Origin: Candidatus Methylobacter titanis
GTDB lineage: Bacteria; Pseudomonadota; Gammaproteobacteria; Methylococcales; Methylomonadaceae
DNA length: 64,000 nucleotides
Assembly: GCA_029946125.1 (NCBI GenBank)
Contig: JAQSDX010000010.1
Coordinates: forward strand, 1 to 64,000
Direction: 5' to 3'
Shown: positions 1-64,000 of the stretch, piece after piece
How the letters are laid out: each line of letters starts with the position of its first letter
Numbering within the stretch: the first letter of the stretch is position 1
The notes under the pieces: model-generated
The model's input: the letters and a program-made list of their open reading frames with translations, nothing else
What the model was told of the DNA's origin: nothing
Database searches by the model: none
Position numbers and translations under genes: made by a program

Positions 1-86
1 GTTGAACCCCTGTATTTGCTTTGGTCATCATGAATCTCCGATTGATTTTGCGCGAGGGCAACGTGGATATATTGCTATCCTCTTTA

Positions 87-110
87 TTCGAATTCGAATT
101 CGAATTCGAA
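87..110. repeat. (TTCGAA)4 hexanucleotide tandem repeat
   Basis: Four perfect head-to-tail copies of the palindromic hexamer TTCGAA, which can equally be read as a GAATTC-phase run. It lies in noncoding sequence beyond the 3' end of the cardiolipin synthase gene. It could be a slippage-prone simple repeat. No function can be assigned from sequence. Confidence 0.9.
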
Positions 111-222
111 TGGCAATCAGCATCCAGCATTTGTCGGCTGGGGTCTGTGGGTTGTCGCACACTTAAATTAACCAGAGATCGGGATAAGAAAAAATGCTTT
201 GGGCCTTTTTCCTTGATGGCCC

Positions 223-1491
223 TTATAACTGTGAACTAAAGAGCCCTGCGAGGCTGTCCAGTACCTTGTCGCTCCACGGCCGACTCTCCCATTCCTCCAG
301 TGTTATCCGGCGCGAATCGCGCAAATCCTGTTCGAAAATACGCGCCTGGATGCGCGCAAATTCGGCGTCGTAAATGTTGAGGTTGGCTTCATCGTTGACG
401 CTGAACGAGCGGCTGTCGAAGTTGGTCGATCCTACCGATGTCCATAGTTCGTCCACGATCATCACCTTGCAGTGGAACATCGTCGGCTGGTATTCGTAGA
501 TCTCTATACCGGCGCGCAATAACGGACCCCATTCGAAGCGCGACGCGCGCCGGAGCAACTTCCGATCTATATAGGGACCGGGGACAATCATCTGTACGCG
601 AACTCCGCGCTTTCTTGCCGTGATAAACGTATTGACCGCAACGTTATCAGGAACAAAATACGACATCGATATCTGCACCGAAGTTTTTGCCGCGGCGATC
701 GACAACAGATACATCAGCTGCGCGCTTTCGGCGCCGCCGCCGGGCGAACTCGTGAAGACCTGCGCGCTGTGTGCGCCGGCCGGTTCGATCGGAGGAAAAT
801 AGGCGGCGCCATGCATTACGTGTCCGCTGACTTCGATCCAGTTGTCGAAGAACGCCGATTGCATTTGCGCGACCACCGGGCCTTCAATACGAAAATGCGT
901 ATCCCGCCAATGCTGTGGATCCTGCGCATTTTCGGTCCACGGTATGGCGATTCCAACGCCACCGGTGAAACCGATTTTACCGTCGACCACCAGGAGTTTG
1001 CGATGCGTCCGGTGGTTCATCCTGGCAAGCGTGTACCAGCGCAGCGGATTATAGCGGAGCACCTCTACCCCTGCTTCCTCCATTTTCTTGACGTAGGCTT
1101 CGTCGATATCGCCGCTGCCGAGCCAATCGAGCATGACATGCACGTGAACGCCGGACCGTGCCCGCTCACTGAGTGCTTCGGCAAACTCTTCGCCGATGGT
1201 GCCGGACCAATAAATGAAAGTCTCGAAAGTAATCGTTTTCTGCGCGCCGCGGATGGCTTTCAGCATCGCGGGAAAGATTTCGTTGCCGTTCACAAGCGCT
1301 TGGACACGGTTGCCCTCGATAATCGGCGGCCCTAAAAGACTTCCCATAGACCGCAGGAACTGGGAGTCGGCCACCGTGTAGAGCGTTTCAATGCGCCGGT
1401 CTATCGGTTTGTTGCCTAGACTTAAATTCGCGACCAACAGTACACCGAGTGCGGTTATCAGGAACGTCGCAATAATGGTCGCCATGCTCAT
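223..1491 (-). CDS. Cardiolipin synthase-type phospholipase D family protein
   Basis: About 422 residues with one N-terminal transmembrane anchor (first ~25 residues) and two phospholipase-D HKD motifs. The first is HRTHRKLLVVDG near residue 165 and the second FHCKVMIVD near residue 340, the latter followed by GSTNFDSRSF. This two-HKD layout is that of ClsA/ClsB-type enzymes, which join two phosphatidylglycerol molecules (or PG plus another phospholipid) into cardiolipin at the inner membrane. The track frame opens at a GTG, but an ATG one codon later (1491) is preferred; no clear Shine-Dalgarno is seen. It is not in an obvious operon. Its neighbours downstream on the chromosome are envelope-stress genes, which suits a membrane-remodelling role. 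The exact Cls subtype is not resolvable by eye. Confidence 0.88.
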   Translation of the reverse strand: MSMATIIATFLITALGVLLVANLSLGNKPIDRRIETLYTVADSQFLRSMGSLLGPPIIEGNRVQALVNGNEIFPAMLKAIRGAQKTITFETFIYWSGTIGEEFAEALSERARSGVHVHVMLDWLGSGDIDEAYVKKMEEAGVEVLRYNPLRWYTLARMNHRTHRKLLVVDGKIGFTGGVGIAIPWTENAQDPQHWRDTHFRIEGPVVAQMQSAFFDNWIEVSGHVMHGAAYFPPIEPAGAHSAQVFTSSPGGGAESAQLMYLLSIAAAKTSVQISMSYFVPDNVAVNTFITARKRGVRVQMIVPGPYIDRKLLRRASRFEWGPLLRAGIEIYEYQPTMFHCKVMIVDELWTSVGSTNFDSRSFSVNDEANLNIYDAEFARIQARIFEQDLRDSRRITLEEWESRPWSDKVLDSLAGLFSSQL

Positions 1492-2011
1492 CACTATAAA
1501 CTCACGTAAGGTTTGCTCTCTTTGTTGGTTTGCGTTATGGTAGATCGCTGATCTGTGCCTTTCATAAACTCAAACAAAATCTACCCGAAACATCAGACGC
1601 CGTCGGTACGGTATCGCACATATTATTACTACCGATAATCTGCTTCGGCTCCACATCATTAGCATCGCTGCCATAAATCCAAATTGTATAAACAAGTTGT
1701 TATCGCAATCAGTCGGCGGCAATCTTAGGCCGTTTTTGCATACGCGGCAGATGCAAGCTGAGGTCGGCGATATGCCGTCAATAAAACCATACCGTCATGA
1801 GGCAGTTGCAAACTTAATCCGTAACTATTCTTACCGCACCTAAGCGGTTCTAAATAGCCGCGCATTAAGGATAACCCTGAATCTATGTGCGTTAACGCAC
1901 CGAACACATTCGGTTTAGCGTGTATTGTTATCGTCAAGCGATGGAACACATCATTTCAGGCTTTGGTTATGACCATTTGGTCATGGCTAAATTAATTATC
2001 AGGAGACACTC
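1492..2011. other. Intergenic region without a convincing gene
   Basis: About 520 bases between the cardiolipin synthase and csbD-like genes. A 74-codon frame on the minus strand (1725-1949) is open and protein-like in composition, but it lacks an RBS and I recognise no family. I see no tRNA, strong terminator or repeat. Confidence 0.5.
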
Positions 2012-2188
2012 ATGAACAAAGATCAAGTAAAAGGCCGTGTCGAAGAAGCCAAAGGTAAAGTCAAGGAAGTCACCGGCAAGGTGCTGGACGACAAAGGTAT
2101 GGAAGTAGAAGGTAATGTCCAAAAAAACGTCGGCAAGGGGCGAGCTGGCTTTGGTGATCTCAAAGAAGATATTAAGAAGAACAAATAA
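2012..2188 (+). CDS. CsbD family stress-response protein
   Basis: A 58-residue, highly charged protein beginning MNKDQVKGRVEEAKGKVKE, the CsbD-family pattern of repeated GKVKE/GKV segments predicted to form short helical hairpins. CsbD-like proteins are induced by general or osmotic stress in many bacteria; their biochemical function is unknown. A strong AGGAG lies at 2001-2005, seven bases before the ATG, which fixes the start. A longer open frame on the opposite strand (1967-2263) is a shadow. It is followed ~100 bases later by the SmbP-like gene in the same direction and belongs to the small stress-gene set of this region. Confidence 0.9.
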   Translation: MNKDQVKGRVEEAKGKVKEVTGKVLDDKGMEVEGNVQKNVGKGRAGFGDLKEDIKKNK

Positions 2189-2287
2189 AACGAGCACTGC
2201 TGGACTGTGCCGCCGAGTCCATACAAATTGGCCTGCCGCAGGACAGAAACGAGATATTAACAAAAACCTATTTCACAGGAAATAAAC

Positions 2288-2605
2288 ATGAAAATTACTA
2301 ACATGAAACTCACCGGTTTATGGGCTGGCATCTTTTTGACCTTAGCCTCCTTTGGCGCTTATGCCGGGGAAAGCCACATGACGGAAGCGCTCAAGCACGC
2401 GGAGGCCGCAGCTAAAGCTGACGATAGCAAGGCTATCGTCGAACATGCGGAGGCAGCGAAGACCCATGCAAAAACCGCCGATGAACATTTAGATGCCGGC
2501 ATCACGAGCCTGAAAGATGCTATCGATCATGGCAAGCTGAAGCATACCGACTTGGCAAAGAAATCCGCCGAAGAAGCTGTAACACATCTGAAAGCCGCGC
2601 AATAA
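2288..2605 (+). CDS. SmbP-like small metal-binding periplasmic protein
   Basis: 105 residues with a cleavable signal peptide (hydrophobic core LWAGIFLTLASFGAYA, cleavage near AYA-GE). The mature part is Ala/His/Lys-rich with repeated H-x-E-A-A-x-x-A type segments (for example KHAEAAAKA, EHAEAAKTHAK, HLKAA). This matches the Nitrosomonas SmbP type, a four-helix-bundle periplasmic protein that binds Cu(II), Ni(II) and other divalent metals through histidines. The role here would be metal buffering in the periplasm (inference). An AGGAAA RBS precedes the ATG. A clear rho-independent terminator follows at 2636-2661, so this is a short transcription unit. Confidence 0.75.
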   Translation: MKITNMKLTGLWAGIFLTLASFGAYAGESHMTEALKHAEAAAKADDSKAIVEHAEAAKTHAKTADEHLDAGITSLKDAIDHGKLKHTDLAKKSAEEAVTHLKAAQ

Positions 2606-2635
2606 CAGAACCTCGGTTTCGGTAACACAAGGAAC

Positions 2636-2661
2636 GGCGGGGGAATAACCCGCCTTTTTTT
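2636..2661 (+). terminator. Rho-independent terminator after the SmbP-like gene
   Basis: Perfect 6-bp stem GGCGGG (2636-2641) with CCCGCC (2649-2654), a 7-nt loop and a run of seven T residues at 2655-2661. It lies 31 bases past the stop codon. Confidence 0.9.
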
Positions 2662-2779
2662 GCTATTTTAAAATTGTACCAGCGCCGGTCGATAAAAATT
2701 GCCAAACGCACAAATTATAGACCGCACCAAGCTCATGTTGGGCGCTGGTTGACAGGTGTGTCATATTGGACATGCTCGG

Positions 2780-3226
2780 CTATTGCCTTGATCTTCGGCG
2801 GCTATCAATTTTATTGGGAGCCGATGTCATCGGTTGGAATTGCCGTTCGGACGTTTGACCCGACAAGTCCGGGTGATAGAAGGACTTCATCATCCAGGCT
2901 AGAGGCAAGGCCATGTATAAGGTATGGATCGAGGTCATGAGGTTCAGCGCAGTCCTCAAGGGTGTAGTCTCGGTAGTGCGTAGCTTATCGGCGGCGCCAC
3001 GTGATTTGGTGGTTTGGCGCTGGGTAAGTTCGCCAAGGATAAAACCGATGCCGCCAGCCAGAAGTAAAGTGGCCCGAGCGGTTACCTGTTGATGGATGTT
3101 TCGGGCCAGCCTGGCGGTGCGAACACCGACCCTCCGTTGACGGTTCAATAGCTCTCGCTCCGCAGCCTTGATTTGAGCCTTCAGAGACTTGGGTTTGTTT
3201 CGCTTTAGAAGGTAGGCCTTGATCAT
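2780..3226 (-). CDS. Hypothetical protein, YqjK-like position
   Basis: 148 residues with a strongly basic N-terminal region (KRNKPKSLKAQIKAAERELLNRQRR shortened here to its character: Lys/Arg-rich helix), a hydrophobic stretch around ATLLLAGGIGFILGEL near residue 55, and a second, less clear one around residues 95-115. It overlaps the YqjE-like gene upstream by the four bases ATGA (3223-3226), so translation is probably coupled. In E. coli the order yqjD-yqjE-yqjK has a small basic protein in this place, and the layout here is the same, but sequence similarity alone is too weak for a firm name. It is likely an inner-membrane-associated partner of the YqjE-like protein. Confidence 0.6.
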   Translation of the reverse strand: MIKAYLLKRNKPKSLKAQIKAAERELLNRQRRVGVRTARLARNIHQQVTARATLLLAGGIGFILGELTQRQTTKSRGAADKLRTTETTPLRTALNLMTSIHTLYMALPLAWMMKSFYHPDLSGQTSERQFQPMTSAPNKIDSRRRSRQ

Positions 3227-3666
3227 AACTTCTCCGTATCCCGTCGCCCAGAGGGCGTGGTCTGAAAACTGCGAAGGGTCGCGGGAAATTGTAGATAGCG
3301 ACTCTTACGGCGTATCACGCCAAATAGTATAAGTACGAGCAGCAAATTGAAAGCGACGGCAAGCAGTATAGCGCTACTCGTTGCCACGACGTCATGCTCG
3401 ACCAGTTCCAGCACGGCGGCGGCCATGAGTCCTAGCCAGGTACCAATCAGCAACACGCCAACCATCACTCCGGCCACAATCATGTCCACCAGGCTCTTGC
3501 CCGCCCGCTGCGTCTCCAGCCCGGCAAGCCGTATGCGATCGTGGATTAGTTCGTGCAGCTCATGCCATAGCGACTGCGCATCTTCCAACACACAGGAACC
3601 GCTCACCGGATCGCCGCGCGTTGCAGCTTGTCCGGGAGTTTCATTCCCTATGGCATCCGGATTCAT
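3223..3666 (-). CDS. YqjE-like phage-holin superfamily membrane protein
   Basis: About 147 residues from the ATG at 3666; the frame also opens at a TTG at 3678, and neither has a strong RBS. It has two adjacent hydrophobic spans, near MIVAGVMVGVLLIGTWLGL and SSAILLAVAFNLLLVLILFG. A helical segment before them (LWHELHELIHDRIRLAGLE) is typical of the YqjE / Phage_holin_3_6 family. The function is unknown; E. coli YqjE is an inner-membrane protein co-expressed with the stationary-phase ribosome-binding protein YqjD. It follows the DUF883 gene within about 15 bases and overlaps the next gene by ATGA, forming a yqjD-yqjE-yqjK-like operon. Confidence 0.72.
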   Translation of the reverse strand: MNPDAIGNETPGQAATRGDPVSGSCVLEDAQSLWHELHELIHDRIRLAGLETQRAGKSLVDMIVAGVMVGVLLIGTWLGLMAAAVLELVEHDVVATSSAILLAVAFNLLLVLILFGVIRRKSRYLQFPATLRSFQTTPSGRRDTEKL

Positions 3667-3679
3667 GAGGTTTGACAAT

Positions 3680-3910
3680 CTAACGGCCGCTCACCACGCG
3701 GCTCAGCAGAAAGCCGGCCGCCACTGCGATACCCACTGACGTTATGGGGTTGTCGCGAACATAAACGCGGCAATCCTCCATCAATTGCTGCTCGGCATTT
3801 TTGAGTTGCTCGCCTTTTTTGCCTAGCGCTTCTGCGGCCTGATTGGTTGCACTGGCGACCTTATCGACAGCCTCATTTGCGGAATTAGCCGCTTTGTCTA
3901 TTATTTCCAT
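3680..3910 (-). CDS. DUF883 (YqjD/ElaB family) protein, copy 2
   Basis: 76 residues from the ATG at 3910, where GAGGAAA precedes the start; a longer frame up to 3973 lacks an RBS. It has an amphipathic coiled N-terminal half, a conserved CRVYVRDNPITSVGI segment, and a C-terminal single transmembrane span ending FLLSRVVSGR. E. coli YqjD and ElaB are C-tail-anchored inner-membrane proteins that bind ribosomes in stationary phase. This gene and the one at 3975-4205 are near-identical in layout and share long stretches of DNA identity at their 3' ends, so they are a tandem duplication. It leads into the YqjE-like gene. Confidence 0.88.
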   Translation of the reverse strand: MEIIDKAANSANEAVDKVASATNQAAEALGKKGEQLKNAEQQLMEDCRVYVRDNPITSVGIAVAAGFLLSRVVSGR

Positions 3911-3974
3911 GATGGTTTCCTCTCTATTTAAGCCGCAGGTCATTTGCGGCGTTGGGTTCATGATGTTTGACAAT

Positions 3975-4205
3975 CTAACGGCCGCTCACCAAGCGGCTCA
4001 GCAGAAAGCCCGCCGCTACTGCGATACTCACCGACGTTATGGGGTTGTCACTGATATAACCGCGGCAATTTTTCATCAATTGCTGCTCGGTTTTTTTCAG
4101 TTGTTCGCCTTTTTCGCCAATCGTTTCCGCAGCCTGGCTGGTTGCATCGGCGATCTTATCGTAAGCTTCATGTGCGGAATGGGATACTTTGTCTGTAATT
4201 TCCAT
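3975..4205 (-). CDS. DUF883 (YqjD/ElaB family) protein, copy 1
   Basis: 76 residues, the same length as the paralogue downstream. The N-terminal region (MEITDKVSHSAHEAYDKI) is helical, followed by the GEKGEQLKKTEQQLMKNC linker and the C-terminal tail anchor ending LLSRLVSGR. Its start has a GAGGAAA RBS in the same position as in copy 2. Together with copy 2 and the gene at 6054 it gives three members of this family within 2.4 kb. The expected role is an inner-membrane ribosome-associated stress protein, by family inference. Confidence 0.88.
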   Translation of the reverse strand: MEITDKVSHSAHEAYDKIADATSQAAETIGEKGEQLKKTEQQLMKNCRGYISDNPITSVSIAVAAGFLLSRLVSGR

Positions 4206-4358
4206 GGTAGTTTCCTCGTCTAGTTAAGTTTATTTAAGTTGCATTTCATTCTTGATTGACTTCGCGGCTCCTGTGCCATTGTCACCGCTTTGGTAATACC
4301 GGCACTGGGATTCACGAAGCCGCAGGACTGCCTAAGCAGGATGCCATGTTGGCAACAC

Positions 4359-4886
4359 TCAACGCGATTGGGCTTTCCTGGCCTTGACCGGCTCGGCTTC
4401 GCCTCTTTCCTCCTGCAACTCGTGCTTGCGTTGGGTCAACGCTGCACCTAGAGCGGCGGTGTCGACCTTGGCTTTCTTTGCCTTGAGAAACATTTTTTCC
4501 TCTTCTTCCTTTACATGATGATCGATGCTCTCGCCGAGCACGGTAACCGTTGCGTCGTAGTGGTCGTGTGCTGGTGTCATGGCCTCTAGTTGCGCAATGA
4601 GGTTCTTGGCTCCGGCATGTTCCACGTCAGCTTCGTCCATCAAATCGTCGTCCTTGATGGCGGCGCGAACCGCCGGGTAAAAGATTTCTTCCTCGGCTTG
4701 GGCATGGATAGTCAGCTCCATGCATATCTGCCGAACCACTTCTGCTTTTGCTTTATCGCTGCCATCGCCCTTGGCGAGTTTGGCAAAATCCGCAAATAGT
4801 TTTTTTACCTTCTTGTGGTCTTCAGTGAGTAACGTGATGGCGTCCTCTCCGTGCTGCATGGCGGGTTTAAGTGCGGTCTTCGTCAT
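4359..4886 (-). CDS. Hemerythrin HHE cation-binding domain protein
   Basis: 175 residues from the ATG at 4886, which has GAGGAC upstream; the frame extends ten codons further without an RBS. Two HHE-type repeats are visible: TEDHKKVKKLF, HAQAEEEIFYP, then EHAGAKNLI and DHHVKEEEEKMF. These supply the His and Glu ligands for a di-iron centre of hemerythrin type. The C-terminal tail is Lys/Glu/Arg-rich. Such cytosolic proteins bind O2 or act in oxygen/iron/NO homeostasis; which applies here cannot be told. It is monocistronic, in the same orientation as the DUF883 pair but separated by ~150 bases. Confidence 0.88.
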   Translation of the reverse strand: MTKTALKPAMQHGEDAITLLTEDHKKVKKLFADFAKLAKGDGSDKAKAEVVRQICMELTIHAQAEEEIFYPAVRAAIKDDDLMDEADVEHAGAKNLIAQLEAMTPAHDHYDATVTVLGESIDHHVKEEEEKMFLKAKKAKVDTAALGAALTQRKHELQEERGEAEPVKARKAQSR

Positions 4887-5830
4887 AACTTTGTCCTCAA
4901 AAATTCTAAAGGTCAACTTGGGGGTTCCAAGTCATGCGGCCGTTTACGGCTGCGGAATGTCGCGGGCTGCCCCCCCCCCGGACCGACTCAGAAGCTATGT
5001 CCCTAGGCGATGGTTCGTCTCGCTTGTAGCCATAGTAGGTTCGTCAGTCCGCTAAGTCGGTTCGTTGCCTAACATAGCGTAGGATTTTTTTTTGCGGCCT
5101 CGGAAACCCCTGCGAATCGGTGACGGCAGCAGACTCCGAATTTATGAAATGATCATTGATCGAGATCGGCCTGGTGGCATTGCAGGCATACTGCAGAGCC
5201 TACCGGGCAATAATGGACCGTTGTTCTTGAAAATGCCGGGCTTAAAGGCGTCGGTTAAAAAGCAATCCTGATTAGCAATTGGCCATAAGACAAACCCACG
5301 GCAACGCTGTACCGAAAACAGCCCACATCAATACGGACTCGAAGTTCAATAGAACAAGACGCTTTCATTGATCAATTCTGAAACAAAGTCATGGAGGAGG
5401 ATCATCCATCCAGCTCGTCTGCAATCAGAGCCCCGGTTCAGCATCATTCCGGCAAGTGCGTATGATTGACGTAGATGACAAGGGCGGCATTTCAAGTCGA
5501 GTTATACCATCGGGCGCCAAGTGCTACACCCTCGTTGGGTCTCACAATGAGTCTTTAAGCTACCTTGTCATCTACACAAGTATTGGAAGGTTTACCGAAG
5601 GAAAATTGAACTAAAAAAGAAATTTGGGAAATCAAAATAATTTTCAAAAAACCTGAGTCTGGCCAGATAAAAATAGTTTATCTCCAATGTTCGACAACGC
5701 ACCGACTCTTAGACGATTTTCCCATAAATTATACTAGCTTTCATCAGGATGTTTTTTAACAGCATGTTTGAATGTAAGCCAAAATCAATAAAAAGACATA
5801 TATATACACGAATATTTTAGGAGATATGTC
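4887..5830. other. Long intergenic region with a 13-bp inverted repeat
   Basis: About 940 bases without a convincing gene. It contains a C10 homopolymer near 4969-4980 and a perfect 13-bp inverted repeat, GTAGATGACAAGG (5471-5483) and CCTTGTCATCTAC (5563-5575), enclosing ~80 bases. The element spans 105 bases and could be a miniature mobile-element remnant. The last ~250 bases are AT-rich and probably hold the promoter of the small ORF at 5831. Confidence 0.55.
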
Positions 5831-5911
5831 ATGGGTAAATATTTTATAGGCTGGCTGGTAGGCGTGCCGGTGATTGTTTTGGTTATTATTTACTTTTTGT
5901 TCAACCATTAA
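5831..5911 (+). CDS. 26-residue single-span membrane miniprotein
   Basis: A 26-codon ORF starting MGKYFIGWLVGVPV and ending in an aromatic/Asn-His tail. Nearly the whole chain is one hydrophobic span. A strong AGGAGAT at 5819-5825 sits six bases before the ATG, much better than expected by chance for so short a frame. No family is recognised. Small one-span proteins of this kind are common in stress regulons, and its neighbours are stress genes. Whether it is translated is unproven, but RBS, start and hydrophobicity agree. Confidence 0.6.
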   Translation: MGKYFIGWLVGVPVIVLVIIYFLFNH

Positions 5912-6053
5912 TCAGTAAATTGTTGGTTTACCCACCTGCCGTCATTTAAAAGACTGTAAAGGTCGGTGTGCCATCTCTGGTCAGCATGGTTTTGAAATCA
6001 TCAGATGTTAAAACTTAAACTGATCCTTTTGCATTTTTTATAAGGAATCCATT

Positions 6054-6314
6054 ATGAAAGCAACAGAGAAGACCAATACAGTCGATGATACCGTTGACCG
6101 ACTTAGATCAGGAGCTCACTCGACTGTCGACAAAGTAGCCAATGCAACCACTCAGGCGGCAGAAGTACTGGGTCAAAAAGGCGAGCAATTGAAAAAAGTG
6201 GAGCAGCAATTTTTAGAAAACTGCCGGGGTTACATTTATAAAAACCCGGTAGCTTCATTAGGTATAGCCGTCGGAGCCGGTTTTCTGTTAAGCCGTCTGA
6301 TGAGCAGTCGCTAG
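6054..6314 (+). CDS. DUF883 (YqjD/ElaB family) protein, third paralogue
   Basis: 86 residues. It has the same architecture as the two genes at 3.7-4.2 kb but on the opposite strand, with a ten-residue longer N terminus. Visible landmarks are the VDKVANATTQAAEVLGQKG helix, the ENCRGYIYKNPVASLGIAV core and a C-terminal tail anchor ending FLLSRLMSSR. It is expected to sit in the inner membrane by its C-tail and bind ribosomes in slow growth (family knowledge). A TAAGGAAT upstream serves as RBS. It begins the plus-strand stress series 6054-8684. Confidence 0.88.
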   Translation: MKATEKTNTVDDTVDRLRSGAHSTVDKVANATTQAAEVLGQKGEQLKKVEQQFLENCRGYIYKNPVASLGIAVGAGFLLSRLMSSR

Positions 6315-6481
6315 ACCATCGACCTGGTTGCCGTGCGATAACAGGTTTTACCGAGCAACAACGGATTAACGATGCCGTTTGTGGTTAGGTAAAGTGGGTG
6401 GTTATTCGTTGAATCAGAAAGATAAAGCCGATGCCATTCAATTATTTCGAAAAAGAAACACTCACTATTTAGGAGATCACT

Positions 6482-6892
6482 ATGTCTACACGCATATTAT
6501 TAGCTATGTTCACTTTGACGGGCAGTTTAATAATGATGACGGGTACTGTTCGAGCTGAACAGAATATCGCCCTCTATTTAGCCGCTGGCGGCTCAGCATT
6601 GGAAAATACCGAGCGCAATGTTCGCGACAGAGATGATGCTAATTTAACCCCGGAAGATCAAAAGGAAACGGGAGACGATATCAATATCACAGCTGCCATG
6701 CGGCAAGTTGTAGTTAAAAATGATTCGCTATCAGTCAATGCGCAAAATATAAAAATCATCACACGTGATGGCGTCGTGACTTTGCGCGGGCCTGTTGAAA
6801 GTGAAGCTGAAAAAATTAAACTGCAAGATATCGCTAAGAAAACGCCTGGTGTAATTCAGGTAAATAATGAACTTGAACATAAAGCGCCATAA
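6482..6892 (+). CDS. Periplasmic BON-domain protein
   Basis: 136 residues with an N-terminal signal peptide (cleavage probably after VRA near residue 25) and one BON domain in the C-terminal ~70 residues: MRQVVVKNDSLSVNAQNIKI, then ITRDGVVTLRGPVESEAEK, then TPGVIQVNNEL. BON domains bind phospholipid or membrane surfaces in OsmY/DolP-like proteins. The role is probably envelope stress protection. A TTAGGAGATC RBS is present. The next gene starts 17 bases after the stop, suggesting co-transcription with the glycine-zipper protein. Confidence 0.87.
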   Translation: MSTRILLAMFTLTGSLIMMTGTVRAEQNIALYLAAGGSALENTERNVRDRDDANLTPEDQKETGDDINITAAMRQVVVKNDSLSVNAQNIKIITRDGVVTLRGPVESEAEKIKLQDIAKKTPGVIQVNNELEHKAP

Positions 6893-6908
6893 AGGCCCAG
6901 GAGATAAC

Positions 6909-7424
6909 ATGACTAAAGCAGTTTTTTGTATCGCTCAAAACACAGATCAGGCAGAGAGCATTGTTAATGACCTGATTACCTCAGGCTTTTCAAATAATGA
7001 TATATCGGTGCTGTTTCCCGACAAATCCAGCACCCAGGATTTTGCGCATGAAAAGCACACTAAAGCGCCGGAAGGAGTTGCTATTGGTGGGTCAGTGGGG
7101 TTAGGCACGGGCGCTGTACTCGGTTTGTTAGCCGGGATTGGTGCTTTGGCTATCCCTGGTGTCGGTCCGTTAATCGCCGCAGGGCCCATTATGGGCGCCT
7201 TGAGCGGCGCGGCGGTAGGCGCGGCCACCGGCGGTTTGGCGGGTGCTTTAATCGGGCTGGGTATTCCTGAGTATGAAGCCAAGCGCTATGAAGGAAAAAT
7301 CACGGGCGGAAACGCGTTGATTTCCGTACATGCGGCTACCAGCGAAGCCGTTGACAACGCAAAAAAAATATTCGAGCGCAACCATGCCCAGGATATTTCC
7401 TCAACTGATGAAAAGTCAGTTTAA
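6909..7424 (+). CDS. General-stress glycine-zipper membrane protein (YflT/17M-like)
   Basis: 171 residues from the ATG at 6909, which has AGGAGAT immediately upstream; an earlier in-frame ATG at 6867 lies inside the preceding gene. The N-terminal ~60 residues (FCIAQNTDQAESIVNDLITS, then NDISVLFPD) resemble the general-stress 17M/YflT alpha-beta domain. A Gly/Ala-rich double membrane-inserting segment (residues ~60-120) follows, with many GxxxG pairs, then a C-terminal domain GGNALISVHAATSEAVDNAKKIFE. Its biochemical role is unknown. It clusters with BON, DUF883 and ferritin-like genes in a stress set. Confidence 0.75.
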   Translation: MTKAVFCIAQNTDQAESIVNDLITSGFSNNDISVLFPDKSSTQDFAHEKHTKAPEGVAIGGSVGLGTGAVLGLLAGIGALAIPGVGPLIAAGPIMGALSGAAVGAATGGLAGALIGLGIPEYEAKRYEGKITGGNALISVHAATSEAVDNAKKIFERNHAQDISSTDEKSV

Positions 7425-7478
7425 CTTTGATGATGCTTATTGCACCTAATCAAAAAACAATCACCTAGGAGTTTTATT

Positions 7479-7922
7479 ATGCATAACATTGAAACACTCA
7501 ACGAATTTTTGAAAGATGAATTATCAGCAACGGAAACTTATGGACAGGCGTTGGATAAACTTCGGGAGGATGCCAAATTAGGCAAATCAGAGGATTTATT
7601 GCCCATTTATGAAGATCATAAAGACGCGGTTTCCAGTTTGCAGGCACTCATCACTCGACTGGGCGGAACGCCCTGTGAGGATTCAGGAGCCTGGGGAGCT
7701 TGGGCGAAAATAGTCCAGGGAGGCGCTAATCTGCTAGGTAAAGAAGTTGCACTAAAGTCTTTACAGAGCGGAGAAAAAAGTGGCGCAGAGGCTTATGAGG
7801 AAGCGCTGCAGGATACCGAGCTGGATTCAGAAATTCACTCTTTGATTGAAACCAAACTGCTGCCTGCTCAACAAGCCCATATACGCATTTTGGATCGGCT
7901 TTTGGGCGCGGAAACTGATTAA
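7479..7922 (+). CDS. DUF2383 ferritin-like four-helix protein
   Basis: 147 residues from the ATG at 7479 (CTAGGAG RBS at 7465-7471); the longer frame from 7440 has no RBS. The chain is almost all helix. Glu/His residues are spaced as in ferritin-like bundles: DELSATETYGQAL, then EDHKDAVSSLQALI, then EAYEEALQD, then LLPAQQAHIRILDRLL. These fit the DUF2383/PA2169 family of putative di-metal proteins. Function is unproven, possibly iron or redox stress. A likely terminator follows at 7955-7992. Confidence 0.78.
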   Translation: MHNIETLNEFLKDELSATETYGQALDKLREDAKLGKSEDLLPIYEDHKDAVSSLQALITRLGGTPCEDSGAWGAWAKIVQGGANLLGKEVALKSLQSGEKSGAEAYEEALQDTELDSEIHSLIETKLLPAQQAHIRILDRLLGAETD

Positions 7923-7954
7923 GTTTTACAGCTTAGCACGCCATTTTTAAATGA

Positions 7955-7992
7955 AGTCAGCGTGAACTGAAATTAATTCGTGCTGGCTTTAT
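7955..7992 (+). terminator. Probable rho-independent terminator
   Basis: Stem AGTCAGCGTGAA (7955-7966) pairs with TTCGTGCTGGCT (7977-7988), 10 of 12 positions as Watson-Crick pairs and the rest close to wobble. It is followed by a T-rich tail (TTATTTATT). It lies 32 bases past the DUF2383 stop. Confidence 0.5.
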
Positions 7993-8267
7993 TTATTGTG
8001 TGACCGGATTTTAAAGAAAAGCCCAACTCACTTAATTACTATTAATGCTGATCAGCAAGGATCGTCAGCTATACGAATCCATGTCGGTATGACGCCTACT
8101 TGAGGGGTTGCCAGTGTGGCTGATATTGTACATAATCCGGAATTGATAAGACGTTAATTGTCTTAATGTAGCGGAATAGAAAGAAATGGCGAAACACAAG
8201 TAATAAATATATTGCTGCGATATTATGCGGCGAAGCCTTTTTGATATTTTTTCAATAGGAGTCACCT
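7993..8267. other. Intergenic region, no gene seen
   Basis: Noncoding stretch before the DUF2892 gene. An AATAGGAG RBS-like sequence at 8252-8259 belongs to that gene. I see no other feature. Confidence 0.5.
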
Positions 8268-8684
8268 ATGTCTATATTTAATGCTGAAGATTCAACAAGA
8301 TCTAGCCTGGATCGCGTCCGTAGTTCCACCTCTGCCCATGTGAACGAAGAAATAGATCATCAAACAGATATAAATATTCACCGTTATAAAGGCAAAAGCA
8401 GGGCAGAAATTCTTGAGCGTATTCAAATGCTGGATAAGGAATGGGATATAGAGCGAGTGCTTGAGGTCAATGCCTCTACTTTAGCCCTATCCGGCCTGAT
8501 ACTTGGTTTAACCAAAAATCGAAAATGGCTATTCCTGCCCGGCATTGTTTTGCCGTTTCTTTTGCAGCATGGCTTGCAAGGATGGTGCCCTCCCTTACCC
8601 CTATTACGCTGGCTTGGTATCCGTACCCGGGGAGAAATCGACCGTGAAAAATACGCGCTTAAAGCCCGCCTGGAGAAAAGCTGA
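8268..8684 (+). CDS. DUF2892 family membrane protein
   Basis: 138 residues. The soluble N-terminal half ends in a helix, YKGKSRAEILERIQMLDKEW, followed by ERVLEVNASTLALSGLILGL, a hydrophobic hairpin (LFLPGIVLPFLLQHGLQGW), then PPLPLLRWLGIRTRGEID and a charged tail. The NAST-L-GL and LQGWCPPLP signatures are those of DUF2892 proteins, small inner-membrane proteins related to the transmembrane part of YgaP-type rhodaneses. The function is unknown. A clean AGGAG lies nine bases before the ATG. It is the last stress-type gene before the mobile region. Confidence 0.82.
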   Translation: MSIFNAEDSTRSSLDRVRSSTSAHVNEEIDHQTDINIHRYKGKSRAEILERIQMLDKEWDIERVLEVNASTLALSGLILGLTKNRKWLFLPGIVLPFLLQHGLQGWCPPLPLLRWLGIRTRGEIDREKYALKARLEKS

Positions 8685-8791
8685 GCTGAGTTGATTCTAT
8701 TTAGAACAAACTTTTGTTACAACGAATACTGCTAAAAACCTACCTGATAAGCAATAATCTTTAGCCAATTTGTAACAAATACATGTAGCGG

Positions 8792-9088
8792 CCTGCAAAC
8801 ATAATCCATAAGACCTGCAAACATCCGCTTTTTCGGCCCGAATTAACTGCCAATATCCGACCCCTTCGACCCGAATTAATTGCCAATGGGCCCACATTAT
8901 TTGCCAACAGCCTGCAAACATCGCTCAGGACCCACATTAAGTGCCAATAAAAAAATACAAGGCAACCTATTCTAGTTAATAGCGGTTTAGCTGCATATTC
9001 TGGCCCAACCTGAACACTCATTCTGGTTCAATCTGAACACCTATTCTGATTTAATTTGAACGCTGATTCTGGTTTCAAGCTGAACACT
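8792..9088. repeat. Three interleaved short-repeat families, possibly IS21-like terminus remnant
   Basis: (a) CCTGCAAACAT three times: 8792-8802, 8814-8824, 8911-8921. (b) Four copies of a 20-mer close to CGACCCGAATTAATTGCCAA: 8834-8853, 8867-8886, 8888-8907, 8928-8947. (c) Four units with an exact 23-bp period starting ATTCTG at 8997, 9020, 9043 and 9066, each containing a TGAACAC-like half. Arrays of short direct repeats of this size occur at the ends of IS21-family elements, where they bind transposase. No istA/istB is present here, so that reading is inference. Confidence 0.8.
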
Positions 9089-9108
9089 TTTTGGAGTTTT
9101 TCCAGAAT

Positions 9109-9155
9109 GGGGGTGTAAGCCCAAACCGCCGAAAATTCCAGCGAGTCTTTAGCAA
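9109..9155 (+). repeat. Left terminal inverted repeat of the Tn3-family transposon
   Basis: 47 bases starting GGGGGTGTAAGCCCAAACCG and ending CTTTAGCAA, only 15 bases before the tnpA stop codon. Identical to the complement of the right repeat over its first 31 bases, then about 12 of 16 with one base of length difference. Confidence 0.93.
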
Positions 9156-9170
9156 GCGTTATAGCCCCCA

Positions 9171-12100
9171 TCATTCCAACTCCAATTTGGCCACAATCGC
9201 ATCAAGGTCAATGCTCTGCCCGCTATCTCTGAAGGCATAGTGGCCGTTAAAATGAATATTCCGCCAGGCCGCTGGAGAGACTTTCTTGATGAGCGCCAAA
9301 ATTTTCAGTTTGGGGGACGCTTCATATTTGTCGAGTATCCGTGACAGGATAGCGGAATTATAATAAATGATCGCATTTGCGATTAGCCGTCCACATTCGT
9401 TACTGATCTCAATATCCAGATCCGTCCTGCCAGTGAGTTCCTTCTTGCCGCCAACCTGCGCGATTGCTGCTCGCAGTTGGTAATAGGATTCAATCCGGTT
9501 TTGCGAACGATGCGAGTTGCGCTCGATTTGTGGGTCTCGCAGGTAACGCAATGTGTAGATGCTGCGGATCAGCTTATCGAACTCGAAGACCCCGCTACGG
9601 GTGGGGTTCGATTGCGTGTAGGTACATAATTTCCGAATCAGCGTGCTTTGGGTCATCTCCTTGATCCCCAGAGTGGCCACGATCTGGTCGATATTGGATT
9701 TCTCGTCTTGAACCGCCTGCAAGTCGATACTCCCAACAGGCTGAATCAGGCATTTCTCGTATTGCACAGGATCACCGCAGCAATAAAGATGCTTCAATTG
9801 CACATCAAGGTTAGTGAAACGCGGTTCGAACCGCAATCCGAACCAGTACGTGATTGCGAAATTGGCCTTGTTAACGCTATGCATGTCACCGGTAATCACC
9901 ATTGGTACGATGTCGGATGTATTCTGGTACCAGATGTCGAAAACAAAATGGGCTTCAAATTCATGGGCGCCGATCAGCCCCCCATTCACAGGCACATGGT
10001 TACATAGCATGGTGTAGGCCACCACGCCTTTCCCCCGGCCAAAATATTTTCTGGAATGCCGCGCTTTGATGGTGGGGTGTTCGACCCCAAGTTTTTGCCC
10101 ATCAACAGCACCGTACAATACCCCCAGATCGAACGAGTAATGTGGAAAAATAGACAGCCCTGCAATAGCATTGCTGATGGCGTCGTTTGCTTTTTTCAGA
10201 GTAGCCCGCCGTAAGTATTGCTGATGCGTGGTCTCCAGGATGTGATAGGGAATATCGCTGGTCTGTGCCATTTTTAGATTGCCGTAATTCATCGCTTGAG
10301 CAATGATGACCGCAAACAGACTGTCCTTGTCGGCGATTTGCTTGGCGTAGCGCGGCTGCAACGGCGTCATTGCCGACAAAAAGTGGCATTGCTCATTAAC
10401 AAAACGAAGTACATCGGCAACATTGCAGAAGCCCAGCTTGCTGTAAAAACTTTCCTGGAGTGCTTTATCGTTGCTGGCCTTGTATTTATGCCATGTGAGT
10501 GTTTTGAGCTGACTATCGTATTCAAGGTGTTTTAGCTTTCCTTGGCGGAGCTCGCTGTCGAATGCCAGCCAAAGGCTATGAAGTTCATCGGTCAAGACTT
10601 TAAGTTGAGCTTCTATGGGCTGACGTACCCAGGGAATGTCTAGCTGCTGAAGCACCGTCGGCATCTTCTCCAGGGAAACGAGTTCATGCGTGAAACATTG
10701 GTGCTGGACGCTATCTGCCAGGTAGAGCTCACCTGACTTGAAGCGTTTCCTGATTTGCCTATAAATCCAAAATTCGTACCGGTCAGCCTGCACACCCGTG
10801 GCTTTTCCTTGCGCATCAATGCTCAGCAGATAGCGTCGCAATCGCGGCGAGACAGTCTTTTCTAAGCACTCGGTCAGCGGTTGCAGCGACAAGCGTTGTT
10901 GTTTGGCAAACACGCCATTCATTAAAGTTAGCGCCGCCAACCACGGGTTATCCGGCACCGTACTGGCAAAATCGAGTGCGCAGTAAAGCGGACGCAAGTG
11001 CTTACGACAATGAGCAGACAACTGTTCCACCACTTGCCACCGCAATTCCATTTTATTCAACGGTTTCTCGCACAAGCGTTGACCAGTGATTTGTAATGTA
11101 TCTTTAGGCATGATGGCAAAGGCCTGCTGGCGGACTTCGCCGAAAGCGGTGGCGTCGATTACCTGCTCATCGACATAGATCAGCAACAAGCGCCCAATCT
11201 GAGAGGTTTCCTGTTGTCGATTAGACTGTTGTTGGGCAATGAGCTTATTCGCCTTATGTTTGGTGTCGTCTTCGAGCTGCTTCATTCGGTATCCCAAGGC
11301 GTCAACCAGATTATCAGTCAGTTGCCGGTAGCGAAGCCAGACGTAACATAATAAGTATAGATGGGTCTGTTCCTGCTTCAGGCGGCGAAGATCGTAGATC
11401 GTGTAAAAGTGCGCGAGACTCGCGTAATAGTTAAGGTTCTGCTGAGAAATTGCCAATTTTGGCAAGAGCGCTTTAGCCCGTTGATATAAGGGTTCCAAGG
11501 CGGTGCGCTTCTGCCGCTCCAAAACCATCATGCGGTAACCAAAGTGTTTGGCGTCTTGTTTGAGAGCGGCCAATCCGGATAAAGTATCATCGCGCACAAG
11601 AAGTTGCTGGAGCGCTGTTTTTGCTGAATCGTCTAGCATCTCGGTGAGCAACACGCCCAGTCGCTTACGTTCGTTGGACAGTGTTTCGCTGATGAGAGAC
11701 TGCAACGTCGTATAGCCTGGTCGAACGATCTTCTGATCATTTAAATAGGCAATAAGCTTTACCAAGATAAAACTGGGTGTGACATCGCGAGAGACAACCT
11801 GAGTAGCTCGTTCGACAAGTGACGGTAAAAAATCCGCCGCCCATAGACGATAGCCAAACAAGTTAACGATCAATACCCGTTGTGCGTAATATTCATGCTT
11901 GGTAATCGGTACCGGAAGAAAGGCCAAATCATTAAAGTAGCGTGTCAGGATAAAAGTACAGTCATCTTCCACTTCATCCCAGGAAAATTGGAAGAAGGCC
12001 TGTTTGGCCTTGAAATAACCAATTTGCAATGCGCAGTAAACTTGAGCATGCACACTCCGTTGGTCGAGTACCAGTGCCAGCTCCTGTTCGGTGAAGATAA

Positions 12101-12200
12101 AATATTCCATACGTTGACTGTCGTCAAAATCAGGCAGCCCATACAAGGCGAATTGCTCTTGGCTTGACAGTATGTTAAGTCTTTCGCTTTTAGTCAGCAT
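9171..12200 (-). CDS. tnpA: Tn3-family transposase with DUF4158 N terminus
   Basis: 1009 residues, the usual Tn3 TnpA length. The N-terminal ~160 residues (KSERLNILSSQEQFALYGLP, then FILTRYF) form the DUF4158 DNA-binding region. The C-terminal ~400 residues are the DDE catalytic domain. First Asp is in GAVDGQKLGVEH, second in MVITGDMHSVNKANF, and the Glu is in QNRIESYYQLRAAI. It catalyses replicative transposition by binding the terminal inverted repeats, the nearer of which abuts its stop codon. The frame is intact with no frameshift, so the element may still be active. It is transcribed away from the recombinase gene across a 137-base intergenic region that should hold the resolution site. 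Confidence 0.95.
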   Translation of the reverse strand: MLTKSERLNILSSQEQFALYGLPDFDDSQRMEYFIFTEQELALVLDQRSVHAQVYCALQIGYFKAKQAFFQFSWDEVEDDCTFILTRYFNDLAFLPVPITKHEYYAQRVLIVNLFGYRLWAADFLPSLVERATQVVSRDVTPSFILVKLIAYLNDQKIVRPGYTTLQSLISETLSNERKRLGVLLTEMLDDSAKTALQQLLVRDDTLSGLAALKQDAKHFGYRMMVLERQKRTALEPLYQRAKALLPKLAISQQNLNYYASLAHFYTIYDLRRLKQEQTHLYLLCYVWLRYRQLTDNLVDALGYRMKQLEDDTKHKANKLIAQQQSNRQQETSQIGRLLLIYVDEQVIDATAFGEVRQQAFAIMPKDTLQITGQRLCEKPLNKMELRWQVVEQLSAHCRKHLRPLYCALDFASTVPDNPWLAALTLMNGVFAKQQRLSLQPLTECLEKTVSPRLRRYLLSIDAQGKATGVQADRYEFWIYRQIRKRFKSGELYLADSVQHQCFTHELVSLEKMPTVLQQLDIPWVRQPIEAQLKVLTDELHSLWLAFDSELRQGKLKHLEYDSQLKTLTWHKYKASNDKALQESFYSKLGFCNVADVLRFVNEQCHFLSAMTPLQPRYAKQIADKDSLFAVIIAQAMNYGNLKMAQTSDIPYHILETTHQQYLRRATLKKANDAISNAIAGLSIFPHYSFDLGVLYGAVDGQKLGVEHPTIKARHSRKYFGRGKGVVAYTMLCNHVPVNGGLIGAHEFEAHFVFDIWYQNTSDIVPMVITGDMHSVNKANFAITYWFGLRFEPRFTNLDVQLKHLYCCGDPVQYEKCLIQPVGSIDLQAVQDEKSNIDQIVATLGIKEMTQSTLIRKLCTYTQSNPTRSGVFEFDKLIRSIYTLRYLRDPQIERNSHRSQNRIESYYQLRAAIAQVGGKKELTGRTDLDIEISNECGRLIANAIIYYNSAILSRILDKYEASPKLKILALIKKVSPAAWRNIHFNGHYAFRDSGQSIDLDAIVAKLELE

Positions 12201-12337
12201 AGATCACATGCAAATTGTATATGTAAAAACGAGCGTTAATATAGCATCATAATGACCATGTGAAATATAATGAAAGAGCTGTCCATTTTGGATTGTTTTA
12301 CGGTATATTTTAGGTTAAAACTTAACAGGCACTATTT
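12201..12337. promoter_or_regulatory. Candidate res site / divergent promoters between tnpA and recombinase
   Basis: AT-rich 137-base region between divergent transposition genes, the standard position of the res site and both promoters in Tn3-type elements. An imperfectly spaced palindrome GTTAAAACTTAAC lies at 12314-12326, 12 bases before the recombinase ATG, and could be a recombinase subsite. I could not align a full three-subsite res. Confidence 0.45.
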
Positions 12338-12961
12338 ATGGGGAAAATCGTCGCTTATTTGCGTGCTTCTACCGACAAGCAAGACTTGAATCACCAAAAG
12401 CTGGAAATTTTGGAATTTGCGCGGAAAAAGGAGATACGTATTGATGAATTTGTCGAGATCACAATCTCATCGCGCAAAACCAGCAAACAACGCCGGATAG
12501 ATGAATTGGTGGGAATGCTGACCGAGACCGATACGCTGGTAGTCACAGAGCTCAGTCGACTGGGACGCAGTACAGCAGAGGTCATCGCGTTAATCAATGC
12601 CCTTGTTCTACGCAATATCCGCGTCATTACGATCAAGCAAAATCTGGATATTGCGAATCAGGATATGAATTCCAAGATCATTGTTACGCTGTTCTCGTTG
12701 TTCGGCGAATTGGAGAGGGATTTGATCAGTTTGCGCACCAAAGAAGCTTTAGCTGCAAAAAAGGCGGGGGGTCAACAACTCGGCAAGCCAAAAGGTACAT
12801 TACAGAAAAGTAAATTCGACAATAGTCTGGATCGTATCAAGGAATTGCTCGGATATGGCCTTTCCGTCAGGAAGATTGCAAAAGTGTTGGGCTACTCAAG
12901 TCACATCGCCCTCAATACTTATATCAACAAACGCGGTTTACAGCAGTCGATTAAGAGTTAG
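12338..12961 (+). CDS. Serine recombinase (resolvase/invertase family)
   Basis: 207 residues. The N-terminal catalytic domain begins GKIVAYLRASTDKQDLNHQ with the nucleophile Ser11 in the RxS motif. Further conserved arginines lie in VTELSRLGRSTAEVIALIN, and the E-helix LFSLFGELERDLISLRTKEA follows. A C-terminal helix-turn-helix (GYGLSVRKIAKVLGYSS) binds DNA. It would resolve the cointegrate made by TnpA by site-specific recombination at res. It is divergent from tnpA. The family also includes invertases, so resolvase activity is inferred from context. Confidence 0.9.
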   Translation: MGKIVAYLRASTDKQDLNHQKLEILEFARKKEIRIDEFVEITISSRKTSKQRRIDELVGMLTETDTLVVTELSRLGRSTAEVIALINALVLRNIRVITIKQNLDIANQDMNSKIIVTLFSLFGELERDLISLRTKEALAAKKAGGQQLGKPKGTLQKSKFDNSLDRIKELLGYGLSVRKIAKVLGYSSHIALNTYINKRGLQQSIKS

Positions 12962-13682
12962 TCTAAATTCAGTGTTGATGCGATTGCAGGCGAATTGGCA
13001 CTGGTTGTGACTTTATTGCTCCGGCCCCGTGAAGTTTGAATATATTCACCAATGCTTTGTCTGAAGACCAATAAATACGCTGTCTGTGGCATTGTTTGCC
13101 TGGAAAAAATTAAAACTTCAGGTTGCCGGATCTATAGTTGTAACTTTGCAATCGGTAATATTTTAAAATAGTCAGGGAGTTTACATTGATGATATATATT
13201 TTTGAAAGGCATTGATCGGCCAGACACCAGCCGGTGACTGAATGTTGCTCAAGGGTGCGTTTGGGTCGATTGCATTCAGTGACGACTGGCCGCTTTCAGG
13301 AATCGGACGCTCATTGACCGCTTTCCTGCGATGAATCTGAAGAGAAGACGGTCCCTTGGCGACCCTAAAGAGACACTCGCTTCTTTAAAGCAATGGCAGA
13401 TTCAATGTATAAAGCAGTCATTCAACGAAAGATGCACTCTCGTGCCATCAGTCAAATAATAAAGCCAAATACGACTACAACAAACAGTAAATTACGTAGG
13501 CTAAGCCAAAAGCTAAAAACTCCCTCATCGTATTTGATTTCGACTATGGTTTCGTTAACGATACCCTGAACGGGCTTTCTTATCAGTTTGTTTAGAGCTC
13601 GATTATGTTGATCTATCGAAGCGTAAAAAAGCCTAGAACCCTAACTACAAACAGACATAAGGCAACGTGTAGAAAAGTTTGA
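12962..13682. other. Noncoding spacer inside the transposon
   Basis: About 720 bases with no convincing gene between the recombinase and the cytochrome c stop. Around 13225-13330 are repeated fragments of the type GACTGGCCGCTTTCAGG and ATTGACCGCTTTCCTGCG. These look like degraded repeat DNA and suggest decayed sequence or an older junction between the transposition module and the cargo. No terminator with a T-tract is obvious for the cytochrome c gene. Confidence 0.45.
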
Positions 13683-13988
13683 TCATTTTTTGCTCAAAAC
13701 CCACTGCACCAGTTTTTTTGCTTCTTCTGGCGTTACTGAATTTGGCGGCATCGGAATCTGGCCCCAAACACCACCACCGCCTTTAATCACCTTCTGGGCG
13801 AGTTGATCGACAATATTTTGTCCCGCATATTTCGCGGCAACATCCTTGTAGGCTGGACCGAGGACCTTCTTATCCACAGCGTGGCAGCCTAGGCAACCTT
13901 TACTTTGAGCGAGTGCTTCGTCGGCTTGCGCCGCTTCCGCTACGAGTACGAGGCTTACGAGCAGTGCGGTTATTGTGGCTAGTTTCAT
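13683..13988 (-). CDS. Class I cytochrome c (c-551/c-552 type), periplasmic
   Basis: 101 residues with a 22-residue Sec signal (MKLATITALLVSLVLVAEAAQA). One haem-binding CLGCH lies at about residue 32, and the distal Met ligand is in IPMPPNSV near residue 80. The C-terminal helix VTPEEAKKLVQWVLSKK completes a c-551-type fold. It would carry single electrons in the periplasm. A good AGGAG precedes the ATG. The first 89 bases overlap, in another frame, the 3' end of the long fusion gene upstream, so the two are one operon and translation may be coupled. The pairing suggests it accepts electrons from, or works beside, the membrane flavoprotein; that is inference. Confidence 0.92.
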   Translation of the reverse strand: MKLATITALLVSLVLVAEAAQADEALAQSKGCLGCHAVDKKVLGPAYKDVAAKYAGQNIVDQLAQKVIKGGGGVWGQIPMPPNSVTPEEAKKLVQWVLSKK

Positions 13989-16900
13989 TAGACTCTCCTG
14001 ATGGATTATGTGTAGGGGGGGTAGCGTCCGTTGGCGTGGTTTCTATCGAATTAAAGGACTCGATAGCCTGTTTCACCAGATCGTGATCCAGCGTGTAGAC
14101 GGGTGATTCTGCGTTGGTCTCGGTTGTGAGCGGTTTGAATATCCAAGCGCCCTTGGCGGAATTTCGAACAGATTCGGCAATGATTAGCGCTTGAGCTTGA
14201 TTTCGGCAAGAAGCCTCTAGGCGCATGGCCTCGTCAACGGCTTGACCGATCAGCGAGTAACTCATCTTTAATGATGATCCAAAATTACCCTCCATCACAG
14301 TCCCCGAGGCTAAGCCGAAACAGCCGATGGCATTGGTGTATAACGGATGGTCGCGGCCACGTATTTGTGCCAGGCCTTGCAAGGCATCCAGAGCGGATGC
14401 GATGGCTGCGTCAGCCTGCTCTGGGTTAAAATACGCAACAATCGAATCGCCAATATAGTCTGCTACCTGTCCACCGTGATCTATCACACAACTGGAAACG
14501 ATTTCGAAGAATTCCTGGATTAGTTCCGATACATTTTCGGTGGAAAACTGATTAGATATTTTAGAGAGTCCAGAGATACTGGCGTTCAGCACTAGTCGCT
14601 CACTTCGCTTAACCGGTACTGTGAGAGGATTGATCCCTTCGGTGAGAAGTTTCAACACGGATGGTTGAGTGTAGCGACCAATAATGTGATGGGATTGCGC
14701 GATAGTGCGGAGCATCATGCGAATGGACTGTAGCAGCACGCCACTCTCTTCGTTCAGGCATACTGTGCGCATACCCCAATCCGTAAAAAGACGATCTGGC
14801 AGACCGTACTCCACACTCAAGATGGTCATATCCCGGTGACGAGGGTCGATTCGGATTTTTTCCAGAAGCTGATCCAGGACGGCTTCTGGGCCCTCGAGTA
14901 TCTGGAAAAAATACTCATGTACCGAGATCAATACACCTGTCAAGCCTAAGCGATCGTTATTCAAGCTCGACAGCCGACCTAGTTCGGCGATTTCTTCGTC
15001 TGTGAAGTGAGCATGCATAGTACTGACATACATCAATCGCTTGATACCCTCTGACTGCTCCGACGTTAGACGATCCTTCACCAGATGCTGCAGAGCCTTG
15101 TTCATCAATCCCGATCCCTTAGTCAGCACCTTGAAATCACTCTGGGCGAGCACCGTCAACTCGGTTGGGGTAATGCAACGCACCGTTTCCGCTCTGCGGT
15201 TGAGATAATTCTGAACAATTTCGCCGAAGTAATCTCCGGTTCCCACTTCACCCACTTTGAGCCCGTCTTTAATGATTTCTAGTCGGCCTGATTCAACCAC
15301 ATAGGCCATCTCAGCCTCATCACCCTGGCGATAGATTTCGTCGCCCTTGGCAAAACGCACCTTTTGCAAGCGAGCCTGAGGCGCGTGAGCCAGTACCGCT
15401 ATGTCGCTTCTGAAGGGAATAACCATTGCCCAGTCGATCATTATGCGCAGGTTCTTTTCAAGTCCCGGCATGGCGAGCAGTTGGCTAAGCCGAGAAAGAA
15501 ACCAAGCTATACGACCGCTGAAGGTAAAGAACTTTACATCACAAAACGAGTGAAAGCCGATGGCATAAGAGGTCAACTGTCTATAGCGCGGTCTGTAGGG
15601 ACGGGGTGAGTAACCTTGAGTCACAGCCCATGCATTATATCCGGCTGTCTCGCCTACTTTCTCCCAATCGGCTGCCGTCAGGTAGGACTGATCAACGCTG
15701 GTCGTGTTAGGACCTGCAATCCATAGATGCGGGTGTCCCGCAAGAGCCAAATTAACGGATGTCGTCAGCGGCAAGTTCAATCCACATGTACCCTGAAGCA
15801 CCAGCACCGGCATGGTGAAACATGCGTTTATAGTCATACCCACTGGCCGATCTTCACGCGCTTTTAGGAGTATTCCGTCTTCGGCTATACTCGAAACTGC
15901 AACCCCCTTGTGCAGAGTTACACCGGCTTTTTCCAGGCAAGTATCCCGCAAAAAGAGGTGCTGTATCTCGAAATCCGAGTGCTTGTAGTTGGCTTCCTCG
16001 TAAAGGTGCACTTTCCATCCGACATTCTGAAGTACCGGATAGTTATGCTCCATGGCTCTCAGCATTTGACATACTTCGGCAGCCACACTGCATGCCAATT
16101 CCCCTGAACCAACGACGGCAACGTTGAGCAGTCGCGCTCGCTCTACGGGATCTTCTGTAAACTCAGCTTGTTCAACCAATTCCAATAAGCATTTGCGGAT
16201 ATGCAAAGCGTCGCCTACCGAGTCGATGGGCATAGCGTAGGAAAGCATCCCTGGAATCGATGTCGTATTGGGTTTTACCGTCGGCGCCAGAACAAGCTCC
16301 GTGTAAGGCAGTGTAATACGTTCGCCGTTGGGTCTTCGTGCTTGAATTTGCAGGTTATCTACGTCAATGGCATCGAGTCGCGCGACTACGACGTTAACCT
16401 TAGGGATAATGCGGCGGATGGGATTGACGACATTACTGGGCTGCACGCTGCCGCCTATCACCTCCGGCAATAGCGGATTCAGTACGAAGTTAGAGCTGTC
16501 ATGAAGTAGGGTAACCTTAACGTTGGTATAAGATCCGATCAGTCGCGCTATCTCCATGGCTGCATGCAGGGCCGCAAAACCACCGCCGACCACAAGTATT
16601 TCTGCAGCGTTATCGCGAGGCTCGGGTCGATGCCAATAACCGGCGGAATTAATGAAGCATGACAGCATGACACCATAGAACAGGATGTGTTCGGTGAGGG
16701 TTTCCGGTAGCAAACTGGCAAAAAGTATGAATGCGGTCAATAAAAATAGTGACAATGGCCGCAACAAGACGCCTGCAATCATTAATAGTCCGACCGAAAC
16801 TTCGACCAGTGCCATAACCAGAGAAAAGACCTCCGGCGCGGCAGACAGTATCGGCACCTGGTAGGTATTGATGATACTCACCGCCAGATTCGGCTGCAGG

Positions 16901-17676
16901 ATTTTGAAAGTTACCCCGAGGTAAAGCATGGTAAAGCCAGTAAGCACCCGAAGTATAAACTGGGCACGCGATCTCGGCTGGGCTTCTAGCCAGGCTTGAA
17001 TAGCCCGAAACGACTCTGGTGTTGATAGTGGCAGATAGTGTCGCCCCGGACCCTGTAACAACAGGTAAAGGCAAGCACCGAGAATCGCACCGCCATAGGC
17101 AAGAAATCCAGGCCCGAATAACAACCCTCCGATAAGACCGAGCCCCATAATGATGACAGCGCAAGCACGCACATAGATGCCAAATAGAATGGCTAAGCCT
17201 GTGAGGAGTTCAACCAATTGCAACCAACCCCATCCAAAACCTAGGTACTTGAGTTCAAGATCTGGTGCGAACAGCGTCGGCGAAGTAAAGGGTTCAACGC
17301 CGGCACGAGGTTCGATGCCAAGTGCCGATGAAATCAGCATCCACGCTAAACATACTCGGAGGATGCGAGGGACATGCTCGCCATAAGAGGTCAGCCTTGC
17401 CTGAAGGTCTGGAAACAACTCCCGAGCACCCGTGAAGCCCAGTCTTATCCAGCCAGCGATAAAAATCAGAAATAATGAAACGATAGCAAAGTTAGTGAAG
17501 GATAGCTCAGTGTAGAGTGAAGGCTTAGGAAGATTATTCAAGTAGTCGATCTGTTGCGGCGTTAAAACCCAACTTTCGTGGGCATTGCAATCTTCCACAT
17601 TCACCAGTGCAAGTAAGAACAATGTCAACTGGCTCTGCAGCTGAGGTGACACAGGAGATTTAGTTACAGACTTCAT
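13900..17676 (-). CDS. DoxX-like / NDH-2-like / cNMP-binding / BLUF / cyclase-like fusion protein
   Basis: 1258 residues in one intact frame. Residues ~56-345: about eight membrane spans resembling DoxX-type proteins. ~357-700: two-dinucleotide-fold flavoprotein like type II NADH dehydrogenase (ILVVGGGFAALHAA for FAD, NVAVVGSGELACSVAAE for NADH), but the usual C-terminal GD of the FAD site reads AGPN at ~654-657. ~755-865: cyclic-nucleotide-binding domain (GDYFGEI and RRAET). 878-970: BLUF domain with Y883, N906/N907, Q925, W967 and M969. ~975-1022: linker like that of bPAC (QSHHIIGRY, EGINPLTV). ~1027-1197: class III cyclase fold, closest to Beggiatoa bPAC, with S1033 replacing the first metal Asp, D1077 kept, D1073 in the adenine-Lys place, and Q1145 and D1148 replacing Asp/Asn. 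The basic Ser/Thr-rich tail overlaps the cytochrome c gene. Confidence 0.85.
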   Translation of the reverse strand: MKSVTKSPVSPQLQSQLTLFLLALVNVEDCNAHESWVLTPQQIDYLNNLPKPSLYTELSFTNFAIVSLFLIFIAGWIRLGFTGARELFPDLQARLTSYGEHVPRILRVCLAWMLISSALGIEPRAGVEPFTSPTLFAPDLELKYLGFGWGWLQLVELLTGLAILFGIYVRACAVIIMGLGLIGGLLFGPGFLAYGGAILGACLYLLLQGPGRHYLPLSTPESFRAIQAWLEAQPRSRAQFILRVLTGFTMLYLGVTFKILQPNLAVSIINTYQVPILSAAPEVFSLVMALVEVSVGLLMIAGVLLRPLSLFLLTAFILFASLLPETLTEHILFYGVMLSCFINSAGYWHRPEPRDNAAEILVVGGGFAALHAAMEIARLIGSYTNVKVTLLHDSSNFVLNPLLPEVIGGSVQPSNVVNPIRRIIPKVNVVVARLDAIDVDNLQIQARRPNGERITLPYTELVLAPTVKPNTTSIPGMLSYAMPIDSVGDALHIRKCLLELVEQAEFTEDPVERARLLNVAVVGSGELACSVAAEVCQMLRAMEHNYPVLQNVGWKVHLYEEANYKHSDFEIQHLFLRDTCLEKAGVTLHKGVAVSSIAEDGILLKAREDRPVGMTINACFTMPVLVLQGTCGLNLPLTTSVNLALAGHPHLWIAGPNTTSVDQSYLTAADWEKVGETAGYNAWAVTQGYSPRPYRPRYRQLTSYAIGFHSFCDVKFFTFSGRIAWFLSRLSQLLAMPGLEKNLRIMIDWAMVIPFRSDIAVLAHAPQARLQKVRFAKGDEIYRQGDEAEMAYVVESGRLEIIKDGLKVGEVGTGDYFGEIVQNYLNRRAETVRCITPTELTVLAQSDFKVLTKGSGLMNKALQHLVKDRLTSEQSEGIKRLMYVSTMHAHFTDEEIAELGRLSSLNNDRLGLTGVLISVHEYFFQILEGPEAVLDQLLEKIRIDPRHRDMTILSVEYGLPDRLFTDWGMRTVCLNEESGVLLQSIRMMLRTIAQSHHIIGRYTQPSVLKLLTEGINPLTVPVKRSERLVLNASISGLSKISNQFSTENVSELIQEFFEIVSSCVIDHGGQVADYIGDSIVAYFNPEQADAAIASALDALQGLAQIRGRDHPLYTNAIGCFGLASGTVMEGNFGSSLKMSYSLIGQAVDEAMRLEASCRNQAQALIIAESVRNSAKGAWIFKPLTTETNAESPVYTLDHDLVKQAIESFNSIETTPTDATPPTHNPSGESNETSHNNRTARKPRTRSGSGASRRSTRSK

Positions 17677-18268
17677 GATTCCAACCCACCCTTACTGTTT
17701 TTATTAAAATTCCAACTTCTTAGTCGAAAGGTTAATCTCGCTATTTAATAGCGCTTGGCACTTCGAATACGTTTTTGCAATTTAAACATTGCGGTTTATT
17801 TTTTTACAATTAACAGATTCTCTCTTTTAAGTAAACAGTTTTCCTGTTTTTGGTGTTGGCTATGGGTGACTCTAAATGGGGAACACATGCGTATAGGAAA
17901 AACTTAGTGATTTTGCCCCCTACGTTGCCCAGCAAGACGATCAAAAAAAAGCGGGTTCTTCAGGAATTGCAGTCGTAACCTCTACACATAGTGGCATTAT
18001 GCAATTTATGTGTACTACTGGTTGTGATCAACCACGGGAAATCTGGAAGAGCCAAAAAGCGAAGAGTCTGCTGATTTTTTGAATAGAGTGATTGGCAGCA
18101 ATGATCCAGTTTGCAGTCGATGGTCTATTACTACTGTTTGGCCGCAACTGGCCGATTAGGTGAGGTCGCCAATGGCTGCTTTGTAGACCTCAAGTTCGCA
18201 GAATATGGATTTGGCTGACAGGCCGGTTTACTATAAAAATAGGCGGCTTTTTGACTGGAATACCCAGT
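17677..18268. other. Upstream region of the cargo operon with degraded coding fragments
   Basis: AT-rich DNA at 17690-17830 probably holds the promoter of the minus-strand operon. Further right, two short open frames in different phases (plus strand, 17909-18082 and 18061-18159) overlap as if one gene had been broken by a frameshift, but I recognise no family. The right TIR begins at 18269. Confidence 0.4.
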
Positions 18269-18314
18269 TTGCTAAAGATTGCCGGAATTTTCGGCGGTTT
18301 GGGCTTACACCCCC
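18269..18314 (-). repeat. Right terminal inverted repeat of the Tn3-family transposon
   Basis: 46 bases whose complement starts GGGGGTGTAAGCCCAAACCG; the five terminal C residues are at 18310-18314. Identical to the left repeat over 31 bases and similar to its end. It lies 9.2 kb from the left end, in the expected inverted orientation. Confidence 0.93.
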
Positions 18315-18557
18315 AATACGGTTCTCTTGTTTGTGCATAATTCACATTATTTTGAATCAAAACCCCTGCATACTCATGCCAATTCATTGAAATTAAATGA
18401 TATTATTTTTTGCTAACTGGCAGTATAATTTTCAACCGATTGATTTTAAATGCTTAATTTTCCGGTGTGCGGAATGTCAGATAAATAATTTTAGACTATT
18501 GTTTTCTATGATCGTGCGACCAATTCGTCAACAGTATCTGAACGTTTACCTGTATTG

Positions 18558-18963
18558 CAGATGCCGAAGCGGCCTTGGCACTCTTGCAAAAGAAATTGAA
18601 GTTCATCACCTTACACAATTCAGGTATCGTCGAAATTGAACATTTCAACAGCAAGGGTCGACCTCGTAAAGGCCGGACTCCCGAATGCCCTCAGCTATCG
18701 TATTGAAGTGGGCGTAGCCTCCATGTTCGACATGCGGTATTGCAAAATTCAACAGAAAAGCTGCATTATTATCTATCGCCAGTAACCAACTGGATGAAGC
18801 CCAGTTCAGCCACGAAGACATGCTGGACCACTATACGCCAGGACAACAAAAGGTTGAATGCGGCTTCCGCTTTTTGAAAGACTCCTGGTTTATTGGCACA
18901 TACTCTGTTTCTCAAGTCGCCAAAGCATATCATGGCGCTGATGATCATTACCCTTGTGCCTAT

Positions 18964-18964
<1 letters not shown>
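18558..18964 (+). pseudogene. Degraded IS1634-type transposase, C-terminal fragment
   Basis: Pieces of one transposase are readable in several frames. ADAEAALALLQKKLKF and NSKGRPRKGRTPECP lie in the first frame. QKSCIIIYRQ is in a second. NQLDEAQFSHEDMLDHY, QQKVECGFRFLKDSW follow in another, then a remnant of the C-terminal ALM-type helix in a third. The KVExGFRFLKD block is a signature of IS1634-family DDE transposases. The 5' part is missing and there are at least two frameshifts plus in-frame stops, so it is inactive. It abuts the 3' end of pgm and lies 244 bases from the transposon right end. Confidence 0.82.
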
Positions 18965-20607
<1,643 letters not shown>

Positions 20608-20671
20608 TTAATTCGACAATTAACCTGGTGGACTAAAGTACACCAAAATTCTTCTCTAGTGTAGAACATTT

Positions 20672-21214
20672 ATGTTACGAATCTATTTATTGTTGTGTTG
20701 TAGTGCTTTTTCTTTTACTGTCATCGCAGGCGATGATGTCTGGCTTTTAGTAGATACGAAAGCGCTCACTATTGAGGTAAAAAAAGGCCAACAAACGCTT
20801 GAGGTCTTAAATGATATTGCCATTGGTCAAGGAGGTGCCGGGTTTAAAAACCATCGGGGAGATAACGTCACGCCTTTTGGAAGTTACCGAATAGGCTGGG
20901 TTGGCGAACAAAGTTCCTTTCGAAAGTTTTTTGGTTTAACTTATCCGTCTACGGAGGATGCTCAAAAAGCGCTGGAACAGGGCGTTATTGATCGGGTAGC
21001 TTACAATAGTATTATGATTGCTCACAGGTATCATCAAGTGCCCCCGCAAAACACAGCGTTAGGTGGACGAATCGGTATTCATGGCTTGGGTCGAGCAGAT
21101 GAGAAAATTCATAAATCTATGAATTGGACTCATGGGTGCATTGCGTTAACTAACGGACAGATTGATCATTTAAGTCAATGGTTAGGCAAGGGAACGGTAG
21201 TGAAAATAAAATAA
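20672..21214 (+). CDS. L,D-transpeptidase (YkuD domain), exported
   Basis: 180 residues with a 19-residue signal peptide (LRIYLLLCCSAFSFTVIAG). The YkuD catalytic motif is GIHGLGRA followed by NWTHGCIALTN, giving the conserved His and nucleophilic Cys near residue 156. The family cross-links meso-DAP residues of peptidoglycan (3-3 links) or attaches proteins to it in the periplasm. The next gene on the same strand is an Lpp/OprI-like lipoprotein, a usual substrate of the attaching type (ErfK/YbiS), so an Lpp-anchoring role is plausible but not proven. No RBS is evident; the start was taken at the first ATG giving a signal peptide. Confidence 0.85.
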   Translation: MLRIYLLLCCSAFSFTVIAGDDVWLLVDTKALTIEVKKGQQTLEVLNDIAIGQGGAGFKNHRGDNVTPFGSYRIGWVGEQSSFRKFFGLTYPSTEDAQKALEQGVIDRVAYNSIMIAHRYHQVPPQNTALGGRIGIHGLGRADEKIHKSMNWTHGCIALTNGQIDHLSQWLGKGTVVKIK

Positions 21215-21414
21215 AATAAAAAATTGCCATTATTAAGTTGGTCTTAAAAGTGTGTTTGAAATAAAAAACAATGACTTGTATTTGTTTGTGTTGTAGGGGG
21301 AATTATTATTTCAGCTTTCCAAAAATAAAACTGGAAAATAGTTTGAAAACAGTTCAAAATTCAAACTTGGTGAGTTTTTTTTTTGTGTAATAACTTTTAG
21401 AAGGGAAAATAAAT

Positions 21415-21693
21415 ATGAAAAAAGTAATAAAATTATCAATGATTGCTCTGGTTGCTAGTTTGGCTGTTGGTTGTGCAAGCACTTCCGATATCGAAAACTT
21501 GCAATCACAAGTTGATGGCTTGAAAACTTCTGTTGCACAAGCATCTGCTGATGCAGCTAGCGCAAAAAGCGCTGCTGACTCTGCTTCTTCACAAGCTGCT
21601 GCTGCTGAAGCTGCTGCTAACCGTGCAGCTCAGTATGCTCAAGACACAAACAGCAAACTGGACAGCATGTTCAAAAAATCAATGATGAAATAA
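21415..21693 (+). CDS. Lpp/OprI-like coiled-coil outer-membrane lipoprotein
   Basis: 92 residues. The lipoprotein signal ends in the lipobox AVGC (Cys20). The mature chain is a heptad-patterned Ala/Ser-rich coiled coil (DGLKTSVAQASADAASAKSA) with C-terminal KLDSMFKKSMMK. The pattern is that of Lpp/OprI murein lipoproteins, which trimerise, sit in the outer membrane by the lipid and may link to peptidoglycan through a C-terminal Lys. A strong terminator follows, and the gene stands alone behind an AT-rich promoter region, consistent with high expression. Confidence 0.88.
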   Translation: MKKVIKLSMIALVASLAVGCASTSDIENLQSQVDGLKTSVAQASADAASAKSAADSASSQAAAAEAAANRAAQYAQDTNSKLDSMFKKSMMK

Positions 21694-21716
21694 ATCATCG
21701 CTGATTTAAAAATAAA

Positions 21717-21751
21717 AAGCCCGGTGGAATTTTCCACCGGGCTTTTTTTTT
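21717..21751 (+). terminator. Strong rho-independent terminator after the Lpp-like gene
   Basis: Perfect stem of AAGCCCGGTGGAA and its complement (21717-21743), a very short loop and nine T residues. It separates the lipoprotein gene from ribF. Confidence 0.95.
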
Positions 21752-21837
21752 GAGTATATGCTTCAGTTATCATGTTTTGAATTCAAGCCATGCTTCCGCG
21801 TGGTAGAATACAGGCTTTTTTAAATTTGCTACATTTC

Positions 21838-22875
21838 ATGCGTCTTATTAGAGGATTGCCTCATTTAAAACCGTTAAAATCGGGCTGTGTACTGACGATT
21901 GGAAATTTTGACGGCTTACATTTAGGGCATAGAGCGGTAATAGCCAAGCTGGCTGAACGAGGCGCGGCATTATCTTTGCCTGTGGTTGTTATGACTTTTG
22001 AGCCGCAGCCGCTGGAATATTTTCTGGGAGAAAATGCGCCGTCACGGTTGATGTGCTTGCGGGAAAAAGTGCTCGCATTTTCTAAATTACCCGTTGATGA
22101 TTTATTGATATTGCGATTTAATCAAAATTTTGCCGACTGTGATGCGGAGCGCTTTATTGAGGACATTTTAGTGAAAAAACTGAATGTAAAGCATCTGGTG
22201 GTTGGGGATGATTTTCATTTTGGTAAGACCCGGCGCGGCAATTTCGCCATGCTCAAGGAGAAGGGCAAGCTATTCGATTTTGAGGTTGAAGATACCGGAT
22301 CTTTTCAAGTAACCGGGCTTCGAGTAAGCAGTACGCTAATCAGGGATGCGTTGGGCGATGGCGATTTAGCCCTGGCTGAAAAAATGCTGGGTTGCTGTTA
22401 TTCTGTTTGCGGGCGTGTGGCACATGGCGACAAGCGCGGCAGAACTATCGGTTATCCTACTGCTAATATACAGATGTTTAGAAAAAATACGCCTGTTAAT
22501 GGGGTGTTTGCCGTTACCATGACCGGTATTGATGGTAGCGAATTTGAAGGTGTTGCGAATGTAGGCACCCGGCCGACATTTGACGGTGGTTCAAAGGTTA
22601 TACTGGAAGCGCATTTATTCGATTTTAATAGGGAAATTTACGGCCGCTATGTGGAAGTGCATTTCAAACAAAAAATTAGGGATGAAATGCGTTTTCAGTC
22701 GCTGGATGAGCTTAAAGTCCAGATTATAAAAGATGTGGCTAAGGCCAAAGCCGCGCTTTGCTCCTTGCGCAATTGCAGCATACACACCCTCCCTGTGGGT
22801 GATCGCCGCGCCGGTTCCTTACCGGCTAGCGGCATACACACCATCCCTGGTGATAAAGATTTTTGCCGAGATTAA
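21838..22875 (+). CDS. ribF: Bifunctional riboflavin kinase / FMN adenylyltransferase
   Basis: 345 residues from the ATG at 21838 ([12 protein letters not shown], the usual RibF N terminus); the frame extends upstream without a family match. The N-terminal FAD-synthetase domain contains the nucleotidyl-transferase [10 protein letters not shown] motif and the ISSTLIR-like [10 protein letters not shown]. The C-terminal riboflavin-kinase domain contains GYPTANI and [11 protein letters not shown]. The protein converts riboflavin to FMN and FAD. The last ~35 residues (from about [12 protein letters not shown]) are encoded by a short palindromic repeat and are not part of the normal family end. The ileS start follows after five bases, as in the conserved ribF-ileS-lspA cluster. 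Confidence 0.94.
22775..22858. repeat. Palindromic repeat translated at the ribF 3' end
   Basis: Contains two copies of GCATACACACC-TCCCTG (22778 and 22832 regions) around a GCCGGTTCCTTACCGGC hairpin. This has the same two-module layout (CGGTTCC-TACCG stem, then CCATCC-TGG stem) as repeats in ftsI, ftsQ and hoxU. Confidence 0.75.
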
Positions 22876-22880
22876 CTGTT

Positions 22881-25712
22881 ATGACGATGGATTATAAAAA
22901 AACACTGAATTTACCTAATACTGCGTTTCCGATGAAAGGCAATCTGGCTCAGCGCGAGCCGGAACGCCTCAAAAAATGGAATGAAGCTGACTTATACCAC
23001 AAAATCAGGCAAGAATTTGCCGGTAGACCTAAGTTTGTTCTGCATGACGGACCTCCTTATGCTAATGGCGAAATTCATATCGGCCATGCGGTTAACAAGG
23101 TGTTAAAGGACATCATCGTTAAATCAAAATCGTTAAGCGGTTTCGATGCACCTTATGTGCCGGGTTGGGATTGTCACGGTTTGCCGATTGAATTGCAGGT
23201 AGAGAAAAAAATCGGCAAAGCGGGGGTTAAAGTTTCTGCTGCCGTGTTCCGCAAAGCCTGCCGCGAATATGCGGGAAAACAGGTTAACATACAAAAAGAG
23301 GCTTTTATCCGGCTGGGTATTTTAGGCGATTGGGAACATCCGTATTTAACCATGGATTTTACCTTTGAAGCCGACATCGTGCGCTCATTGGGCAAAATCA
23401 GCCAAAAAGGTCACATAGTAAAAGGCGCCAAGCCTGTGCACTGGTGTACCGATTGCGGCTCAGCACTGGCTGAAGCGGAAGTCGAGTACGAAGATAAACA
23501 TTCGCCTGCGGTCGATGTGCGTTTTCAGGTTGTCGATGAAAGCGGATTCTTGAGTCGGTGTCATCATGTGCCTGAACATGAAGGATCTGGGCCATTATCG
23601 GTAGTCATCTGGACAACCACGCCGTGGACGCTGCCGGCAAATCAGGGCGTTGCGTTAAACCCCGAGCTGGAATACGCGGTGGTGCAATGCGAAAAAGACG
23701 GCAACAAAGAGCGCTTGGTCGTCGCCGAAGCACTGCTTAAAGATGCGATGTTGCGGTACGACATCGAGGACTACCATGTCATTGCCTACTGCAAAGGCTC
23801 TGAACTGGAGCATCAATTACTGCAACATCCTTTTTATGACCGGCAAGTGCCGATCATTCTGGGCGATCATGTCACCACCGAAGCCGGTACCGGCGCGGTG
23901 CATACCGCGCCCGGACACGGCCAGGACGATTATATCGTCGGCTTGAAATACGGTTTGCCGGTTGATAATCCGGTCGGCAATGACGGCGTTTTTCTGTCGA
24001 ACACCGAAATCTTTGCCGGCGAGCATGTATTCAACGCTAATGCTCATGTTTTGGAAGTGTTGGAGCAACAAGGCAAGTTGGTGCATCACGTCGCGATACT
24101 GCACAGCTATCCGCATTGCTGGCGGCATAAAACTCCGATTATTTTTCGGGCTACGCCGCAGTGGTTTATCTCGATGAATAAAAACAAGCTGCGCGAGCAG
24201 GCGCTTGATGAAGTCAAGCGCGTCGCCTGGATTCCCGAATGGGGTCAGGCGCGCATCGAAAGCATGATGGAAGGCCGGCCTGACTGGTGTATTTCCCGTC
24301 AGCGCACCTGGGGTGTGCCGATCACGTTTTTTGTCCATAAAGAAACCGGCGAATTGCATCCGCGCACGGCCGAATTGGTTGAGCAGGTGGCCCAGCGCAT
24401 CGAACAACAAGGCATAGAAGCCTGGTTTGAGCTGGAAGCGGCTGAATTGTTGGGCGATGAAGCCGAGCATTACGAAAAAATGTCCGACACCTTGGATGTC
24501 TGGTTTGATTCCGGCGTTACTCACGCCTGCGTGTTGAACAAGCGCGAGCAGCTGACCTTTCCGGCCGATTTGTATCTGGAAGGCTCAGATCAGCATCGCG
24601 GTTGGTTTCAGTCATCATTACTGACTTCGGTTGCGATGAACGAGGTTGCGCCCTACAAGGCCGTGTTGACGCATGGATTTACCGTCGATGCTGAAGGTAA
24701 AAAGATGTCAAAATCGAAGGGCAATGTGGTCGCGCCGCAATCGGTGATGAAGAATTTGGGTGCCGATGTGTTGCGTTTATGGGTTGCAGCGACCGATTAT
24801 CGCGGTGAGATGACCGTATCGGATGAAATTCTTAATCGCACCTCAGATGGCTACAGGCGCCTCCGGAATACCGCGCGCTTTTTGCTGTCCAATCTGGATG
24901 ATTTCGACCCGGCGCAACATTTGGTCGAAGATAAAGATTTGCTGGCATTGGATCGCTGGGTGGTGGATAGGGCATACACGTTGCAGGAAGAAGTCAAGAC
25001 GGCCTACGATACCTATCAATTTCAGCATATTTATCAGAAAGTGCATCATTTTTGCGTAATTGATCTGGGCGGGTTTTATCTGGATATCATTAAGGATAGG
25101 CAATACACCGCAAAAGCCGACGGTTTGGCGCGGCGTTCGGCGCAAACGGCTATGTATCATGTGCTTGAAGCCCTGACGCGCTGGCTGGCGCCGATCATCA
25201 GCTATACCGCTGATGAACTCTGGCAATATTTGCCGGGTGAGCGTAGCGAGTCGGTGTTTTTGGAAACCTGGTATCAGGGCTTGGTCAAGCTGGATGATGA
25301 TGCCGTTTTGAATCGCGAATGCTGGCAAAAAATTATGGCCGTTCGAGCCGCTGTCGGCAAGGAGCTGGAAAAGAGTCGAGCCAAAGGCGATATAGGTTCA
25401 TCACTGAATGCGGAACTCGAACTGTATTGTAATGTTGAGTATTTTGAGGTTTTAAATCAATTAGCGAGTGAACTGCATTTTATCTTTATTGTGTCCAATG
25501 TCTCGCTTATGGCAGAGCACGATGCCCCGGCAGAAGCCATTCAGACAGAAATTGACGGTATTCAATTAAACGTTGTCGTTTCCGAACATGAAAAATGTGC
25601 GCGTTGCTGGCATCAGCAAGCTGACGTGGGCATAGCAGCAGAACACCCCGAGCTGTGCGGTCGTTGCGTGGAAAACGTAGCGGGTGATGGCGAAATCCGA
25701 CACTATGCGTGA
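22881..25712 (+). CDS. ileS: Isoleucine-tRNA ligase
   Basis: 943 residues from the ATG at 22881 ([18 protein letters not shown]); an ATG at 22887 is equally close to the E. coli start. Class I signatures are present: HIGH in [12 protein letters not shown] and KMSKSKGN. The CP1 editing domain has [11 protein letters not shown]. The C-terminal zinc finger is CARCWHQ followed by CGRCV. It charges tRNA-Ile and edits valine. It lies between ribF and lspA, with the lspA start overlapping its 3' end. The length is typical and no anomaly is seen. Confidence 0.97.
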
Positions 25713-26193
25713 TGTCGTTATGGTGAAATGGTTATGGCTGTCATTGCTGGCGGTAATTCTGGATCAAGGCAGCAAGCTTGCCATAGCGAGTTCTATGCAG
25801 CTTTATGAGTCGATTCAGATTATGCCGTTTTTTAAGCTGACTTATGTACACAATACCGGTGCGGCTTTCAGTTTTTTAAGCGAAGCCGGGGGCTGGCAAC
25901 GCTGGTTTTTTGCCGGATTGGCTTTGGCGATCAGTGTGGTGATAGCGGTTTGGCTGACTCGATTAAAGAAACACGAGACTTTGCTGGCAGTGGCTTTAGC
26001 ACTGGTTTTGGGTGGTGCTGTCGGCAATTTGATTGATCGGCTGGCTTACGGTTATGTGATCGACTTTCTTGATGTTTATTACGGTACCTGGCATTGGCCT
26101 GCTTTTAATGTCGCAGATTCCGCCATTACCTTGGGAGTGATTTTAATGCTGGCGGAGTCATTCGGTTTAGGGTCTTCGAAAGAATCGGTTTAA
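25705..26193 (+). CDS. lspA: Lipoprotein signal peptidase (signal peptidase II)
   Basis: 162 residues from the ATG at 25705, which overlaps the ileS stop; an ATG at 25720 (MVKWLWLS) is also possible. There are four transmembrane spans. The catalytic Asp pair lies in [19 protein letters not shown] and [11 protein letters not shown], and [11 protein letters not shown] is the family-conserved third block. It cleaves the signal from prolipoproteins after lipid modification, so it processes the Lpp-like, LpoA and BON lipoproteins encoded nearby. It completes the ribF-ileS-lspA operon. Confidence 0.96.
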
Positions 26194-26277
26194 TAAACTC
26201 AAAGAATTGGCCTCACGGAGAACACGAAGGATGCGAACAAATAAACTTCATGTTCTTCGTGGTAAATAACAGCCAAG

Positions 26278-26820
26278 CTATCTCAACAGACGAGAAAGTT
26301 TTTGCCAGTCAAACGATGCGCCCGGATCGGTTTTTCGTCCAGGCGCAATATCACTATGCCCGATAATGCGTTGTGCCGATAGCTTGGGATAAGCTTCAAG
26401 CAAGGTTTTGATCACTGCGGCGAGTTGCCGGTATTGCTGATCGGTATACTCGACCAATTCAGTGCCTTCAAGTTCTATACCGATAGAAAAATCATTACAT
26501 CGTTCCCGACCCTCAAATGCCGAATTGCCGGCATGCCAAGCGCGCTTATCAAATGGCACGTATTGAATACAATTCCCATCACGCTTAATCAGTAAATGTG
26601 CCGATACAGTCAATTGATAAACAACCTTGAAATAGGGGTGTTGATCAGGATCAAGCTGATTGCAAAACAGCTGGTCTATATAATGATTGCCAAATTCGCC
26701 GGGCGGAAGACTGATACAGTGGATAACCAGTAATGAAATGTCCTCCGGGTCGGAGCGCTTATCAAAGTTGGGTGTAGGGATTCGGCTAATGTCAGTTAAC
26801 CAGTGTTGATCTATTTTCAT
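26278..26820 (-). CDS. ampD: 1,6-anhydro-N-acetylmuramyl-L-alanine amidase AmpD
   Basis: 180 residues from the ATG at 26820 (MKIDQHWLTD), the usual AmpD length; an upstream extension has no family match. Zinc ligands are His in LLVIHCISLPPGEFG, then GHSDIAPGRKTDPG providing His and Asp. The substrate loop WHAG is also present. It is a cytoplasmic enzyme that removes the peptide from anhydro-muropeptides during cell-wall recycling, which also controls beta-lactamase induction in bacteria with ampC. It is convergent with lspA and divergent from the DUF1631 gene. Confidence 0.94.
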   Translation of the reverse strand: MKIDQHWLTDISRIPTPNFDKRSDPEDISLLVIHCISLPPGEFGNHYIDQLFCNQLDPDQHPYFKVVYQLTVSAHLLIKRDGNCIQYVPFDKRAWHAGNSAFEGRERCNDFSIGIELEGTELVEYTDQQYRQLAAVIKTLLEAYPKLSAQRIIGHSDIAPGRKTDPGASFDWQKLSRLLR

Positions 26821-26914
26821 GGGCTGGACAAAAAAGTAAAAAAACGGAAACAAAGCACAGTATTTAGGCTGAATATGCCTATTATTAGTCAAAATACTAG
26901 GGGAGTACTAGGCT

Positions 26915-29041
26915 ATGACTAATTTATCTTTAATCGACGGCAGAACTATTGCTATGGGTAACCGGCAGCAACTAAATTCAGGTTTGGATAAAGTGAAGAA
27001 TACTACGATATTAAGAAAAATTAAGCTGATTTTTTTTCAGCATTTTGAGCAGGCAGTCGATGATTGCTGTATGCGTATCGATGTTGAATTCGGCTTGCAG
27101 TTAGGTAAAAATCGCGAAAAAATGAACAAAGAGCAGTATATAAAATTGCTGGAATATCTTCGTTCAGTTCGTAGAGATATTAAACAAGATTATTTGCTAA
27201 AAGTTAATGAGTTTTTCGACGACAGTGATCGGAAAGCTGTAAAAAACCAGAAAGTAGATTTTTCTACTGTCTTGCTAGTCAGTGGCGATGCGGTAAAAGA
27301 AGACTATGCGGTTACTGCAATTATCCGACAGTGTGAGCATTTATTTTATGAAGAATTGACTAGCCTTAATAAGCTGATGGCTATTCAGCCGGGAAAACAA
27401 ACGATTGCCGACAGTCAAAATTCGATAGTCCCGGAAAAATTGGTTCGAGCCTTGGTCGAGGTCGTTAAACCGCTGAAATTAAATGCAGATGGACGAATTG
27501 CGTTATATAAAACCTTTGAAGTGGCTGTCTTTAGTCAGTTGGGATTTATTTATCGTGAACTGATTAAACAGTGTGAAGCTGATGTGATCCCAGAGATAGT
27601 GGCAGTAGAGCCGTATAGCGGTGTTCCGATGCCAGCGCCGTTGTATGTAGTAGGCGAGATCAAGGAAAACGCCAAGCCTGCTTCCGAGAGCGCTGAGCAG
27701 ATCAGTGCTGAGTTTACCCTGTTACAGGAAAAACTGGAGTTATGGCGATGGGCGCATTTTCCCTCTGCTTACGATTCAATTTCAGTTACCGGACATACGT
27801 TTTATCAGCACTTTGAAATAAAATATGCCTTGCAAGTGCTTCAGCAGTTTAATGATGACACAGAACCGAGTGAAAACAAGCAGCCGTTAAAATGGCAAGT
27901 CCTTAAAAAACTGAAGGAACTGAGTTTTAGTATTGATGACAAAATATTGGCCAAACAGGATGAGGATGTGCTGGATTTGGTGGCTTTGATTTTTAGCGAA
28001 ATAAACAAAGATGAGTCGCTTCAAGGAGATGTGAAAACCGCTATTTTACAACTGGAAATTCCTTTTTCGGTGGCCTCTTTAGGGCGATACGGTATATTTT
28101 TCAATCCGCAAAATCCGGTTAGGCAGTTGCTTGATGATATGTTTGCAGCCGGGAGGTTTTTAAATGCGGAGGAGTATGAAGGCCGGCTAATTCAACAGCG
28201 TATTGCCAGCACAGTTAAAAAAATAACCCGGGATAGCGGTTTCGAGCTTTCCGGTTGGACCGCAGAAGCCAGTGAGTTTTCGCTCTATCTGAGCAAACAA
28301 AAGCAGTATAGTCAGAATCTCGAAGAGACTGCCAAGGAGTTGATGATAAATGAACAGGCATTGAGGGCGAGCAGAAAAATTGTCGCTATAACTATTGAAA
28401 ACAGCTTGATGGGCAAAAAGGTGCCGACAGCAATAGTCGAGTTTCTGCATGATGTTTGGTCGGATGTGTTGCTAGATGCCTATACGGGTAAAGATGAGTT
28501 GCCGGAACAGTGGGAAAAAACGGTGCAGGCCATGGATGAGCTGATTGTAAGCGTCATGCCTCCGGCAGATGACCATCAAAGAAAACAGATATTAACATTG
28601 TTGCCGGGGTTGATTGCAGCCTTAAGAAAAGGCTTGAAGCAAATTTCATACGATAAACCTGCACAGGCGCGGTTTTTTAAAGACCTTGCCGTATGGCATA
28701 TTATTTTAATGGATAAAAAAATACGGGATGATGTGAGTGAACAACGGATTAAGGACGAGAAAATAAAAGCGGTAACACTAGCAGATGACAGCTCGGAGCA
28801 GGCTAGAAATCTTGCTGTGGATAGCTGGGTCGCATTTTCCAGGGGATCAGCAACGCAATGGGGAAAACTGATTTGGAAAGACGCCGAAAATAGGCTGTTT
28901 TCTGGTAAAAACGGAGTAAAAATGTTTGAGATTCGAATAGACGCGTTGGCAGAAAAGCTGCGCTATGGGCAAGCGGCTATTGTTATACTTGACCAAAAAA
29001 CAATCAGTGAACGAGTACTTTCAGAGTTAATGAGCTTATGA
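26915..29041 (+). CDS. DUF1631 family protein
   Basis: 708 residues, mostly helical and soluble, with no signal or membrane span. The conserved C-terminal half of the DUF1631 family is recognisable: VPTAIVEFLHDVWSDVLLDA, then DELIVSVMPPADDHQRKQIL, TLLPGLIAALRKGL. It ends in a PilZ-like or ligand-binding region (GKLIWKDAENRLFSGKNG, KMFEIRIDALAEKLR). The function is unknown; family members often accompany c-di-GMP-linked (PilZ) domains. A GGGGAG RBS precedes the ATG. The stop overlaps the nadC start by ATGA, so the two are translationally coupled. Confidence 0.82.
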   Translation: MTNLSLIDGRTIAMGNRQQLNSGLDKVKNTTILRKIKLIFFQHFEQAVDDCCMRIDVEFGLQLGKNREKMNKEQYIKLLEYLRSVRRDIKQDYLLKVNEFFDDSDRKAVKNQKVDFSTVLLVSGDAVKEDYAVTAIIRQCEHLFYEELTSLNKLMAIQPGKQTIADSQNSIVPEKLVRALVEVVKPLKLNADGRIALYKTFEVAVFSQLGFIYRELIKQCEADVIPEIVAVEPYSGVPMPAPLYVVGEIKENAKPASESAEQISAEFTLLQEKLELWRWAHFPSAYDSISVTGHTFYQHFEIKYALQVLQQFNDDTEPSENKQPLKWQVLKKLKELSFSIDDKILAKQDEDVLDLVALIFSEINKDESLQGDVKTAILQLEIPFSVASLGRYGIFFNPQNPVRQLLDDMFAAGRFLNAEEYEGRLIQQRIASTVKKITRDSGFELSGWTAEASEFSLYLSKQKQYSQNLEETAKELMINEQALRASRKIVAITIENSLMGKKVPTAIVEFLHDVWSDVLLDAYTGKDELPEQWEKTVQAMDELIVSVMPPADDHQRKQILTLLPGLIAALRKGLKQISYDKPAQARFFKDLAVWHIILMDKKIRDDVSEQRIKDEKIKAVTLADDSSEQARNLAVDSWVAFSRGSATQWGKLIWKDAENRLFSGKNGVKMFEIRIDALAEKLRYGQAAIVILDQKTISERVLSELMSL

Positions 29042-29868
29042 CAGAACAATTGAACAGGGTAGACATAAAACCTTTCCTCGAAGAAGACATCGGTTCCGGC
29101 GACATAACCGCCGCCATCATTCCTGAAACCATGATGGCAGAAGCTGAAGTGATTACCCGGGAAGACATGGTGCTTTGCGGTCTGGCTTGGTTTGATGCAG
29201 TATTTAAATCTTTGGATGCTGGCGTTAATATCAATTGGTTAGCTACTGAAGGCGAAGCGGTCGGTAAAAATACGGTTTTATGTAAACTCAAGGGTTCAGC
29301 TAGAGGCTTGCTGACCGGTGAACGTACCGCGCTGAATTTGCTGCAAACCTTGTCAGCAACAGCAACCGTTGCCAGGCAATATGCCGATGCGGTTTCCGGT
29401 ACAGGTTGTAAAGTGCTGGATACCCGGAAAACCATTCCGGGCCTTAGAAATGCGCAAAAATATGCGGTAGCCTGTGGCGGTTGTTATAACCATCGGATTG
29501 GCTTGTATGACGGAATTTTGATCAAGGAAAACCACATCATAGCCGCAGGTTCCATTGCTCAGGCAATTCGCTCGGCGCGTGAGTTGACGTCGGTTCCTGT
29601 GGAAGTCGAGGTCGAATCGATGCAGGAATTTTTGGAAGCAAGCGCGGCAAAGCCTGACCGGATCATGCTCGATAATTTCAGTCTTGAAATGTTGGCCGAG
29701 GCGGTGAAATTAAACTCCGGAGCCATAGAGCTTGAGGCTTCCGGCAATATCGGCCTGGACAATATCAGGGCAATTGCCGAGACCGGCGTCGATTTTATTT
29801 CGATCGGCGCATTAACCAAGCATGTCCGGGCGGTCGATTTATCGATGCGCATTAAGCTGGTGCATTAA
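29038..29868 (+). CDS. nadC: Nicotinate-nucleotide pyrophosphorylase (carboxylating)
   Basis: 276 residues, normal length. Family motifs are EEDIGSGDITAAIIP at the N terminus, GERTALNLLQTLSATAT, LDTRKTIPGLRNAQKYAVACGG, the KENHI loop, VEVEVESMQE and DRIMLDNF, then LEASGNIGLDNIRAIAETGVD. It converts quinolinate and PRPP to nicotinate mononucleotide, CO2 and PPi in de novo NAD synthesis. The start overlaps the DUF1631 stop by ATGA. The flavin-reductase-like gene starts one base after its stop, making a three-gene coupled unit. Confidence 0.97.
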   Translation: MTEQLNRVDIKPFLEEDIGSGDITAAIIPETMMAEAEVITREDMVLCGLAWFDAVFKSLDAGVNINWLATEGEAVGKNTVLCKLKGSARGLLTGERTALNLLQTLSATATVARQYADAVSGTGCKVLDTRKTIPGLRNAQKYAVACGGCYNHRIGLYDGILIKENHIIAAGSIAQAIRSARELTSVPVEVEVESMQEFLEASAAKPDRIMLDNFSLEMLAEAVKLNSGAIELEASGNIGLDNIRAIAETGVDFISIGALTKHVRAVDLSMRIKLVH

Positions 29869-29869
29869 C

Positions 29870-30349
29870 ATGATTGAAGATGTGGAGACATTGGTTAAAC
29901 AGATCAGTCACGGTGTCTATGTGATCGGTGTCGGCAAAGGCGATTGTCAAAATGCCTTTACTGCGGCCTGGGTGATGCAGGTGTCTTTCGATCCTTTACT
30001 GCTGGCGATCAGCATTAATCCCGAGCATTATTCCTATCAATTGTTGCAGGAAAGCGGCGTTTGCACGGTTAATGTCTTGGCACAGCATCAGTATGCGCTA
30101 GCGGAGCATTTTGGCCGATCAGCGAAAGACAAGATGGCAGGATTTCAATGGCAGACAGCCGAAAGCGGTGCGCCGGTTTTATCCGAAAGCCTTGCTTTCT
30201 TTGACTGTCAGATCAGTCATTATGCCGATGCCGGTGATCATAAAATCGCCATTTGCAAAGTCGTTGCTGCCGCAAAACTCAATCAGGGGTGGCCATTGTT
30301 GTATAGCCAGACCGGCGACATGGACGGCAGTGCCGAGTTATACGGATAA
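29870..30349 (+). CDS. Flavin reductase-like domain protein
   Basis: 159 residues from the ATG at 29870, one base after the nadC stop. The FMN-binding split-barrel pattern is visible: YVIGVGKGDCQNAFTAAWV, SFDPLLLAISINPEHYS, SGVCTVNVLAQHQYALAEHFG and ALAFFDCQISHYADAGDHKI. Members reduce FMN using NAD(P)H or act as the reductase partner of monooxygenases and rubredoxin-linked systems; the specific partner is unknown. Tight coupling to nadC suggests NAD- or flavin-linked metabolism. Confidence 0.85.
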   Translation: MIEDVETLVKQISHGVYVIGVGKGDCQNAFTAAWVMQVSFDPLLLAISINPEHYSYQLLQESGVCTVNVLAQHQYALAEHFGRSAKDKMAGFQWQTAESGAPVLSESLAFFDCQISHYADAGDHKIAICKVVAAAKLNQGWPLLYSQTGDMDGSAELYG

Positions 30350-30350
30350 G

Positions 30351-31757
30351 CTAAACCAGCGGAAACATTTTATCGGGATTCAGTATGCCGTTCGGATCGA
30401 ATTGGCGCTTAATATTTCTCATCAGCTCCAAAGAATTCGCATCCAGTTCCCGATCGACAAAATCCCGCTTTTCCAGGCCTACCCCATGCTCGCCGGACAG
30501 CGTACCGTTTAGCTCCAGCACCAAAGAAAAAATTTCGTCCAGACAGTCGTGGGCTTTTTTGCCTTGTTCGGGCTGATCGGGATCGAGCAATAAATTCACA
30601 TGAATATTGCCGTTGCCCGCGTGACCAAAGTTGATAATGGGCAGGTCGTATTTTTTTGACAGCTCACCCAGTCCGGCTATTAATGCGGGCATTTCGGTAA
30701 CCGGCACCACCACGTCTTCATTGATTTTTTTCGGTGCCACCTTGCGCAGCGCTGGAGACAGGGCTTTTCGGGTTTGCCAGAGCGCTTTAACTTCGGCATC
30801 GGTCTGAGCCAGTCGGATGTCCAAAAGACCATCGTTTTTGGCGGCGGCAGCCACTTTTTCAGCTGCCGTATCCAAACCTTCCCGTTGTCCATCGACCTCG
30901 ATCATTAACATCGCGCCTGCATGTTCGGGCAGATCGGTTTCCGAATACTGCCGGATCATGTTGATCGCATTGCCGTCGATAAATTCCAGCGCACAGGGAA
31001 TGACCGGCTGCGACATGATCGCGGAAACAGCTTTGGCCGCATCAAAAACAGAATTGTATATGGCCCTGAGCGTTTTGGTGGCTTCCGGCAGCGGTGTCAG
31101 TTTTAACGTGGCTTGGGTAATAATCGCCAGTGTGCCTTCCGAGCCGAGTATCAGCCGGGTCAGGTCATAACCGACCACGCCTTTGCTGGTATGAACGCCG
31201 ACGCGGATTTCTTTGCCCGCGCCGGTGACTGCACGTAAGCCCAGCGTGTTTTCCCTGGGCGTGCCGTATTTTACCGCCCTGGGGCCAGCGGAGTTATAGG
31301 CCAGATTGCCGCCAACGCTACAAAATGCCGCGCTGGTCGGGTCGGGCGGCCAGAAAAAGCCCCGCTCTTTGGCGATATCCTGTACCTGCTGGTTGGTCAT
31401 GCCCGGTTCCACGATGATGTAGCGGTTATCGGGAGAAAACTCGACCAGCTTGTTCATGCGTTCCAGCGACACAATCAGTCCGCCTTTAAGCGGGACGGTG
31501 GCGCCGGTGGTTCCGGTGCCGCGTCCTCTGGCCGTCAGCGCAATGTTGAATCGGTTGCAGGCGTTAACGACACCGACGACTTGTTCATGCGTGGTCGGAA
31601 AAACCACGGCTTGAGGCAGCACATGGCGGCGGCTGTTGTCATAGCCGTAAGTCCAGCAGTCTTCAGGCGCAGTTAACAGGTCGCCGGCGGCAAAAGTTTC
31701 AGCCAGCAAGGTTAAGAAATCGGCAGGTAAGGGGGCAATATTAGTCAATGTATTCAA
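30351..31757 (-). CDS. FAD-linked oxidase, GlcD / D-lactate dehydrogenase type
   Basis: 468 residues. The N-terminal PCMH FAD-binding domain contains LTARGRGTGTTGATVPLKGG, then PDPTSAAFCSVGGNLAYNSAG. The C-terminal FAD-oxidase domain has VPVTEMPALIAGLGELSKKY, the metal/substrate loop NFGHAGNGNIHVNLLLDP and SGEHGVGLEKRDF. It oxidises a 2-hydroxy acid such as glycolate or D-lactate with electrons passed to the quinone pool; the substrate cannot be told from sequence. It overlaps the BON lipoprotein gene by 17 bases. No glcE/glcF neighbours are present, which favours a stand-alone D-lactate-dehydrogenase-like enzyme. Confidence 0.9.
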   Translation of the reverse strand: MNTLTNIAPLPADFLTLLAETFAAGDLLTAPEDCWTYGYDNSRRHVLPQAVVFPTTHEQVVGVVNACNRFNIALTARGRGTGTTGATVPLKGGLIVSLERMNKLVEFSPDNRYIIVEPGMTNQQVQDIAKERGFFWPPDPTSAAFCSVGGNLAYNSAGPRAVKYGTPRENTLGLRAVTGAGKEIRVGVHTSKGVVGYDLTRLILGSEGTLAIITQATLKLTPLPEATKTLRAIYNSVFDAAKAVSAIMSQPVIPCALEFIDGNAINMIRQYSETDLPEHAGAMLMIEVDGQREGLDTAAEKVAAAAKNDGLLDIRLAQTDAEVKALWQTRKALSPALRKVAPKKINEDVVVPVTEMPALIAGLGELSKKYDLPIINFGHAGNGNIHVNLLLDPDQPEQGKKAHDCLDEIFSLVLELNGTLSGEHGVGLEKRDFVDRELDANSLELMRNIKRQFDPNGILNPDKMFPLV

Positions 31758-32313
31758 AAATCGTGATAATTTGTTTTATATCAGGTTGATATCGGCTCGC
31801 TTCGATGGCCGCAGCGCCTTCGGTTCTATGCACCAGACCCATCAGGTAAACCGTGTTTTTTTCGGTAACAACTTTGACCCAGGAAGCATCGAACTCAGGT
31901 ATTTGAGTGAGTGCGGTTTTTACTCTGCTGGTAATCAGCGAGTCACTGGCGCGGAAGTTATAAGGACTGGGGTTGGCAATAATCAACTTGTTGTGCACCA
32001 GTTTTACACCGGGAATGACGCGAACGATGTCGATAATCCTGTCGCGAAATTCTTCTTTGGGTGTCTCGCCGGTGACCAGCACCGCGCCGTTATAGGCGGT
32101 AATATTAAAGTGACATTTTTCGCGCAAGTCGTCATAGTCATTCAGCTGGGCTCCGGCATGATCTTCAATAGCTTCATCGGCCAAAATGGCATCGCGGCTA
32201 CGGCGATCATTTAATAATGACAAGCCGGTTATTTCCGCACCGCCCGTCGCAATCGTCGAACAGCCGGAAATAAAAAAACTCTGCGCCAACAGTAATAATA
32301 AAAGCTTTTTCAT
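31741..32313 (-). CDS. dolP: Double-BON-domain outer-membrane lipoprotein (DolP/YraP-like)
   Basis: 190 residues with a lipoprotein signal and lipobox (FISGC, Cys18). Two BON domains follow: residues ~50-115 (FNITAYNGAVLVTGETPKEE) and ~120-188 (VKVVTEKNTVYLMGLVHRTE). This is the DolP (YraP) layout. DolP is an outer-membrane lipoprotein that binds anionic phospholipids and supports BAM and division-site envelope integrity. The order lpoA-yraN-SIS-dolP in one strand matches E. coli and supports the name. It lies three bases after the SIS gene stop. Confidence 0.9.
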   Translation of the reverse strand: MKKLLLLLLAQSFFISGCSTIATGGAEITGLSLLNDRRSRDAILADEAIEDHAGAQLNDYDDLREKCHFNITAYNGAVLVTGETPKEEFRDRIIDIVRVIPGVKLVHNKLIIANPSPYNFRASDSLITSRVKTALTQIPEFDASWVKVVTEKNTVYLMGLVHRTEGAAAIEASRYQPDIKQIITIFEYID

Positions 32314-32316
32314 GAC

Positions 32317-32904
32317 CTACCCGCCAAATAATTGATGGTCGATTAAGTCGCATAAGCAATGGGTAACCATTGCGTGTACTTCCTGAATATGTATGCTGGA
32401 ATTTGACGGTACGCGAATTTCTATGTCGGTTTCATGGAGTAGCGGGGCAATCATGCCGCCATTATTGCCGGTCAGCGCGATGATGCTGATGTCTTTATCG
32501 TGTGCTGTGGTAATGGCTTTGGCGATATTGGCCGAATTGTTGCCGTCGGTGTAAGCGACCAATATGTCGCCGCTTTGCGCTAAGGCCCTGAGTTGTTTGG
32601 CGAAAATATCATCAAAATGATAGTCATTGGCTATGGCGGTGATGGTGGCGGTATCGGTGGTTAAGGCAATAGCGGGTAACGACGGTCGATCACGTTCGTA
32701 TTGGTTAAGCATGGCCGAGGACAGCAGCTGGGCAACGGCCGCCGAACGGCCATTGCCGCAAGTGATTATTTTCTTATCATTCAGCAAGGTGGCGACCAGC
32801 CGTTGCGAGGCAAACTCGATGAGATCAGAGAGGTTGGTCAGCGTATCCTGTTGGGTCTGAATACTGTTGCTGAAATGGTTGATTATGCGATTTTGTAAGC
32901 TCAT
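32317..32904 (-). CDS. SIS-domain protein, DiaA/GmhA family
   Basis: 195 residues with one SIS fold: KKIITCGNGRSAAVAQLLSS near residue 45, AIALTTDTATITAIANDYHFDD, and GDILVAYTDGNNSANIAKAI. DiaA (a DnaA-binding initiator factor) and GmhA (sedoheptulose-7-phosphate isomerase) share this architecture. The position between yraN and dolP is that of E. coli diaA, so DiaA is more likely. It is transcribed with yraN and lpoA, with ~75 bases separating it from yraN. Confidence 0.88.
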   Translation of the reverse strand: MSLQNRIINHFSNSIQTQQDTLTNLSDLIEFASQRLVATLLNDKKIITCGNGRSAAVAQLLSSAMLNQYERDRPSLPAIALTTDTATITAIANDYHFDDIFAKQLRALAQSGDILVAYTDGNNSANIAKAITTAHDKDISIIALTGNNGGMIAPLLHETDIEIRVPSNSSIHIQEVHAMVTHCLCDLIDHQLFGG

Positions 32905-32978
32905 GGCAAGGGATTATAAAGACTATCGTACCAGCCTGCGACACTTTTTAAGTTCAACAGTTTGAGGGTTTGGTGCGA

Positions 32979-33344
32979 TTAAAATGCATTTTGTATCCAG
33001 TCGATGTTGCCGTTGCCGGAAATAGCGATCACGTCGAATCGAATCGGGCGGTCGGTTTTTTGGGAGGCAAGGTATATATGCGTTGCCGCTATGATGCGGG
33101 ATTGTTTGGCGCGGGTGATGCTTTCAGCGGCGCTGCCGTATTTATCGGTTTTGCGGAACCGGACTTCGACAATAACCAGCGACTGCTTGTCGGTCATGAT
33201 TAAATCGAGTTCGCCCTGTTTACAGCGAAAATTCCGGCTGACCGGTTTAAGCCCTTTATTGATCAGGAAATTGTGGGCTTGTTCTTCGGCGTTTTCGCCG
33301 CGAATTAAATGTGCCGCTTTCGCCTTGAGCTTAGTAAACAGCAT
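32979..33344 (-). CDS. yraN: YraN family UPF0102 nuclease-like protein
   Basis: 121 residues from the ATG at 33344 (MLFTKLKAKAAHLIRGENAE). An upstream ATG at 33398 would extend it across the lpoA end. It has the YraN core: GENAEEQAHNFLINKGLKPV, then NFRCKQGELDLIMTD and LVIVEVRFRKTDKYG, the E-x-D-x-E-V-K-like restriction-endonuclease fold. Function is unknown. Its start overlaps the lpoA stop by 14 bases, so it is coupled to it. Confidence 0.92.
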   Translation of the reverse strand: MLFTKLKAKAAHLIRGENAEEQAHNFLINKGLKPVSRNFRCKQGELDLIMTDKQSLVIVEVRFRKTDKYGSAAESITRAKQSRIIAATHIYLASQKTDRPIRFDVIAISGNGNIDWIQNAF

Positions 33345-35211
33345 GATCAAGCTGTTTTTGCCCGGTATCCGCTGTCGGGGCGGTGTTTCCGTAATCATTA
33401 GTAAAACCGGTTATTTCGGGCTGTCCGTCGATGAACTTGGCGCAGGTCAGTTCGCGCTGGATGCGCTGGTCGGTGGTCAGTGATAGCTTCCCGGTAGCGC
33501 CGGGATAGGGATAGGTTTCCAGATTGTTTAGGCGGGTAGCCAAGCTGTAGGCATCAATGCCCATCGCAATCAGACGTAAATAAGCGAGGGGAAATTGCTT
33601 CCAGGTTTCTTGTAGCGCATCGATCCCAAGCTCTCCCTGATAGGCTTTATTGAATAGCCAGGGAATGTCGCAGAATGTTATTTTATTAAGATCGGCATCC
33701 AGCGACGCGTTGATTTGTCCAGTGTAAACAGCAGGCATCGCATAAATGGGGAGGTCTTCAGACTGATAAAATTGGAGCTGAGGATTGATAGAACGTGCCT
33801 CGGAGCTATAGGCGCTTAACAAGACAGCATCAGCATCCTGCCGTTTTCGCGGGCTGTATTTTACTTCAGGTATCAATGCACGGATTTTATGGTAACGCTG
33901 TTCGCTTTCATCCAGGTTAAGCAATTTTTGCACAGGTGTTGCAAAATCTTTTTCTTTGGGGTTATAGGTCTGTGTTTCCAGAATCGTGCCGTCCTGATTT
34001 TTCCAGTCTTCGGTTAAATAATTGGCGATGCGCTTGCCTGGCGCGTTTTCAGGAACGAGCAATAACACTTTTTGATGTCCATCCTCCCATGCTTTATGCG
34101 TGATTTGGCCGGTATCATCCAGTGGGCTGAGGCTAAACTGATAGAGTCGGTTCTTTTGCAGGCCTGGAATATGATTTAATGCCAGTACCGGTACAGTAAA
34201 GCTAACGCTATCGGCTAGGCTTTGGAGTTGTTCTTTAGCCAGCGGGCCGATGATTAATTCGGCGCCTTCCGATACGGCTTGGTTGTATAGGGCTTGGGGT
34301 GTCGATTGTTCGCTGTCGTAAAAAGTAATAGTAGATTTGGTGGTGTTGTCTGCATGGTTGTAAGCCGCCATAAACCCGGCGCGGATAGCTTTGCCTGCCT
34401 GAACAAAAGCCCCTGATTCGGGTAACAATAGCGCGATGACTTTGGGTTGTGAGTGCGCATTTTCCGATACGTCCTGGGAGTTATTTAAAAAACGTAAGTC
34501 GGCAGGATGTGTTGGAAAGCTTGCGCGCCATTGGCTTATTTGACTATTAAAATCAGGCTGGTTTAAATATTTTAAGATTTGGGCTAAGGACATCCAGCCT
34601 GCTAAAGCGTCTGTTTGGTCAGTCTGCAAGTCGGTATCAGACAGCAGGCGTAATGCTTCAAGAATAGCCGACTGATTTTTTTCTAGCTCATCAGCAGACG
34701 TTAATAGTTTATGCAGTTCGATTCTGGATTTGGCGCTGTCTAGCAAATTTCCTGTCAACGAGTAGGCAAAGGCCTGCGATTGAAAATATTTGATCTGATT
34801 GTCCGCGTTGAGCCGTTGCGGCTGAATTTGTGCCAGACTTTCAATGGCCTGTTCGGCTTCGCCGAAACTGAGCAGGATCTGGGCATAAAGCAGACTCAGA
34901 TGAGTCCGTTGTTCGGTCGACAGCTCGGCAGGATTAATCGTATCGGCAGACTTTTTTGCCGTAGTGCCGTCGCCGACCTGGATTAGGGACTCGATGGCCT
35001 GTAAGTGTTGCTGATGTTGTTCCGAAAACGATGGGGCATTAGGATGCTGGTATAATTCAACCATCTGTTCCGGCCGGTCGTTTCTTATCAAGGGTCGTGT
35101 TGTCAGTGCTGGTTGTTCAGCGATGGCATTGCTTGCAGGCGTGGTTGAGCAACCGGAAAAAAACAAAGGCAGCAGGACGAATAATAATGGCGGCTTATAT
35201 TTTGGTCGCAT
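33331..35211 (-). CDS. lpoA: Penicillin-binding protein activator LpoA
   Basis: 626 residues from the ATG at 35211, with a lipoprotein signal ending at the lipobox FFSGC; an upstream frame to 35262 lacks a signal. The N-terminal TPR-like half contains the segment LSLLYAQILLSFGEAEQAIE. The C-terminal half is a periplasmic-binding-protein-like domain (VIALLLPESGAFVQAGKAIR, IIGPLAKEQL, VPVLALNH). LpoA is an outer-membrane lipoprotein that activates PBP1a. It heads the lpoA-yraN-SIS-dolP operon, divergent from rsmI as in E. coli. Confidence 0.92.
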   Translation of the reverse strand: MRPKYKPPLLFVLLPLFFSGCSTTPASNAIAEQPALTTRPLIRNDRPEQMVELYQHPNAPSFSEQHQQHLQAIESLIQVGDGTTAKKSADTINPAELSTEQRTHLSLLYAQILLSFGEAEQAIESLAQIQPQRLNADNQIKYFQSQAFAYSLTGNLLDSAKSRIELHKLLTSADELEKNQSAILEALRLLSDTDLQTDQTDALAGWMSLAQILKYLNQPDFNSQISQWRASFPTHPADLRFLNNSQDVSENAHSQPKVIALLLPESGAFVQAGKAIRAGFMAAYNHADNTTKSTITFYDSEQSTPQALYNQAVSEGAELIIGPLAKEQLQSLADSVSFTVPVLALNHIPGLQKNRLYQFSLSPLDDTGQITHKAWEDGHQKVLLLVPENAPGKRIANYLTEDWKNQDGTILETQTYNPKEKDFATPVQKLLNLDESEQRYHKIRALIPEVKYSPRKRQDADAVLLSAYSSEARSINPQLQFYQSEDLPIYAMPAVYTGQINASLDADLNKITFCDIPWLFNKAYQGELGIDALQETWKQFPLAYLRLIAMGIDAYSLATRLNNLETYPYPGATGKLSLTTDQRIQRELTCAKFIDGQPEITGFTNDYGNTAPTADTGQKQLDHAVY

Positions 35212-35233
35212 CTTTTTAGAGGATTTCAAGTGA

Positions 35234-36103
35234 GTGTATCGAATGTCAAGTGAATGCGGCAAATTATACGTTGTTGCTACGCCGATAGGTAATTTAGCAG
35301 ATATTACGTTCAGGGCGGTTGAAATATTAAAACAGGTCGATTTGATTGCCGCAGAAGATACCCGGCATGTGAAAATGCTGCTGCAGCATTACGGCATCAG
35401 CAATAAACTGATTTCGTTGCATCAGCATAATGAAGATAAAGCTTCAATCGGGCTGCTGGAAAAGCTACGCGAGGGTTTATCTATTGCGCTGGTTTCCGAT
35501 GCAGGAACGCCGCTGTTAAGCGACCCTGGTATGCCGTTGGTAAAAATGGTCAAAGAAGCGGGGGTTGATGTGGTGCCGGTGCCGGGCGCTTGTGCATTGA
35601 TTGCAGCATTATCTGCGGCGGGATTGCCGGTTACGCAGTTTGCGTTTGAAGGCTTTTCACCAAGAACTTCATCGGCCAGAAAATCCTTTTTTAGCGAACG
35701 ATTATTGCGTCCGACCACCTGGGTATTTTATGAGTCCAGTCACCGGATTCTGGCCTCTTTGCAGGATATGGCCGAGATATTGCCGTTGGATCGACAGATC
35801 GTGATAGCCAGAGAACTGACTAAGTTGCACGAAACTATCGTGAAAACCAGCTTGGCTGACGCGCTTAAGTTGGTTGAAGAAGATGCCAACATGAGGCGAG
35901 GCGAGTTTGTGGTGATTGTCGATGGCGCTACCATCGATAAAAAAGAGCAAATTATTACACCTGAGCAGGAAAAGATACTGCGCGTGTTGCTGGGCGAATG
36001 CTCTATTAAAACGGCAGTTGCACTGGCTGTCGAAATTACCGGAGTTAGGAGAAAGCTGTTGTATCAAGCGGCGTTGGATATGGAAAAAGCGAAAGAGGCT
36101 TAG
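35234..36103 (+). CDS. rsmI: 16S rRNA (cytidine-1402-2'-O) methyltransferase
   Basis: 289 residues from a GTG at 35234, with AGAGGA 10 bases upstream; the ATG at 35243 is an alternative. The SAM-dependent tetrapyrrole-methylase fold is visible: LYVVATPIGNLADITFRAVE, LIAAEDTRHVKMLL, the SAM-site SDAGTPLLSDPGM, VPGACALIAALSAAGLP and YESSHRILASLQDM. It methylates the ribose of C1402 in 16S rRNA, the same nucleotide that RsmH (37.5 kb) N4-methylates. It is divergent from lpoA with overlapping 5' regions. Confidence 0.95.
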   Translation: MYRMSSECGKLYVVATPIGNLADITFRAVEILKQVDLIAAEDTRHVKMLLQHYGISNKLISLHQHNEDKASIGLLEKLREGLSIALVSDAGTPLLSDPGMPLVKMVKEAGVDVVPVPGACALIAALSAAGLPVTQFAFEGFSPRTSSARKSFFSERLLRPTTWVFYESSHRILASLQDMAEILPLDRQIVIARELTKLHETIVKTSLADALKLVEEDANMRRGEFVVIVDGATIDKKEQIITPEQEKILRVLLGECSIKTAVALAVEITGVRRKLLYQAALDMEKAKEA

Positions 36104-36194
36104 CATTCCCGTTAAGGTGAATTGGGATTTATTTCTGGTCTTATTATTGCTAATAAAAAAGCGATGGGCATATCATCATGATGTGGATGTATGA

Positions 36195-36200
36195 TATACT
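36195..36200 (+). promoter_or_regulatory. Putative -10 element of rnpB
   Basis: TATACT at 36195-36200, nine bases before the proposed RNA start. The matching -35 box is weak. The two upstream flanks are partly repeat-like ATCATCATG. Confidence 0.45.
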
Positions 36201-36208
36201 TATTGGCT

Positions 36209-36563
36209 GAAAGAGTCGGCTGAGCAGTCGCTGTTTTATCGCAAGATAAGATGGAGGAAAGTCCGGGCTCCAATGGGCAGGGTGCCAGGTAACGCCTGGG
36301 AGGCGTGAGCCTACGGAAAGTGCCGCAGAAAATATACCGCCTGTCACTTAGGTGATCGGTAAGGGTGAAAAGGTGCGGTAAGAGCGCACCGCGCAACTGG
36401 TAACAGAAGTGGCATGGTAAACCCCACCCGGAGCAAGATCAAATAGAGGGACAGACGCGTGGCCCGCGCGGTTCCTGGGTAGATTGCTTGAGCTGCAGGG
36501 TGACTTGCAGCCTAGATGAATGACTGTTCTCGACAAAACCCGGCTTACAGGCCGACTCTTTCT
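36209..36563 (+). ncRNA. rnpB: RNase P RNA (M1 RNA)
   Basis: About 355 nt. The 5' and 3' ends pair: AAAGAGTCGGC (36211 region) with GCCGACTCTTT (36551-36561). Universal blocks are present: GAGGAAAGTCCGGGCTCC (36252 region), then GGTAAGGGTGAAAAGGTGCG, AGAG-type central region, ACCCCACCCGGAGCAAGATC and the 3' block GATGAATGACTGTTCTCGAC with CCCGGCTTAC. It is the catalytic RNA that removes 5' leaders from pre-tRNAs. The exact ends are inferred from pairing and could be off by a few bases. Position between rsmI and mraZ is usual in gammaproteobacteria. Confidence 0.95.
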
Positions 36564-36900
36564 TTCTTTTTCCGAGTATTTCTGCTCGGTATCCAGCATT
36601 GCTTCTGCATCCATGCAGTCGTAAAGTACCTGCTTTTGTGTCCTCCCTTATCCATGCCGTCGTCGCTGTGTCTCTAAACGCGTAAAAAAGATTAAGTTAT
36701 TACAGTAGCGGTATTTTAGATCTAGTTCCCATTTCCGATCAAAAAAACTGGAAATTTCCGGCGGCTTCATACTTAAAGTATTTTCTCACCAAGACTACAC
36801 ACTTTGTTGATAAAAAATGGGAATTATTTTTCTATATTTTATGTGGTTATAGGTCCTCCTGGCTGTAGTGTAAGTCGTTGTCAAAAAAGAAAGAAGTCTA
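36564..36900. other. Intergenic region between rnpB and the mra promoter
   Basis: AT-rich stretch with a small CCGAG/CTCGG hairpin at 36572-36589 that could end rnpB transcription, though it lacks a T-run. No gene is seen. Confidence 0.5.
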
Positions 36901-36913
36901 AATGAAATCATCC

Positions 36914-36970
36914 TTGACTAGGGGTTATTAGAAAACTATAGTGGGCATAAGTGGGGAAAAGTGGGAAAAA
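36914..36970 (+). promoter_or_regulatory. mraZ promoter with three MraZ operator boxes
   Basis: TTGACT (36914-36919), a 17-base spacer, then TATAGT (36937-36942) makes a near-consensus sigma-70 promoter. GTGGG occurs at 36941, 36951 and 36961, exactly every 10 bases, overlapping the -10 and start region. In E. coli and other bacteria MraZ represses its own operon by binding TGGG-N repeats of this period, so autoregulation of the dcw cluster is strongly indicated. Confidence 0.92.
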
Positions 36971-37001
36971 ATAGGATTTTTTAGGGTATCTGGGGTAAAT
37001 C

Positions 37002-37469
37002 TTGTTTCGAGGCATTAGTTCAATCAATCTAGACAGTAAGGGGCGTCTTGCAATTCCTACCCGTTATCGGGAGGAGTTACAGGATTGTTGCGAGTGTCAG
37101 ATGGTCGTGACGGTCGCTGTCAATGAACGGTGTGTTGGAGAAAATGGTTGTCTATGGCTTTATCCGATGCCTGAATGGGAAAAGCTTGAGCAAACGATCA
37201 GTAAATTACCTACGCTAAATAAAATGGCCGGGAAATTAAGACGGTTTGTTATCGGTAATGCATCTGAATGCGAGATGGATGGGCAGGGGCGTTTGTTGCT
37301 GCCGGAAAAGTTGAGAACATTTGCACATGTAGACAAGAAAGTTGTTTTGGTTGGCCAACTCAATAAATTTGAACTCTGGAATGAACAAGCCTGGGGATTA
37401 AAGGAAACTGAATGGCTGAATAGTGATGATAATGAAGGCTTGGAAGACTTAGGCTCATTATCTTTTTAA
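37002..37469 (+). CDS. mraZ: Transcriptional regulator MraZ
   Basis: 155 residues starting at a TTG (37002) that gives the standard N terminus MFRGISSINLDSKGRLAIPT. No ATG is available in a suitable place. The two AbrB/SpoVT-like half-domains are visible: DSKGRLAIPTRYR and DGQGRLLLPEKLR, plus the linking KLPTLNKMAGKLRRFVIGNA. MraZ is a DNA-binding repressor of the dcw operon; its operator lies just upstream. It is the first gene of the cluster, with rsmH following. Confidence 0.96.
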   Translation: MFRGISSINLDSKGRLAIPTRYREELQDCCECQMVVTVAVNERCVGENGCLWLYPMPEWEKLEQTISKLPTLNKMAGKLRRFVIGNASECEMDGQGRLLLPEKLRTFAHVDKKVVLVGQLNKFELWNEQAWGLKETEWLNSDDNEGLEDLGSLSF

Positions 37470-37485
37470 CACGGGAGATTTGTTA

Positions 37486-38412
37486 GTGGAACATTTGCCC
37501 GTTATGTTTGCAGAAGCTTTGCAACAGTTGGCTATTAAAGAAGATGGTATTTATTTGGATTGTACGTTCGGTCGGGGCGGACATAGTCAGGGGATTTTAA
37601 ATTTACTGGGTTCATCTGGTCGTTTACTGGCGTTTGATCGAGACTTGGATGCGATTAACTCGGATTATGCGCAGACCATGCTTGAAGATAAACGCTTTGA
37701 GTTAAAACATACGCATTTTTCTGAGTTGGAAAATATAATTACCAGTGAAGGTTTAGCAGGAAAAATCGACGGTATTTTGATGGACTTAGGTGTGTCATCG
37801 CCTCAATTGGACAATCCCGAAAGAGGCTTTAGCTTTTTGCGCGACGGACCATTGGATATGCGAATGGATGGCAATGCGGGTGTTACAGCTGAACAATGGC
37901 TGGCCAGCGTTGATGAAAAGGAACTGGTAAAAGTTTTATTTGAATATGGTGAAGAGCGGTTTGCACGGCGCATAGCTCATGCGATTATTGAAAAAAGAGT
38001 TGAGGCGCCAATTACAACAACCAGGGCATTGGCAAAATTAATTGAAGATGTCATACCGATAAGAGAGAAACATAAGCACCCTGCAACCCGAAGTTTTCAA
38101 GCGATCCGTATTGAAATCAATAGTGAGTTGGATGAGTTAAAGGCTGTTTTGCAACAGTCTGCACGGATTTTGAAGCCTGGTGGGCGCTTGGTGGTTATTT
38201 CTTTTCATTCGTTGGAAGATCGCATTGTCAAGCGTTTTATCAGGGCTGAGTCTGGTGCGAAATACAATCCGGGCAAGTTGCCGATTAAAGAAATCGATAT
38301 AGCCAAGGGTGTCTTGAAGAAAACAGCTAAAGCCTTGAAAGCAGGGCGGCAGGAAGTGACTCAAAATGCTAGGGCGCGAAGCGCAATCATGCGAGTAGCC
38401 GAGAGAGTCTAA
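37486..38412 (+). CDS. rsmH: 16S rRNA (cytosine-1402-N4) methyltransferase
   Basis: 308 residues from a GTG at 37486, eight bases after GGGAG; a TTG at 37480 is too close to the RBS. The SAM-binding signature is YLDCTFGRGGHSQGIL, followed by GILMDLGVSSPQLDNPERGF, then the second domain with SFHSLEDRIVKRFI. It N4-methylates C1402 of 16S rRNA, the same site as RsmI. It is the second gene of dcw; the ftsL GTG follows directly on its stop. Confidence 0.96.
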   Translation: MEHLPVMFAEALQQLAIKEDGIYLDCTFGRGGHSQGILNLLGSSGRLLAFDRDLDAINSDYAQTMLEDKRFELKHTHFSELENIITSEGLAGKIDGILMDLGVSSPQLDNPERGFSFLRDGPLDMRMDGNAGVTAEQWLASVDEKELVKVLFEYGEERFARRIAHAIIEKRVEAPITTTRALAKLIEDVIPIREKHKHPATRSFQAIRIEINSELDELKAVLQQSARILKPGGRLVVISFHSLEDRIVKRFIRAESGAKYNPGKLPIKEIDIAKGVLKKTAKALKAGRQEVTQNARARSAIMRVAERV

Positions 38413-38685
38413 GTGGTAACAGGTCGCTATTTAGGGTTAGGCGGATTGATTTTGGTGCTGTTGATATCTGCTCTGGCAGTGATTTACAGCAAATATCAGT
38501 CGCGATTAATTTTTATTGATATTCAAAAGCAGGAAAGAGCGCTGGATCAGTATGAGGTGGAATGGGGGCAATTGCAATTGGAGTTGACAACCTTGGCAGA
38601 ACAGAATCGAGTCGAACAAGTGGCGCGTGAGCAATTAAAGCTGGTTATGCCGTTACGGGAAAGAATTGTTTATATAAAACCGTAA
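38413..38685 (+). CDS. ftsL: Cell division protein FtsL
   Basis: 90 residues, GTG start immediately after the rsmH stop. There is one transmembrane span near the N terminus (LGGLILVLLISALAVIYS), followed by a coiled-coil periplasmic part (QKQERALDQYEVEWGQLQLE). FtsL forms the FtsQLB complex that activates FtsWI in the divisome. Sequence conservation of FtsL is low, but the size, topology and place between rsmH and ftsI settle it. The ftsI ATG is adjacent to the stop. Confidence 0.93.
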   Translation: MVTGRYLGLGGLILVLLISALAVIYSKYQSRLIFIDIQKQERALDQYEVEWGQLQLELTTLAEQNRVEQVAREQLKLVMPLRERIVYIKP

Positions 38686-40464
38686 ATGATACATTTTCAA
38701 GGCAAAAATAAGGCAAGAAAGTTGGGAAACAATTTTTCAGGCCGGTCGCATCGGTTTCCTACCGATCGCGATACTTCCGCCATCCATGACAGTCGAAGAA
38801 AAATAGTCGTCGTTTTTATAATGGCTTGTATGGCGACGCTGGTGGGGCGGGCTTTCGATTTACAGGTACTGAATAAACAGTTTCTTAAAGATCAGGGCGA
38901 TGTTCGTCATGTCAGTGATGTGAAGGTAGAAGCTTATCGAGGCATGATAAAAGATAGGAATGGTGCGCCGCTGGCAATCAGTACGCCGGTCGAGTCTATT
39001 TGGATGAATCCGCAACAGATTAAGCCGGGAAAAGAATCCGAAATCAGGCAAATGGAAAAGTTGCTGAATTTGTCTAAGGGAAAAACCGGCGAGCTTATTA
39101 AAGCTGATGTGCATAGGCAGTTTGCTTATATTGCGCGCCAAGTGAGTCCGGTGATTGCTGATCAGGTAAAGGCATTGAAGATTGCGGGTATTTATTTTGA
39201 ACGGGAATTCAAGCGCTTTTATCCGGCAGGAGAGGTTTCCGCGCATTTAGTCGGCTTTACCAATATTGACGATATCGGTCAGGCGGGACTTGAATCAGGT
39301 TATGAAAAATTATTAAAAGGTATTCCTGGCAGTAAACGGGTTATTAGGGATGGGCAGCGCCGAATTATTGCGGATGTAGAAAATATTAAAGAACCGATTG
39401 CCGGGAGGAATCTGGAGTTAAGTATCGATCAGCGCATCCAATACTTAGCGTATCGGGAGTTGCAATTGGCATTTAATCTTCATAAGGCAAAATCGGCGGC
39501 GCTAGTGGTATTGGATGCAAAGAGCGGAGAAATTCTGGCGGCGGTAAATCAGCCTTCATTTAACCCAAATACCAGAAAGAGTTTAAAGGAAAGCAGGTAC
39601 AGGAATAGATCGATAACTGATGTATTTGAACCGGGATCAACGATCAAGCCATTTGTTGTCGCCGCCGCTTTAGACGGAGGATATATCAAGCCAGATGATT
39701 TGTTTGAAACCCACGGAGTCTATCCGATCGGTAGTCATGTGGTTAGGGATGTACATGATTATGGAACACTGGATTTGACCGGAGTGCTGAAGAAATCCAG
39801 TAATGTTGCGGTAAGTCAGATCGCATTGAGCATGCCGCCTGAATATTTTTGGAATGCTTACCATAGACTGGGTTTTGGTGTGGCGACCGGTTCCGGTTTT
39901 CCTGGGGAAGCCAGCGGAAGCTTGCTTGATTACCAGCACAGAAGCGACTTTGAAACGGCGACTTTGTCATTTGGTTACGGCGTGAGTGCATCGGCATTGC
40001 AATTGGCAAGAGCCTATACGGCATTAGCGGATAACGGCATTTTGCACTCGGTTAGCTTGTTAAGACGGGATGAAGATGTTGATGCGCAACGGGTGTTTTC
40101 AGTCAAGACTGCCAAGAGAGTCAGGGCCATGATGGAAACTGTACTAATGAAAGGCGGCACCGCTTATGAGGCCAGAGTCGATGGCTACAGCGCTGCAGGC
40201 AAAACCGGCACGGTAAAAAAAGCCGGTACGGGTGGATATGTCGAGAAAAATTATTTTTCTGTTTTTGCGGGCATGGCACCGGCAAAGAATCCGCGATTGA
40301 TTGTCGTCGTCATGGTTGATGAGCCGTCTGCAGGGCAATATTACGGTGGTATAGTCTCGGCTCCGGTATTTTCCAAAGTGATGGAAGGAGCCTTGAGAGT
40401 GTTGGAGGTTGCTCCTGACCAACAGGACAACATGCCCATTTTGTTAACACGGCAAGAATCTTAA
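38686..40464 (+). CDS. ftsI: Peptidoglycan D,D-transpeptidase FtsI (PBP3)
   Basis: 592 residues. A short cytoplasmic part precedes one transmembrane span (KIVVVFIMACMATLVGRAFD). The pedestal domain begins KVEAYRGMIKDRNGAPLA. The transpeptidase motifs are SxxK in FEPGSTIKPFVVAAALDGG (Ser near 310), SSN in KKSSNVAVSQIA, and KTGT in SAAGKTGTVKKAG. It cross-links septal peptidoglycan. The cytoplasmic tail before the membrane span contains about 18 residues (GRSHRFPTDRDTSAIHDS) encoded by the palindromic repeat at 38744-38795, absent from usual family members. Confidence 0.96.
   Translation: MIHFQGKNKARKLGNNFSGRSHRFPTDRDTSAIHDSRRKIVVVFIMACMATLVGRAFDLQVLNKQFLKDQGDVRHVSDVKVEAYRGMIKDRNGAPLAISTPVESIWMNPQQIKPGKESEIRQMEKLLNLSKGKTGELIKADVHRQFAYIARQVSPVIADQVKALKIAGIYFEREFKRFYPAGEVSAHLVGFTNIDDIGQAGLESGYEKLLKGIPGSKRVIRDGQRRIIADVENIKEPIAGRNLELSIDQRIQYLAYRELQLAFNLHKAKSAALVVLDAKSGEILAAVNQPSFNPNTRKSLKESRYRNRSITDVFEPGSTIKPFVVAAALDGGYIKPDDLFETHGVYPIGSHVVRDVHDYGTLDLTGVLKKSSNVAVSQIALSMPPEYFWNAYHRLGFGVATGSGFPGEASGSLLDYQHRSDFETATLSFGYGVSASALQLARAYTALADNGILHSVSLLRRDEDVDAQRVFSVKTAKRVRAMMETVLMKGGTAYEARVDGYSAAGKTGTVKKAGTGGYVEKNYFSVFAGMAPAKNPRLIVVVMVDEPSAGQYYGGIVSAPVFSKVMEGALRVLEVAPDQQDNMPILLTRQES
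38744..38795. repeat. Palindromic repeat inserted in the ftsI coding sequence
   Basis: Begins GGTCGCATCGGTTTCCTACC, with a CGGT..ACCG stem followed by a CTTCCGCCATCCATGACAGTCG half. Nearly the same sequence occurs in ftsQ (two copies) and hoxU. Translated without breaking the ftsI frame. Confidence 0.85.
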
Positions 40465-40465
40465 C

Positions 40466-42016
40466 GTGTCGGCTACAGAGAAACCAAGACACGGTGAGTT
40501 TTTGCTGAAAGATTTATTACAGGGATTCGCCTCGTTTCCTGATCAGGACGATATACCGATTACTGGATTAGTTTTGGATAGTCGGGCCGTTGTTGGTGGT
40601 AATGCATTTATTGCTTTAGCCGGTGCTAAACAGCATGGCTTGGCGCACGTTGAGCAAGCTATTAATAATGGAGCAAGTGCAGTCATTTTTGATCCGGCCG
40701 GGGATGGTTGGCAGCTGGCAGATCGTATAGGGATGAATTTGTCCGCTCAAAGACGAATGAATTCGCCGGTGCAAACGCCGATGATTCCAGTGGAAAATCT
40801 GGGCTTGAAGTTGGGCGAATTGGCTGCGCGTTTTTATGGCGATCCATCCCGGTTCATGACGGTTATCGGCATTACCGGCACTAATGGGAAAACGTCTTGC
40901 AGCCAGTTTTTGGGGCAGATGCTGGAGGACTGCGGAATTATAGGGACTCTCGGCTGGGGCGAGTGGGGCAAGCTCAATAAGACCTTGAATACCACCCCCG
41001 ATGCCCTGGCAATTCAGAAAATACTGGCCGACTTATTAAAGGACAAAAAACGCATGGTGGCGATGGAAGTTTCTTCGCATGGTCTGGAGCAAGGTCGGGT
41101 CAATGGCGTGGTATTTAAAGGCGCGGTATTTACTAATATCAGCCGCGACCACCTGGATTATCACGGCACGATGGACGCTTATGTGCAGGCCAAGCTGGCG
41201 TTATTAAAAATGCCAGGTTTAGCTTTCGCCGTGGTGAATTTGGATGATGAATACGGTGAGCAGATTATTGCTGCCTGCCCTAAATCAGTCCAGCTGTGGC
41301 AGTTTAGTGTCAAAGGGAAAACAGCGCATTCAGGCGACTGTGTAAGGGCTGAAAATATCTTGCATAAAGCGGACGGAATCGAGTTTGATGTGTGCTGGAT
41401 GACTGAGATTCAGCGAGTAAAAGTCCCGCTGTTCGGCGATTTTAATGTAGAGAATGTCCTGGCTGTTTTGACCGTAATGCTGGCTATGGGGATTTCATTG
41501 CATGCGGCCATAAAAAAACTGGCCGATATAAAGCCGGTTGATGGCCGTATGGAGCTTCTGGGGACAGAGAGTGATCCATTAATTTTTGTGGATTATGCGC
41601 ATACGCCGGATGCATTGGACAAGGTTTTATCCAGTTTGCGTAAGCATTGCAAGCAGGATCTATGGGTGGTTTTTGGTTGCGGCGGCAATAGAGATACGGG
41701 TAAGCGCCCGCAAATGGGAAAAATTGCCGAATATTGGGCGGATCATGTAGTGATTACCGATGACAACCCGCGTTACGAAAACGGGTTGGATATAGTTAAC
41801 GATATTTTGGCCGGATGCCGATCGGTAAAGGTTGAAGTTATACAAAACAGAGAGCAGGCGATACAAAAAGTGGTAGCAACTGCGGCTAAAAATGATTGCA
41901 TTGTGATTGCGGGTAAAGGCCATGAGCACTATCAGGAAATCAACGGCGTACAACAGCCATTTAGCGATAGGCAGGCGGTGATGGAAGCATTGGACAGGCG
42001 CAAGGCTCAAGAATGA
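40466..42016 (+). CDS. murE: UDP-N-acetylmuramoyl-L-alanyl-D-glutamate--2,6-diaminopimelate ligase
   Basis: 516 residues, GTG start one base after the ftsI stop. The ATP-binding ITGTNGKTSCSQFLGQML lies near residue 135, and the substrate motif DDNPRYENG carries the DNPR signature of meso-diaminopimelate-adding MurE, so the peptidoglycan is DAP type. It also has LVLDSRAVVGGNAFIAL and GKGHEHYQEING. It is the cytoplasmic third ligase of stem-peptide synthesis. The stop overlaps the murF start (ATGA). Confidence 0.97.
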   Translation: MSATEKPRHGEFLLKDLLQGFASFPDQDDIPITGLVLDSRAVVGGNAFIALAGAKQHGLAHVEQAINNGASAVIFDPAGDGWQLADRIGMNLSAQRRMNSPVQTPMIPVENLGLKLGELAARFYGDPSRFMTVIGITGTNGKTSCSQFLGQMLEDCGIIGTLGWGEWGKLNKTLNTTPDALAIQKILADLLKDKKRMVAMEVSSHGLEQGRVNGVVFKGAVFTNISRDHLDYHGTMDAYVQAKLALLKMPGLAFAVVNLDDEYGEQIIAACPKSVQLWQFSVKGKTAHSGDCVRAENILHKADGIEFDVCWMTEIQRVKVPLFGDFNVENVLAVLTVMLAMGISLHAAIKKLADIKPVDGRMELLGTESDPLIFVDYAHTPDALDKVLSSLRKHCKQDLWVVFGCGGNRDTGKRPQMGKIAEYWADHVVITDDNPRYENGLDIVNDILAGCRSVKVEVIQNREQAIQKVVATAAKNDCIVIAGKGHEHYQEINGVQQPFSDRQAVMEALDRRKAQE

Positions 42017-43494
42017 ATATGACGCTAAGTGCAATTGCAGCGTGTGTGCAGGGAAAATTGATCGGCGAAGATGTTATGGTTTCATCGGTCAGTATCGACA
42101 CCAGAGCGATAAAGCCGGGACAGCTTTATGTTGCGATTAAAGGTCATAACTTTGACGGCAATGAATTTGTAGATAAGGCAGAACAAGCCGGAGCTTCGGC
42201 AGCCATTGTTCATAAGGGCGTATCGTCAACCATACCGCGGATCGTGGTTGACGATACGCGCTTGGTCTTGGCCGAACTGGCAGGCGCCTGGCGAAAAAAA
42301 GCGACCGTGTCGGTAGTGGGTATTACCGGCAGTAACGGCAAAACCACAGTCAAGGAAATGGTGGCGGCAATATTGAGTGTCAATGACAAAGCTTCCGCTC
42401 CTACTCACGCCCCTTGCCTACATCCTGCAGGCAATACGCTGTTTACTCAAGGTAATTTGAATAATGACATCGGTGTGCCCTTAACTTTATTGCGTTTGAA
42501 CGAACAACACCGGTATGCGGTCATCGAGATGGGCGCAAACCATCCGGGCGAAATTGAATATACCAGCAAATATGTGCAGGCTGATGTTGCGATTATTACC
42601 AATGTGGGAGCCGCGCATATCGAAGGTTTTGGCAGTATCGACGGTGTCGCCAAAGCGAAAGGGGAAATAATCCAAACGCTTAAACAGGATGGCGTGGCAG
42701 TTCTTAATCACGATGATGCCTACTTTGACTACTGGAAATCGGTAGCGGGGGTAAGAAAGATCATATCGTTTGGGCTAGATAGATCGGCGACGGTAACGGC
42801 GCATTCTGTTAAAACAGAAATTATTGATCATGAGTTTGCTACTGCCTTTGACTTAGTGACCGTGGCAGGCGAGTTGAGGGTAAAACTGAAGTTGGCAGGT
42901 CGGCACAACGTCGTCAACGCCTTGGCAGCGACTGCTGCATGCCTGGCGCTCGACATCAATCTGCAACAGATTAAACAGGGACTGGAAAGCGTAAAGCCGG
43001 TCACGGGGCGATTGCAGCCGTTGGTAAGTCGTCTAGGCAATATCGTGATAGACGATACTTATAACGCCAATTCAGCCTCGCTAAAAGCCGGTCTGGATGT
43101 GTTGGCGAACTGCGCCGGTGAACATTGGTTAGTTTTAGGGGCTTTTGGCGAACTGGGGCCTGACAGTTTAAAAATACATGAAGAAATGGGGGAGCTAATT
43201 AAATTAAGTGGTGTCGTGCGTCTCCTCGCTATAGGCTCTGATGCCCGCAATACGGTAAAGATTTTCGGCAAAGGGGCTGATTTTTTTGATAACCAAAATG
43301 ATTTGATTGACGCATTAAAGCATGAACTCAAAGGTGATGAAGCGATTTTGATCAAAGGATCAAGGGCTCAGCGCATGGAGAACGTAGCAGCCGCACTGGT
43401 TGAAAACTTCCGCTCCGGCTCACGCTCGAACCACAGGGATATGGTGAATGCAGATAGTGCAGGAGCCTTATCTGCTCCACCTACATCCATGTAG
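42013..43494 (+). CDS. murF: UDP-N-acetylmuramoyl-tripeptide--D-alanyl-D-alanine ligase
   Basis: 493 residues, ATGA overlap with murE. The ATP loop is [20 protein letters not shown]; then [39 protein letters not shown] and [19 protein letters not shown]. It adds D-Ala-D-Ala to the UDP-MurNAc-tripeptide. Two segments are not part of the family core: an ~15-residue insertion ([15 protein letters not shown]) just before TQGNLNN, and a C-terminal tail (from about [11 protein letters not shown]). Both are encoded by short hairpin repeats, and the stop codon lies inside a palindrome. Confidence 0.95.
42391..42436. repeat. Hairpin repeat inserted in-frame in murF
   Basis: Contains the stem TTGCCT..AGGCAA (42414-42434) with core CCTACATCC, shared with the second repeat at the murF 3' end. 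About 45 bases, a multiple of three, so the frame is kept. Confidence 0.7.
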
Positions 43495-43495
43495 G
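43462..43495. repeat. Double hairpin at the murF stop codon
   Basis: GGAGC/GCTCC stem (43462-43478) and a perfect palindrome CCTACAT-CC-ATGTAGG (43480-43495) that contains the TAG stop of murF (43492-43494). Resembles the hairpin series upstream of hoxF at 56894-56952. Confidence 0.7.
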
Positions 43496-43514
43496 CAAAA
43501 TTTCAGGATATAGA

Positions 43515-44597
43515 ATGTTACTTTATTTTGCAGATTATTTGATGACCTTTGATGGCGGTTTTAGGGTATTTCATTACTTGACCTTTCGCGCCATTCTTGG
43601 GGCCTTAACTTCACTGGTCATTTCTTTTATTATCGGGCCGGTCATGATCAGGAAATTAAGCCGTAATAAGATCGGGCAAAGTATTCGTGAGTTAGGTCCT
43701 CAGTCGCATTACGAGAAGGCGGGTACGCCGACTATGGGCGGAACCTTGATACTGGTTTCAATTGCATTCAGCACGCTGTTGTGGGCTGATCTGGGCAACC
43801 GCTATATATGGGTTATTTTATTGGTAACCCTGGGTTACGGTATCATCGGCTTTGTCGATGATTATAGAAAAGTCATCAAGGGCAACAGTGACGGTTTGTC
43901 GGCTAAGGCTAAATATTCCTGGCAATCGGTCATAGGTTTACTGGCGGCTGTTTTTTTATACAAAAGTGCAATTCTGCCGGCAGAAACACAGTTGATAGTC
44001 CCGTTCTTTAAAGACATCATGCTGGATATGGGTTGGATGTACATAGTTCTGACTTATTTTGTGATAGTTGGAACCAGCAATGCAGTCAATTTGACTGATG
44101 GGCTGGACGGATTGGCGATTATGCCGACCGTGATGGTAGCAACCGGTTTGGGAATTTTTGCCTATTTATCTGGAAATGTGACTTTTTCACAATATCTGGC
44201 GATACCCTATTTGCCCAATGCCGGGGAACTGATCGTATTTTGTGCGGCTTTGGTCGGTGCCGGCTTGGGCTTTTTGTGGTTTAACGCTTATCCTGCAATG
44301 GTGTTCATGGGCGATGTCGGGGCGCTGGCGCTGGGCGCGGCTTTAGGCGTATTGGCGGTGCTGGTCAGGCAGGAAATCGTATTGATGATTATGGGTGGTG
44401 TATTTGTCATGGAAACGGTATCGGTGATTATTCAGGTAGCCTCTTTCAAAATGACTGGAAAGCGCGTTTTTCGTATGGCGCCGATACATCATCACTTTGA
44501 ATTGAAAGGCTGGCCGGAACCTCGCGTTATCGTGCGCTTCTGGATTATTACCGTCATTTTGGTGTTAATTGGCTTGGCTACTTTGAAATTGAGATAA
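43515..44597 (+). CDS. mraY: Phospho-N-acetylmuramoyl-pentapeptide transferase
   Basis: 360 residues, ten membrane spans. Catalytic motifs are the cytoplasmic DDYRK ([18 protein letters not shown]), [29 protein letters not shown] and the HHH motif in [15 protein letters not shown]. It transfers phospho-MurNAc-pentapeptide to undecaprenyl phosphate, making lipid I. Starts 20 bases after murF; AGGATATAG precedes the ATG. Confidence 0.98.
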
Positions 44598-44600
44598 GAA

Positions 44601-46025
44601 ATGGATAGCGCAGCAATTACAGCATTGTTAACAAAGAATTTTGCGTTGGATCCGCAAACGGCCAAAGTATTGGTCGTAGGTCTAGGCAGTACGGGTATTT
44701 CGGTTGCGCATTATCTACAAGGCTTAAATTTCAAATTCGCCATTATCGATAGTCGCGCCAAGCCGCCGATGATGGAGGAATTTTTTCAGCAAATGCCCGA
44801 TACGCCGGTGTTTACCGGAGGTTTTGATGAGGCCGCGTTTAAAGTAGCGACGCATCTGGTGGTCAGTCCCGGCGTGTCGCTGAATGAGCAGTCGATTATT
44901 AAAGCCATTGCCAATGGCTCGAAAATAGTCAGCGATATTGACCTGTTTGCCTGTTCCGTTGATGCGCCCATCGTTGCCATCAGTGGTTCCAATGGCAAAA
45001 GTACAGTGACCACGATGTTGGGTGAAATGGCAAAAGCTGCAGGGATAGAAGTGGGCGTAGGTGGAAACCTGGGTACGCCAGCCTTGGATTTACTGAAGTT
45101 AAATGCGCAACTGTATGTACTGGAACTATCGAGTTTTCAACTGGAACGAACTTCAGCCTTGAATGCGGTTGCCGCGACGGTACTCAATATCAGCGCCGAT
45201 CATCTGGACAGGCATGTCGATTTAGCCGAATACGCACGAGAAAAGCAACGGATATTTAGAGGCGATGGCGTGATGATCATTAATGTGGATGATCCTGTTG
45301 TTTATGCCATGCGGGATAAAGGCAGAAAGATATTTACCTTCTCGATTAACAAGAAAGCCGATTTCCACCTGGCATTTAAGGAGAACACAGAGTATCTAAT
45401 GCATAATGAATCCTGGTTGATGCCGTTGGCTGAATTGCCGCTTGAAGGCCGGCATAACGCGGCAAATGCTTTGGCGGCATTAGCCTTGGGTGTGGCTGTG
45501 GGTTTGGATGAGCAGGTCATGTGCAATGCCTTGCGAAAATTCAAAGGGCTAAGCCACAGAATGCAACGTGTCGCAGAAATACGGGGTGTTACCTGGGTTA
45601 ATGACTCGAAGGCGACCAATATCGGTGCCTGCATTGCAGCTTTGCAGGGTTATGCGCGCAAGGTGATTTTGATTGCCGGTGGTGACGCGAAAGGTGCCGA
45701 TATGAACGAATTGGCACCCGCAATCAAAGAAAAAGCAAAAAGCGTGGTGTTGATAGGTAAGGATGCGGGACTGATAAAGCAAGCGTTGAACGATTGTGTG
45801 CCTGTTTATTCGGCAGGCAATATGGCGCAAGCGGTGCAGATTGCAGCGGATCTTGCCGATGCCGGTGACAGCGTTTTGCTATCCCCTGCTTGCGCCAGTC
45901 TTGATCAATATAAAAATTATCAGGATAGGGGGGATAAATTCACCAAAGCTGTGTTCGCGTTGGTTGACCGTGCGGCATCGCCTAAAGCGCCTACTTTGGT
46001 TTTGCCCTCCGTGGCGGCGATATGA
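44601..46025 (+). CDS. murD: UDP-N-acetylmuramoylalanine--D-glutamate ligase
   Basis: 474 residues. N-terminal Rossmann VLVVGLGSTGISVAHYLQG, ATP loop AISGSNGKSTVTTMLGEMA, LNISADHLDRHVDLAEYA, and the C-terminal VNDSKATNIGACIAALQG. It is the cytoplasmic second ligase of stem-peptide synthesis. A C-terminal tail rich in Ala/Pro (ASPKAPTLVLP) is somewhat longer than usual. It starts three bases after mraY. Confidence 0.96.
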   Translation: MDSAAITALLTKNFALDPQTAKVLVVGLGSTGISVAHYLQGLNFKFAIIDSRAKPPMMEEFFQQMPDTPVFTGGFDEAAFKVATHLVVSPGVSLNEQSIIKAIANGSKIVSDIDLFACSVDAPIVAISGSNGKSTVTTMLGEMAKAAGIEVGVGGNLGTPALDLLKLNAQLYVLELSSFQLERTSALNAVAATVLNISADHLDRHVDLAEYAREKQRIFRGDGVMIINVDDPVVYAMRDKGRKIFTFSINKKADFHLAFKENTEYLMHNESWLMPLAELPLEGRHNAANALAALALGVAVGLDEQVMCNALRKFKGLSHRMQRVAEIRGVTWVNDSKATNIGACIAALQGYARKVILIAGGDAKGADMNELAPAIKEKAKSVVLIGKDAGLIKQALNDCVPVYSAGNMAQAVQIAADLADAGDSVLLSPACASLDQYKNYQDRGDKFTKAVFALVDRAASPKAPTLVLPSVAAI

Positions 46026-46035
46026 GCAGTCAACA

Positions 46036-47220
46036 ATGTCGGAAGCATCAATGAAAACTCGGATCGGTCGATTTTATTTTGATCCGGTGTTGCTTTCCGT
46101 GAGTATCAGTTTATTACTGATCGGTTATGTAATGGTTGCATCCGCATCATTGCATCTGGGCATAAAAATGACTGGGAATAGTTTGTATTATCCTGTCAGG
46201 CAGTTAATGCACATAGGCTTAGGATTATTTTTTGGCGGCTTAGTGGCAGCAGTGCCAATGAAAGTCTGGGAACGGAATGGCCCGCCGTTGTTTGTCGCAG
46301 GATTGCTATTGCTGATTATTGTGCTGATACCCGGTTTCGGCGTAAAGGTTAACGGCAGTATGCGTTGGTTGTCGATAGGTGGAGTAAGGATACAAGTATC
46401 CGAAGTAGTCAAGTTTTTTGCTGTCATCTATATGGCTGGTTATGTCACGCGATATCAGGAGTCAATACAGAACGCGCCTTTTGGATTGTTCAAACCGTTG
46501 GGGCTGTTTTCGGTTGCCAGCCTGTTGCTGTTATTGGAACCGGATTTTGGTTCAGCCGTCGTTATTATAATGATAGCTATGGGCATCATGTTTCTGGCCG
46601 GGGCCAGGCTTTTGCAATTTATAGGATTGTTGTCGGTCCTTTGTGTATTGGCAATATTACTGGTTTATTTTTCACCTTACCGTTTGATTCGGGTTACCAG
46701 TTTTATGGATCCTTGGGCTGACCCTTTGAACAGCGGATTTCAATTAGTCCAGGCGCTTATTTCCTTCGGTCGAGGAGAATGGTTGGGTGTAGGCTTGGGT
46801 AGCGGAGTACAAAAATTATTTTATTTGCCCGAAGCTCACACGGATTTCTTATTCTCAGTAATAGCAGAAGAATTGGGTTTAGTGGGCGTGGTCATTGTTA
46901 TTAGTTTATTTTCTTTATTGGTCTGGCGCACTTTTGCAATAGCAGTCGCCGCCGAACAGGCAGGGCAACGGTTTTCCGCATTTATTGCCTATGGATTGGG
47001 TATTTGGTTTGGCTTTCAGTCATTCGTCAATATGGGCGTTAATATGGGAATTTTGCCAACCAAAGGTCTGACCTTGCCGTTGATGAGTTATGGCGGAGGC
47101 AGCATGATGATCATGTGCTGTGCGATTGGTTTGTTATTTCGGGTACAAAGTGAAGTCATGGAGATAAATGCGGATACAGCTGCTGCGCGGCGCGGCGGAA
47201 CGAGAAACCGATATGGTTAA
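46036..47220 (+). CDS. ftsW: Lipid II polymerase / SEDS protein FtsW
   Basis: 394 residues from the ATG at 46036, ten bases after murD; the frame extends far upstream inside murD and is not the start. About ten membrane spans. SEDS landmarks are VNGSMRWLSIGGVRIQVSEV, LLLLEPDFGSAVVIIMIAMG, SFMDPWADPLNSGFQLVQA, FLFSVIAEELGLVG and LPLMSYGGGSMM. It polymerises septal peptidoglycan with FtsI. The C-terminal end overlaps the murG start. Confidence 0.95.
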   Translation: MSEASMKTRIGRFYFDPVLLSVSISLLLIGYVMVASASLHLGIKMTGNSLYYPVRQLMHIGLGLFFGGLVAAVPMKVWERNGPPLFVAGLLLLIIVLIPGFGVKVNGSMRWLSIGGVRIQVSEVVKFFAVIYMAGYVTRYQESIQNAPFGLFKPLGLFSVASLLLLLEPDFGSAVVIIMIAMGIMFLAGARLLQFIGLLSVLCVLAILLVYFSPYRLIRVTSFMDPWADPLNSGFQLVQALISFGRGEWLGVGLGSGVQKLFYLPEAHTDFLFSVIAEELGLVGVVIVISLFSLLVWRTFAIAVAAEQAGQRFSAFIAYGLGIWFGFQSFVNMGVNMGILPTKGLTLPLMSYGGGSMMIMCCAIGLLFRVQSEVMEINADTAAARRGGTRNRYG

Positions 47221-48283
47221 GCGTATCGTTATTATGGCTGGAGGAACCGGTGGGCATGTGTTTCCTGCGTTGGCAGTCGCCCAAGAGCTGATCGAAAAAG
47301 GTTGGCAGGTCAGTTGGCTTGGTACGCAGAAAGGTTTAGAAGGCCGAGTGATTCCTGACCAGGGTATAGATATAGACTGGTTATCTGTTGCCGGAGTGCG
47401 CGGCAAAGGATGGCTGTCGAAAATAACGGCAGTCTTGTTGCTGATGAAGGCCTGCATACAGGCTTTGATAATATTGCAAAAGCGCAAACCGGATGTGGTG
47501 TTGGGTATGGGCGGATTTGTAGCAGGACCGGGCGGACTGATGGCAAAATTATTAGGTATACCTCTGATTATTCATGAACAAAATCGGGTGCCCGGTACCA
47601 CGAACCGGTTGTTGGCACGCATGGCTAATCAGGTATTGGAAGCATTTCCGGGTAGTTTTGATAAGAAGCTGAAGGCTAAATTTACCGGAAACCCGTTAAG
47701 AAAACAGTTCGTAATTGCCCTCAATCCTTCGGCAACTGCTCCCGGCGTTGCCGAAGGATTGAGGGGCATTAACATATTAGTCGTTGGCGGCAGCCAGGGA
47801 GCCCAAATATTGAATGAAGTCGTGCCTGAGGCCCTGGCAGAATTAAAGAATGCAACAGTAAGGCACCAAACCGGCGCGGCTATGCAGCAGCAGGTCGAGA
47901 GTCGGTATAAAGCCTTAGGCGTGAACGCAAAAGTGAGTGCTTTTATAGAAGATATGGTGTCGGCTTACCAATGGGCCGATTTGGTGATTTGCAGATCGGG
48001 TGCAATGACTGTTAGTGAAGTGGCAGCGGTAGGATTGCCCGCCATTTTTGTACCGCTACCGGGCGCTATCGATGATCATCAAACAGCTAATGCCCGGTAT
48101 TTAACCGATGCCGGTGCAGGGCAGTTATTGAGGCAAAAAGATTTGAATGCAATAACGCTGGTAGAACAGATAACAAAGGTAATTAAGCAATTGGACGTGA
48201 TGAGTAAAACTGCAAAAAAATACGCACGCTTGGATGCGACAAAAATCGTTGCCGGTATTTGCATGATCGAGGCGGGTCTATGA
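47213..48283 (+). CDS. murG: UDP-N-acetylglucosamine--N-acetylmuramyl-(pentapeptide) pyrophosphoryl-undecaprenol GlcNAc transferase
   Basis: 356 residues from the ATG at 47213 ([20 protein letters not shown]), overlapping the ftsW stop by eight bases. GT28 signatures are [52 protein letters not shown] and [20 protein letters not shown]. It is a peripheral inner-membrane enzyme converting lipid I to lipid II. Its stop overlaps murC by ATGA. Confidence 0.97.
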
Positions 48284-49716
48284 ATCGTCCAAGTAATCAG
48301 ATGCCGACCCAGGCATTAGGTAATATTGACCGGATACATTTTGTCGGCATAGGCGGAACGGGTATGAGCGGGATTGCCGAGGTATTGTCGAACCTGGGTT
48401 ATCACGTTTCAGGCTCAGATATTAAAGAAAGCTCGGTAACGAAAAGACTGGCTGACTTGGGCGTGACTATCAATATTGGGCATAAACGAGAGAATATTGC
48501 GCAGGTCGATGTGGTGGTAGCATCCAGTGCAATAGATCGTAATAATGAAGAGATTGATGAGGCTTATTTAAATAGGATACCGGTCATACCGCGCGCGGAA
48601 ATGCTGGCCGAGTTGATGCGTTTCAGGTTTGGCATTGCCGTTGCCGGAACCCATGGGAAAACCACAACCACAAGTTTGACTGCAAGTATTCTGGCCGAAG
48701 GTGGGTTTGATCCTACGTTTGTCATTGGTGGGCGTTTAAACAGCGCAGGCAGTAATGCTAAGTTAGGATTAGGCCATTACTTGGTTGCCGAAGCCGATGA
48801 AAGTGACGCGTCGTTTCTATATTTGCAGCCGATGATGGCCATAGTTACCAATATTGATCAGGATCATATGGCGACCTATGAAGGCAGCTATCAGCGATTA
48901 AAAGATACTTTTATTGAGTTTTTACATCATCTTCCCTTTTACGGATTAGCGGTTATGTGTCTGGATGATGAAGGCGTAAGAGCGATTCTGCCGGAAATAT
49001 CCAAACCGGTAATGACTTACGGAGTCCATGAAGATGCCGATGTACGTGCAATAAATATCAAACAGCAGGGCATGCATACAGCTTTTGAAGTCATGCGCAG
49101 AGGCGACTATCCGCCGTTGCATATAATTTTAAATATGCCAGGCTGGCATAACATGCTCAATGCACTGGCAGCGATTAGTGTCGCAACCAAGTTGGCGGTA
49201 GATGATGAGGCAATCATCAGAAGCCTGGGTGCGTTTAAAGGCATAGGTCGGCGCTTCCAGATTAACGGTGACTTGCCGCTGGGTGAAGGCAAACTGACAC
49301 TGGTAGATGATTATGGGCATCACCCGCGTGAGATTGCGGCGACGCTTGAGGCCTTGCATCAGGCATGGCCGGATCGGCGTGCGGTCGTTGTCTTTCAGCC
49401 GCATCGATATACCCGAACTCGTGACTTATTCGAAGATTTTGTGCAAGTGCTGTCAACCGTTGACGTACTGATTTTAATGGATGTTTATCCGGCCGGTGAG
49501 ACAGCTATTCCCGGTGCGGACGGGAGAGCATTAAGCCGAGCCATCCGTGTACGCGGACAAGTCGATCCGGTATTTATTGAAGACTGGGAAGAATTACCTG
49601 AAATATTGGCAGGCATCGTAAAAGCTGAGGATGTGATACTGACCATGGGGGCAGGTAATGTCGGGCAGATTGCGTCACAATTACCTCAGTTGTTAGCAAC
49701 AATTCTCTCTCTGTAA
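48280..49716 (+). CDS. murC: UDP-N-acetylmuramate--L-alanine ligase
   Basis: 478 residues from the ATG at 48280 (ATGA overlap with murG). N-terminal [20 protein letters not shown] loop [31 protein letters not shown], then [17 protein letters not shown] and [18 protein letters not shown]. It is the first cytoplasmic ligase of stem-peptide synthesis. A gap of ~400 bases follows before murB, unusual in this otherwise gapless cluster. Confidence 0.97.
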
Positions 49717-50043
49717 TAAAACCCGGTAAGTAATTTTTGCCTATTGATAAGCTATTGGTTTTGATGTGACTCTCTAGGCTGTCAGCCTGGTCTATGTAGT
49801 TCTGCTTATGTCATTCTATTAATTAATGCCGTACATTGTTATTGCTTAACGAATAAAATAGGAAGTCATGTTGTACATTTTTGGTGAATCCCTGAAATAG
49901 ACAAGATAAAGTAGGTTTTGCTGATAGTTAATGGCCAAAATTAATTAAATCGATTTTTAGCAAATTATGAAAATACTGACGAATTATTGTTCTGTAGTGA
50001 CAGAACTTAGTACACACTTTTCAGTGTGAGGTCTCTACAAGAA
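49717..50043. other. murC-murB gap with three small hairpins
   Basis: About 330 AT-rich bases. Palindromes are AGGCTGTCAGCCT (49776-49788), TTCTGT-AGTG-ACAGAA (49990-50005) and CACAC..GTGTG (~50013-50029). It could be a secondary promoter or attenuator region inside the dcw cluster. Confidence 0.5.
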
Positions 50044-50130
50044 ATGACAATTGAATTAACGATTGCAAGGGCGCCGGATGATAGCATAAAGCTGTTGCTG
50101 ACGACTGCATGGTTGCAGGAGGTAAAGTAA
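50044..50130 (+). CDS. Possible 28-codon ORF coupled to murB
   Basis: An ATG at 50044 opens a 28-residue frame (MTIELTIARAPDDSIKLLLT...) ending in TAA at 50128-50130. That TAA overlaps the murB ATG as TAATG, and the murB RBS AGGAGG lies within its last codons. The overlap would let ribosomes pass directly to murB, like a leader peptide. A GAGG 12 bases upstream is a poor RBS. No family is recognised. Confidence 0.3.
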   Translation: MTIELTIARAPDDSIKLLLTTAWLQEVK

Positions 50131-51017
50131 TGCAGGAGCAATTACCGAAAGGCCGCTTACTTAAGCATGAAAAACTGGCGAAGTACACCAGTTGGCGTGT
50201 TGGCGGTCCGGCGGATCGGCTGTACATCCCGCAAGACCGGCAGGATTTGATCGATTTTATAAAGGCTTTGCCGGAGTCCGAACCGGTGTTCTGGATGGGA
50301 CTGGGTAGTAATTTATTGGTCAGGGACGGCGGCATCCGTGGTACGGTGATTAATACCAGAGGACGATTAAAAGAGATGAGCTTGACCGACGATGGCTTGG
50401 TTTATGTCGAAGCGGGAGTTCCCTGCGCACATGTGGCGCGATTTTGTGGGGAACGGGGCTTAACGGGTGCGGAGTTTTTGGCCGGCATACCCGGAACCAT
50501 GGGCGGAGCCTTGAAGATGAATGCCGGAGCCTTTGATGGAGAAACCTGGGCTATTGTTAACGGTGTGGACATGCTGGATGCGTCGGGTAAGGTAACGCAT
50601 AAAAAGCCACAGGATTTTACGGTGAGTTACCGGTCGGTAAAGGGCTTAAATAACGAGTGGTTTCTATCCTGTCTGTTAACGTTACAGCAAGGCGATACGG
50701 CCTCGAGTCAGCGGAAAATTAAGGGCTTATTGGAAAAACGAGGGGCAACGCAACCGACCAATCAGCCCAGTTGCGGTTCGGTATTTAAAAACCCGGAAGG
50801 CGATCATGCGGCAAGGTTGATAGAGCAAGCCGGCTTAAAAGGCTACGCAATTGGTGGTGCTTGTGTGTCGGAAAAGCATGCAAATTTTATTGTCAATACC
50901 GGCAATGCAACGGCAGCGGAGATCGAAGCTCTGATTTATTATGTACAGGATAAAATTAAACAACAGCAGGGGGTAGTCTTGCAGACTGAGGTTTGTATGG
51001 TAGGCATAGCAATATGA
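50130..51017 (+). CDS. murB: UDP-N-acetylenolpyruvoylglucosamine reductase
   Basis: 295 residues from the ATG at 50130 with AGGAGG at 50117-50122; an upstream in-frame start at 50109 precedes the RBS and is rejected. It has the FAD-binding YTSWRVGGPADRLYIPQD, WMGLGSNLLVRDGGIRGTVI, GIPGTMGGALKMNAGAFDGE, then QPSCGSVFKNPEGDHAARLI. It reduces enolpyruvyl-UDP-GlcNAc to UDP-MurNAc using NADPH. It overlaps the ddl start by ATGA. Confidence 0.97.
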   Translation: MQEQLPKGRLLKHEKLAKYTSWRVGGPADRLYIPQDRQDLIDFIKALPESEPVFWMGLGSNLLVRDGGIRGTVINTRGRLKEMSLTDDGLVYVEAGVPCAHVARFCGERGLTGAEFLAGIPGTMGGALKMNAGAFDGETWAIVNGVDMLDASGKVTHKKPQDFTVSYRSVKGLNNEWFLSCLLTLQQGDTASSQRKIKGLLEKRGATQPTNQPSCGSVFKNPEGDHAARLIEQAGLKGYAIGGACVSEKHANFIVNTGNATAAEIEALIYYVQDKIKQQQGVVLQTEVCMVGIAI

Positions 51018-51946
51018 GAGCATTGGTGATGAATAACCCAAAACAATTCGGTCGAGTCGCCGTCATGATGGGTGGGTCGGCGGCGGAAAGGGAGGTCTCG
51101 TTAAAAAGCGGGGCAGCCGTTTACGAAGCTTTAAAATGCAAAGGTGTTGATGCTATTGCCATTGATGTCACCGGCAGTCCGATTGAAGCGTTGGCCGGAC
51201 TAAAGATTGACCGGGTATTTAATATTATCCACGGGCGCGGCGGTGAAGATGGTGTGCTGCAAGGGGTTCTGGAAGTGCTGGGTATTCCCTATACCGGTAG
51301 TGGTGTGATGGCATCGGCATTGACTATGGATAAGCTCAGAACCAAGCTGTGCTGGCAAGGTTTCGGTCTGGTCACGCCCAAATGGTGTTTGTTGGAAAAC
51401 GAAGCCGATCTGGATGACTGTATTGAAAAATTGGGTTTTCCGGTTATCGTCAAACCGGCGCAGGAAGGTTCCAGCATCGGCATGAGCAAGGCCGGTAATC
51501 GCGATGAATTGCAAAAAGCCTTAATCGTGGCGGAAAAATATCGTTGCGATGTCTATGCAGAAGCTTGGGTTACCGGCAAAGAGTATACCGTTGCGGTACT
51601 GGATGGCGAGGCGCTGCCGGTTATTCGCCTGGAAACGCCTAATGCATTTTATGATTACGAAGCAAAATATCAGGCGACGACCACGCAATATCACTGTCCA
51701 TGCGGCCTGAGTCCCGATCAGGAGCTCTTTATCAGAAACTTGGCTGTAACGGCCTGCAAGGTGGTCGGTGTTAAAGGCTGGGGAAGAGTGGATGTATTTA
51801 TCGATGACTTGGGACAGTATCAGTTGATCGAGGTTAATACCGTCCCCGGCATGACCGACCACAGCTTAGTGCCGATGGCGGCTAGGCAGGCAGGTATCGA
51901 TTTTAATGAATTGGTTTGGCGTATTCTGGAAACCAGTTGCGGGTAA
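51014..51946 (+). CDS. ddl: D-alanine--D-alanine ligase
   Basis: 310 residues from the ATG at 51014 (ATGA overlap with murB). An ATG at 51029 is a possible alternative. It is an ATP-grasp enzyme: VMMGGSAAEREVSLKSGAAV, GRGGEDGVLQGVLEVLGIPY, PVIVKPAQEGSSIGMSK, and the metal-binding LIEVNTVPGMTDHSLVP. It makes the D-Ala-D-Ala used by MurF. It belongs to the DdlB position between murB/murC and ftsQ. Confidence 0.96.
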   Translation: MRALVMNNPKQFGRVAVMMGGSAAEREVSLKSGAAVYEALKCKGVDAIAIDVTGSPIEALAGLKIDRVFNIIHGRGGEDGVLQGVLEVLGIPYTGSGVMASALTMDKLRTKLCWQGFGLVTPKWCLLENEADLDDCIEKLGFPVIVKPAQEGSSIGMSKAGNRDELQKALIVAEKYRCDVYAEAWVTGKEYTVAVLDGEALPVIRLETPNAFYDYEAKYQATTTQYHCPCGLSPDQELFIRNLAVTACKVVGVKGWGRVDVFIDDLGQYQLIEVNTVPGMTDHSLVPMAARQAGIDFNELVWRILETSCG

Positions 51947-51952
51947 TGGTGG

Positions 51953-52720
51953 ATGACTGTTGCAAAAATCATAATCACAGTTTTACTGATGACGGGCCTA
52001 CTCTGGGTGGCGGCTTTAGGTGTTAAGAGCATACCGATTAAATATGTAAGAAGCGAAGGGGTTTTTCAATACCTCGGGAAAGACGAGATAAAAGAGGCTT
52101 TACAGCCCTTGGTGATGACCGGCTTTTTTGATGCCGATATGCAAGCTATACATCAGGCTGTTTCCGAACTAGTTTGGGTTGATAGTGTTACGGTTAAACG
52201 GGTCTGGCCTGATGCGATAGACATCAAGATACGCGAAAAGAAGCCCTATGTGCGGTGGGGACAAAAAAGTCTGATTACCGTACGAGGCGAGATCATTACG
52301 CCGAAGAATATAGATCAATTTAAGCATATGCCCATTTTGCAAGGACCTGAGCTGAAACAGGCAAAGACGCTGGAAATTATGAAGGGCGTCAACACAGCAT
52401 TAGCGGATCAGTCCATGAAAATGGCGGAGTTTACGATTAATGATCGATGGGCATGGAAGATAAAATTAACAACAGGACTGGAAATACTGTTGGGACGAAA
52501 TGAACAATTAAAGAAATTACAGCGATTTTTGGAAACGCTGGAAGTATTAGGACAAGAACAAGTTGAGCGAATAGCCATAGTTGATTTGAGATATCCCAAC
52601 GGATATGCGGTTTCATGGAAACCTGGAACCGCAGAAATTGACTGGTCGCATCGGTTCCCTACCGATAACGACGCTTCCACCATCCTTGGCGGTCGGTCGG
52701 CATCGGTTCCTTACCGATAA
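51953..52720 (+). CDS. ftsQ: Cell division protein FtsQ
   Basis: 255 residues. One N-terminal membrane span (IIITVLLMTGLLWVAALG), then a POTRA domain (SEGVFQYLGKDEIKEALQPL) and the FtsQ domain (VWPDAIDIKIREKKPYVRWG and ERIAIVDLRYPNGYAVSWK). It is part of the FtsQLB activator complex. The last ~27 residues, from TAEIDWSHRFPTDN onward, are read from two tandem palindromic repeats, and the stop codon (52718-52720) falls inside the second copy, so the natural family C terminus seems to have been replaced or extended. Confidence 0.94.
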   Translation: MTVAKIIITVLLMTGLLWVAALGVKSIPIKYVRSEGVFQYLGKDEIKEALQPLVMTGFFDADMQAIHQAVSELVWVDSVTVKRVWPDAIDIKIREKKPYVRWGQKSLITVRGEIITPKNIDQFKHMPILQGPELKQAKTLEIMKGVNTALADQSMKMAEFTINDRWAWKIKLTTGLEILLGRNEQLKKLQRFLETLEVLGQEQVERIAIVDLRYPNGYAVSWKPGTAEIDWSHRFPTDNDASTILGGRSASVPYR

Positions 52721-52748
52721 CGACACTTCCACCATCCTTGGCGGTCGG
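52644..52748. repeat. Two tandem copies of the palindromic repeat at the ftsQ 3' end
   Basis: Copy A 52644-52696 and copy B 52697-52748 differ at only a few positions. Each has CATCGGTTCC-TACCGATAAC (stem CGGT/ACCG) and CTTCCACCATCCTTGGCGGT (stem CCACC/GGCGG), then TCGG. Copy B runs past the ftsQ stop into the ftsQ-ftsA gap. Confidence 0.92.
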
Positions 52749-52815
52749 AAAAATGGGCTAATCGGCAGCGTGAAATAGATGGCTAATCATAAAAAAATGA
52801 TACAGAGTAAATAAA

Positions 52816-54042
52816 ATGGCGAAAAGAACAGAGCGTAATTTGATAGTCGGATTGGACATAGGTACGTCGAAGGTCGCGGCTATTGTTGGTGAACTTACCA
52901 GTGACGGCAATATAGAAATCATAGGCATTGGATCAACACCATCGCGCGGTCTGAAAAAAGGTGTTGTGGTCAATCTGGAGTCGACTGTGCAATCCATCCA
53001 GCGCGCTATTGAAGAGGCCGAATTAATGGCGGGATGCCAGATCAAGTCGGTTTATGCCGGTATTGCCGGCAGTCATATCCGTAGCCTTAATTCTCACGGC
53101 ATCGTGGCCATTAAGGACAAGGAAGTGACTCAGTATGATATAGATAGAGTAATCGATTCCGCTCGCGCTGTGGCAATTCCTGCGGATCAGAAGATTTTAC
53201 ATATTTTACCTCAGGAGTTTGTGATTGATCTTCAGGAAGGCATCAAAGAGCCTATCGGAATGTCGGGTATTCGTCTGGAGGCTAAAGTTCACATGGTCAC
53301 CGGTAGTGTTAGCGCTTCGCAAAATATCGTCAAGTGCATTCGGCGTTGCGGCCTGGAAGTCGATGATATTGTGCTGGAGCAATTGGCATCCTGCAATTCG
53401 GTACTTACCGAAGATGAAAAAGAATTGGGCGTTTGCTTGATTGATATTGGCGGAGGTACCACGGATATTGCGATTTTTGTCGAAGGCGCCATCAAGCATA
53501 CGGCGGTGATCCCCATAGCGGGTGATCAGGTGACCAATGATATTGCTGTTGCGTTACGTACGCCCACGCTTAATGCTGAGGATATTAAACGCAAATATGC
53601 GTGCGCTTTAACGCAGTTGGCAAATGTAGATGAGATTATTGAGGTACCCAGTATCGGCGATAGAGCGCCGCGCAAGATTTCAACGCAAAATCTGGCAGAG
53701 ATTATTGAACCTCGCTATGAAGAGTTAATGCTGTTGGTTCAATCGGAATTAAGGCGCAGCGGCTATGAAGAATTAATTGCTGCCGGGATAGTGTTAACAG
53801 GCGGCAGTTCAAAAGTCATGGGATTAATTGATTTAGCAGAAGAAATTTTTCATATGCCGGTTCGTATGGGTGGGCCGCAAAATGTGACGGGTTTAACGGA
53901 AGTGGTAAAAAATCCGATTCACTCTACCGGGGTCGGATTGTTAATGTATGGTAAAGAACACCAGGGCGTCGGCGTCAGAATTGATTCTAATGGCCCCAGC
54001 GTGTTCTCAAGAATGAAGAGTTGGTTTCAAGGTAACTTTTAA
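52816..54042 (+). CDS. ftsA: Cell division protein FtsA
   Basis: 408 residues, actin-like ATPase. Phosphate loop LDIGTSKVAAIVGEL, the 1C domain with LNSHGIVAIKDKEVTQYDID, second phosphate motif CLIDIGGGTTDIAIFVEG, adenine-site LTGGSSKVMGLIDLAEEI. C-terminal amphipathic membrane-binding helix SRMKSWFQGNF. It tethers FtsZ to the membrane. It lies 95 bases after ftsQ, with the repeat tail in between. Confidence 0.97.
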   Translation: MAKRTERNLIVGLDIGTSKVAAIVGELTSDGNIEIIGIGSTPSRGLKKGVVVNLESTVQSIQRAIEEAELMAGCQIKSVYAGIAGSHIRSLNSHGIVAIKDKEVTQYDIDRVIDSARAVAIPADQKILHILPQEFVIDLQEGIKEPIGMSGIRLEAKVHMVTGSVSASQNIVKCIRRCGLEVDDIVLEQLASCNSVLTEDEKELGVCLIDIGGGTTDIAIFVEGAIKHTAVIPIAGDQVTNDIAVALRTPTLNAEDIKRKYACALTQLANVDEIIEVPSIGDRAPRKISTQNLAEIIEPRYEELMLLVQSELRRSGYEELIAAGIVLTGGSSKVMGLIDLAEEIFHMPVRMGGPQNVTGLTEVVKNPIHSTGVGLLMYGKEHQGVGVRIDSNGPSVFSRMKSWFQGNF

Positions 54043-54073
54043 TAGTTTATTAATAGAATAAGGGGCAGCGGTA

Positions 54074-55249
54074 ATGGCAATGAAATATGAATTAATGGAT
54101 ATGAGCAACGAACATGCAGTCATCAAAGTTATTGGTGTCGGCGGCGGCGGCGGCAATGCAGTCAATCACATGGTTGGTAGTCTTGTGGAGGGGGTTGAGT
54201 TTATCTGTGCAAATACCGACGCGCAGGCATTAAGAAAGTTAAACATTGATACGATTATTCAATTAGGTGTCGAATTAACCAAAGGTCTGGGCGCGGGTAC
54301 CAATCCCGAAGTTGGAAGAATGGCGGCAGACGAAAACAAGGATCGTATCAAGGAGGTTTTAGAGGGCGCTGACATGGTGTTCCTGACAGCAGGGATGGGC
54401 GGCGGTACCGGTACCGGAGCGCTTCCTGTTATTGCAGAAATCGCCAAAAGTATGGGTATTCTGACGGTTGCCGTGGTGACTAAACCGTTTGCATTTGAAG
54501 GTAAAAAGAAGCTGGCAACTGCGGAGCAAGGCATAGCAGAGCTTGAAAAGTTCGTTGATTCATTGATTATTATCCCCAATCAAAAATTACTTCCGGTGCT
54601 GGGTAACGATGTATCTTTGGTGAATGCGTTTAAAGCGGCTAACGATGTATTGCTGGATGCCGTTCGGGGAATTACCGAACTTATTGTTCATCCAGGCATG
54701 ATTAACGTTGATTTTGCCGATGTCAGAACCGTGATGTCAGGTATGGGCGCTGCGATTATGGGTACCGCTACAGCCGAGGGGGAGTATCGGGCTAGAGAGG
54801 CGGCTGAGAAAGCTATTGCCTGTCCATTACTGGAAGACATTAATTTACAAGGTGCCCGTGGCATTTTGGTTAATATTTCTGCGGCCGATATGGGCATTGC
54901 CGAATTCGATGAAGTAGGTAATATTGTTCATGAATTTGCTTCGGAAGATGCCGTTATAAAAATTGGCATGTCTATTAATCCTGACTTAGGCGATGAGATT
55001 AAAGTGACGGTAGTGGCTACAGGAATGGGTTTGCCGTCCAGGGCGGTTAAGCTTGCTCCAAAAGCGTCAGTAGGGTACGTTAATCAGAATGCGGCAGGCG
55101 AAGTCAGTTATGAAGGCCTGGATACACCCACAGTCATGCGTCAAAATAAAACAGAAAGTAGAGAAACGCGTTTTGGGGCTCAACCAAAGAAAGATATGGA
55201 TTTAGACTATCTGGATATTCCAGCCTTTCTAAGGCGTCAAGCAGATTAG
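54074..55249 (+). CDS. ftsZ: Cell division protein FtsZ
   Basis: 391 residues. Tubulin-like GTPase with VIGVGGGGGNAVNHMVGS, the tubulin signature AGMGGGTGTGALPVIAEIAK, the catalytic T7 loop with NVDFADVRTVMSGMGAA, and the conserved C-terminal peptide LDYLDIPAFLRRQAD that binds FtsA and ZipA. It polymerises to the Z-ring at the division site. A GGGGCAG lies before the ATG. Confidence 0.98.
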   Translation: MAMKYELMDMSNEHAVIKVIGVGGGGGNAVNHMVGSLVEGVEFICANTDAQALRKLNIDTIIQLGVELTKGLGAGTNPEVGRMAADENKDRIKEVLEGADMVFLTAGMGGGTGTGALPVIAEIAKSMGILTVAVVTKPFAFEGKKKLATAEQGIAELEKFVDSLIIIPNQKLLPVLGNDVSLVNAFKAANDVLLDAVRGITELIVHPGMINVDFADVRTVMSGMGAAIMGTATAEGEYRAREAAEKAIACPLLEDINLQGARGILVNISAADMGIAEFDEVGNIVHEFASEDAVIKIGMSINPDLGDEIKVTVVATGMGLPSRAVKLAPKASVGYVNQNAAGEVSYEGLDTPTVMRQNKTESRETRFGAQPKKDMDLDYLDIPAFLRRQAD

Positions 55250-55340
55250 TGCGCGTTTAGTTAATAATGGATTCAGTTTTCGGGTCTGATTGTGATAAAA
55301 TTTGCGCCTTTTGCCCTCTTTACTTAGCGTTATTGATTTT

Positions 55341-56264
55341 ATGATTAAACAGCGAACTTTAAAAAACACAATTAGGGCAACAGGTGTAGGACTACACACG
55401 GGCGATAAAGTTTATTTAACTTTACGCCCGGCTGAAGCGAATACGGGCATCCGGTTTCGCAGAGTCGATCTGGACACCCCGGTGACCATTCTGGCAACAC
55501 CGGAAAATGTTGGCGAAACCATACTCTCGACAACCCTGGTTGCGGGTGATGTAAAAATATCAACGATAGAACATTTGCTTTCGGCATTTGCCGGATTAGG
55601 CATAGACAATGCAATTATCGATGTCAGTGCAGCAGAAGTTCCGATTATGGATGGTAGTGCCGGACCTTTTGTGTTTTTACTTCAGTCTGCGGGAGTTGAA
55701 GAACAGGATAGCCCGAAACAGTACATCCGTATAAAGCGTAGCATAAGAGTTGAAGAGGGCGATAAATGGGCCGCTTTTGAGCCGTTTGAAGGTTTCAAGG
55801 TTACCTTTACGATTGATTTTGAGCATCCTGCCTTTGAAGAGCATGTAAAAACCGCCACGATGGATTTTTCATCGACTACTTTTGTCAAGGAAGTAAGTCG
55901 AGCCAGAACGTTTGGTTTCATGAAAGATGTTGAGATGCTGCGACAAAACAACCTGGCTTTGGGTGGCAGTCTCGATAATGCCATTGTGGTCGATGATGAC
56001 AAGGTTATCAACGAAGACGGTCTACGTTATGCGGATGAATTTGTTAAACATAAAATTCTTGATGCGATAGGCGATTTATATCTGTTAGGGCACAGCTTAA
56101 TAGGTGAATTTACCGGTTATAAATCGGGTCACGGGTTGAATAATAAATTACTTCGTGCTTTATTAAATGATAAAGATGCGTGGGAAATGGTTACCTTTGA
56201 CGATGAAGAAAACGCCCCAATTTCTTTTATGCGTTCAGCGGAAACCCCTAGGCCAGAGGCATAA
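55341..56264 (+). CDS. lpxC: UDP-3-O-acyl-N-acetylglucosamine deacetylase
   Basis: 307 residues from the ATG at 55341 ([19 protein letters not shown], the usual LpxC start); an upstream frame is not part of it. Zinc ligands are in [14 protein letters not shown] (His ~79) and [20 protein letters not shown] (His, Asp), and the catalytic [13 protein letters not shown] has His near 265. It carries out the committed step of lipid A synthesis. It marks the end of the dcw cluster, as in E. coli, and shows a Gram-negative envelope. Confidence 0.97.
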
Positions 56265-56299
56265 TACACCGCTGGCAGTAGTCAGTATCTGCCTGAATA

Positions 56300-56770
56300 T
56301 TAGGCGGGGGATTGCTGATTTGAAAGTTTTTCCAACGTTGTGCTTAGCCTCAGCAACGCGAGCTTCAATTGTTCATCCGAAACCGTAAGACTGTGGTTAT
56401 GGATGAACGCTATTTTTTCTGCCGATGGAATGATCGGTGTCCTGCCCGGTAGCGATGTTGCAGACAATGTCTCTACCCGCACTTTAATCTGCATAATCGA
56501 GACCGATTCACGGGTTAGCGGGGCGATGGCTGCGAGAATTACGCTGTTATAAAAGCGCAGTTGCGATGCCCAAGCCGCCGTATCGGTATAAACCAGCAGT
56601 TTCTTGCCATTAATAACACAGTGCAGTGCATGTTTAGCTATCGCCGCCGGTAAAATGTCATGAATACGCCGTAGAACCTGTTTTTGTTGCTCAATCTGAC
56701 TATAAAAATGAGCCATAGTGCGATTTGGGAACGACAAGGCCGCTTTAAATGAAGTTGGTTTTTTTGCCAT
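56300..56770 (-). CDS. DciA-like (DUF721) protein
   Basis: 156 residues. The DUF721 core is visible: LRRIHDILPAAIAKHALHCVI, LLVYTDTAAWASQLRFYNSVIL, then IKVRVETLSATSLP. DciA is the helicase loader of most bacteria lacking DnaC, but short DUF721 proteins next to lpxC or secA in gammaproteobacteria have the same domain, and here it is convergent with lpxC. A ~20-residue Lys/Pro N terminus precedes the domain. Assignment to helicase loading is likely but not certain. Confidence 0.8.
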   Translation of the reverse strand: MAKKPTSFKAALSFPNRTMAHFYSQIEQQKQVLRRIHDILPAAIAKHALHCVINGKKLLVYTDTAAWASQLRFYNSVILAAIAPLTRESVSIMQIKVRVETLSATSLPGRTPIIPSAEKIAFIHNHSLTVSDEQLKLALLRLSTTLEKLSNQQSPA

Positions 56771-56893
56771 GAGCGCTGGATGAGAAGTCCTGTTAGCTAA
56801 TTATTGGATTATCTAAGAGAGTAAGATATAGTTAGTTTCTGTAAGGGATTCGCTATTTTAAAGTTTCAGTTCCTGCCCCTTATCGACATCTGA

Positions 56894-56952
56894 CCTCCAT
56901 GGATGGAGGGAATACAGAATGATTGCCCGGAGCAATCACTGCCATGTAGGCA
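56894..56952. repeat. Hairpin series upstream of hoxF
   Basis: CCTCCAT-GG-ATGGAGG (56894-56909), GATTGC-CCGGA-GCAATC (56921-56937) and TGCC-ATGTA-GGCA (56940-56952) in a row. The last contains CCATGTAGGCA, also found at the murF 3' end. It is a REP/BIME-type element in the probable hox promoter region. Confidence 0.75.
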
Positions 56953-57014
56953 ATGTAATCATTCATTAGTATCATATCCACAAACATCCAGAAAGATAAA
57001 GCCGGGGAGATAAA

Positions 57015-58802
57015 GTGAGACAATTCGTTCAGGGTATCGTAGAAAATAATCATCAGGCAACACATTTGTTGCAAATTCTAAGGCAGATTCAATCCCGTTT
57101 TCATTATATCCCGGAAGAGGCGATAGAACAGCTGTCCGGCTTGCTGAACATTCCTCGAACGCAAATTATCAGCGTCATTGAATTCTACAGTTTTTTCCAT
57201 CTGACCCGAAGAGGGCGATATGAGCTGTTGATCAGCGATTCGATAACCGATCATATGTTGGGTAAGAAAGACCTGCTCGGCTATCTGGAAAATAAATTGG
57301 CTGTTGCTGTTGGCGAAGTCAGGCCAGATGGCGTGGTTAGTCTGGATAATACTTCCTGTACCGGCATGTGCGACCAAGGCCCGGCCGGCTTGGTTAACGG
57401 CTATGCGTTGACTCACCTGGATCATTCTTCAATTGATAAAATCGCGGAGCTGATTAATCAACAAAAACCCCTGAGCGAATGGCCTAGCGAATTATTTCAG
57501 GTGGATGATAATATTCATAAATCCGGTTTATTGCTGAATCAGCAGCTTGAGCAAGGCGCGGCACTCAAAGCGGTGTTAACGCGAGGCATCAAGGAAACGC
57601 TGACTGAAATCGATAAATCAGGTTTGCGGGGTCGGGGCGGGGCCGGATTTAAAACGGCGATGAAGTGGCAGTTTTGTTCCGAAGAGCAACAGACTGAGCG
57701 TTATGTGGTATGCAATGCTGACGAAGGCGAACCGGGCACGTTTAAGGACAGGGTGCTGCTGAATACTTACGCAGATCAGGTTTTTGAAGGCATGACGGTG
57801 TGCGCGGCGATTATCGGAGCCAAACAGGGGTTTTTGTATTTGCGCGGCGAGTACTTGCATCTACACGATAAGCTGCAAAACATTTTGGAGCAGCGTCGCC
57901 GAAACGGTTTGCTGGGCACTAATATTCTGGACGCAGGATGGAATTTCGATATTGAAATCTGTCTGGGTGCAGGCGCTTATATTTGCGGCGAAGAATCCGC
58001 ACTGATCGAATCACTGGAAGGCAAAGCCGGCATTCCGCGCAATCGTCCGCCTTATCCGGTCACCCAGGGCTATTTGGGCAAACCGACCGTGGTCAATAAT
58101 GTAGAAACGTTTCTGGCGGCTGCCAGCATTGCGGTCAATGGTGGCGACTGGTTTGCCAGTATCGGCACCGAAAAATCGAAAGGCACCAAGATACTCAGTA
58201 TCAGCGGCGATTGCGCACGTCCCGGCATCTATGAATACCCCTTTGGCGTAACGGTTCAGACTATTCTGCATGACTGTGGCGCGGACGATGTATTGGGCGT
58301 TCAGGTTGGCGGGCCGTCAGGCAGCTTCATTTCCGATCAAGAGTTCGAGCGCAAGCTGGCTTTTGAAGATTTAGCCACCGGCGGCTCATTCATTATTTTC
58401 AACACCAGTCGCAATATTCTCGACATGGTGCATAACTTCACGCACTTTTTTGCCCATGAAAGCTGTGGATTTTGTACACCATGCCGGGTCGGCACCTCTT
58501 TATTGCAGAAACAGATGGATAAAATTGTCGAAGGCCATGGTTCGGCGGGTGATGTTGTTGCGTTGGAAGAATTGTGTCAACTGGTCAAAAATTATAGCCA
58601 TTGCGGCCTCGGGCAAACGGCGGCGAATCCGATCTTAACCACGCTGGAGCGCTATCCTGATTTGTATCAAAACCGATTAAAAGAAATCAGTTATGAACCG
58701 GGATTCGATTTGGATGGCGCACTGGAAACAGCGCGGCGCATGGCCAATCGTGATGATGCCGGTGCGCATTTGGCTCAAATAGAGGTGAACGAACATGAGT
58801 AA
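57015..58802 (+). CDS. hoxF: NAD-reducing hydrogenase diaphorase subunit HoxF
   Basis: 595 residues, GTG start with GGGGAG just upstream. The N-terminal ~165 residues are NuoE-like, with one visible Cys pair (SCTGMCDQGPAGLVNG); the first Cys pair of typical NuoE is not evident. The NuoF-like remainder has SGLRGRGGAGFKTAMKW (NADH), GAYICGEESALIESLEGKAG (FMN) and the 4Fe-4S site ESCGFCTPCRVGTSLL plus a later HCGLG Cys. It transfers electrons between NAD(H) and the hydrogenase module. It overlaps hoxU by eight bases. The NuoE and NuoF fusion and lack of separate hoxE fit the group 3d soluble type. Confidence 0.95.
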   Translation: MRQFVQGIVENNHQATHLLQILRQIQSRFHYIPEEAIEQLSGLLNIPRTQIISVIEFYSFFHLTRRGRYELLISDSITDHMLGKKDLLGYLENKLAVAVGEVRPDGVVSLDNTSCTGMCDQGPAGLVNGYALTHLDHSSIDKIAELINQQKPLSEWPSELFQVDDNIHKSGLLLNQQLEQGAALKAVLTRGIKETLTEIDKSGLRGRGGAGFKTAMKWQFCSEEQQTERYVVCNADEGEPGTFKDRVLLNTYADQVFEGMTVCAAIIGAKQGFLYLRGEYLHLHDKLQNILEQRRRNGLLGTNILDAGWNFDIEICLGAGAYICGEESALIESLEGKAGIPRNRPPYPVTQGYLGKPTVVNNVETFLAAASIAVNGGDWFASIGTEKSKGTKILSISGDCARPGIYEYPFGVTVQTILHDCGADDVLGVQVGGPSGSFISDQEFERKLAFEDLATGGSFIIFNTSRNILDMVHNFTHFFAHESCGFCTPCRVGTSLLQKQMDKIVEGHGSAGDVVALEELCQLVKNYSHCGLGQTAANPILTTLERYPDLYQNRLKEISYEPGFDLDGALETARRMANRDDAGAHLAQIEVNEHE

Positions 58803-59565
58803 AACCATTACCATCGACGGCAAAACCATCCCTTTTGAAGACGGTCAGACCATTATGGATGCGGCGATGGCAGCCGACGTCTATATCCCACACTTATGCC
58901 ATCAGCCGGAATTTACCCCGCACGGCAGTTGTAAACTGTGTACGGTCAATGTCAACGGACGCAACTGTTCGGCCTGCACCTTTCCGGCCATGGACGGGCA
59001 GGATGTGCTCAGTGAAACTAAAGAGCTGATTGACGACCGGAAGAAAATCACCCAAATGCTATTTGTGGAAGGCAATCATTTTTGCCCGTCCTGTGAAAAA
59101 ACCGGTAACTGTCAGTTACAAGCCGTGGCCTATCATTTGAATATGCTCGACAACCATTTTCCGTTGTTTTATCCGGATCGCAACGTAGATGCTTCTCATG
59201 CCGAGGTGATGATTGACCATAATCGCTGTATTTTTTGCGCCTTGTGCGTTCGTGCCAGTCAGCAAACAGACGGTAAAAACGTATTTGCGCTCAGCGGGCG
59301 CGGCATCCACAAGCATTTGATCGTCAATGCTGAAAGCGGGTTACTGAAAGATACTGATGTGGATGTGAACGATCAGGCTGTCCACATTTGTCCTACCGGC
59401 GCGATTCTGGTTAAACGTACCGGTTATCAGGTGCCGATTGGCGAACGTATTTACGATCACCAACAAATTGATCAAGTGAGTTTGGCCGCATCCGGTTCCC
59501 GACCGGTTGCGACACTTCCGCCATCCCTGGCAGTCGGCAAGGAGCATCCTAAACATGGCAAATAA
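58795..59565 (+). CDS. hoxU: NAD-reducing hydrogenase subunit HoxU
   Basis: 256 residues. N-terminal 2Fe-2S domain with CHQPEFTPHGSCKLCTVNV and CSACTFPAM; a His-Cys 4Fe-4S site GNHFCPSCEKTGNCQLQA; and ferredoxin-type clusters CIFCALCVRASQQ and HICPTGAIL. It relays electrons from HoxY to HoxF. The C-terminal ~20 residues (LAASGSRPVATLPPSLAVG) are encoded by a palindromic repeat and do not look like the family end. The stop overlaps hoxY, whose ATG is at 59555. Confidence 0.94.
   Translation: MSKTITIDGKTIPFEDGQTIMDAAMAADVYIPHLCHQPEFTPHGSCKLCTVNVNGRNCSACTFPAMDGQDVLSETKELIDDRKKITQMLFVEGNHFCPSCEKTGNCQLQAVAYHLNMLDNHFPLFYPDRNVDASHAEVMIDHNRCIFCALCVRASQQTDGKNVFALSGRGIHKHLIVNAESGLLKDTDVDVNDQAVHICPTGAILVKRTGYQVPIGERIYDHQQIDQVSLAASGSRPVATLPPSLAVGKEHPKHGK
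59484..59537. repeat. Palindromic repeat translated at the hoxU 3' end
   Basis: GGCCGCATCCGGTTCCCGAC then CCGGTTGCGACACTTCCGCC, CATCCCTGGCAGTCGG. Same element as in ftsI and ftsQ, but read in a different frame (ASGSRPVATLPPSLAVG). Confidence 0.88.
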
Positions 59566-60094
59566 AATTAGAGTAGCAACAACATCGCTGGCAGGCTGTT
59601 TCGGCTGTCATATGTCTTTTTTGGATATAGACGAGCGCATGCTGCAACTGGTTGAAGTAGTCGAGTTTGACCGCTCGCCGCTCACCGACATAGAACATTG
59701 CACCCATTGCGATATAGGTCTGATTGAAGGCGGCGTGTGCAATTCCGAAAACGTCCACGTATTGCGGGAGTTTCGTAACAACTGCAAAATCCTGGTTGCG
59801 GTCGGCGCTTGCGCCATTAACGGTGGATTGCCGGCGATGCGCAATCATATCCCCCTCGAAGAATGCCTGAATGAGGCTTATCTCGACGGAATTGGCGTGG
59901 AAAATCCGCAGATTCCCAGCGATATAGAATTGCCATTGCTGTTGAATCAGGTTTATCCGATACATGAAGTCGTCAAAATAGATTATTTTCTGCCCGGCTG
60001 CCCGCCTTCAGCGGACGTGTTCTGGAAATTCCTGACCGATTTGATCGAAGGGCGTGAACCTTCATTGCCTTACGAGTTGGTTCATTACGATTGA
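59555..60094 (+). CDS. hoxY: NAD-reducing hydrogenase small subunit HoxY
   Basis: 179 residues from the ATG at 59555 (MANKIRVATTSLAGCFGCHM), which overlaps the hoxU stop by 11 bases. The proximal 4Fe-4S ligands are the CFGCHMSFLDIDERML Cys pair, GVCNSENVHVLREF, VAVGACAINGGLPAMRN, and PGCPPSADVFWKFLTDLI. It passes electrons from the Ni-Fe site of HoxH to HoxU. The size is typical of group 3d. Confidence 0.96.
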   Translation: MANKIRVATTSLAGCFGCHMSFLDIDERMLQLVEVVEFDRSPLTDIEHCTHCDIGLIEGGVCNSENVHVLREFRNNCKILVAVGACAINGGLPAMRNHIPLEECLNEAYLDGIGVENPQIPSDIELPLLLNQVYPIHEVVKIDYFLPGCPPSADVFWKFLTDLIEGREPSLPYELVHYD

Positions 60095-60119
60095 GCGACC
60101 TACAAATACGAGGAAAATC

Positions 60120-61619
60120 ATGTACGAACATTTAGAAACAGCTGAAAACCGGGACAGTTTAAAACGCGTTGTCGTCGATCCGGTGTCGCGCGTTGAAGGC
60201 CACGGCAAAGTCACGTTATTGCTGGATGCGGATAACAAAGTCCAGCAGGCCAGATTGCATATCGTTGAGTTTCGAGGCTTTGAGCGCTTCATTCAAGGCC
60301 GGCCCTATTGGGAACTGCCGGTTCTGGTGCAGCGCTTATGCGGCATCTGTCCGGTCAGCCATCATTTGGCCGCCGCCAAAGCCATAGATCAACTGGTCGG
60401 CATCGATCCTGAAAACTTGCCCGCTTCAGCGGACAAATTAAGACGTCTGCTGCATTTTGGGCAAGTGCTGCAATCCCATGCCCTGCATTTCTTTCATTTA
60501 TCCAGCCCGGATTTATTGTTCGGTTTTGAAAGCGACATCAGCAAGCGTTCGATTGTCGCGGTATTGAGCGAATATCCCGAAATCGGCGTACAGGGCGTAA
60601 AACTGCGCAAATACGGCCAGGAAGTCATTCGCATGGTGTCGGGCAAACGCATACACGGCACCGGCGCGATTGCCGGGGGCATGAATAAATCATTGACCAA
60701 AGCCGAGCGCGACTACCTGCTCGAAGACATCGACCAGATGATAACCTGGGCGGCGGGTTCCGTTGCGCTGATCAAGAAAGTACACTGCTCCAATCTGCCC
60801 TATTACGATGAATTTGCCACGATACGTACCAATTATCTGGGTCTGACCAAGCCGGATGGTGCGCTGGAGCTTTATCACGGCGGTATCCGCGCCAAGAATG
60901 AGCACGGCGAAATCATTATGGATCAGGTCGATTATTGCCAATATAACGATTATATCCATGAAGAAGTCCGCTCCTGGACCTACATGAAATTTCCTTACCT
61001 GTTATCGCTGGGTCAGGAAAATGGCTGGTATCGGGTCGGGCCATTGGCGCGGGTCAATAACTGCGACTATATCGATACGCCGCTGGCCGAAGCCGCCCGC
61101 GTCGAGTTTAAGGCGCACAGTGGCGAAGCGATGGTACACAGCACCCTGGCATTTCACTGGACGCGTTTGATTGAAATCCTGCATTGCGCCGAAAGTATTA
61201 AACAGTTGCTGAATGACCCGGACATCATGGGCCATGATTTGGTCGCGCAAGGTGAAAAACGCTATGAAGGCGTGGGCGTGATTGAAGCGCCACGCGGTAC
61301 CCTGTTCCATCACTATCAGGTCGATGAAAACGACATTGTCACCAAAGCCAACCTAATCGTTTCGACCACCAGCAACAACATGGCAATGAACGAATCGGTG
61401 CGGCAAGTGGCGGCGGAATATTTGTCCGGCCGGGAACTGACCGAACCTTTATTGAATAATCTGGAAGTGGCGATACGCGCTTACGATCCCTGTTTGTCCT
61501 GCGCGACCCATGCGGTAGGCAAAATGCCGCTGCAACTTGAGTTGGTCGATGTTGACGGCAAGCTGATCGATAAGCTGGTCAAACACAGTGACGGTCAGAT
61601 TGAGCGGGAACATGGGTAA
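60120..61619 (+). CDS. hoxH: NAD-reducing hydrogenase large subunit HoxH
   Basis: 499 residues from the ATG at 60120 (GAGGAAA RBS); the frame extends upstream into hoxY. Ni-Fe ligands are the L1 motif RLCGICPVSHHLAAAKAID and the L4/L5 motif DPCLSCATHAVGK. Sequence after DPCLSCATH (~35 residues) is the C-terminal extension removed by the protease encoded next. It is the catalytic subunit oxidising or producing H2. Also VDPVSRVEGHGKVTLLLD at the N terminus. The stop overlaps the protease start. Confidence 0.97.
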   Translation: MYEHLETAENRDSLKRVVVDPVSRVEGHGKVTLLLDADNKVQQARLHIVEFRGFERFIQGRPYWELPVLVQRLCGICPVSHHLAAAKAIDQLVGIDPENLPASADKLRRLLHFGQVLQSHALHFFHLSSPDLLFGFESDISKRSIVAVLSEYPEIGVQGVKLRKYGQEVIRMVSGKRIHGTGAIAGGMNKSLTKAERDYLLEDIDQMITWAAGSVALIKKVHCSNLPYYDEFATIRTNYLGLTKPDGALELYHGGIRAKNEHGEIIMDQVDYCQYNDYIHEEVRSWTYMKFPYLLSLGQENGWYRVGPLARVNNCDYIDTPLAEAARVEFKAHSGEAMVHSTLAFHWTRLIEILHCAESIKQLLNDPDIMGHDLVAQGEKRYEGVGVIEAPRGTLFHHYQVDENDIVTKANLIVSTTSNNMAMNESVRQVAAEYLSGRELTEPLLNNLEVAIRAYDPCLSCATHAVGKMPLQLELVDVDGKLIDKLVKHSDGQIEREHG

Positions 61620-62094
61620 ACCGGTGTTGCTGTTCGGCTATGGCAATCTCAGTCGCGGCGATGATGCGCTGGGGCCGTTATTGTTGGAATACGCCGAAAC
61701 TCATTGCGACTTGGGCGCGATTGAAATATTGTCCGACTTCCAATTACAAATCGAACATGCGCTGGATCTGGAAAACAGGCGCTTAGTGTTATTTGTCGAT
61801 GCCTCCGTAGCCAGCGTCGATGCGTTTGATTTTACCGTGCTGGAGCCAGCCAGGGATAAAAGCTACACGACGCATGCGATGAGTCCTGCGGCGGTTTTAG
61901 ACGTGTATCAATCGATAAAAAAGCAAACGCCGCCGCCGTGTTTTTTGCTGAGCATCAAAGCCGAGAAATTTGAATTAGGCGAAGGCTTAAGTGCTAACGC
62001 TGAACATAATTTGGCAAAAGCGTGTTCATTCGCAAGGCAATTATTGGGCAATCCCGATGTTGATTTTTGGCTGAAACAGGCAAATGCTGCATAA
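61612..62094 (+). CDS. Hydrogenase maturation protease (HoxW/HyaD family)
   Basis: 160 residues from the ATG at 61612, overlapping the hoxH stop by eight bases; the longer frame is in hoxH. The protease signature is LLFGYGNLSRGDDALGPLLL with the Glu/Asp Ni ligands near residues 15 and 60 (VLFVDASVASVDA region), and a His region YTTHAMSPAAVLDVYQS. It cleaves the HoxH C-terminal peptide after nickel insertion. Its position just downstream of hoxH makes HoxH the substrate. The name hoxW is likely. Confidence 0.9.
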   Translation: MGKPVLLFGYGNLSRGDDALGPLLLEYAETHCDLGAIEILSDFQLQIEHALDLENRRLVLFVDASVASVDAFDFTVLEPARDKSYTTHAMSPAAVLDVYQSIKKQTPPPCFLLSIKAEKFELGEGLSANAEHNLAKACSFARQLLGNPDVDFWLKQANAA

Positions 62095-62104
62095 CATAAG
62101 CCTT

Positions 62105-62188
62105 GTAGGAGCGGGGCCATGCCCGCGACCGATGCGAGTCAAGACGCACAATTGTTGCCAAAATGTCGCGGGCATGGCCCGCTCCTAC
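62105..62188. repeat. REP/BIME-type inverted repeat upstream of hypA
   Basis: GTAGGAGCGGGGCCATGCCC (continuing GCGAC; 62105-62129) and its near-perfect complement at 62165-62188 (one extra G) flank a 35-base loop. The GGAGCGGG..CCCGCTCC form is characteristic of Pseudomonas-type REP elements. Confidence 0.9.
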
Positions 62189-62227
62189 GAAGCACTTGCC
62201 TTTACGTCAACAGCATTGCATGGCACA

Positions 62228-62308
62228 GGAACAGCCATGCATGACAAATCTGCCGGGAGCAGATTTGCACTTGCCCGAAGGGTGCAGGGCAGGGACAGCC
62301 ATGCATGA
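62228..62308. repeat. Direct repeats and hairpin supplying the hypA start
   Basis: AGGAACAGCCATGCATGA (from 62227) and AGGGACAGCCATGCATGA (to 62308) are near-identical direct repeats ~64 bases apart. Between them are the hairpins CAAATCTGC/GCAGATTTG (62245-62267) and GCAC..GTGC. The second repeat provides the AGGGA RBS and the ATG at 62301 of hypA. Confidence 0.8.
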
Positions 62309-62642
62309 ACTCTCCCTGCTGGAAAACGTCAGGGAAATTCTGGAAAACCATGCCGTGAGCCAAAAGTTCAGCAAGGTCACCAAAGTGACCCTGGAAATCG
62401 GCAAACTTTCCAGTATTGAGCCGGATGCGTTGCGCTTCGGTTTCGATGTGGTGATGAAAGACTCGCTGGCGGAAAATGCCGAATTGATCATTTCCGATAT
62501 AGCCGGACTGGGAATTTGTCGGCAATGCGGACTTGAAGTTGAACTGGAAACTTCGCATGATCCATGCTCCCATTGCGGAAGTCCTAAGGTTAAAGTCATT
62601 CAGGGCGCGGACATGAAAATTAAAGACTTGATTGTTATTTAA
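62301..62642 (+). CDS. hypA: Hydrogenase nickel incorporation protein HypA
   Basis: 113 residues from the ATG at 62301 (MHELSLLENVREILENHAV), the usual HypA length; the frame extends upstream through repeat DNA and is not coding. His2 is the Ni ligand and the zinc finger is CRQCGLEVELETSHDPCSHC. With HypB it delivers nickel to the HoxH precursor. Its RBS and start lie in a repeat (see 62228-62308). Confidence 0.96.
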   Translation: MHELSLLENVREILENHAVSQKFSKVTKVTLEIGKLSSIEPDALRFGFDVVMKDSLAENAELIISDIAGLGICRQCGLEVELETSHDPCSHCGSPKVKVIQGADMKIKDLIVI

Positions 62643-62690
62643 GCAAACAGGTAAAACATAAAATACTTTTACTCTTACAGGCCACTATGT

Positions 62691-63458
62691 ATGTGCGGAA
62701 TATGCGGTTGCAGCCAACCAGGCAAAATTAACAAACTCCAGCCTGTAAACGGGCAAGTTCATCAGCATGACCACGGTCATCGCCATCATGATCACGAAAC
62801 CGAGCGTCTGGTTAAAGTCGAGCAGGACTTGCTCAGTAAAAACAATGCCTATGCGGAGCAAAACAGGACTTACTTTCAGCAGCATCATATTTTCACGCTG
62901 AATCTGGTTTCCAGTCCCGGCGCGGGTAAAACCACCTTGCTGGTCGAGACGATTAAAGTCTTAAAAGACCGGTTTCCTATCGCCGTCATCGAAGGCGATC
63001 AGCAGACCGAGCATGACGCGGATCGAATCAGAGCCACCGGCGTACCTGCGTTGCAAATCAACACCGGTCGAGCCTGCCATCTCGATGCCCACGGCATTGG
63101 TCATGCGCTCCAGGCGCTGGGCATAAAAGACCACAGTTTTTTGGCCATAGAAAATGTCGGCAATCTGGTTTGCCCGTCTTCATTCGATTTGGGCGAAGCG
63201 CATAAAGTCGTGGTGCTGTCAGTGACTGAAGGCGACGATAAACCGCTCAAATATCCGGACATGTTTCATGCTGCAGATTTAATGATCATCAATAAAACCG
63301 ACTTGCTGCCTTATGTCGATTTTGATGTACAGCGTTGTATTAACTTCGCCAGGCAGGTCAATCCAGACATACAAATCATCCAGTTGTCATCAACCAAGGG
63401 CGATAATTTTTCCGCCTGGACAGACTGGCTCGCCGGGAACGTTAAGATGGAAGCGTAG
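62691..63458 (+). CDS. hypB: Hydrogenase nickel incorporation GTPase HypB
   Basis: 255 residues. N-terminal Ni motif MCGICGCS and a His-rich nickel-storage stretch (HQHDHGHRHHDHE). GTPase motifs: P-loop SSPGAGKTTLLVETI, EGDQQTEHDADRIRATGVP, ENVGNLVCPSSFDLGE and NKTDLLPYVDFD. It delivers and stores nickel for hydrogenase maturation. No hypC, hypD, hypE or hypF follows in the remaining 540 bases, so those must be elsewhere. Confidence 0.96.
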   Translation: MCGICGCSQPGKINKLQPVNGQVHQHDHGHRHHDHETERLVKVEQDLLSKNNAYAEQNRTYFQQHHIFTLNLVSSPGAGKTTLLVETIKVLKDRFPIAVIEGDQQTEHDADRIRATGVPALQINTGRACHLDAHGIGHALQALGIKDHSFLAIENVGNLVCPSSFDLGEAHKVVVLSVTEGDDKPLKYPDMFHAADLMIINKTDLLPYVDFDVQRCINFARQVNPDIQIIQLSSTKGDNFSAWTDWLAGNVKMEA

Positions 63459-64000
63459 AGCGCGCAGTGCTTTGCTGTTCACTTTTTGTTTTTCTCGATT
63501 CATGTTCGACGCAGCTCTTATATTTCAGGTTACTTTAGAGTGTGTCCGGTTTAGTGTAGCCACAAATTTCGTGGGAGCGACGCCTGCGTAGCGACGAGGG
63601 CATCCTTCCACCACCGACTTTCATGTTCCTAGGTGGCTCAAAATGCCATAAAAACTTGCGCAACAATAGCGATTCCCCGGCTATTTGTTATTTTCCACCT
63701 TTCGCATAACCTCCTCAGCCAAGCCCGGAATAATTTTACTTTATTCAGTCCCGTCAAACAGTCTGTCGCCATTACACTGCAATAATTTGCAGTTTAAGCA
63801 ACTGATCTTACAAGGTCAGCTTCTGGCGACAGAAGCTCAATATCTTATAATTAGATATTTTAATCTAATTATATCGTTTCATTAAAGCACTGATCTCCTC
63901 TACTATTGCACCTGAGCAACTTGTGTTGCTTATTTGGTAATCTTTTTATTCGCTATTAAATCTTAAGCTTATCGGTTTATTGAAGATAACGCCTGATTTA
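63459..64000. other. Downstream intergenic region with a large palindrome
   Basis: No convincing gene. TATAATTAGAT/ATCTAATTATA (63846-63873) is a perfect 11-bp inverted repeat with a 6-base loop, AT-rich. GTGGGAGCGACGCCTGCGTAGCGACGAGG (63572 region) looks like another REP-type half. Confidence 0.55.

What the first reader, a model, noticed from the sequence alone, without database searches (positions are those of the whole stretch)
13900..17676. Five-module protein: DoxX-like, NDH-2-like flavoprotein, cNMP-binding, BLUF and cyclase-like domains
One continuous frame reads as a membrane DoxX-like region, a two-fold flavoprotein, a cyclic-nucleotide-binding domain, a BLUF domain with all key residues (Y883, N906/N907, Q925, W967, M969), a bPAC-type linker (EGINPLTV) and a class III cyclase fold. 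I know of no described protein with this combination. It could couple blue light and cNMP level to electron flow at the membrane.
Basis: partly seen in the sequence, partly recalled or inferred. Interest (0 to 1): 0.95.

Follow-up and report, generated by a model that had tools for sequence, protein, structure and literature searches.

The report
Blue-light membrane receptor with dead cyclase
Methane- and ammonia-oxidising bacteria carry a conserved five-part membrane protein that keeps the key residues of a blue-light sensor and of a cyclic-nucleotide-binding site, while its attached cAMP-making enzyme has lost its catalytic residues, as if a light-to-cAMP relay had been built into a single molecule.

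Summary
One uninterrupted 1258-codon frame (13900-17676, minus strand) encodes a DoxX-like membrane domain, an NDH-2-like fold, a cNMP-binding domain, a BLUF domain and a PAC-type linker plus cyclase fold. It is a conserved family in methanotrophs and Nitrosomonas, under purifying selection in the pairs tested. The functional reading needs correcting. BLUF and cNMP key residues are invariant in the rows examined. The cyclase's first metal-binding Asp is absent in 40 of 40 fused rows with that segment, so this is very probably a pseudocyclase. The NDH-2-like part lacks the GD, AQxAxQ and GxGxxGxE motifs. Fourteen genomes of the order carry a split version: a three-module protein plus a separate PAC, side by side on one strand in six. 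Thirteen of the fourteen split PACs whose cyclase could be read keep all four catalytic residues. Quick trees place the fused clade once, inside the standalone PACs. Best reading: a light-made-cAMP circuit became one molecule, in which light acts through a dead cyclase and a cNMP domain on a membrane module, perhaps quinone-linked. Photoactivity, binding and output are inferred. My paper searches found no description. New variant of a known kind.

The parts
13900..17676 (-). complete five-module ORF, 1258 aa, including stop
17685..17693 (-). Shine-Dalgarno-like AAGGGTGGG upstream of the ATG
   Evidence: sequence
17581..17676 (-). N-terminal segment residues 1-32, signal-peptide-like by eye, ending before the conserved HE[RS]W
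   Evidence: read from sequence (no signal-peptide tool run); HE.W nearly invariant
16621..17580 (-). DoxX-like membrane domain, residues 33-352
   Evidence: Pfam DoxX; AF2 model mean pLDDT 88.9
15382..16608 (-). NDH-2-like two-dinucleotide-fold module, residues 357-765; FAD GxGxxA kept, GD / AQxAxQ / GxGxxGxE lost
15112..15375 (-). cNMP-binding domain, residues 768-855, with E819 and R828 of the phosphate-binding cassette
   Evidence: the role of E and R is recalled family knowledge
14761..15045 (-). BLUF domain, residues 878-972 (Y883, N907, Q925, W967, M969)
14611..14760 (-). PAC-type connector helix and EGINPLT linker, residues 973-1022; lowest or tied-lowest dN/dS of the six modules in 6 of 7 informative pairs
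14125..14610 (-). pseudocyclase, residues 1023-1184 (S1033 at metal Asp1, D1077 at Asp2 kept, D1148 at transition-state Asn, R1152 kept)
13903..14064 (-). C-terminal tail, residues 1205-1258, low complexity; its end overlaps the cytochrome gene in another frame
13683..13988 (-). small c-type cytochrome (CLGCH), overlapping the 3' end of the main ORF by 89 nt

Best explanation
This is a blue-light- and cyclic-nucleotide-responsive membrane receptor that arose by fusing a photoactivated adenylyl cyclase (PAC) onto a membrane protein bearing a cNMP domain, after which the cyclase became a catalytically dead transmitter. Proposed working: blue light switches the FAD of the BLUF domain; the movement passes through the conserved PAC connector and linker and the paired pseudocyclase domains to the neighbouring cNMP domain; light and cNMP occupancy (cAMP made by other cyclases) together set the state of the DoxX-like/NDH-2-like membrane module, which acts near the quinone pool or a c-type cytochrome in the answer to light and oxidative damage. 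Shown here by computation: the architecture, its conservation, loss of cyclase catalytic residues in the fused rows examined, kept BLUF and cNMP residues, split relatives whose PACs look catalytic, one fused clade on both trees, purifying selection. Inferred: photoactivity, cNMP binding, that split PACs signal to the three-module protein, direction of signal flow, and the output.
For: Residue counts: metal Asp1 in 0 of 40 fused rows with the cyclase segment (S 32, C 4, N 2, T 1, K 1) against 17 of 17 standalone rows; Asp2 in 4 of 40 against 16 of 17; N in 4 of 39 and R in 7 of 39 against 17 of 17 each. BLUF Y, N, Q, M 40 of 40 and W 39 of 39; cNMP E and R 40 of 40 fused and 18 of 18 three-module rows. 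Split state: 14 order genomes hold both a three-module protein and a PAC; adjacent on one strand in 6, convergent nearby in 2, on other contigs in 6. Trees: fused rows are one clade for both parts (SH-aLRT 100), nested within standalone PACs when rooted on OaPAC. dN/dS: pseudocyclase 0.10-0.30 in 7 informative pairs, against 0.03-0.12 in 8 standalone pairs, both far below 1; connector 0-0.06 in the fused pairs. Both folds retained. Four alphaproteobacterial genomes with a three-module protein gave no match in the BLUF region at E 1e-6 but have other class III cyclases, suggesting cNMP as the older input and the membrane part as the output. Neighbours: tri-haem CCP/MauG cytochrome directly downstream in 24 of 32 fused rows of the first set; LOV-like, photolyase and Msr-like genes beside some.
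Against: No experiment. Loss of the cyclase residues follows what looks like one fusion, so the 40 rows are not independent. The window protein still has Asp1077 and Arg1152, and the N. aestuarii fused protein scores just over the Guanylate_cyc cut-off (22.2 against 21.9). The full-length model has pTM 0.44, so domain contacts are unknown. No genome-wide background was run for the neighbouring light genes; of 66 loci only 6 have the LOV-like gene and 4 a photolyase, and the window has none of the eight neighbour families searched in its first 30 kb. The CCP gene is absent beside the window, G175, G159, G155, G070, G272, G055 and G017, and none was found in the loci of G298, G310 (L137, L145) or Nitrosomonas. 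Residue A829 of the cNMP cassette differs between fused (mostly V/I/A) and three-module rows (mostly T), so ligand preference may have changed. G297 (72% complete) shows only an N-terminal fragment and no PAC.
Confidence: 0.55

Rival explanations
1. An active fusion enzyme: the PAC part makes cAMP in blue light, which feeds its own cNMP domain and drives NDH-2 electron transfer.
For: PAC fold retained end to end; cNMP cassette kept; window keeps D1077 and R1152; N. aestuarii homologue just over the Guanylate_cyc cut-off.
Against: Metal Asp1 missing in 40 of 40 fused rows with the segment; Guanylate_cyc 12.5 bits in the window against 52.6 in a split PAC; in the NDH-2-like part GD Asp 0 of 40 and NADH-motif Glu 0 of 39 fused rows at the aligned columns.
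Confidence: 0.07
2. The pseudocyclase is not only a transmitter but a nucleotide sensor: it binds ATP (or cAMP) without turnover, so the protein reads light, energy charge and cNMP together.
For: K or R kept at the position after A1072 (the base-contact Lys of PACs, role recalled) in 34 of 40 fused rows and the KMDYT segment widely kept; purifying selection on the domain.
Against: Window, G175 and G310 have D at that position, three others E; metal and phosphate ligands mostly gone; no structure with ligand.
Confidence: 0.2
3. The cyclase part is a decaying passenger after fusion, with only BLUF acting, or nothing acting.
For: dN/dS of the cyclase part is higher than in standalone PACs; many different residues at Asp1 and at Arg; one Nitrosomonas MAG copy (L158) ends inside the domain.
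Against: dN/dS still 0.10-0.30; 29 rows have an uninterrupted frame across residues 31-1182; the connector is among the most conserved parts.
Confidence: 0.1
4. The membrane/NDH-2-like part is itself only a redox or membrane-bound sensor, and the real output is a partner protein such as the downstream cytochrome peroxidase.
For: NDH-2 motifs lost (GD Asp 0 of 40 fused and 0 of 18 three-module rows at the aligned column); CCP/MauG cytochrome downstream in 24 of 32 fused rows of the first set.
Against: The cytochrome would be periplasmic while the light and cNMP modules would be cytoplasmic (inference from family knowledge); CCP absent beside the window clade, G070 and Nitrosomonas.
Confidence: 0.25

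Closest known systems
Bacterial BLUF photoactivated adenylyl cyclases (OaPAC, bPAC)
   Same: Residues 875-1204 align end to end with BLUF, connector helix, INPL linker and class III fold; all BLUF residues checked are kept
   Different: Catalytic Asp1 and Asn missing in the window; Asp1 missing in all 40 fused rows with the segment; fused to a membrane, NDH-2-like and cNMP part
[quoted passage not shown]
   Same: Two-dinucleotide fold, TM-score to target 0.81-0.82 for C. thermarum NDH-2 4nwz, FAD GxGxxA
   Different: No GD, AQxAxQ or GxGxxGxE at the aligned places; L131 has FAD GxGxxG, YD, GD, GxGxxGxE and the AQxAxR variant (read from the printed sequence)
DoxX/DoxD-like membrane proteins; GGCX membrane domain
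   Same: Pfam DoxX just over cut-off; predicted fold resembles GGCX, Z 10.3, rmsd 5.1, 231 aligned
   Different: Longer than the 85-position DoxX model, and fused; the GGCX likeness is weak and may be a common arrangement
Three-module relatives in Methylococcus-like MAGs, Methylotetracoccus, Methylolobus, Methylocapsa and Reyranella genomes
   Same: DoxX-like + NDH-2-like + cNMP at about 47-56% identity
   Different: No BLUF or cyclase in the chain; in 14 order genomes a separate PAC occurs; in the four alphaproteobacterial genomes searched, no BLUF-region match

Membership tests
BLUF photoreceptor | BLUF domain above Pfam cut-off | tested here: met
   80.1 bits against cut-off 25
BLUF photoreceptor | Tyr, Asn, Gln of the flavin hydrogen-bond network plus Trp/Met (recalled roles) | tested here: met
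   Y883, N907, Q925, W967, M969; Y, N, Q, M in 40 of 40 fused rows, W in 39 of 39
BLUF photoreceptor | light-induced red shift | not testable with these tools
   needs spectroscopy
Photoactivated adenylyl cyclase | BLUF joined by connector helix and linker to a class III cyclase fold | tested here: met
Photoactivated adenylyl cyclase | two metal-binding Asp | tested here: not met
   S1033 and D1077; Asp1 in 0 of 40 fused rows, 17 of 17 standalone
Photoactivated adenylyl cyclase | transition-state Asn and Arg | tested here: not met
   D1148 in place of Asn, R1152 kept; N in 4 of 39, R in 7 of 39 fused rows
Photoactivated adenylyl cyclase | light-dependent cAMP formation | not testable with these tools
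   needs assay
NDH-2 | two-dinucleotide fold | tested here: met
   TM-score to target 0.81-0.82 for 4nwz
NDH-2 | FAD GxGxxG or GxGxxA | tested here: met
   G364, G366, A369; 38 of 38 fused rows; 14 of 18 three-module rows have T at the second Gly
NDH-2 | GD pair (strictly conserved per PMC5299459, passages) | tested here: not met
   GP in the window; Asp in 0 of 40 fused and 0 of 18 three-module rows at the aligned column; four fused rows (G175, G159, G155, G310) have a GD a few residues further on, not aligned with it; present in L187, L130, L131
NDH-2 | quinone-site AQxAxQ | tested here: not met
   AADWEK aligned in the window; second Ala in 0 of 39 fused and 0 of 18 three-module rows
NDH-2 | NADH motif GxGxxGxE | tested here: not met
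   GSGELACS in the window; Glu in 0 of 39 fused and 0 of 18 three-module rows; L187 also lacks it
cNMP-binding domain | domain over cut-off with Glu and Arg of the phosphate-binding cassette | tested here: met
   49.9 bits; E819, R828, 40 of 40 fused rows with the segment
cNMP-binding domain | ligand binding and preference | not testable with these tools
   needs calorimetry
DoxX family | Pfam DoxX over cut-off | tested here: met
   24.9 against 23.6, marginal
GGCX-like quinol-using membrane fold | structural match | tested here: inconclusive
   Foldseek E 0.2, probability 0.97; VIA Z 10.3, within the range of common helical arrangements

The most novel reading that the evidence does not exclude
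A second-messenger circuit was captured into one polypeptide. A PAC that signalled by diffusible cAMP to the cNMP domain of a neighbouring membrane protein fused to it; afterwards the cyclase lost catalysis and became a mechanical relay, so light now acts on the target with no cAMP made in between, while the cNMP site was kept for a second input. The receptor may govern how methane- and ammonia-oxidisers answer the blue light that damages their monooxygenase-based respiration.
Probability: 0.5. Interest if true: 0.88.

Novelty: new variant of a known kind. Interest (0 to 1): 0.76.

Why it matters
It would be a natural case of a PAC turned into a pseudoenzyme transmitter, with the unfused, catalytic-looking arrangement still present in living, cultured relatives (Methylotetracoccus oryzae C50C1 and Methylolobus aquaticus FWC3, named), so the step from diffusible messenger to in-chain coupling can be tested directly. 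It also gives a concrete photoreceptor candidate in two guilds whose light inhibition is on record: AMO inactivation by light (PMC9797979, passages) and light inhibition of methanotrophy (PMC12211021, passages). No link between the protein and those effects has been tested. For optogenetics it offers a BLUF-pseudocyclase scaffold that may gate a membrane protein without raising cAMP.

Tried and rejected
Assembly chimera or frameshift: rejected, since 28 of the 36 matching family genomes (own genome included) have a match running from residue 31 or earlier to residue 1182 or later; the other 8 are partial. Active PAC: rejected on residues. Canonical NDH-2: rejected on motifs. Idea that Nitrosomonas has no other cyclase, raised: withdrawn after one search found other class III cyclases in the four Nitrosomonas-group genomes searched; the window genome has one other class III and one class I cyclase. 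A genome-wide background for the neighbouring light genes was not computed. The PDB sequence search showed no match for the membrane part among the 60 of 136 rows listed; Foldseek had no match at E 0.001 or less for it. NCBIfam gave only matches below its cut-offs.

Papers: searches for this protein gave no description, but searches list 20 of 112 and 15 of 324 hits, and hits were seen as listings only except these, seen as passages: PMC4844311 (lists short BLUF and one BLUF-GGDEF/EAL for a Methylococcales species), PMC9043183 (not used further), PMC6937261 (not used further), PMC10634658, PMC5299459, PMC9797979, PMC12211021. One search's one hit (PMC9020721) was not read. Searches served for light inhibition; (DoxX and quinone) gave nothing used.

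Limits of the counts: trees are quick IQ-TREE searches with SH-aLRT support only; 10 row names were dropped by hand from each to thin it, and rows under 600 or 200 residues of the module were left out; L187 is a very long branch. The residue table holds 42 fused rows; G016 and one Nitrosomonadaceae MAG give two contig pieces each; fragments G136, G141, G265 were not fetched and G286 was left out. The dN/dS pairs were chosen by hand as close pairs. The class and phylum searches scored at most 2 candidates per genome.
Full report
WHAT IS THERE. The frame 13900-17676 (minus) is one open reading frame of 1258 codons with an ATG and an SD-like sequence. Pfam finds DoxX (just over its cut-off), Pyr_redox_2, cNMP_binding and BLUF; Guanylate_cyc is below its cut-off. 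By sequence, residues 875-1204 match OaPAC and bPAC. An AlphaFold2 model of residues 28-1205 (49 aligned rows, mean pLDDT 67.7, pTM 0.44, so domain arrangement is not to be trusted) matches PAC structures (4yus, E 1.6e-33, TM-score to target 0.81) and NDH-2 (4nwz, TM-score to target 0.81-0.82). The membrane part alone models well (mean pLDDT 88.9); its best likeness is the membrane domain of GGCX, a vitamin K hydroquinone-using enzyme, at Foldseek E 0.2 / probability 0.97 and Z 10.3, rmsd 5.1 over 231 residues. This is weak, and such Z is common for helical bundles.

IT IS A FAMILY. In 237 genomes of the window's family, 36 (own genome included) match at E 1e-60 or better, in 7 of 29 genera; 28 of them span residues 31-1182 or more and 8 are partial. 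In 311 genomes of the order, 57 match in some part, in 15 of 50 genera; besides the family these are fused G070, G298 and G310 (G310 partial), split or PAC-only genomes, and fragments. Samples of 369 class genomes and 398 phylum genomes, at E 1e-30, gave outside the order only pieces: a DoxX-like protein alone, NDH-2 with or without cNMP, or standalone PACs. A named scan with the first three modules found 56 loci: Methylobacter, Crenothrix, Methylumidiphilus and others in the fused state; Methylolobus aquaticus, Methylotetracoccus oryzae and Methylococcus-like MAGs in the split state; Nitrosomonas in the fused state (N. aestuarii Nm36 and one MAG full length, one MAG copy cut short, one MAG with two contig pieces); and a Methylocapsa MAG, Reyranella and other alphaproteobacterial MAGs with three modules or, L187, two. 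The closest relative, G175 (85% identity), is of another genus than the window, while same-genus homologues that span most of the protein are at 51-54%, and Nitrosomonas lies inside the methanotroph clade; both suggest horizontal transfer.

THE CYCLASE IS DEAD BY SEQUENCE. Of 42 fused rows, 40 have the cyclase segment (two genomes contribute two contig pieces each). Metal Asp1 is present in 0 of 40, against 17 of 17 standalone rows including OaPAC. Asp2 is kept in 4 of 40 (window, G175, G070, G298), the transition-state Asn in 4 of 39 and Arg in 7 of 39; standalone PACs keep them in 16 of 17, 17 of 17 and 17 of 17. The one exception among standalone PACs, G309b, is a second copy lacking Asp2; the copy beside its three-module gene is cut by the contig end. 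Three PACs from outside the order keep the first Asp by reading. In contrast BLUF Y, N, Q, M are kept in 40 of 40 and W in 39 of 39, and cNMP E and R in 40 of 40 fused and 18 of 18 three-module rows. Against this: the N. aestuarii fused protein scores 22.2 bits for Guanylate_cyc, just over the cut-off of 21.9, while a split PAC scores 52.6 and the window 12.5.

SPLIT STATE AND HISTORY. Fourteen order genomes carry both a three-module protein ending near residue 872 and a separate PAC: G304-G309 adjacent on one strand (in G309 the neighbouring PAC is a fragment at the contig end), G295 and G296 convergent nearby, G087, G096 and G300-G303 on different contigs. Of these split PACs, 13 keep D, D, N and R and G309b lacks Asp2. 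G297 (72% complete) shows only an N-terminal fragment; G093 and G099 have a PAC only. Trees of the first three modules (47 rows) and of the PAC module (51 rows) each make the fused rows one clade (SH-aLRT 100), and rooted on OaPAC the fused cyclases sit inside the standalone ones. The simplest history is one fusion followed by, or together with, loss of catalysis. Since that is one event, the 40 rows are not independent tests. In four alphaproteobacterial genomes with three modules, no match in the BLUF region was found at E 1e-6, but other class III cyclases were, so cNMP looks like the older input.

SELECTION. By NG86 counts on hand-chosen close pairs (8 pairs, one identical and uninformative), the pseudocyclase has dN/dS 0.10-0.30, the connector 0-0.06, BLUF 0-0.14, cNMP 0-0.20, NDH-2-like 0.04-0.16, DoxX-like 0.05-0.14. 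Cyclase domains of standalone PACs have 0.03-0.12 and their connectors 0-0.13 (8 pairs). So the dead domain is relaxed but still constrained, and the path out of the BLUF domain is among the most conserved parts. In OaPAC the connector helix is held to dimerise the protein and carry the signal (PMC10634658, passages).

THE NDH-2-LIKE PART. Against the motif list of PMC5299459 (passages), FAD GxGxxA is kept, but at the aligned columns the GD Asp is present in 0 of 40 fused and 0 of 18 three-module rows, the NADH-motif Glu in 0 of 39 and 0 of 18, and the second Ala of AQxAxQ in 0 of 39 and 0 of 18. Four fused rows have a GD a few residues downstream, so a shifted pair cannot be wholly excluded there. 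GD is present in the distant two-module relative L187 (which lacks the Glu and AQxAxQ) and in the cNMP-bearing NDH-2 proteins L130 and L131. Pyr_redox_2 matches nearly the full profile in L130 and L131 but ends at position 214-232 in the four three- and five-module proteins scanned. The module may still bind FAD or NADH; it is unlikely to be an ordinary NDH-2. The loss is shared with the three-module proteins, so it precedes the fusion.

NEIGHBOURS. In the first set of loci, a tri-haem cytochrome (Haem_bd + CCP_MauG + cytochrome c, Pfam on one member) lies directly downstream on the same strand in 24 of 32 fused rows; 8 lack it (window, G175, G159, G155, G070, G272, G055, G017) and 3 rows end at a contig edge. 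None was found in the loci of G298, G310 or Nitrosomonas. The window clade instead has a small c-type cytochrome overlapping the 3' end by 89 bases; G310 has it too, and G175 has a broken version without the haem motif. Of 66 loci of unequal length scanned for eight neighbour families, 6 have a short LOV-like protein (PAS by Pfam; LOV by a recalled NCRFLQ motif) and 4 a photolyase: G070, G130, G131 and Nitrosomonas L186 have both, G258 and G309b the LOV-like gene only; Msr-like pairs (Oxidored_molyb, Ferric_reduct) lie in G070, G130, G131 and G258. The window has none of the eight in its first 30 kb. This points to light and oxidative stress in part of the family but does not prove it.

OTHER INPUTS. 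The window genome holds four BLUF genes, one further class III cyclase, one class I cyclase and nine cNMP domains at E 0.001, so cAMP can be made elsewhere.

CONCLUSION. Best reading: a blue-light and cNMP receptor in the membrane whose PAC part has become a transmitter. Architecture, conservation, residue loss and history are shown by computation; photoactivity, binding, signal direction and output are inferred. AMO light inactivation and its wavelength dependence (PMC9797979, passages) and light inhibition of methanotrophy (PMC12211021, passages) make these hosts a fitting place for it.

A recount confirmed the GD and residue counts and added the four rows with a nearby unaligned GD, the CCP absences in G298, G310 and Nitrosomonas, and the N. 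aestuarii Guanylate_cyc score; none changes the odds given.

Noticed in passing
window 9171-12961: Tn3-type transposase (DDE_Tnp_Tn3, minus strand) with a divergent resolvase/invertase (plus strand) lies just beyond the cytochrome gene.
   Followed up: partly
window 13683-13988 and L073 11747-12125: Small cytochrome c overlapping the receptor gene; in G175 the homologue is split over two frames and the haem CxxCH is lost, or the assembly has an error there.
   Followed up: partly
L072 7843-8610 and L064 15-3071 (G016): In one genome the linker-cyclase part starts inside a contig as a 256-aa open frame while the rest ends at another contig's edge; it may be a truncated or misassembled copy.
   Followed up: no
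L158 9863-13357: A Nitrosomonas MAG copy ends early inside the pseudocyclase (frame matches to residue 1135; the read-on match has one stop).
   Followed up: no
L187 9848-12283: An alphaproteobacterial two-module DoxX-like + NDH-2-like protein that keeps the GD motif and has no cNMP domain by Pfam; possibly close to an ancestral form.
   Followed up: partly
L186 8750-15391: In a Nitrosomonas MAG: SRPBCC-like gene, short LOV-like gene, the five-module gene, a small secreted-looking protein and, on the other strand, a photolyase in a row.
   Followed up: partly
window 4359-7922: Hemerythrin, BON-domain, YflT-like (below cut-off) and DUF2383 proteins close together, stress-type by name.
   Followed up: no
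L130 4405-6039 and L131 9128-10759: NDH-2 proteins with a C-terminal cNMP domain; GD and an AQxAxR-type quinone motif are present, so possibly a cNMP-regulated NADH dehydrogenase in its own right.
   Followed up: partly
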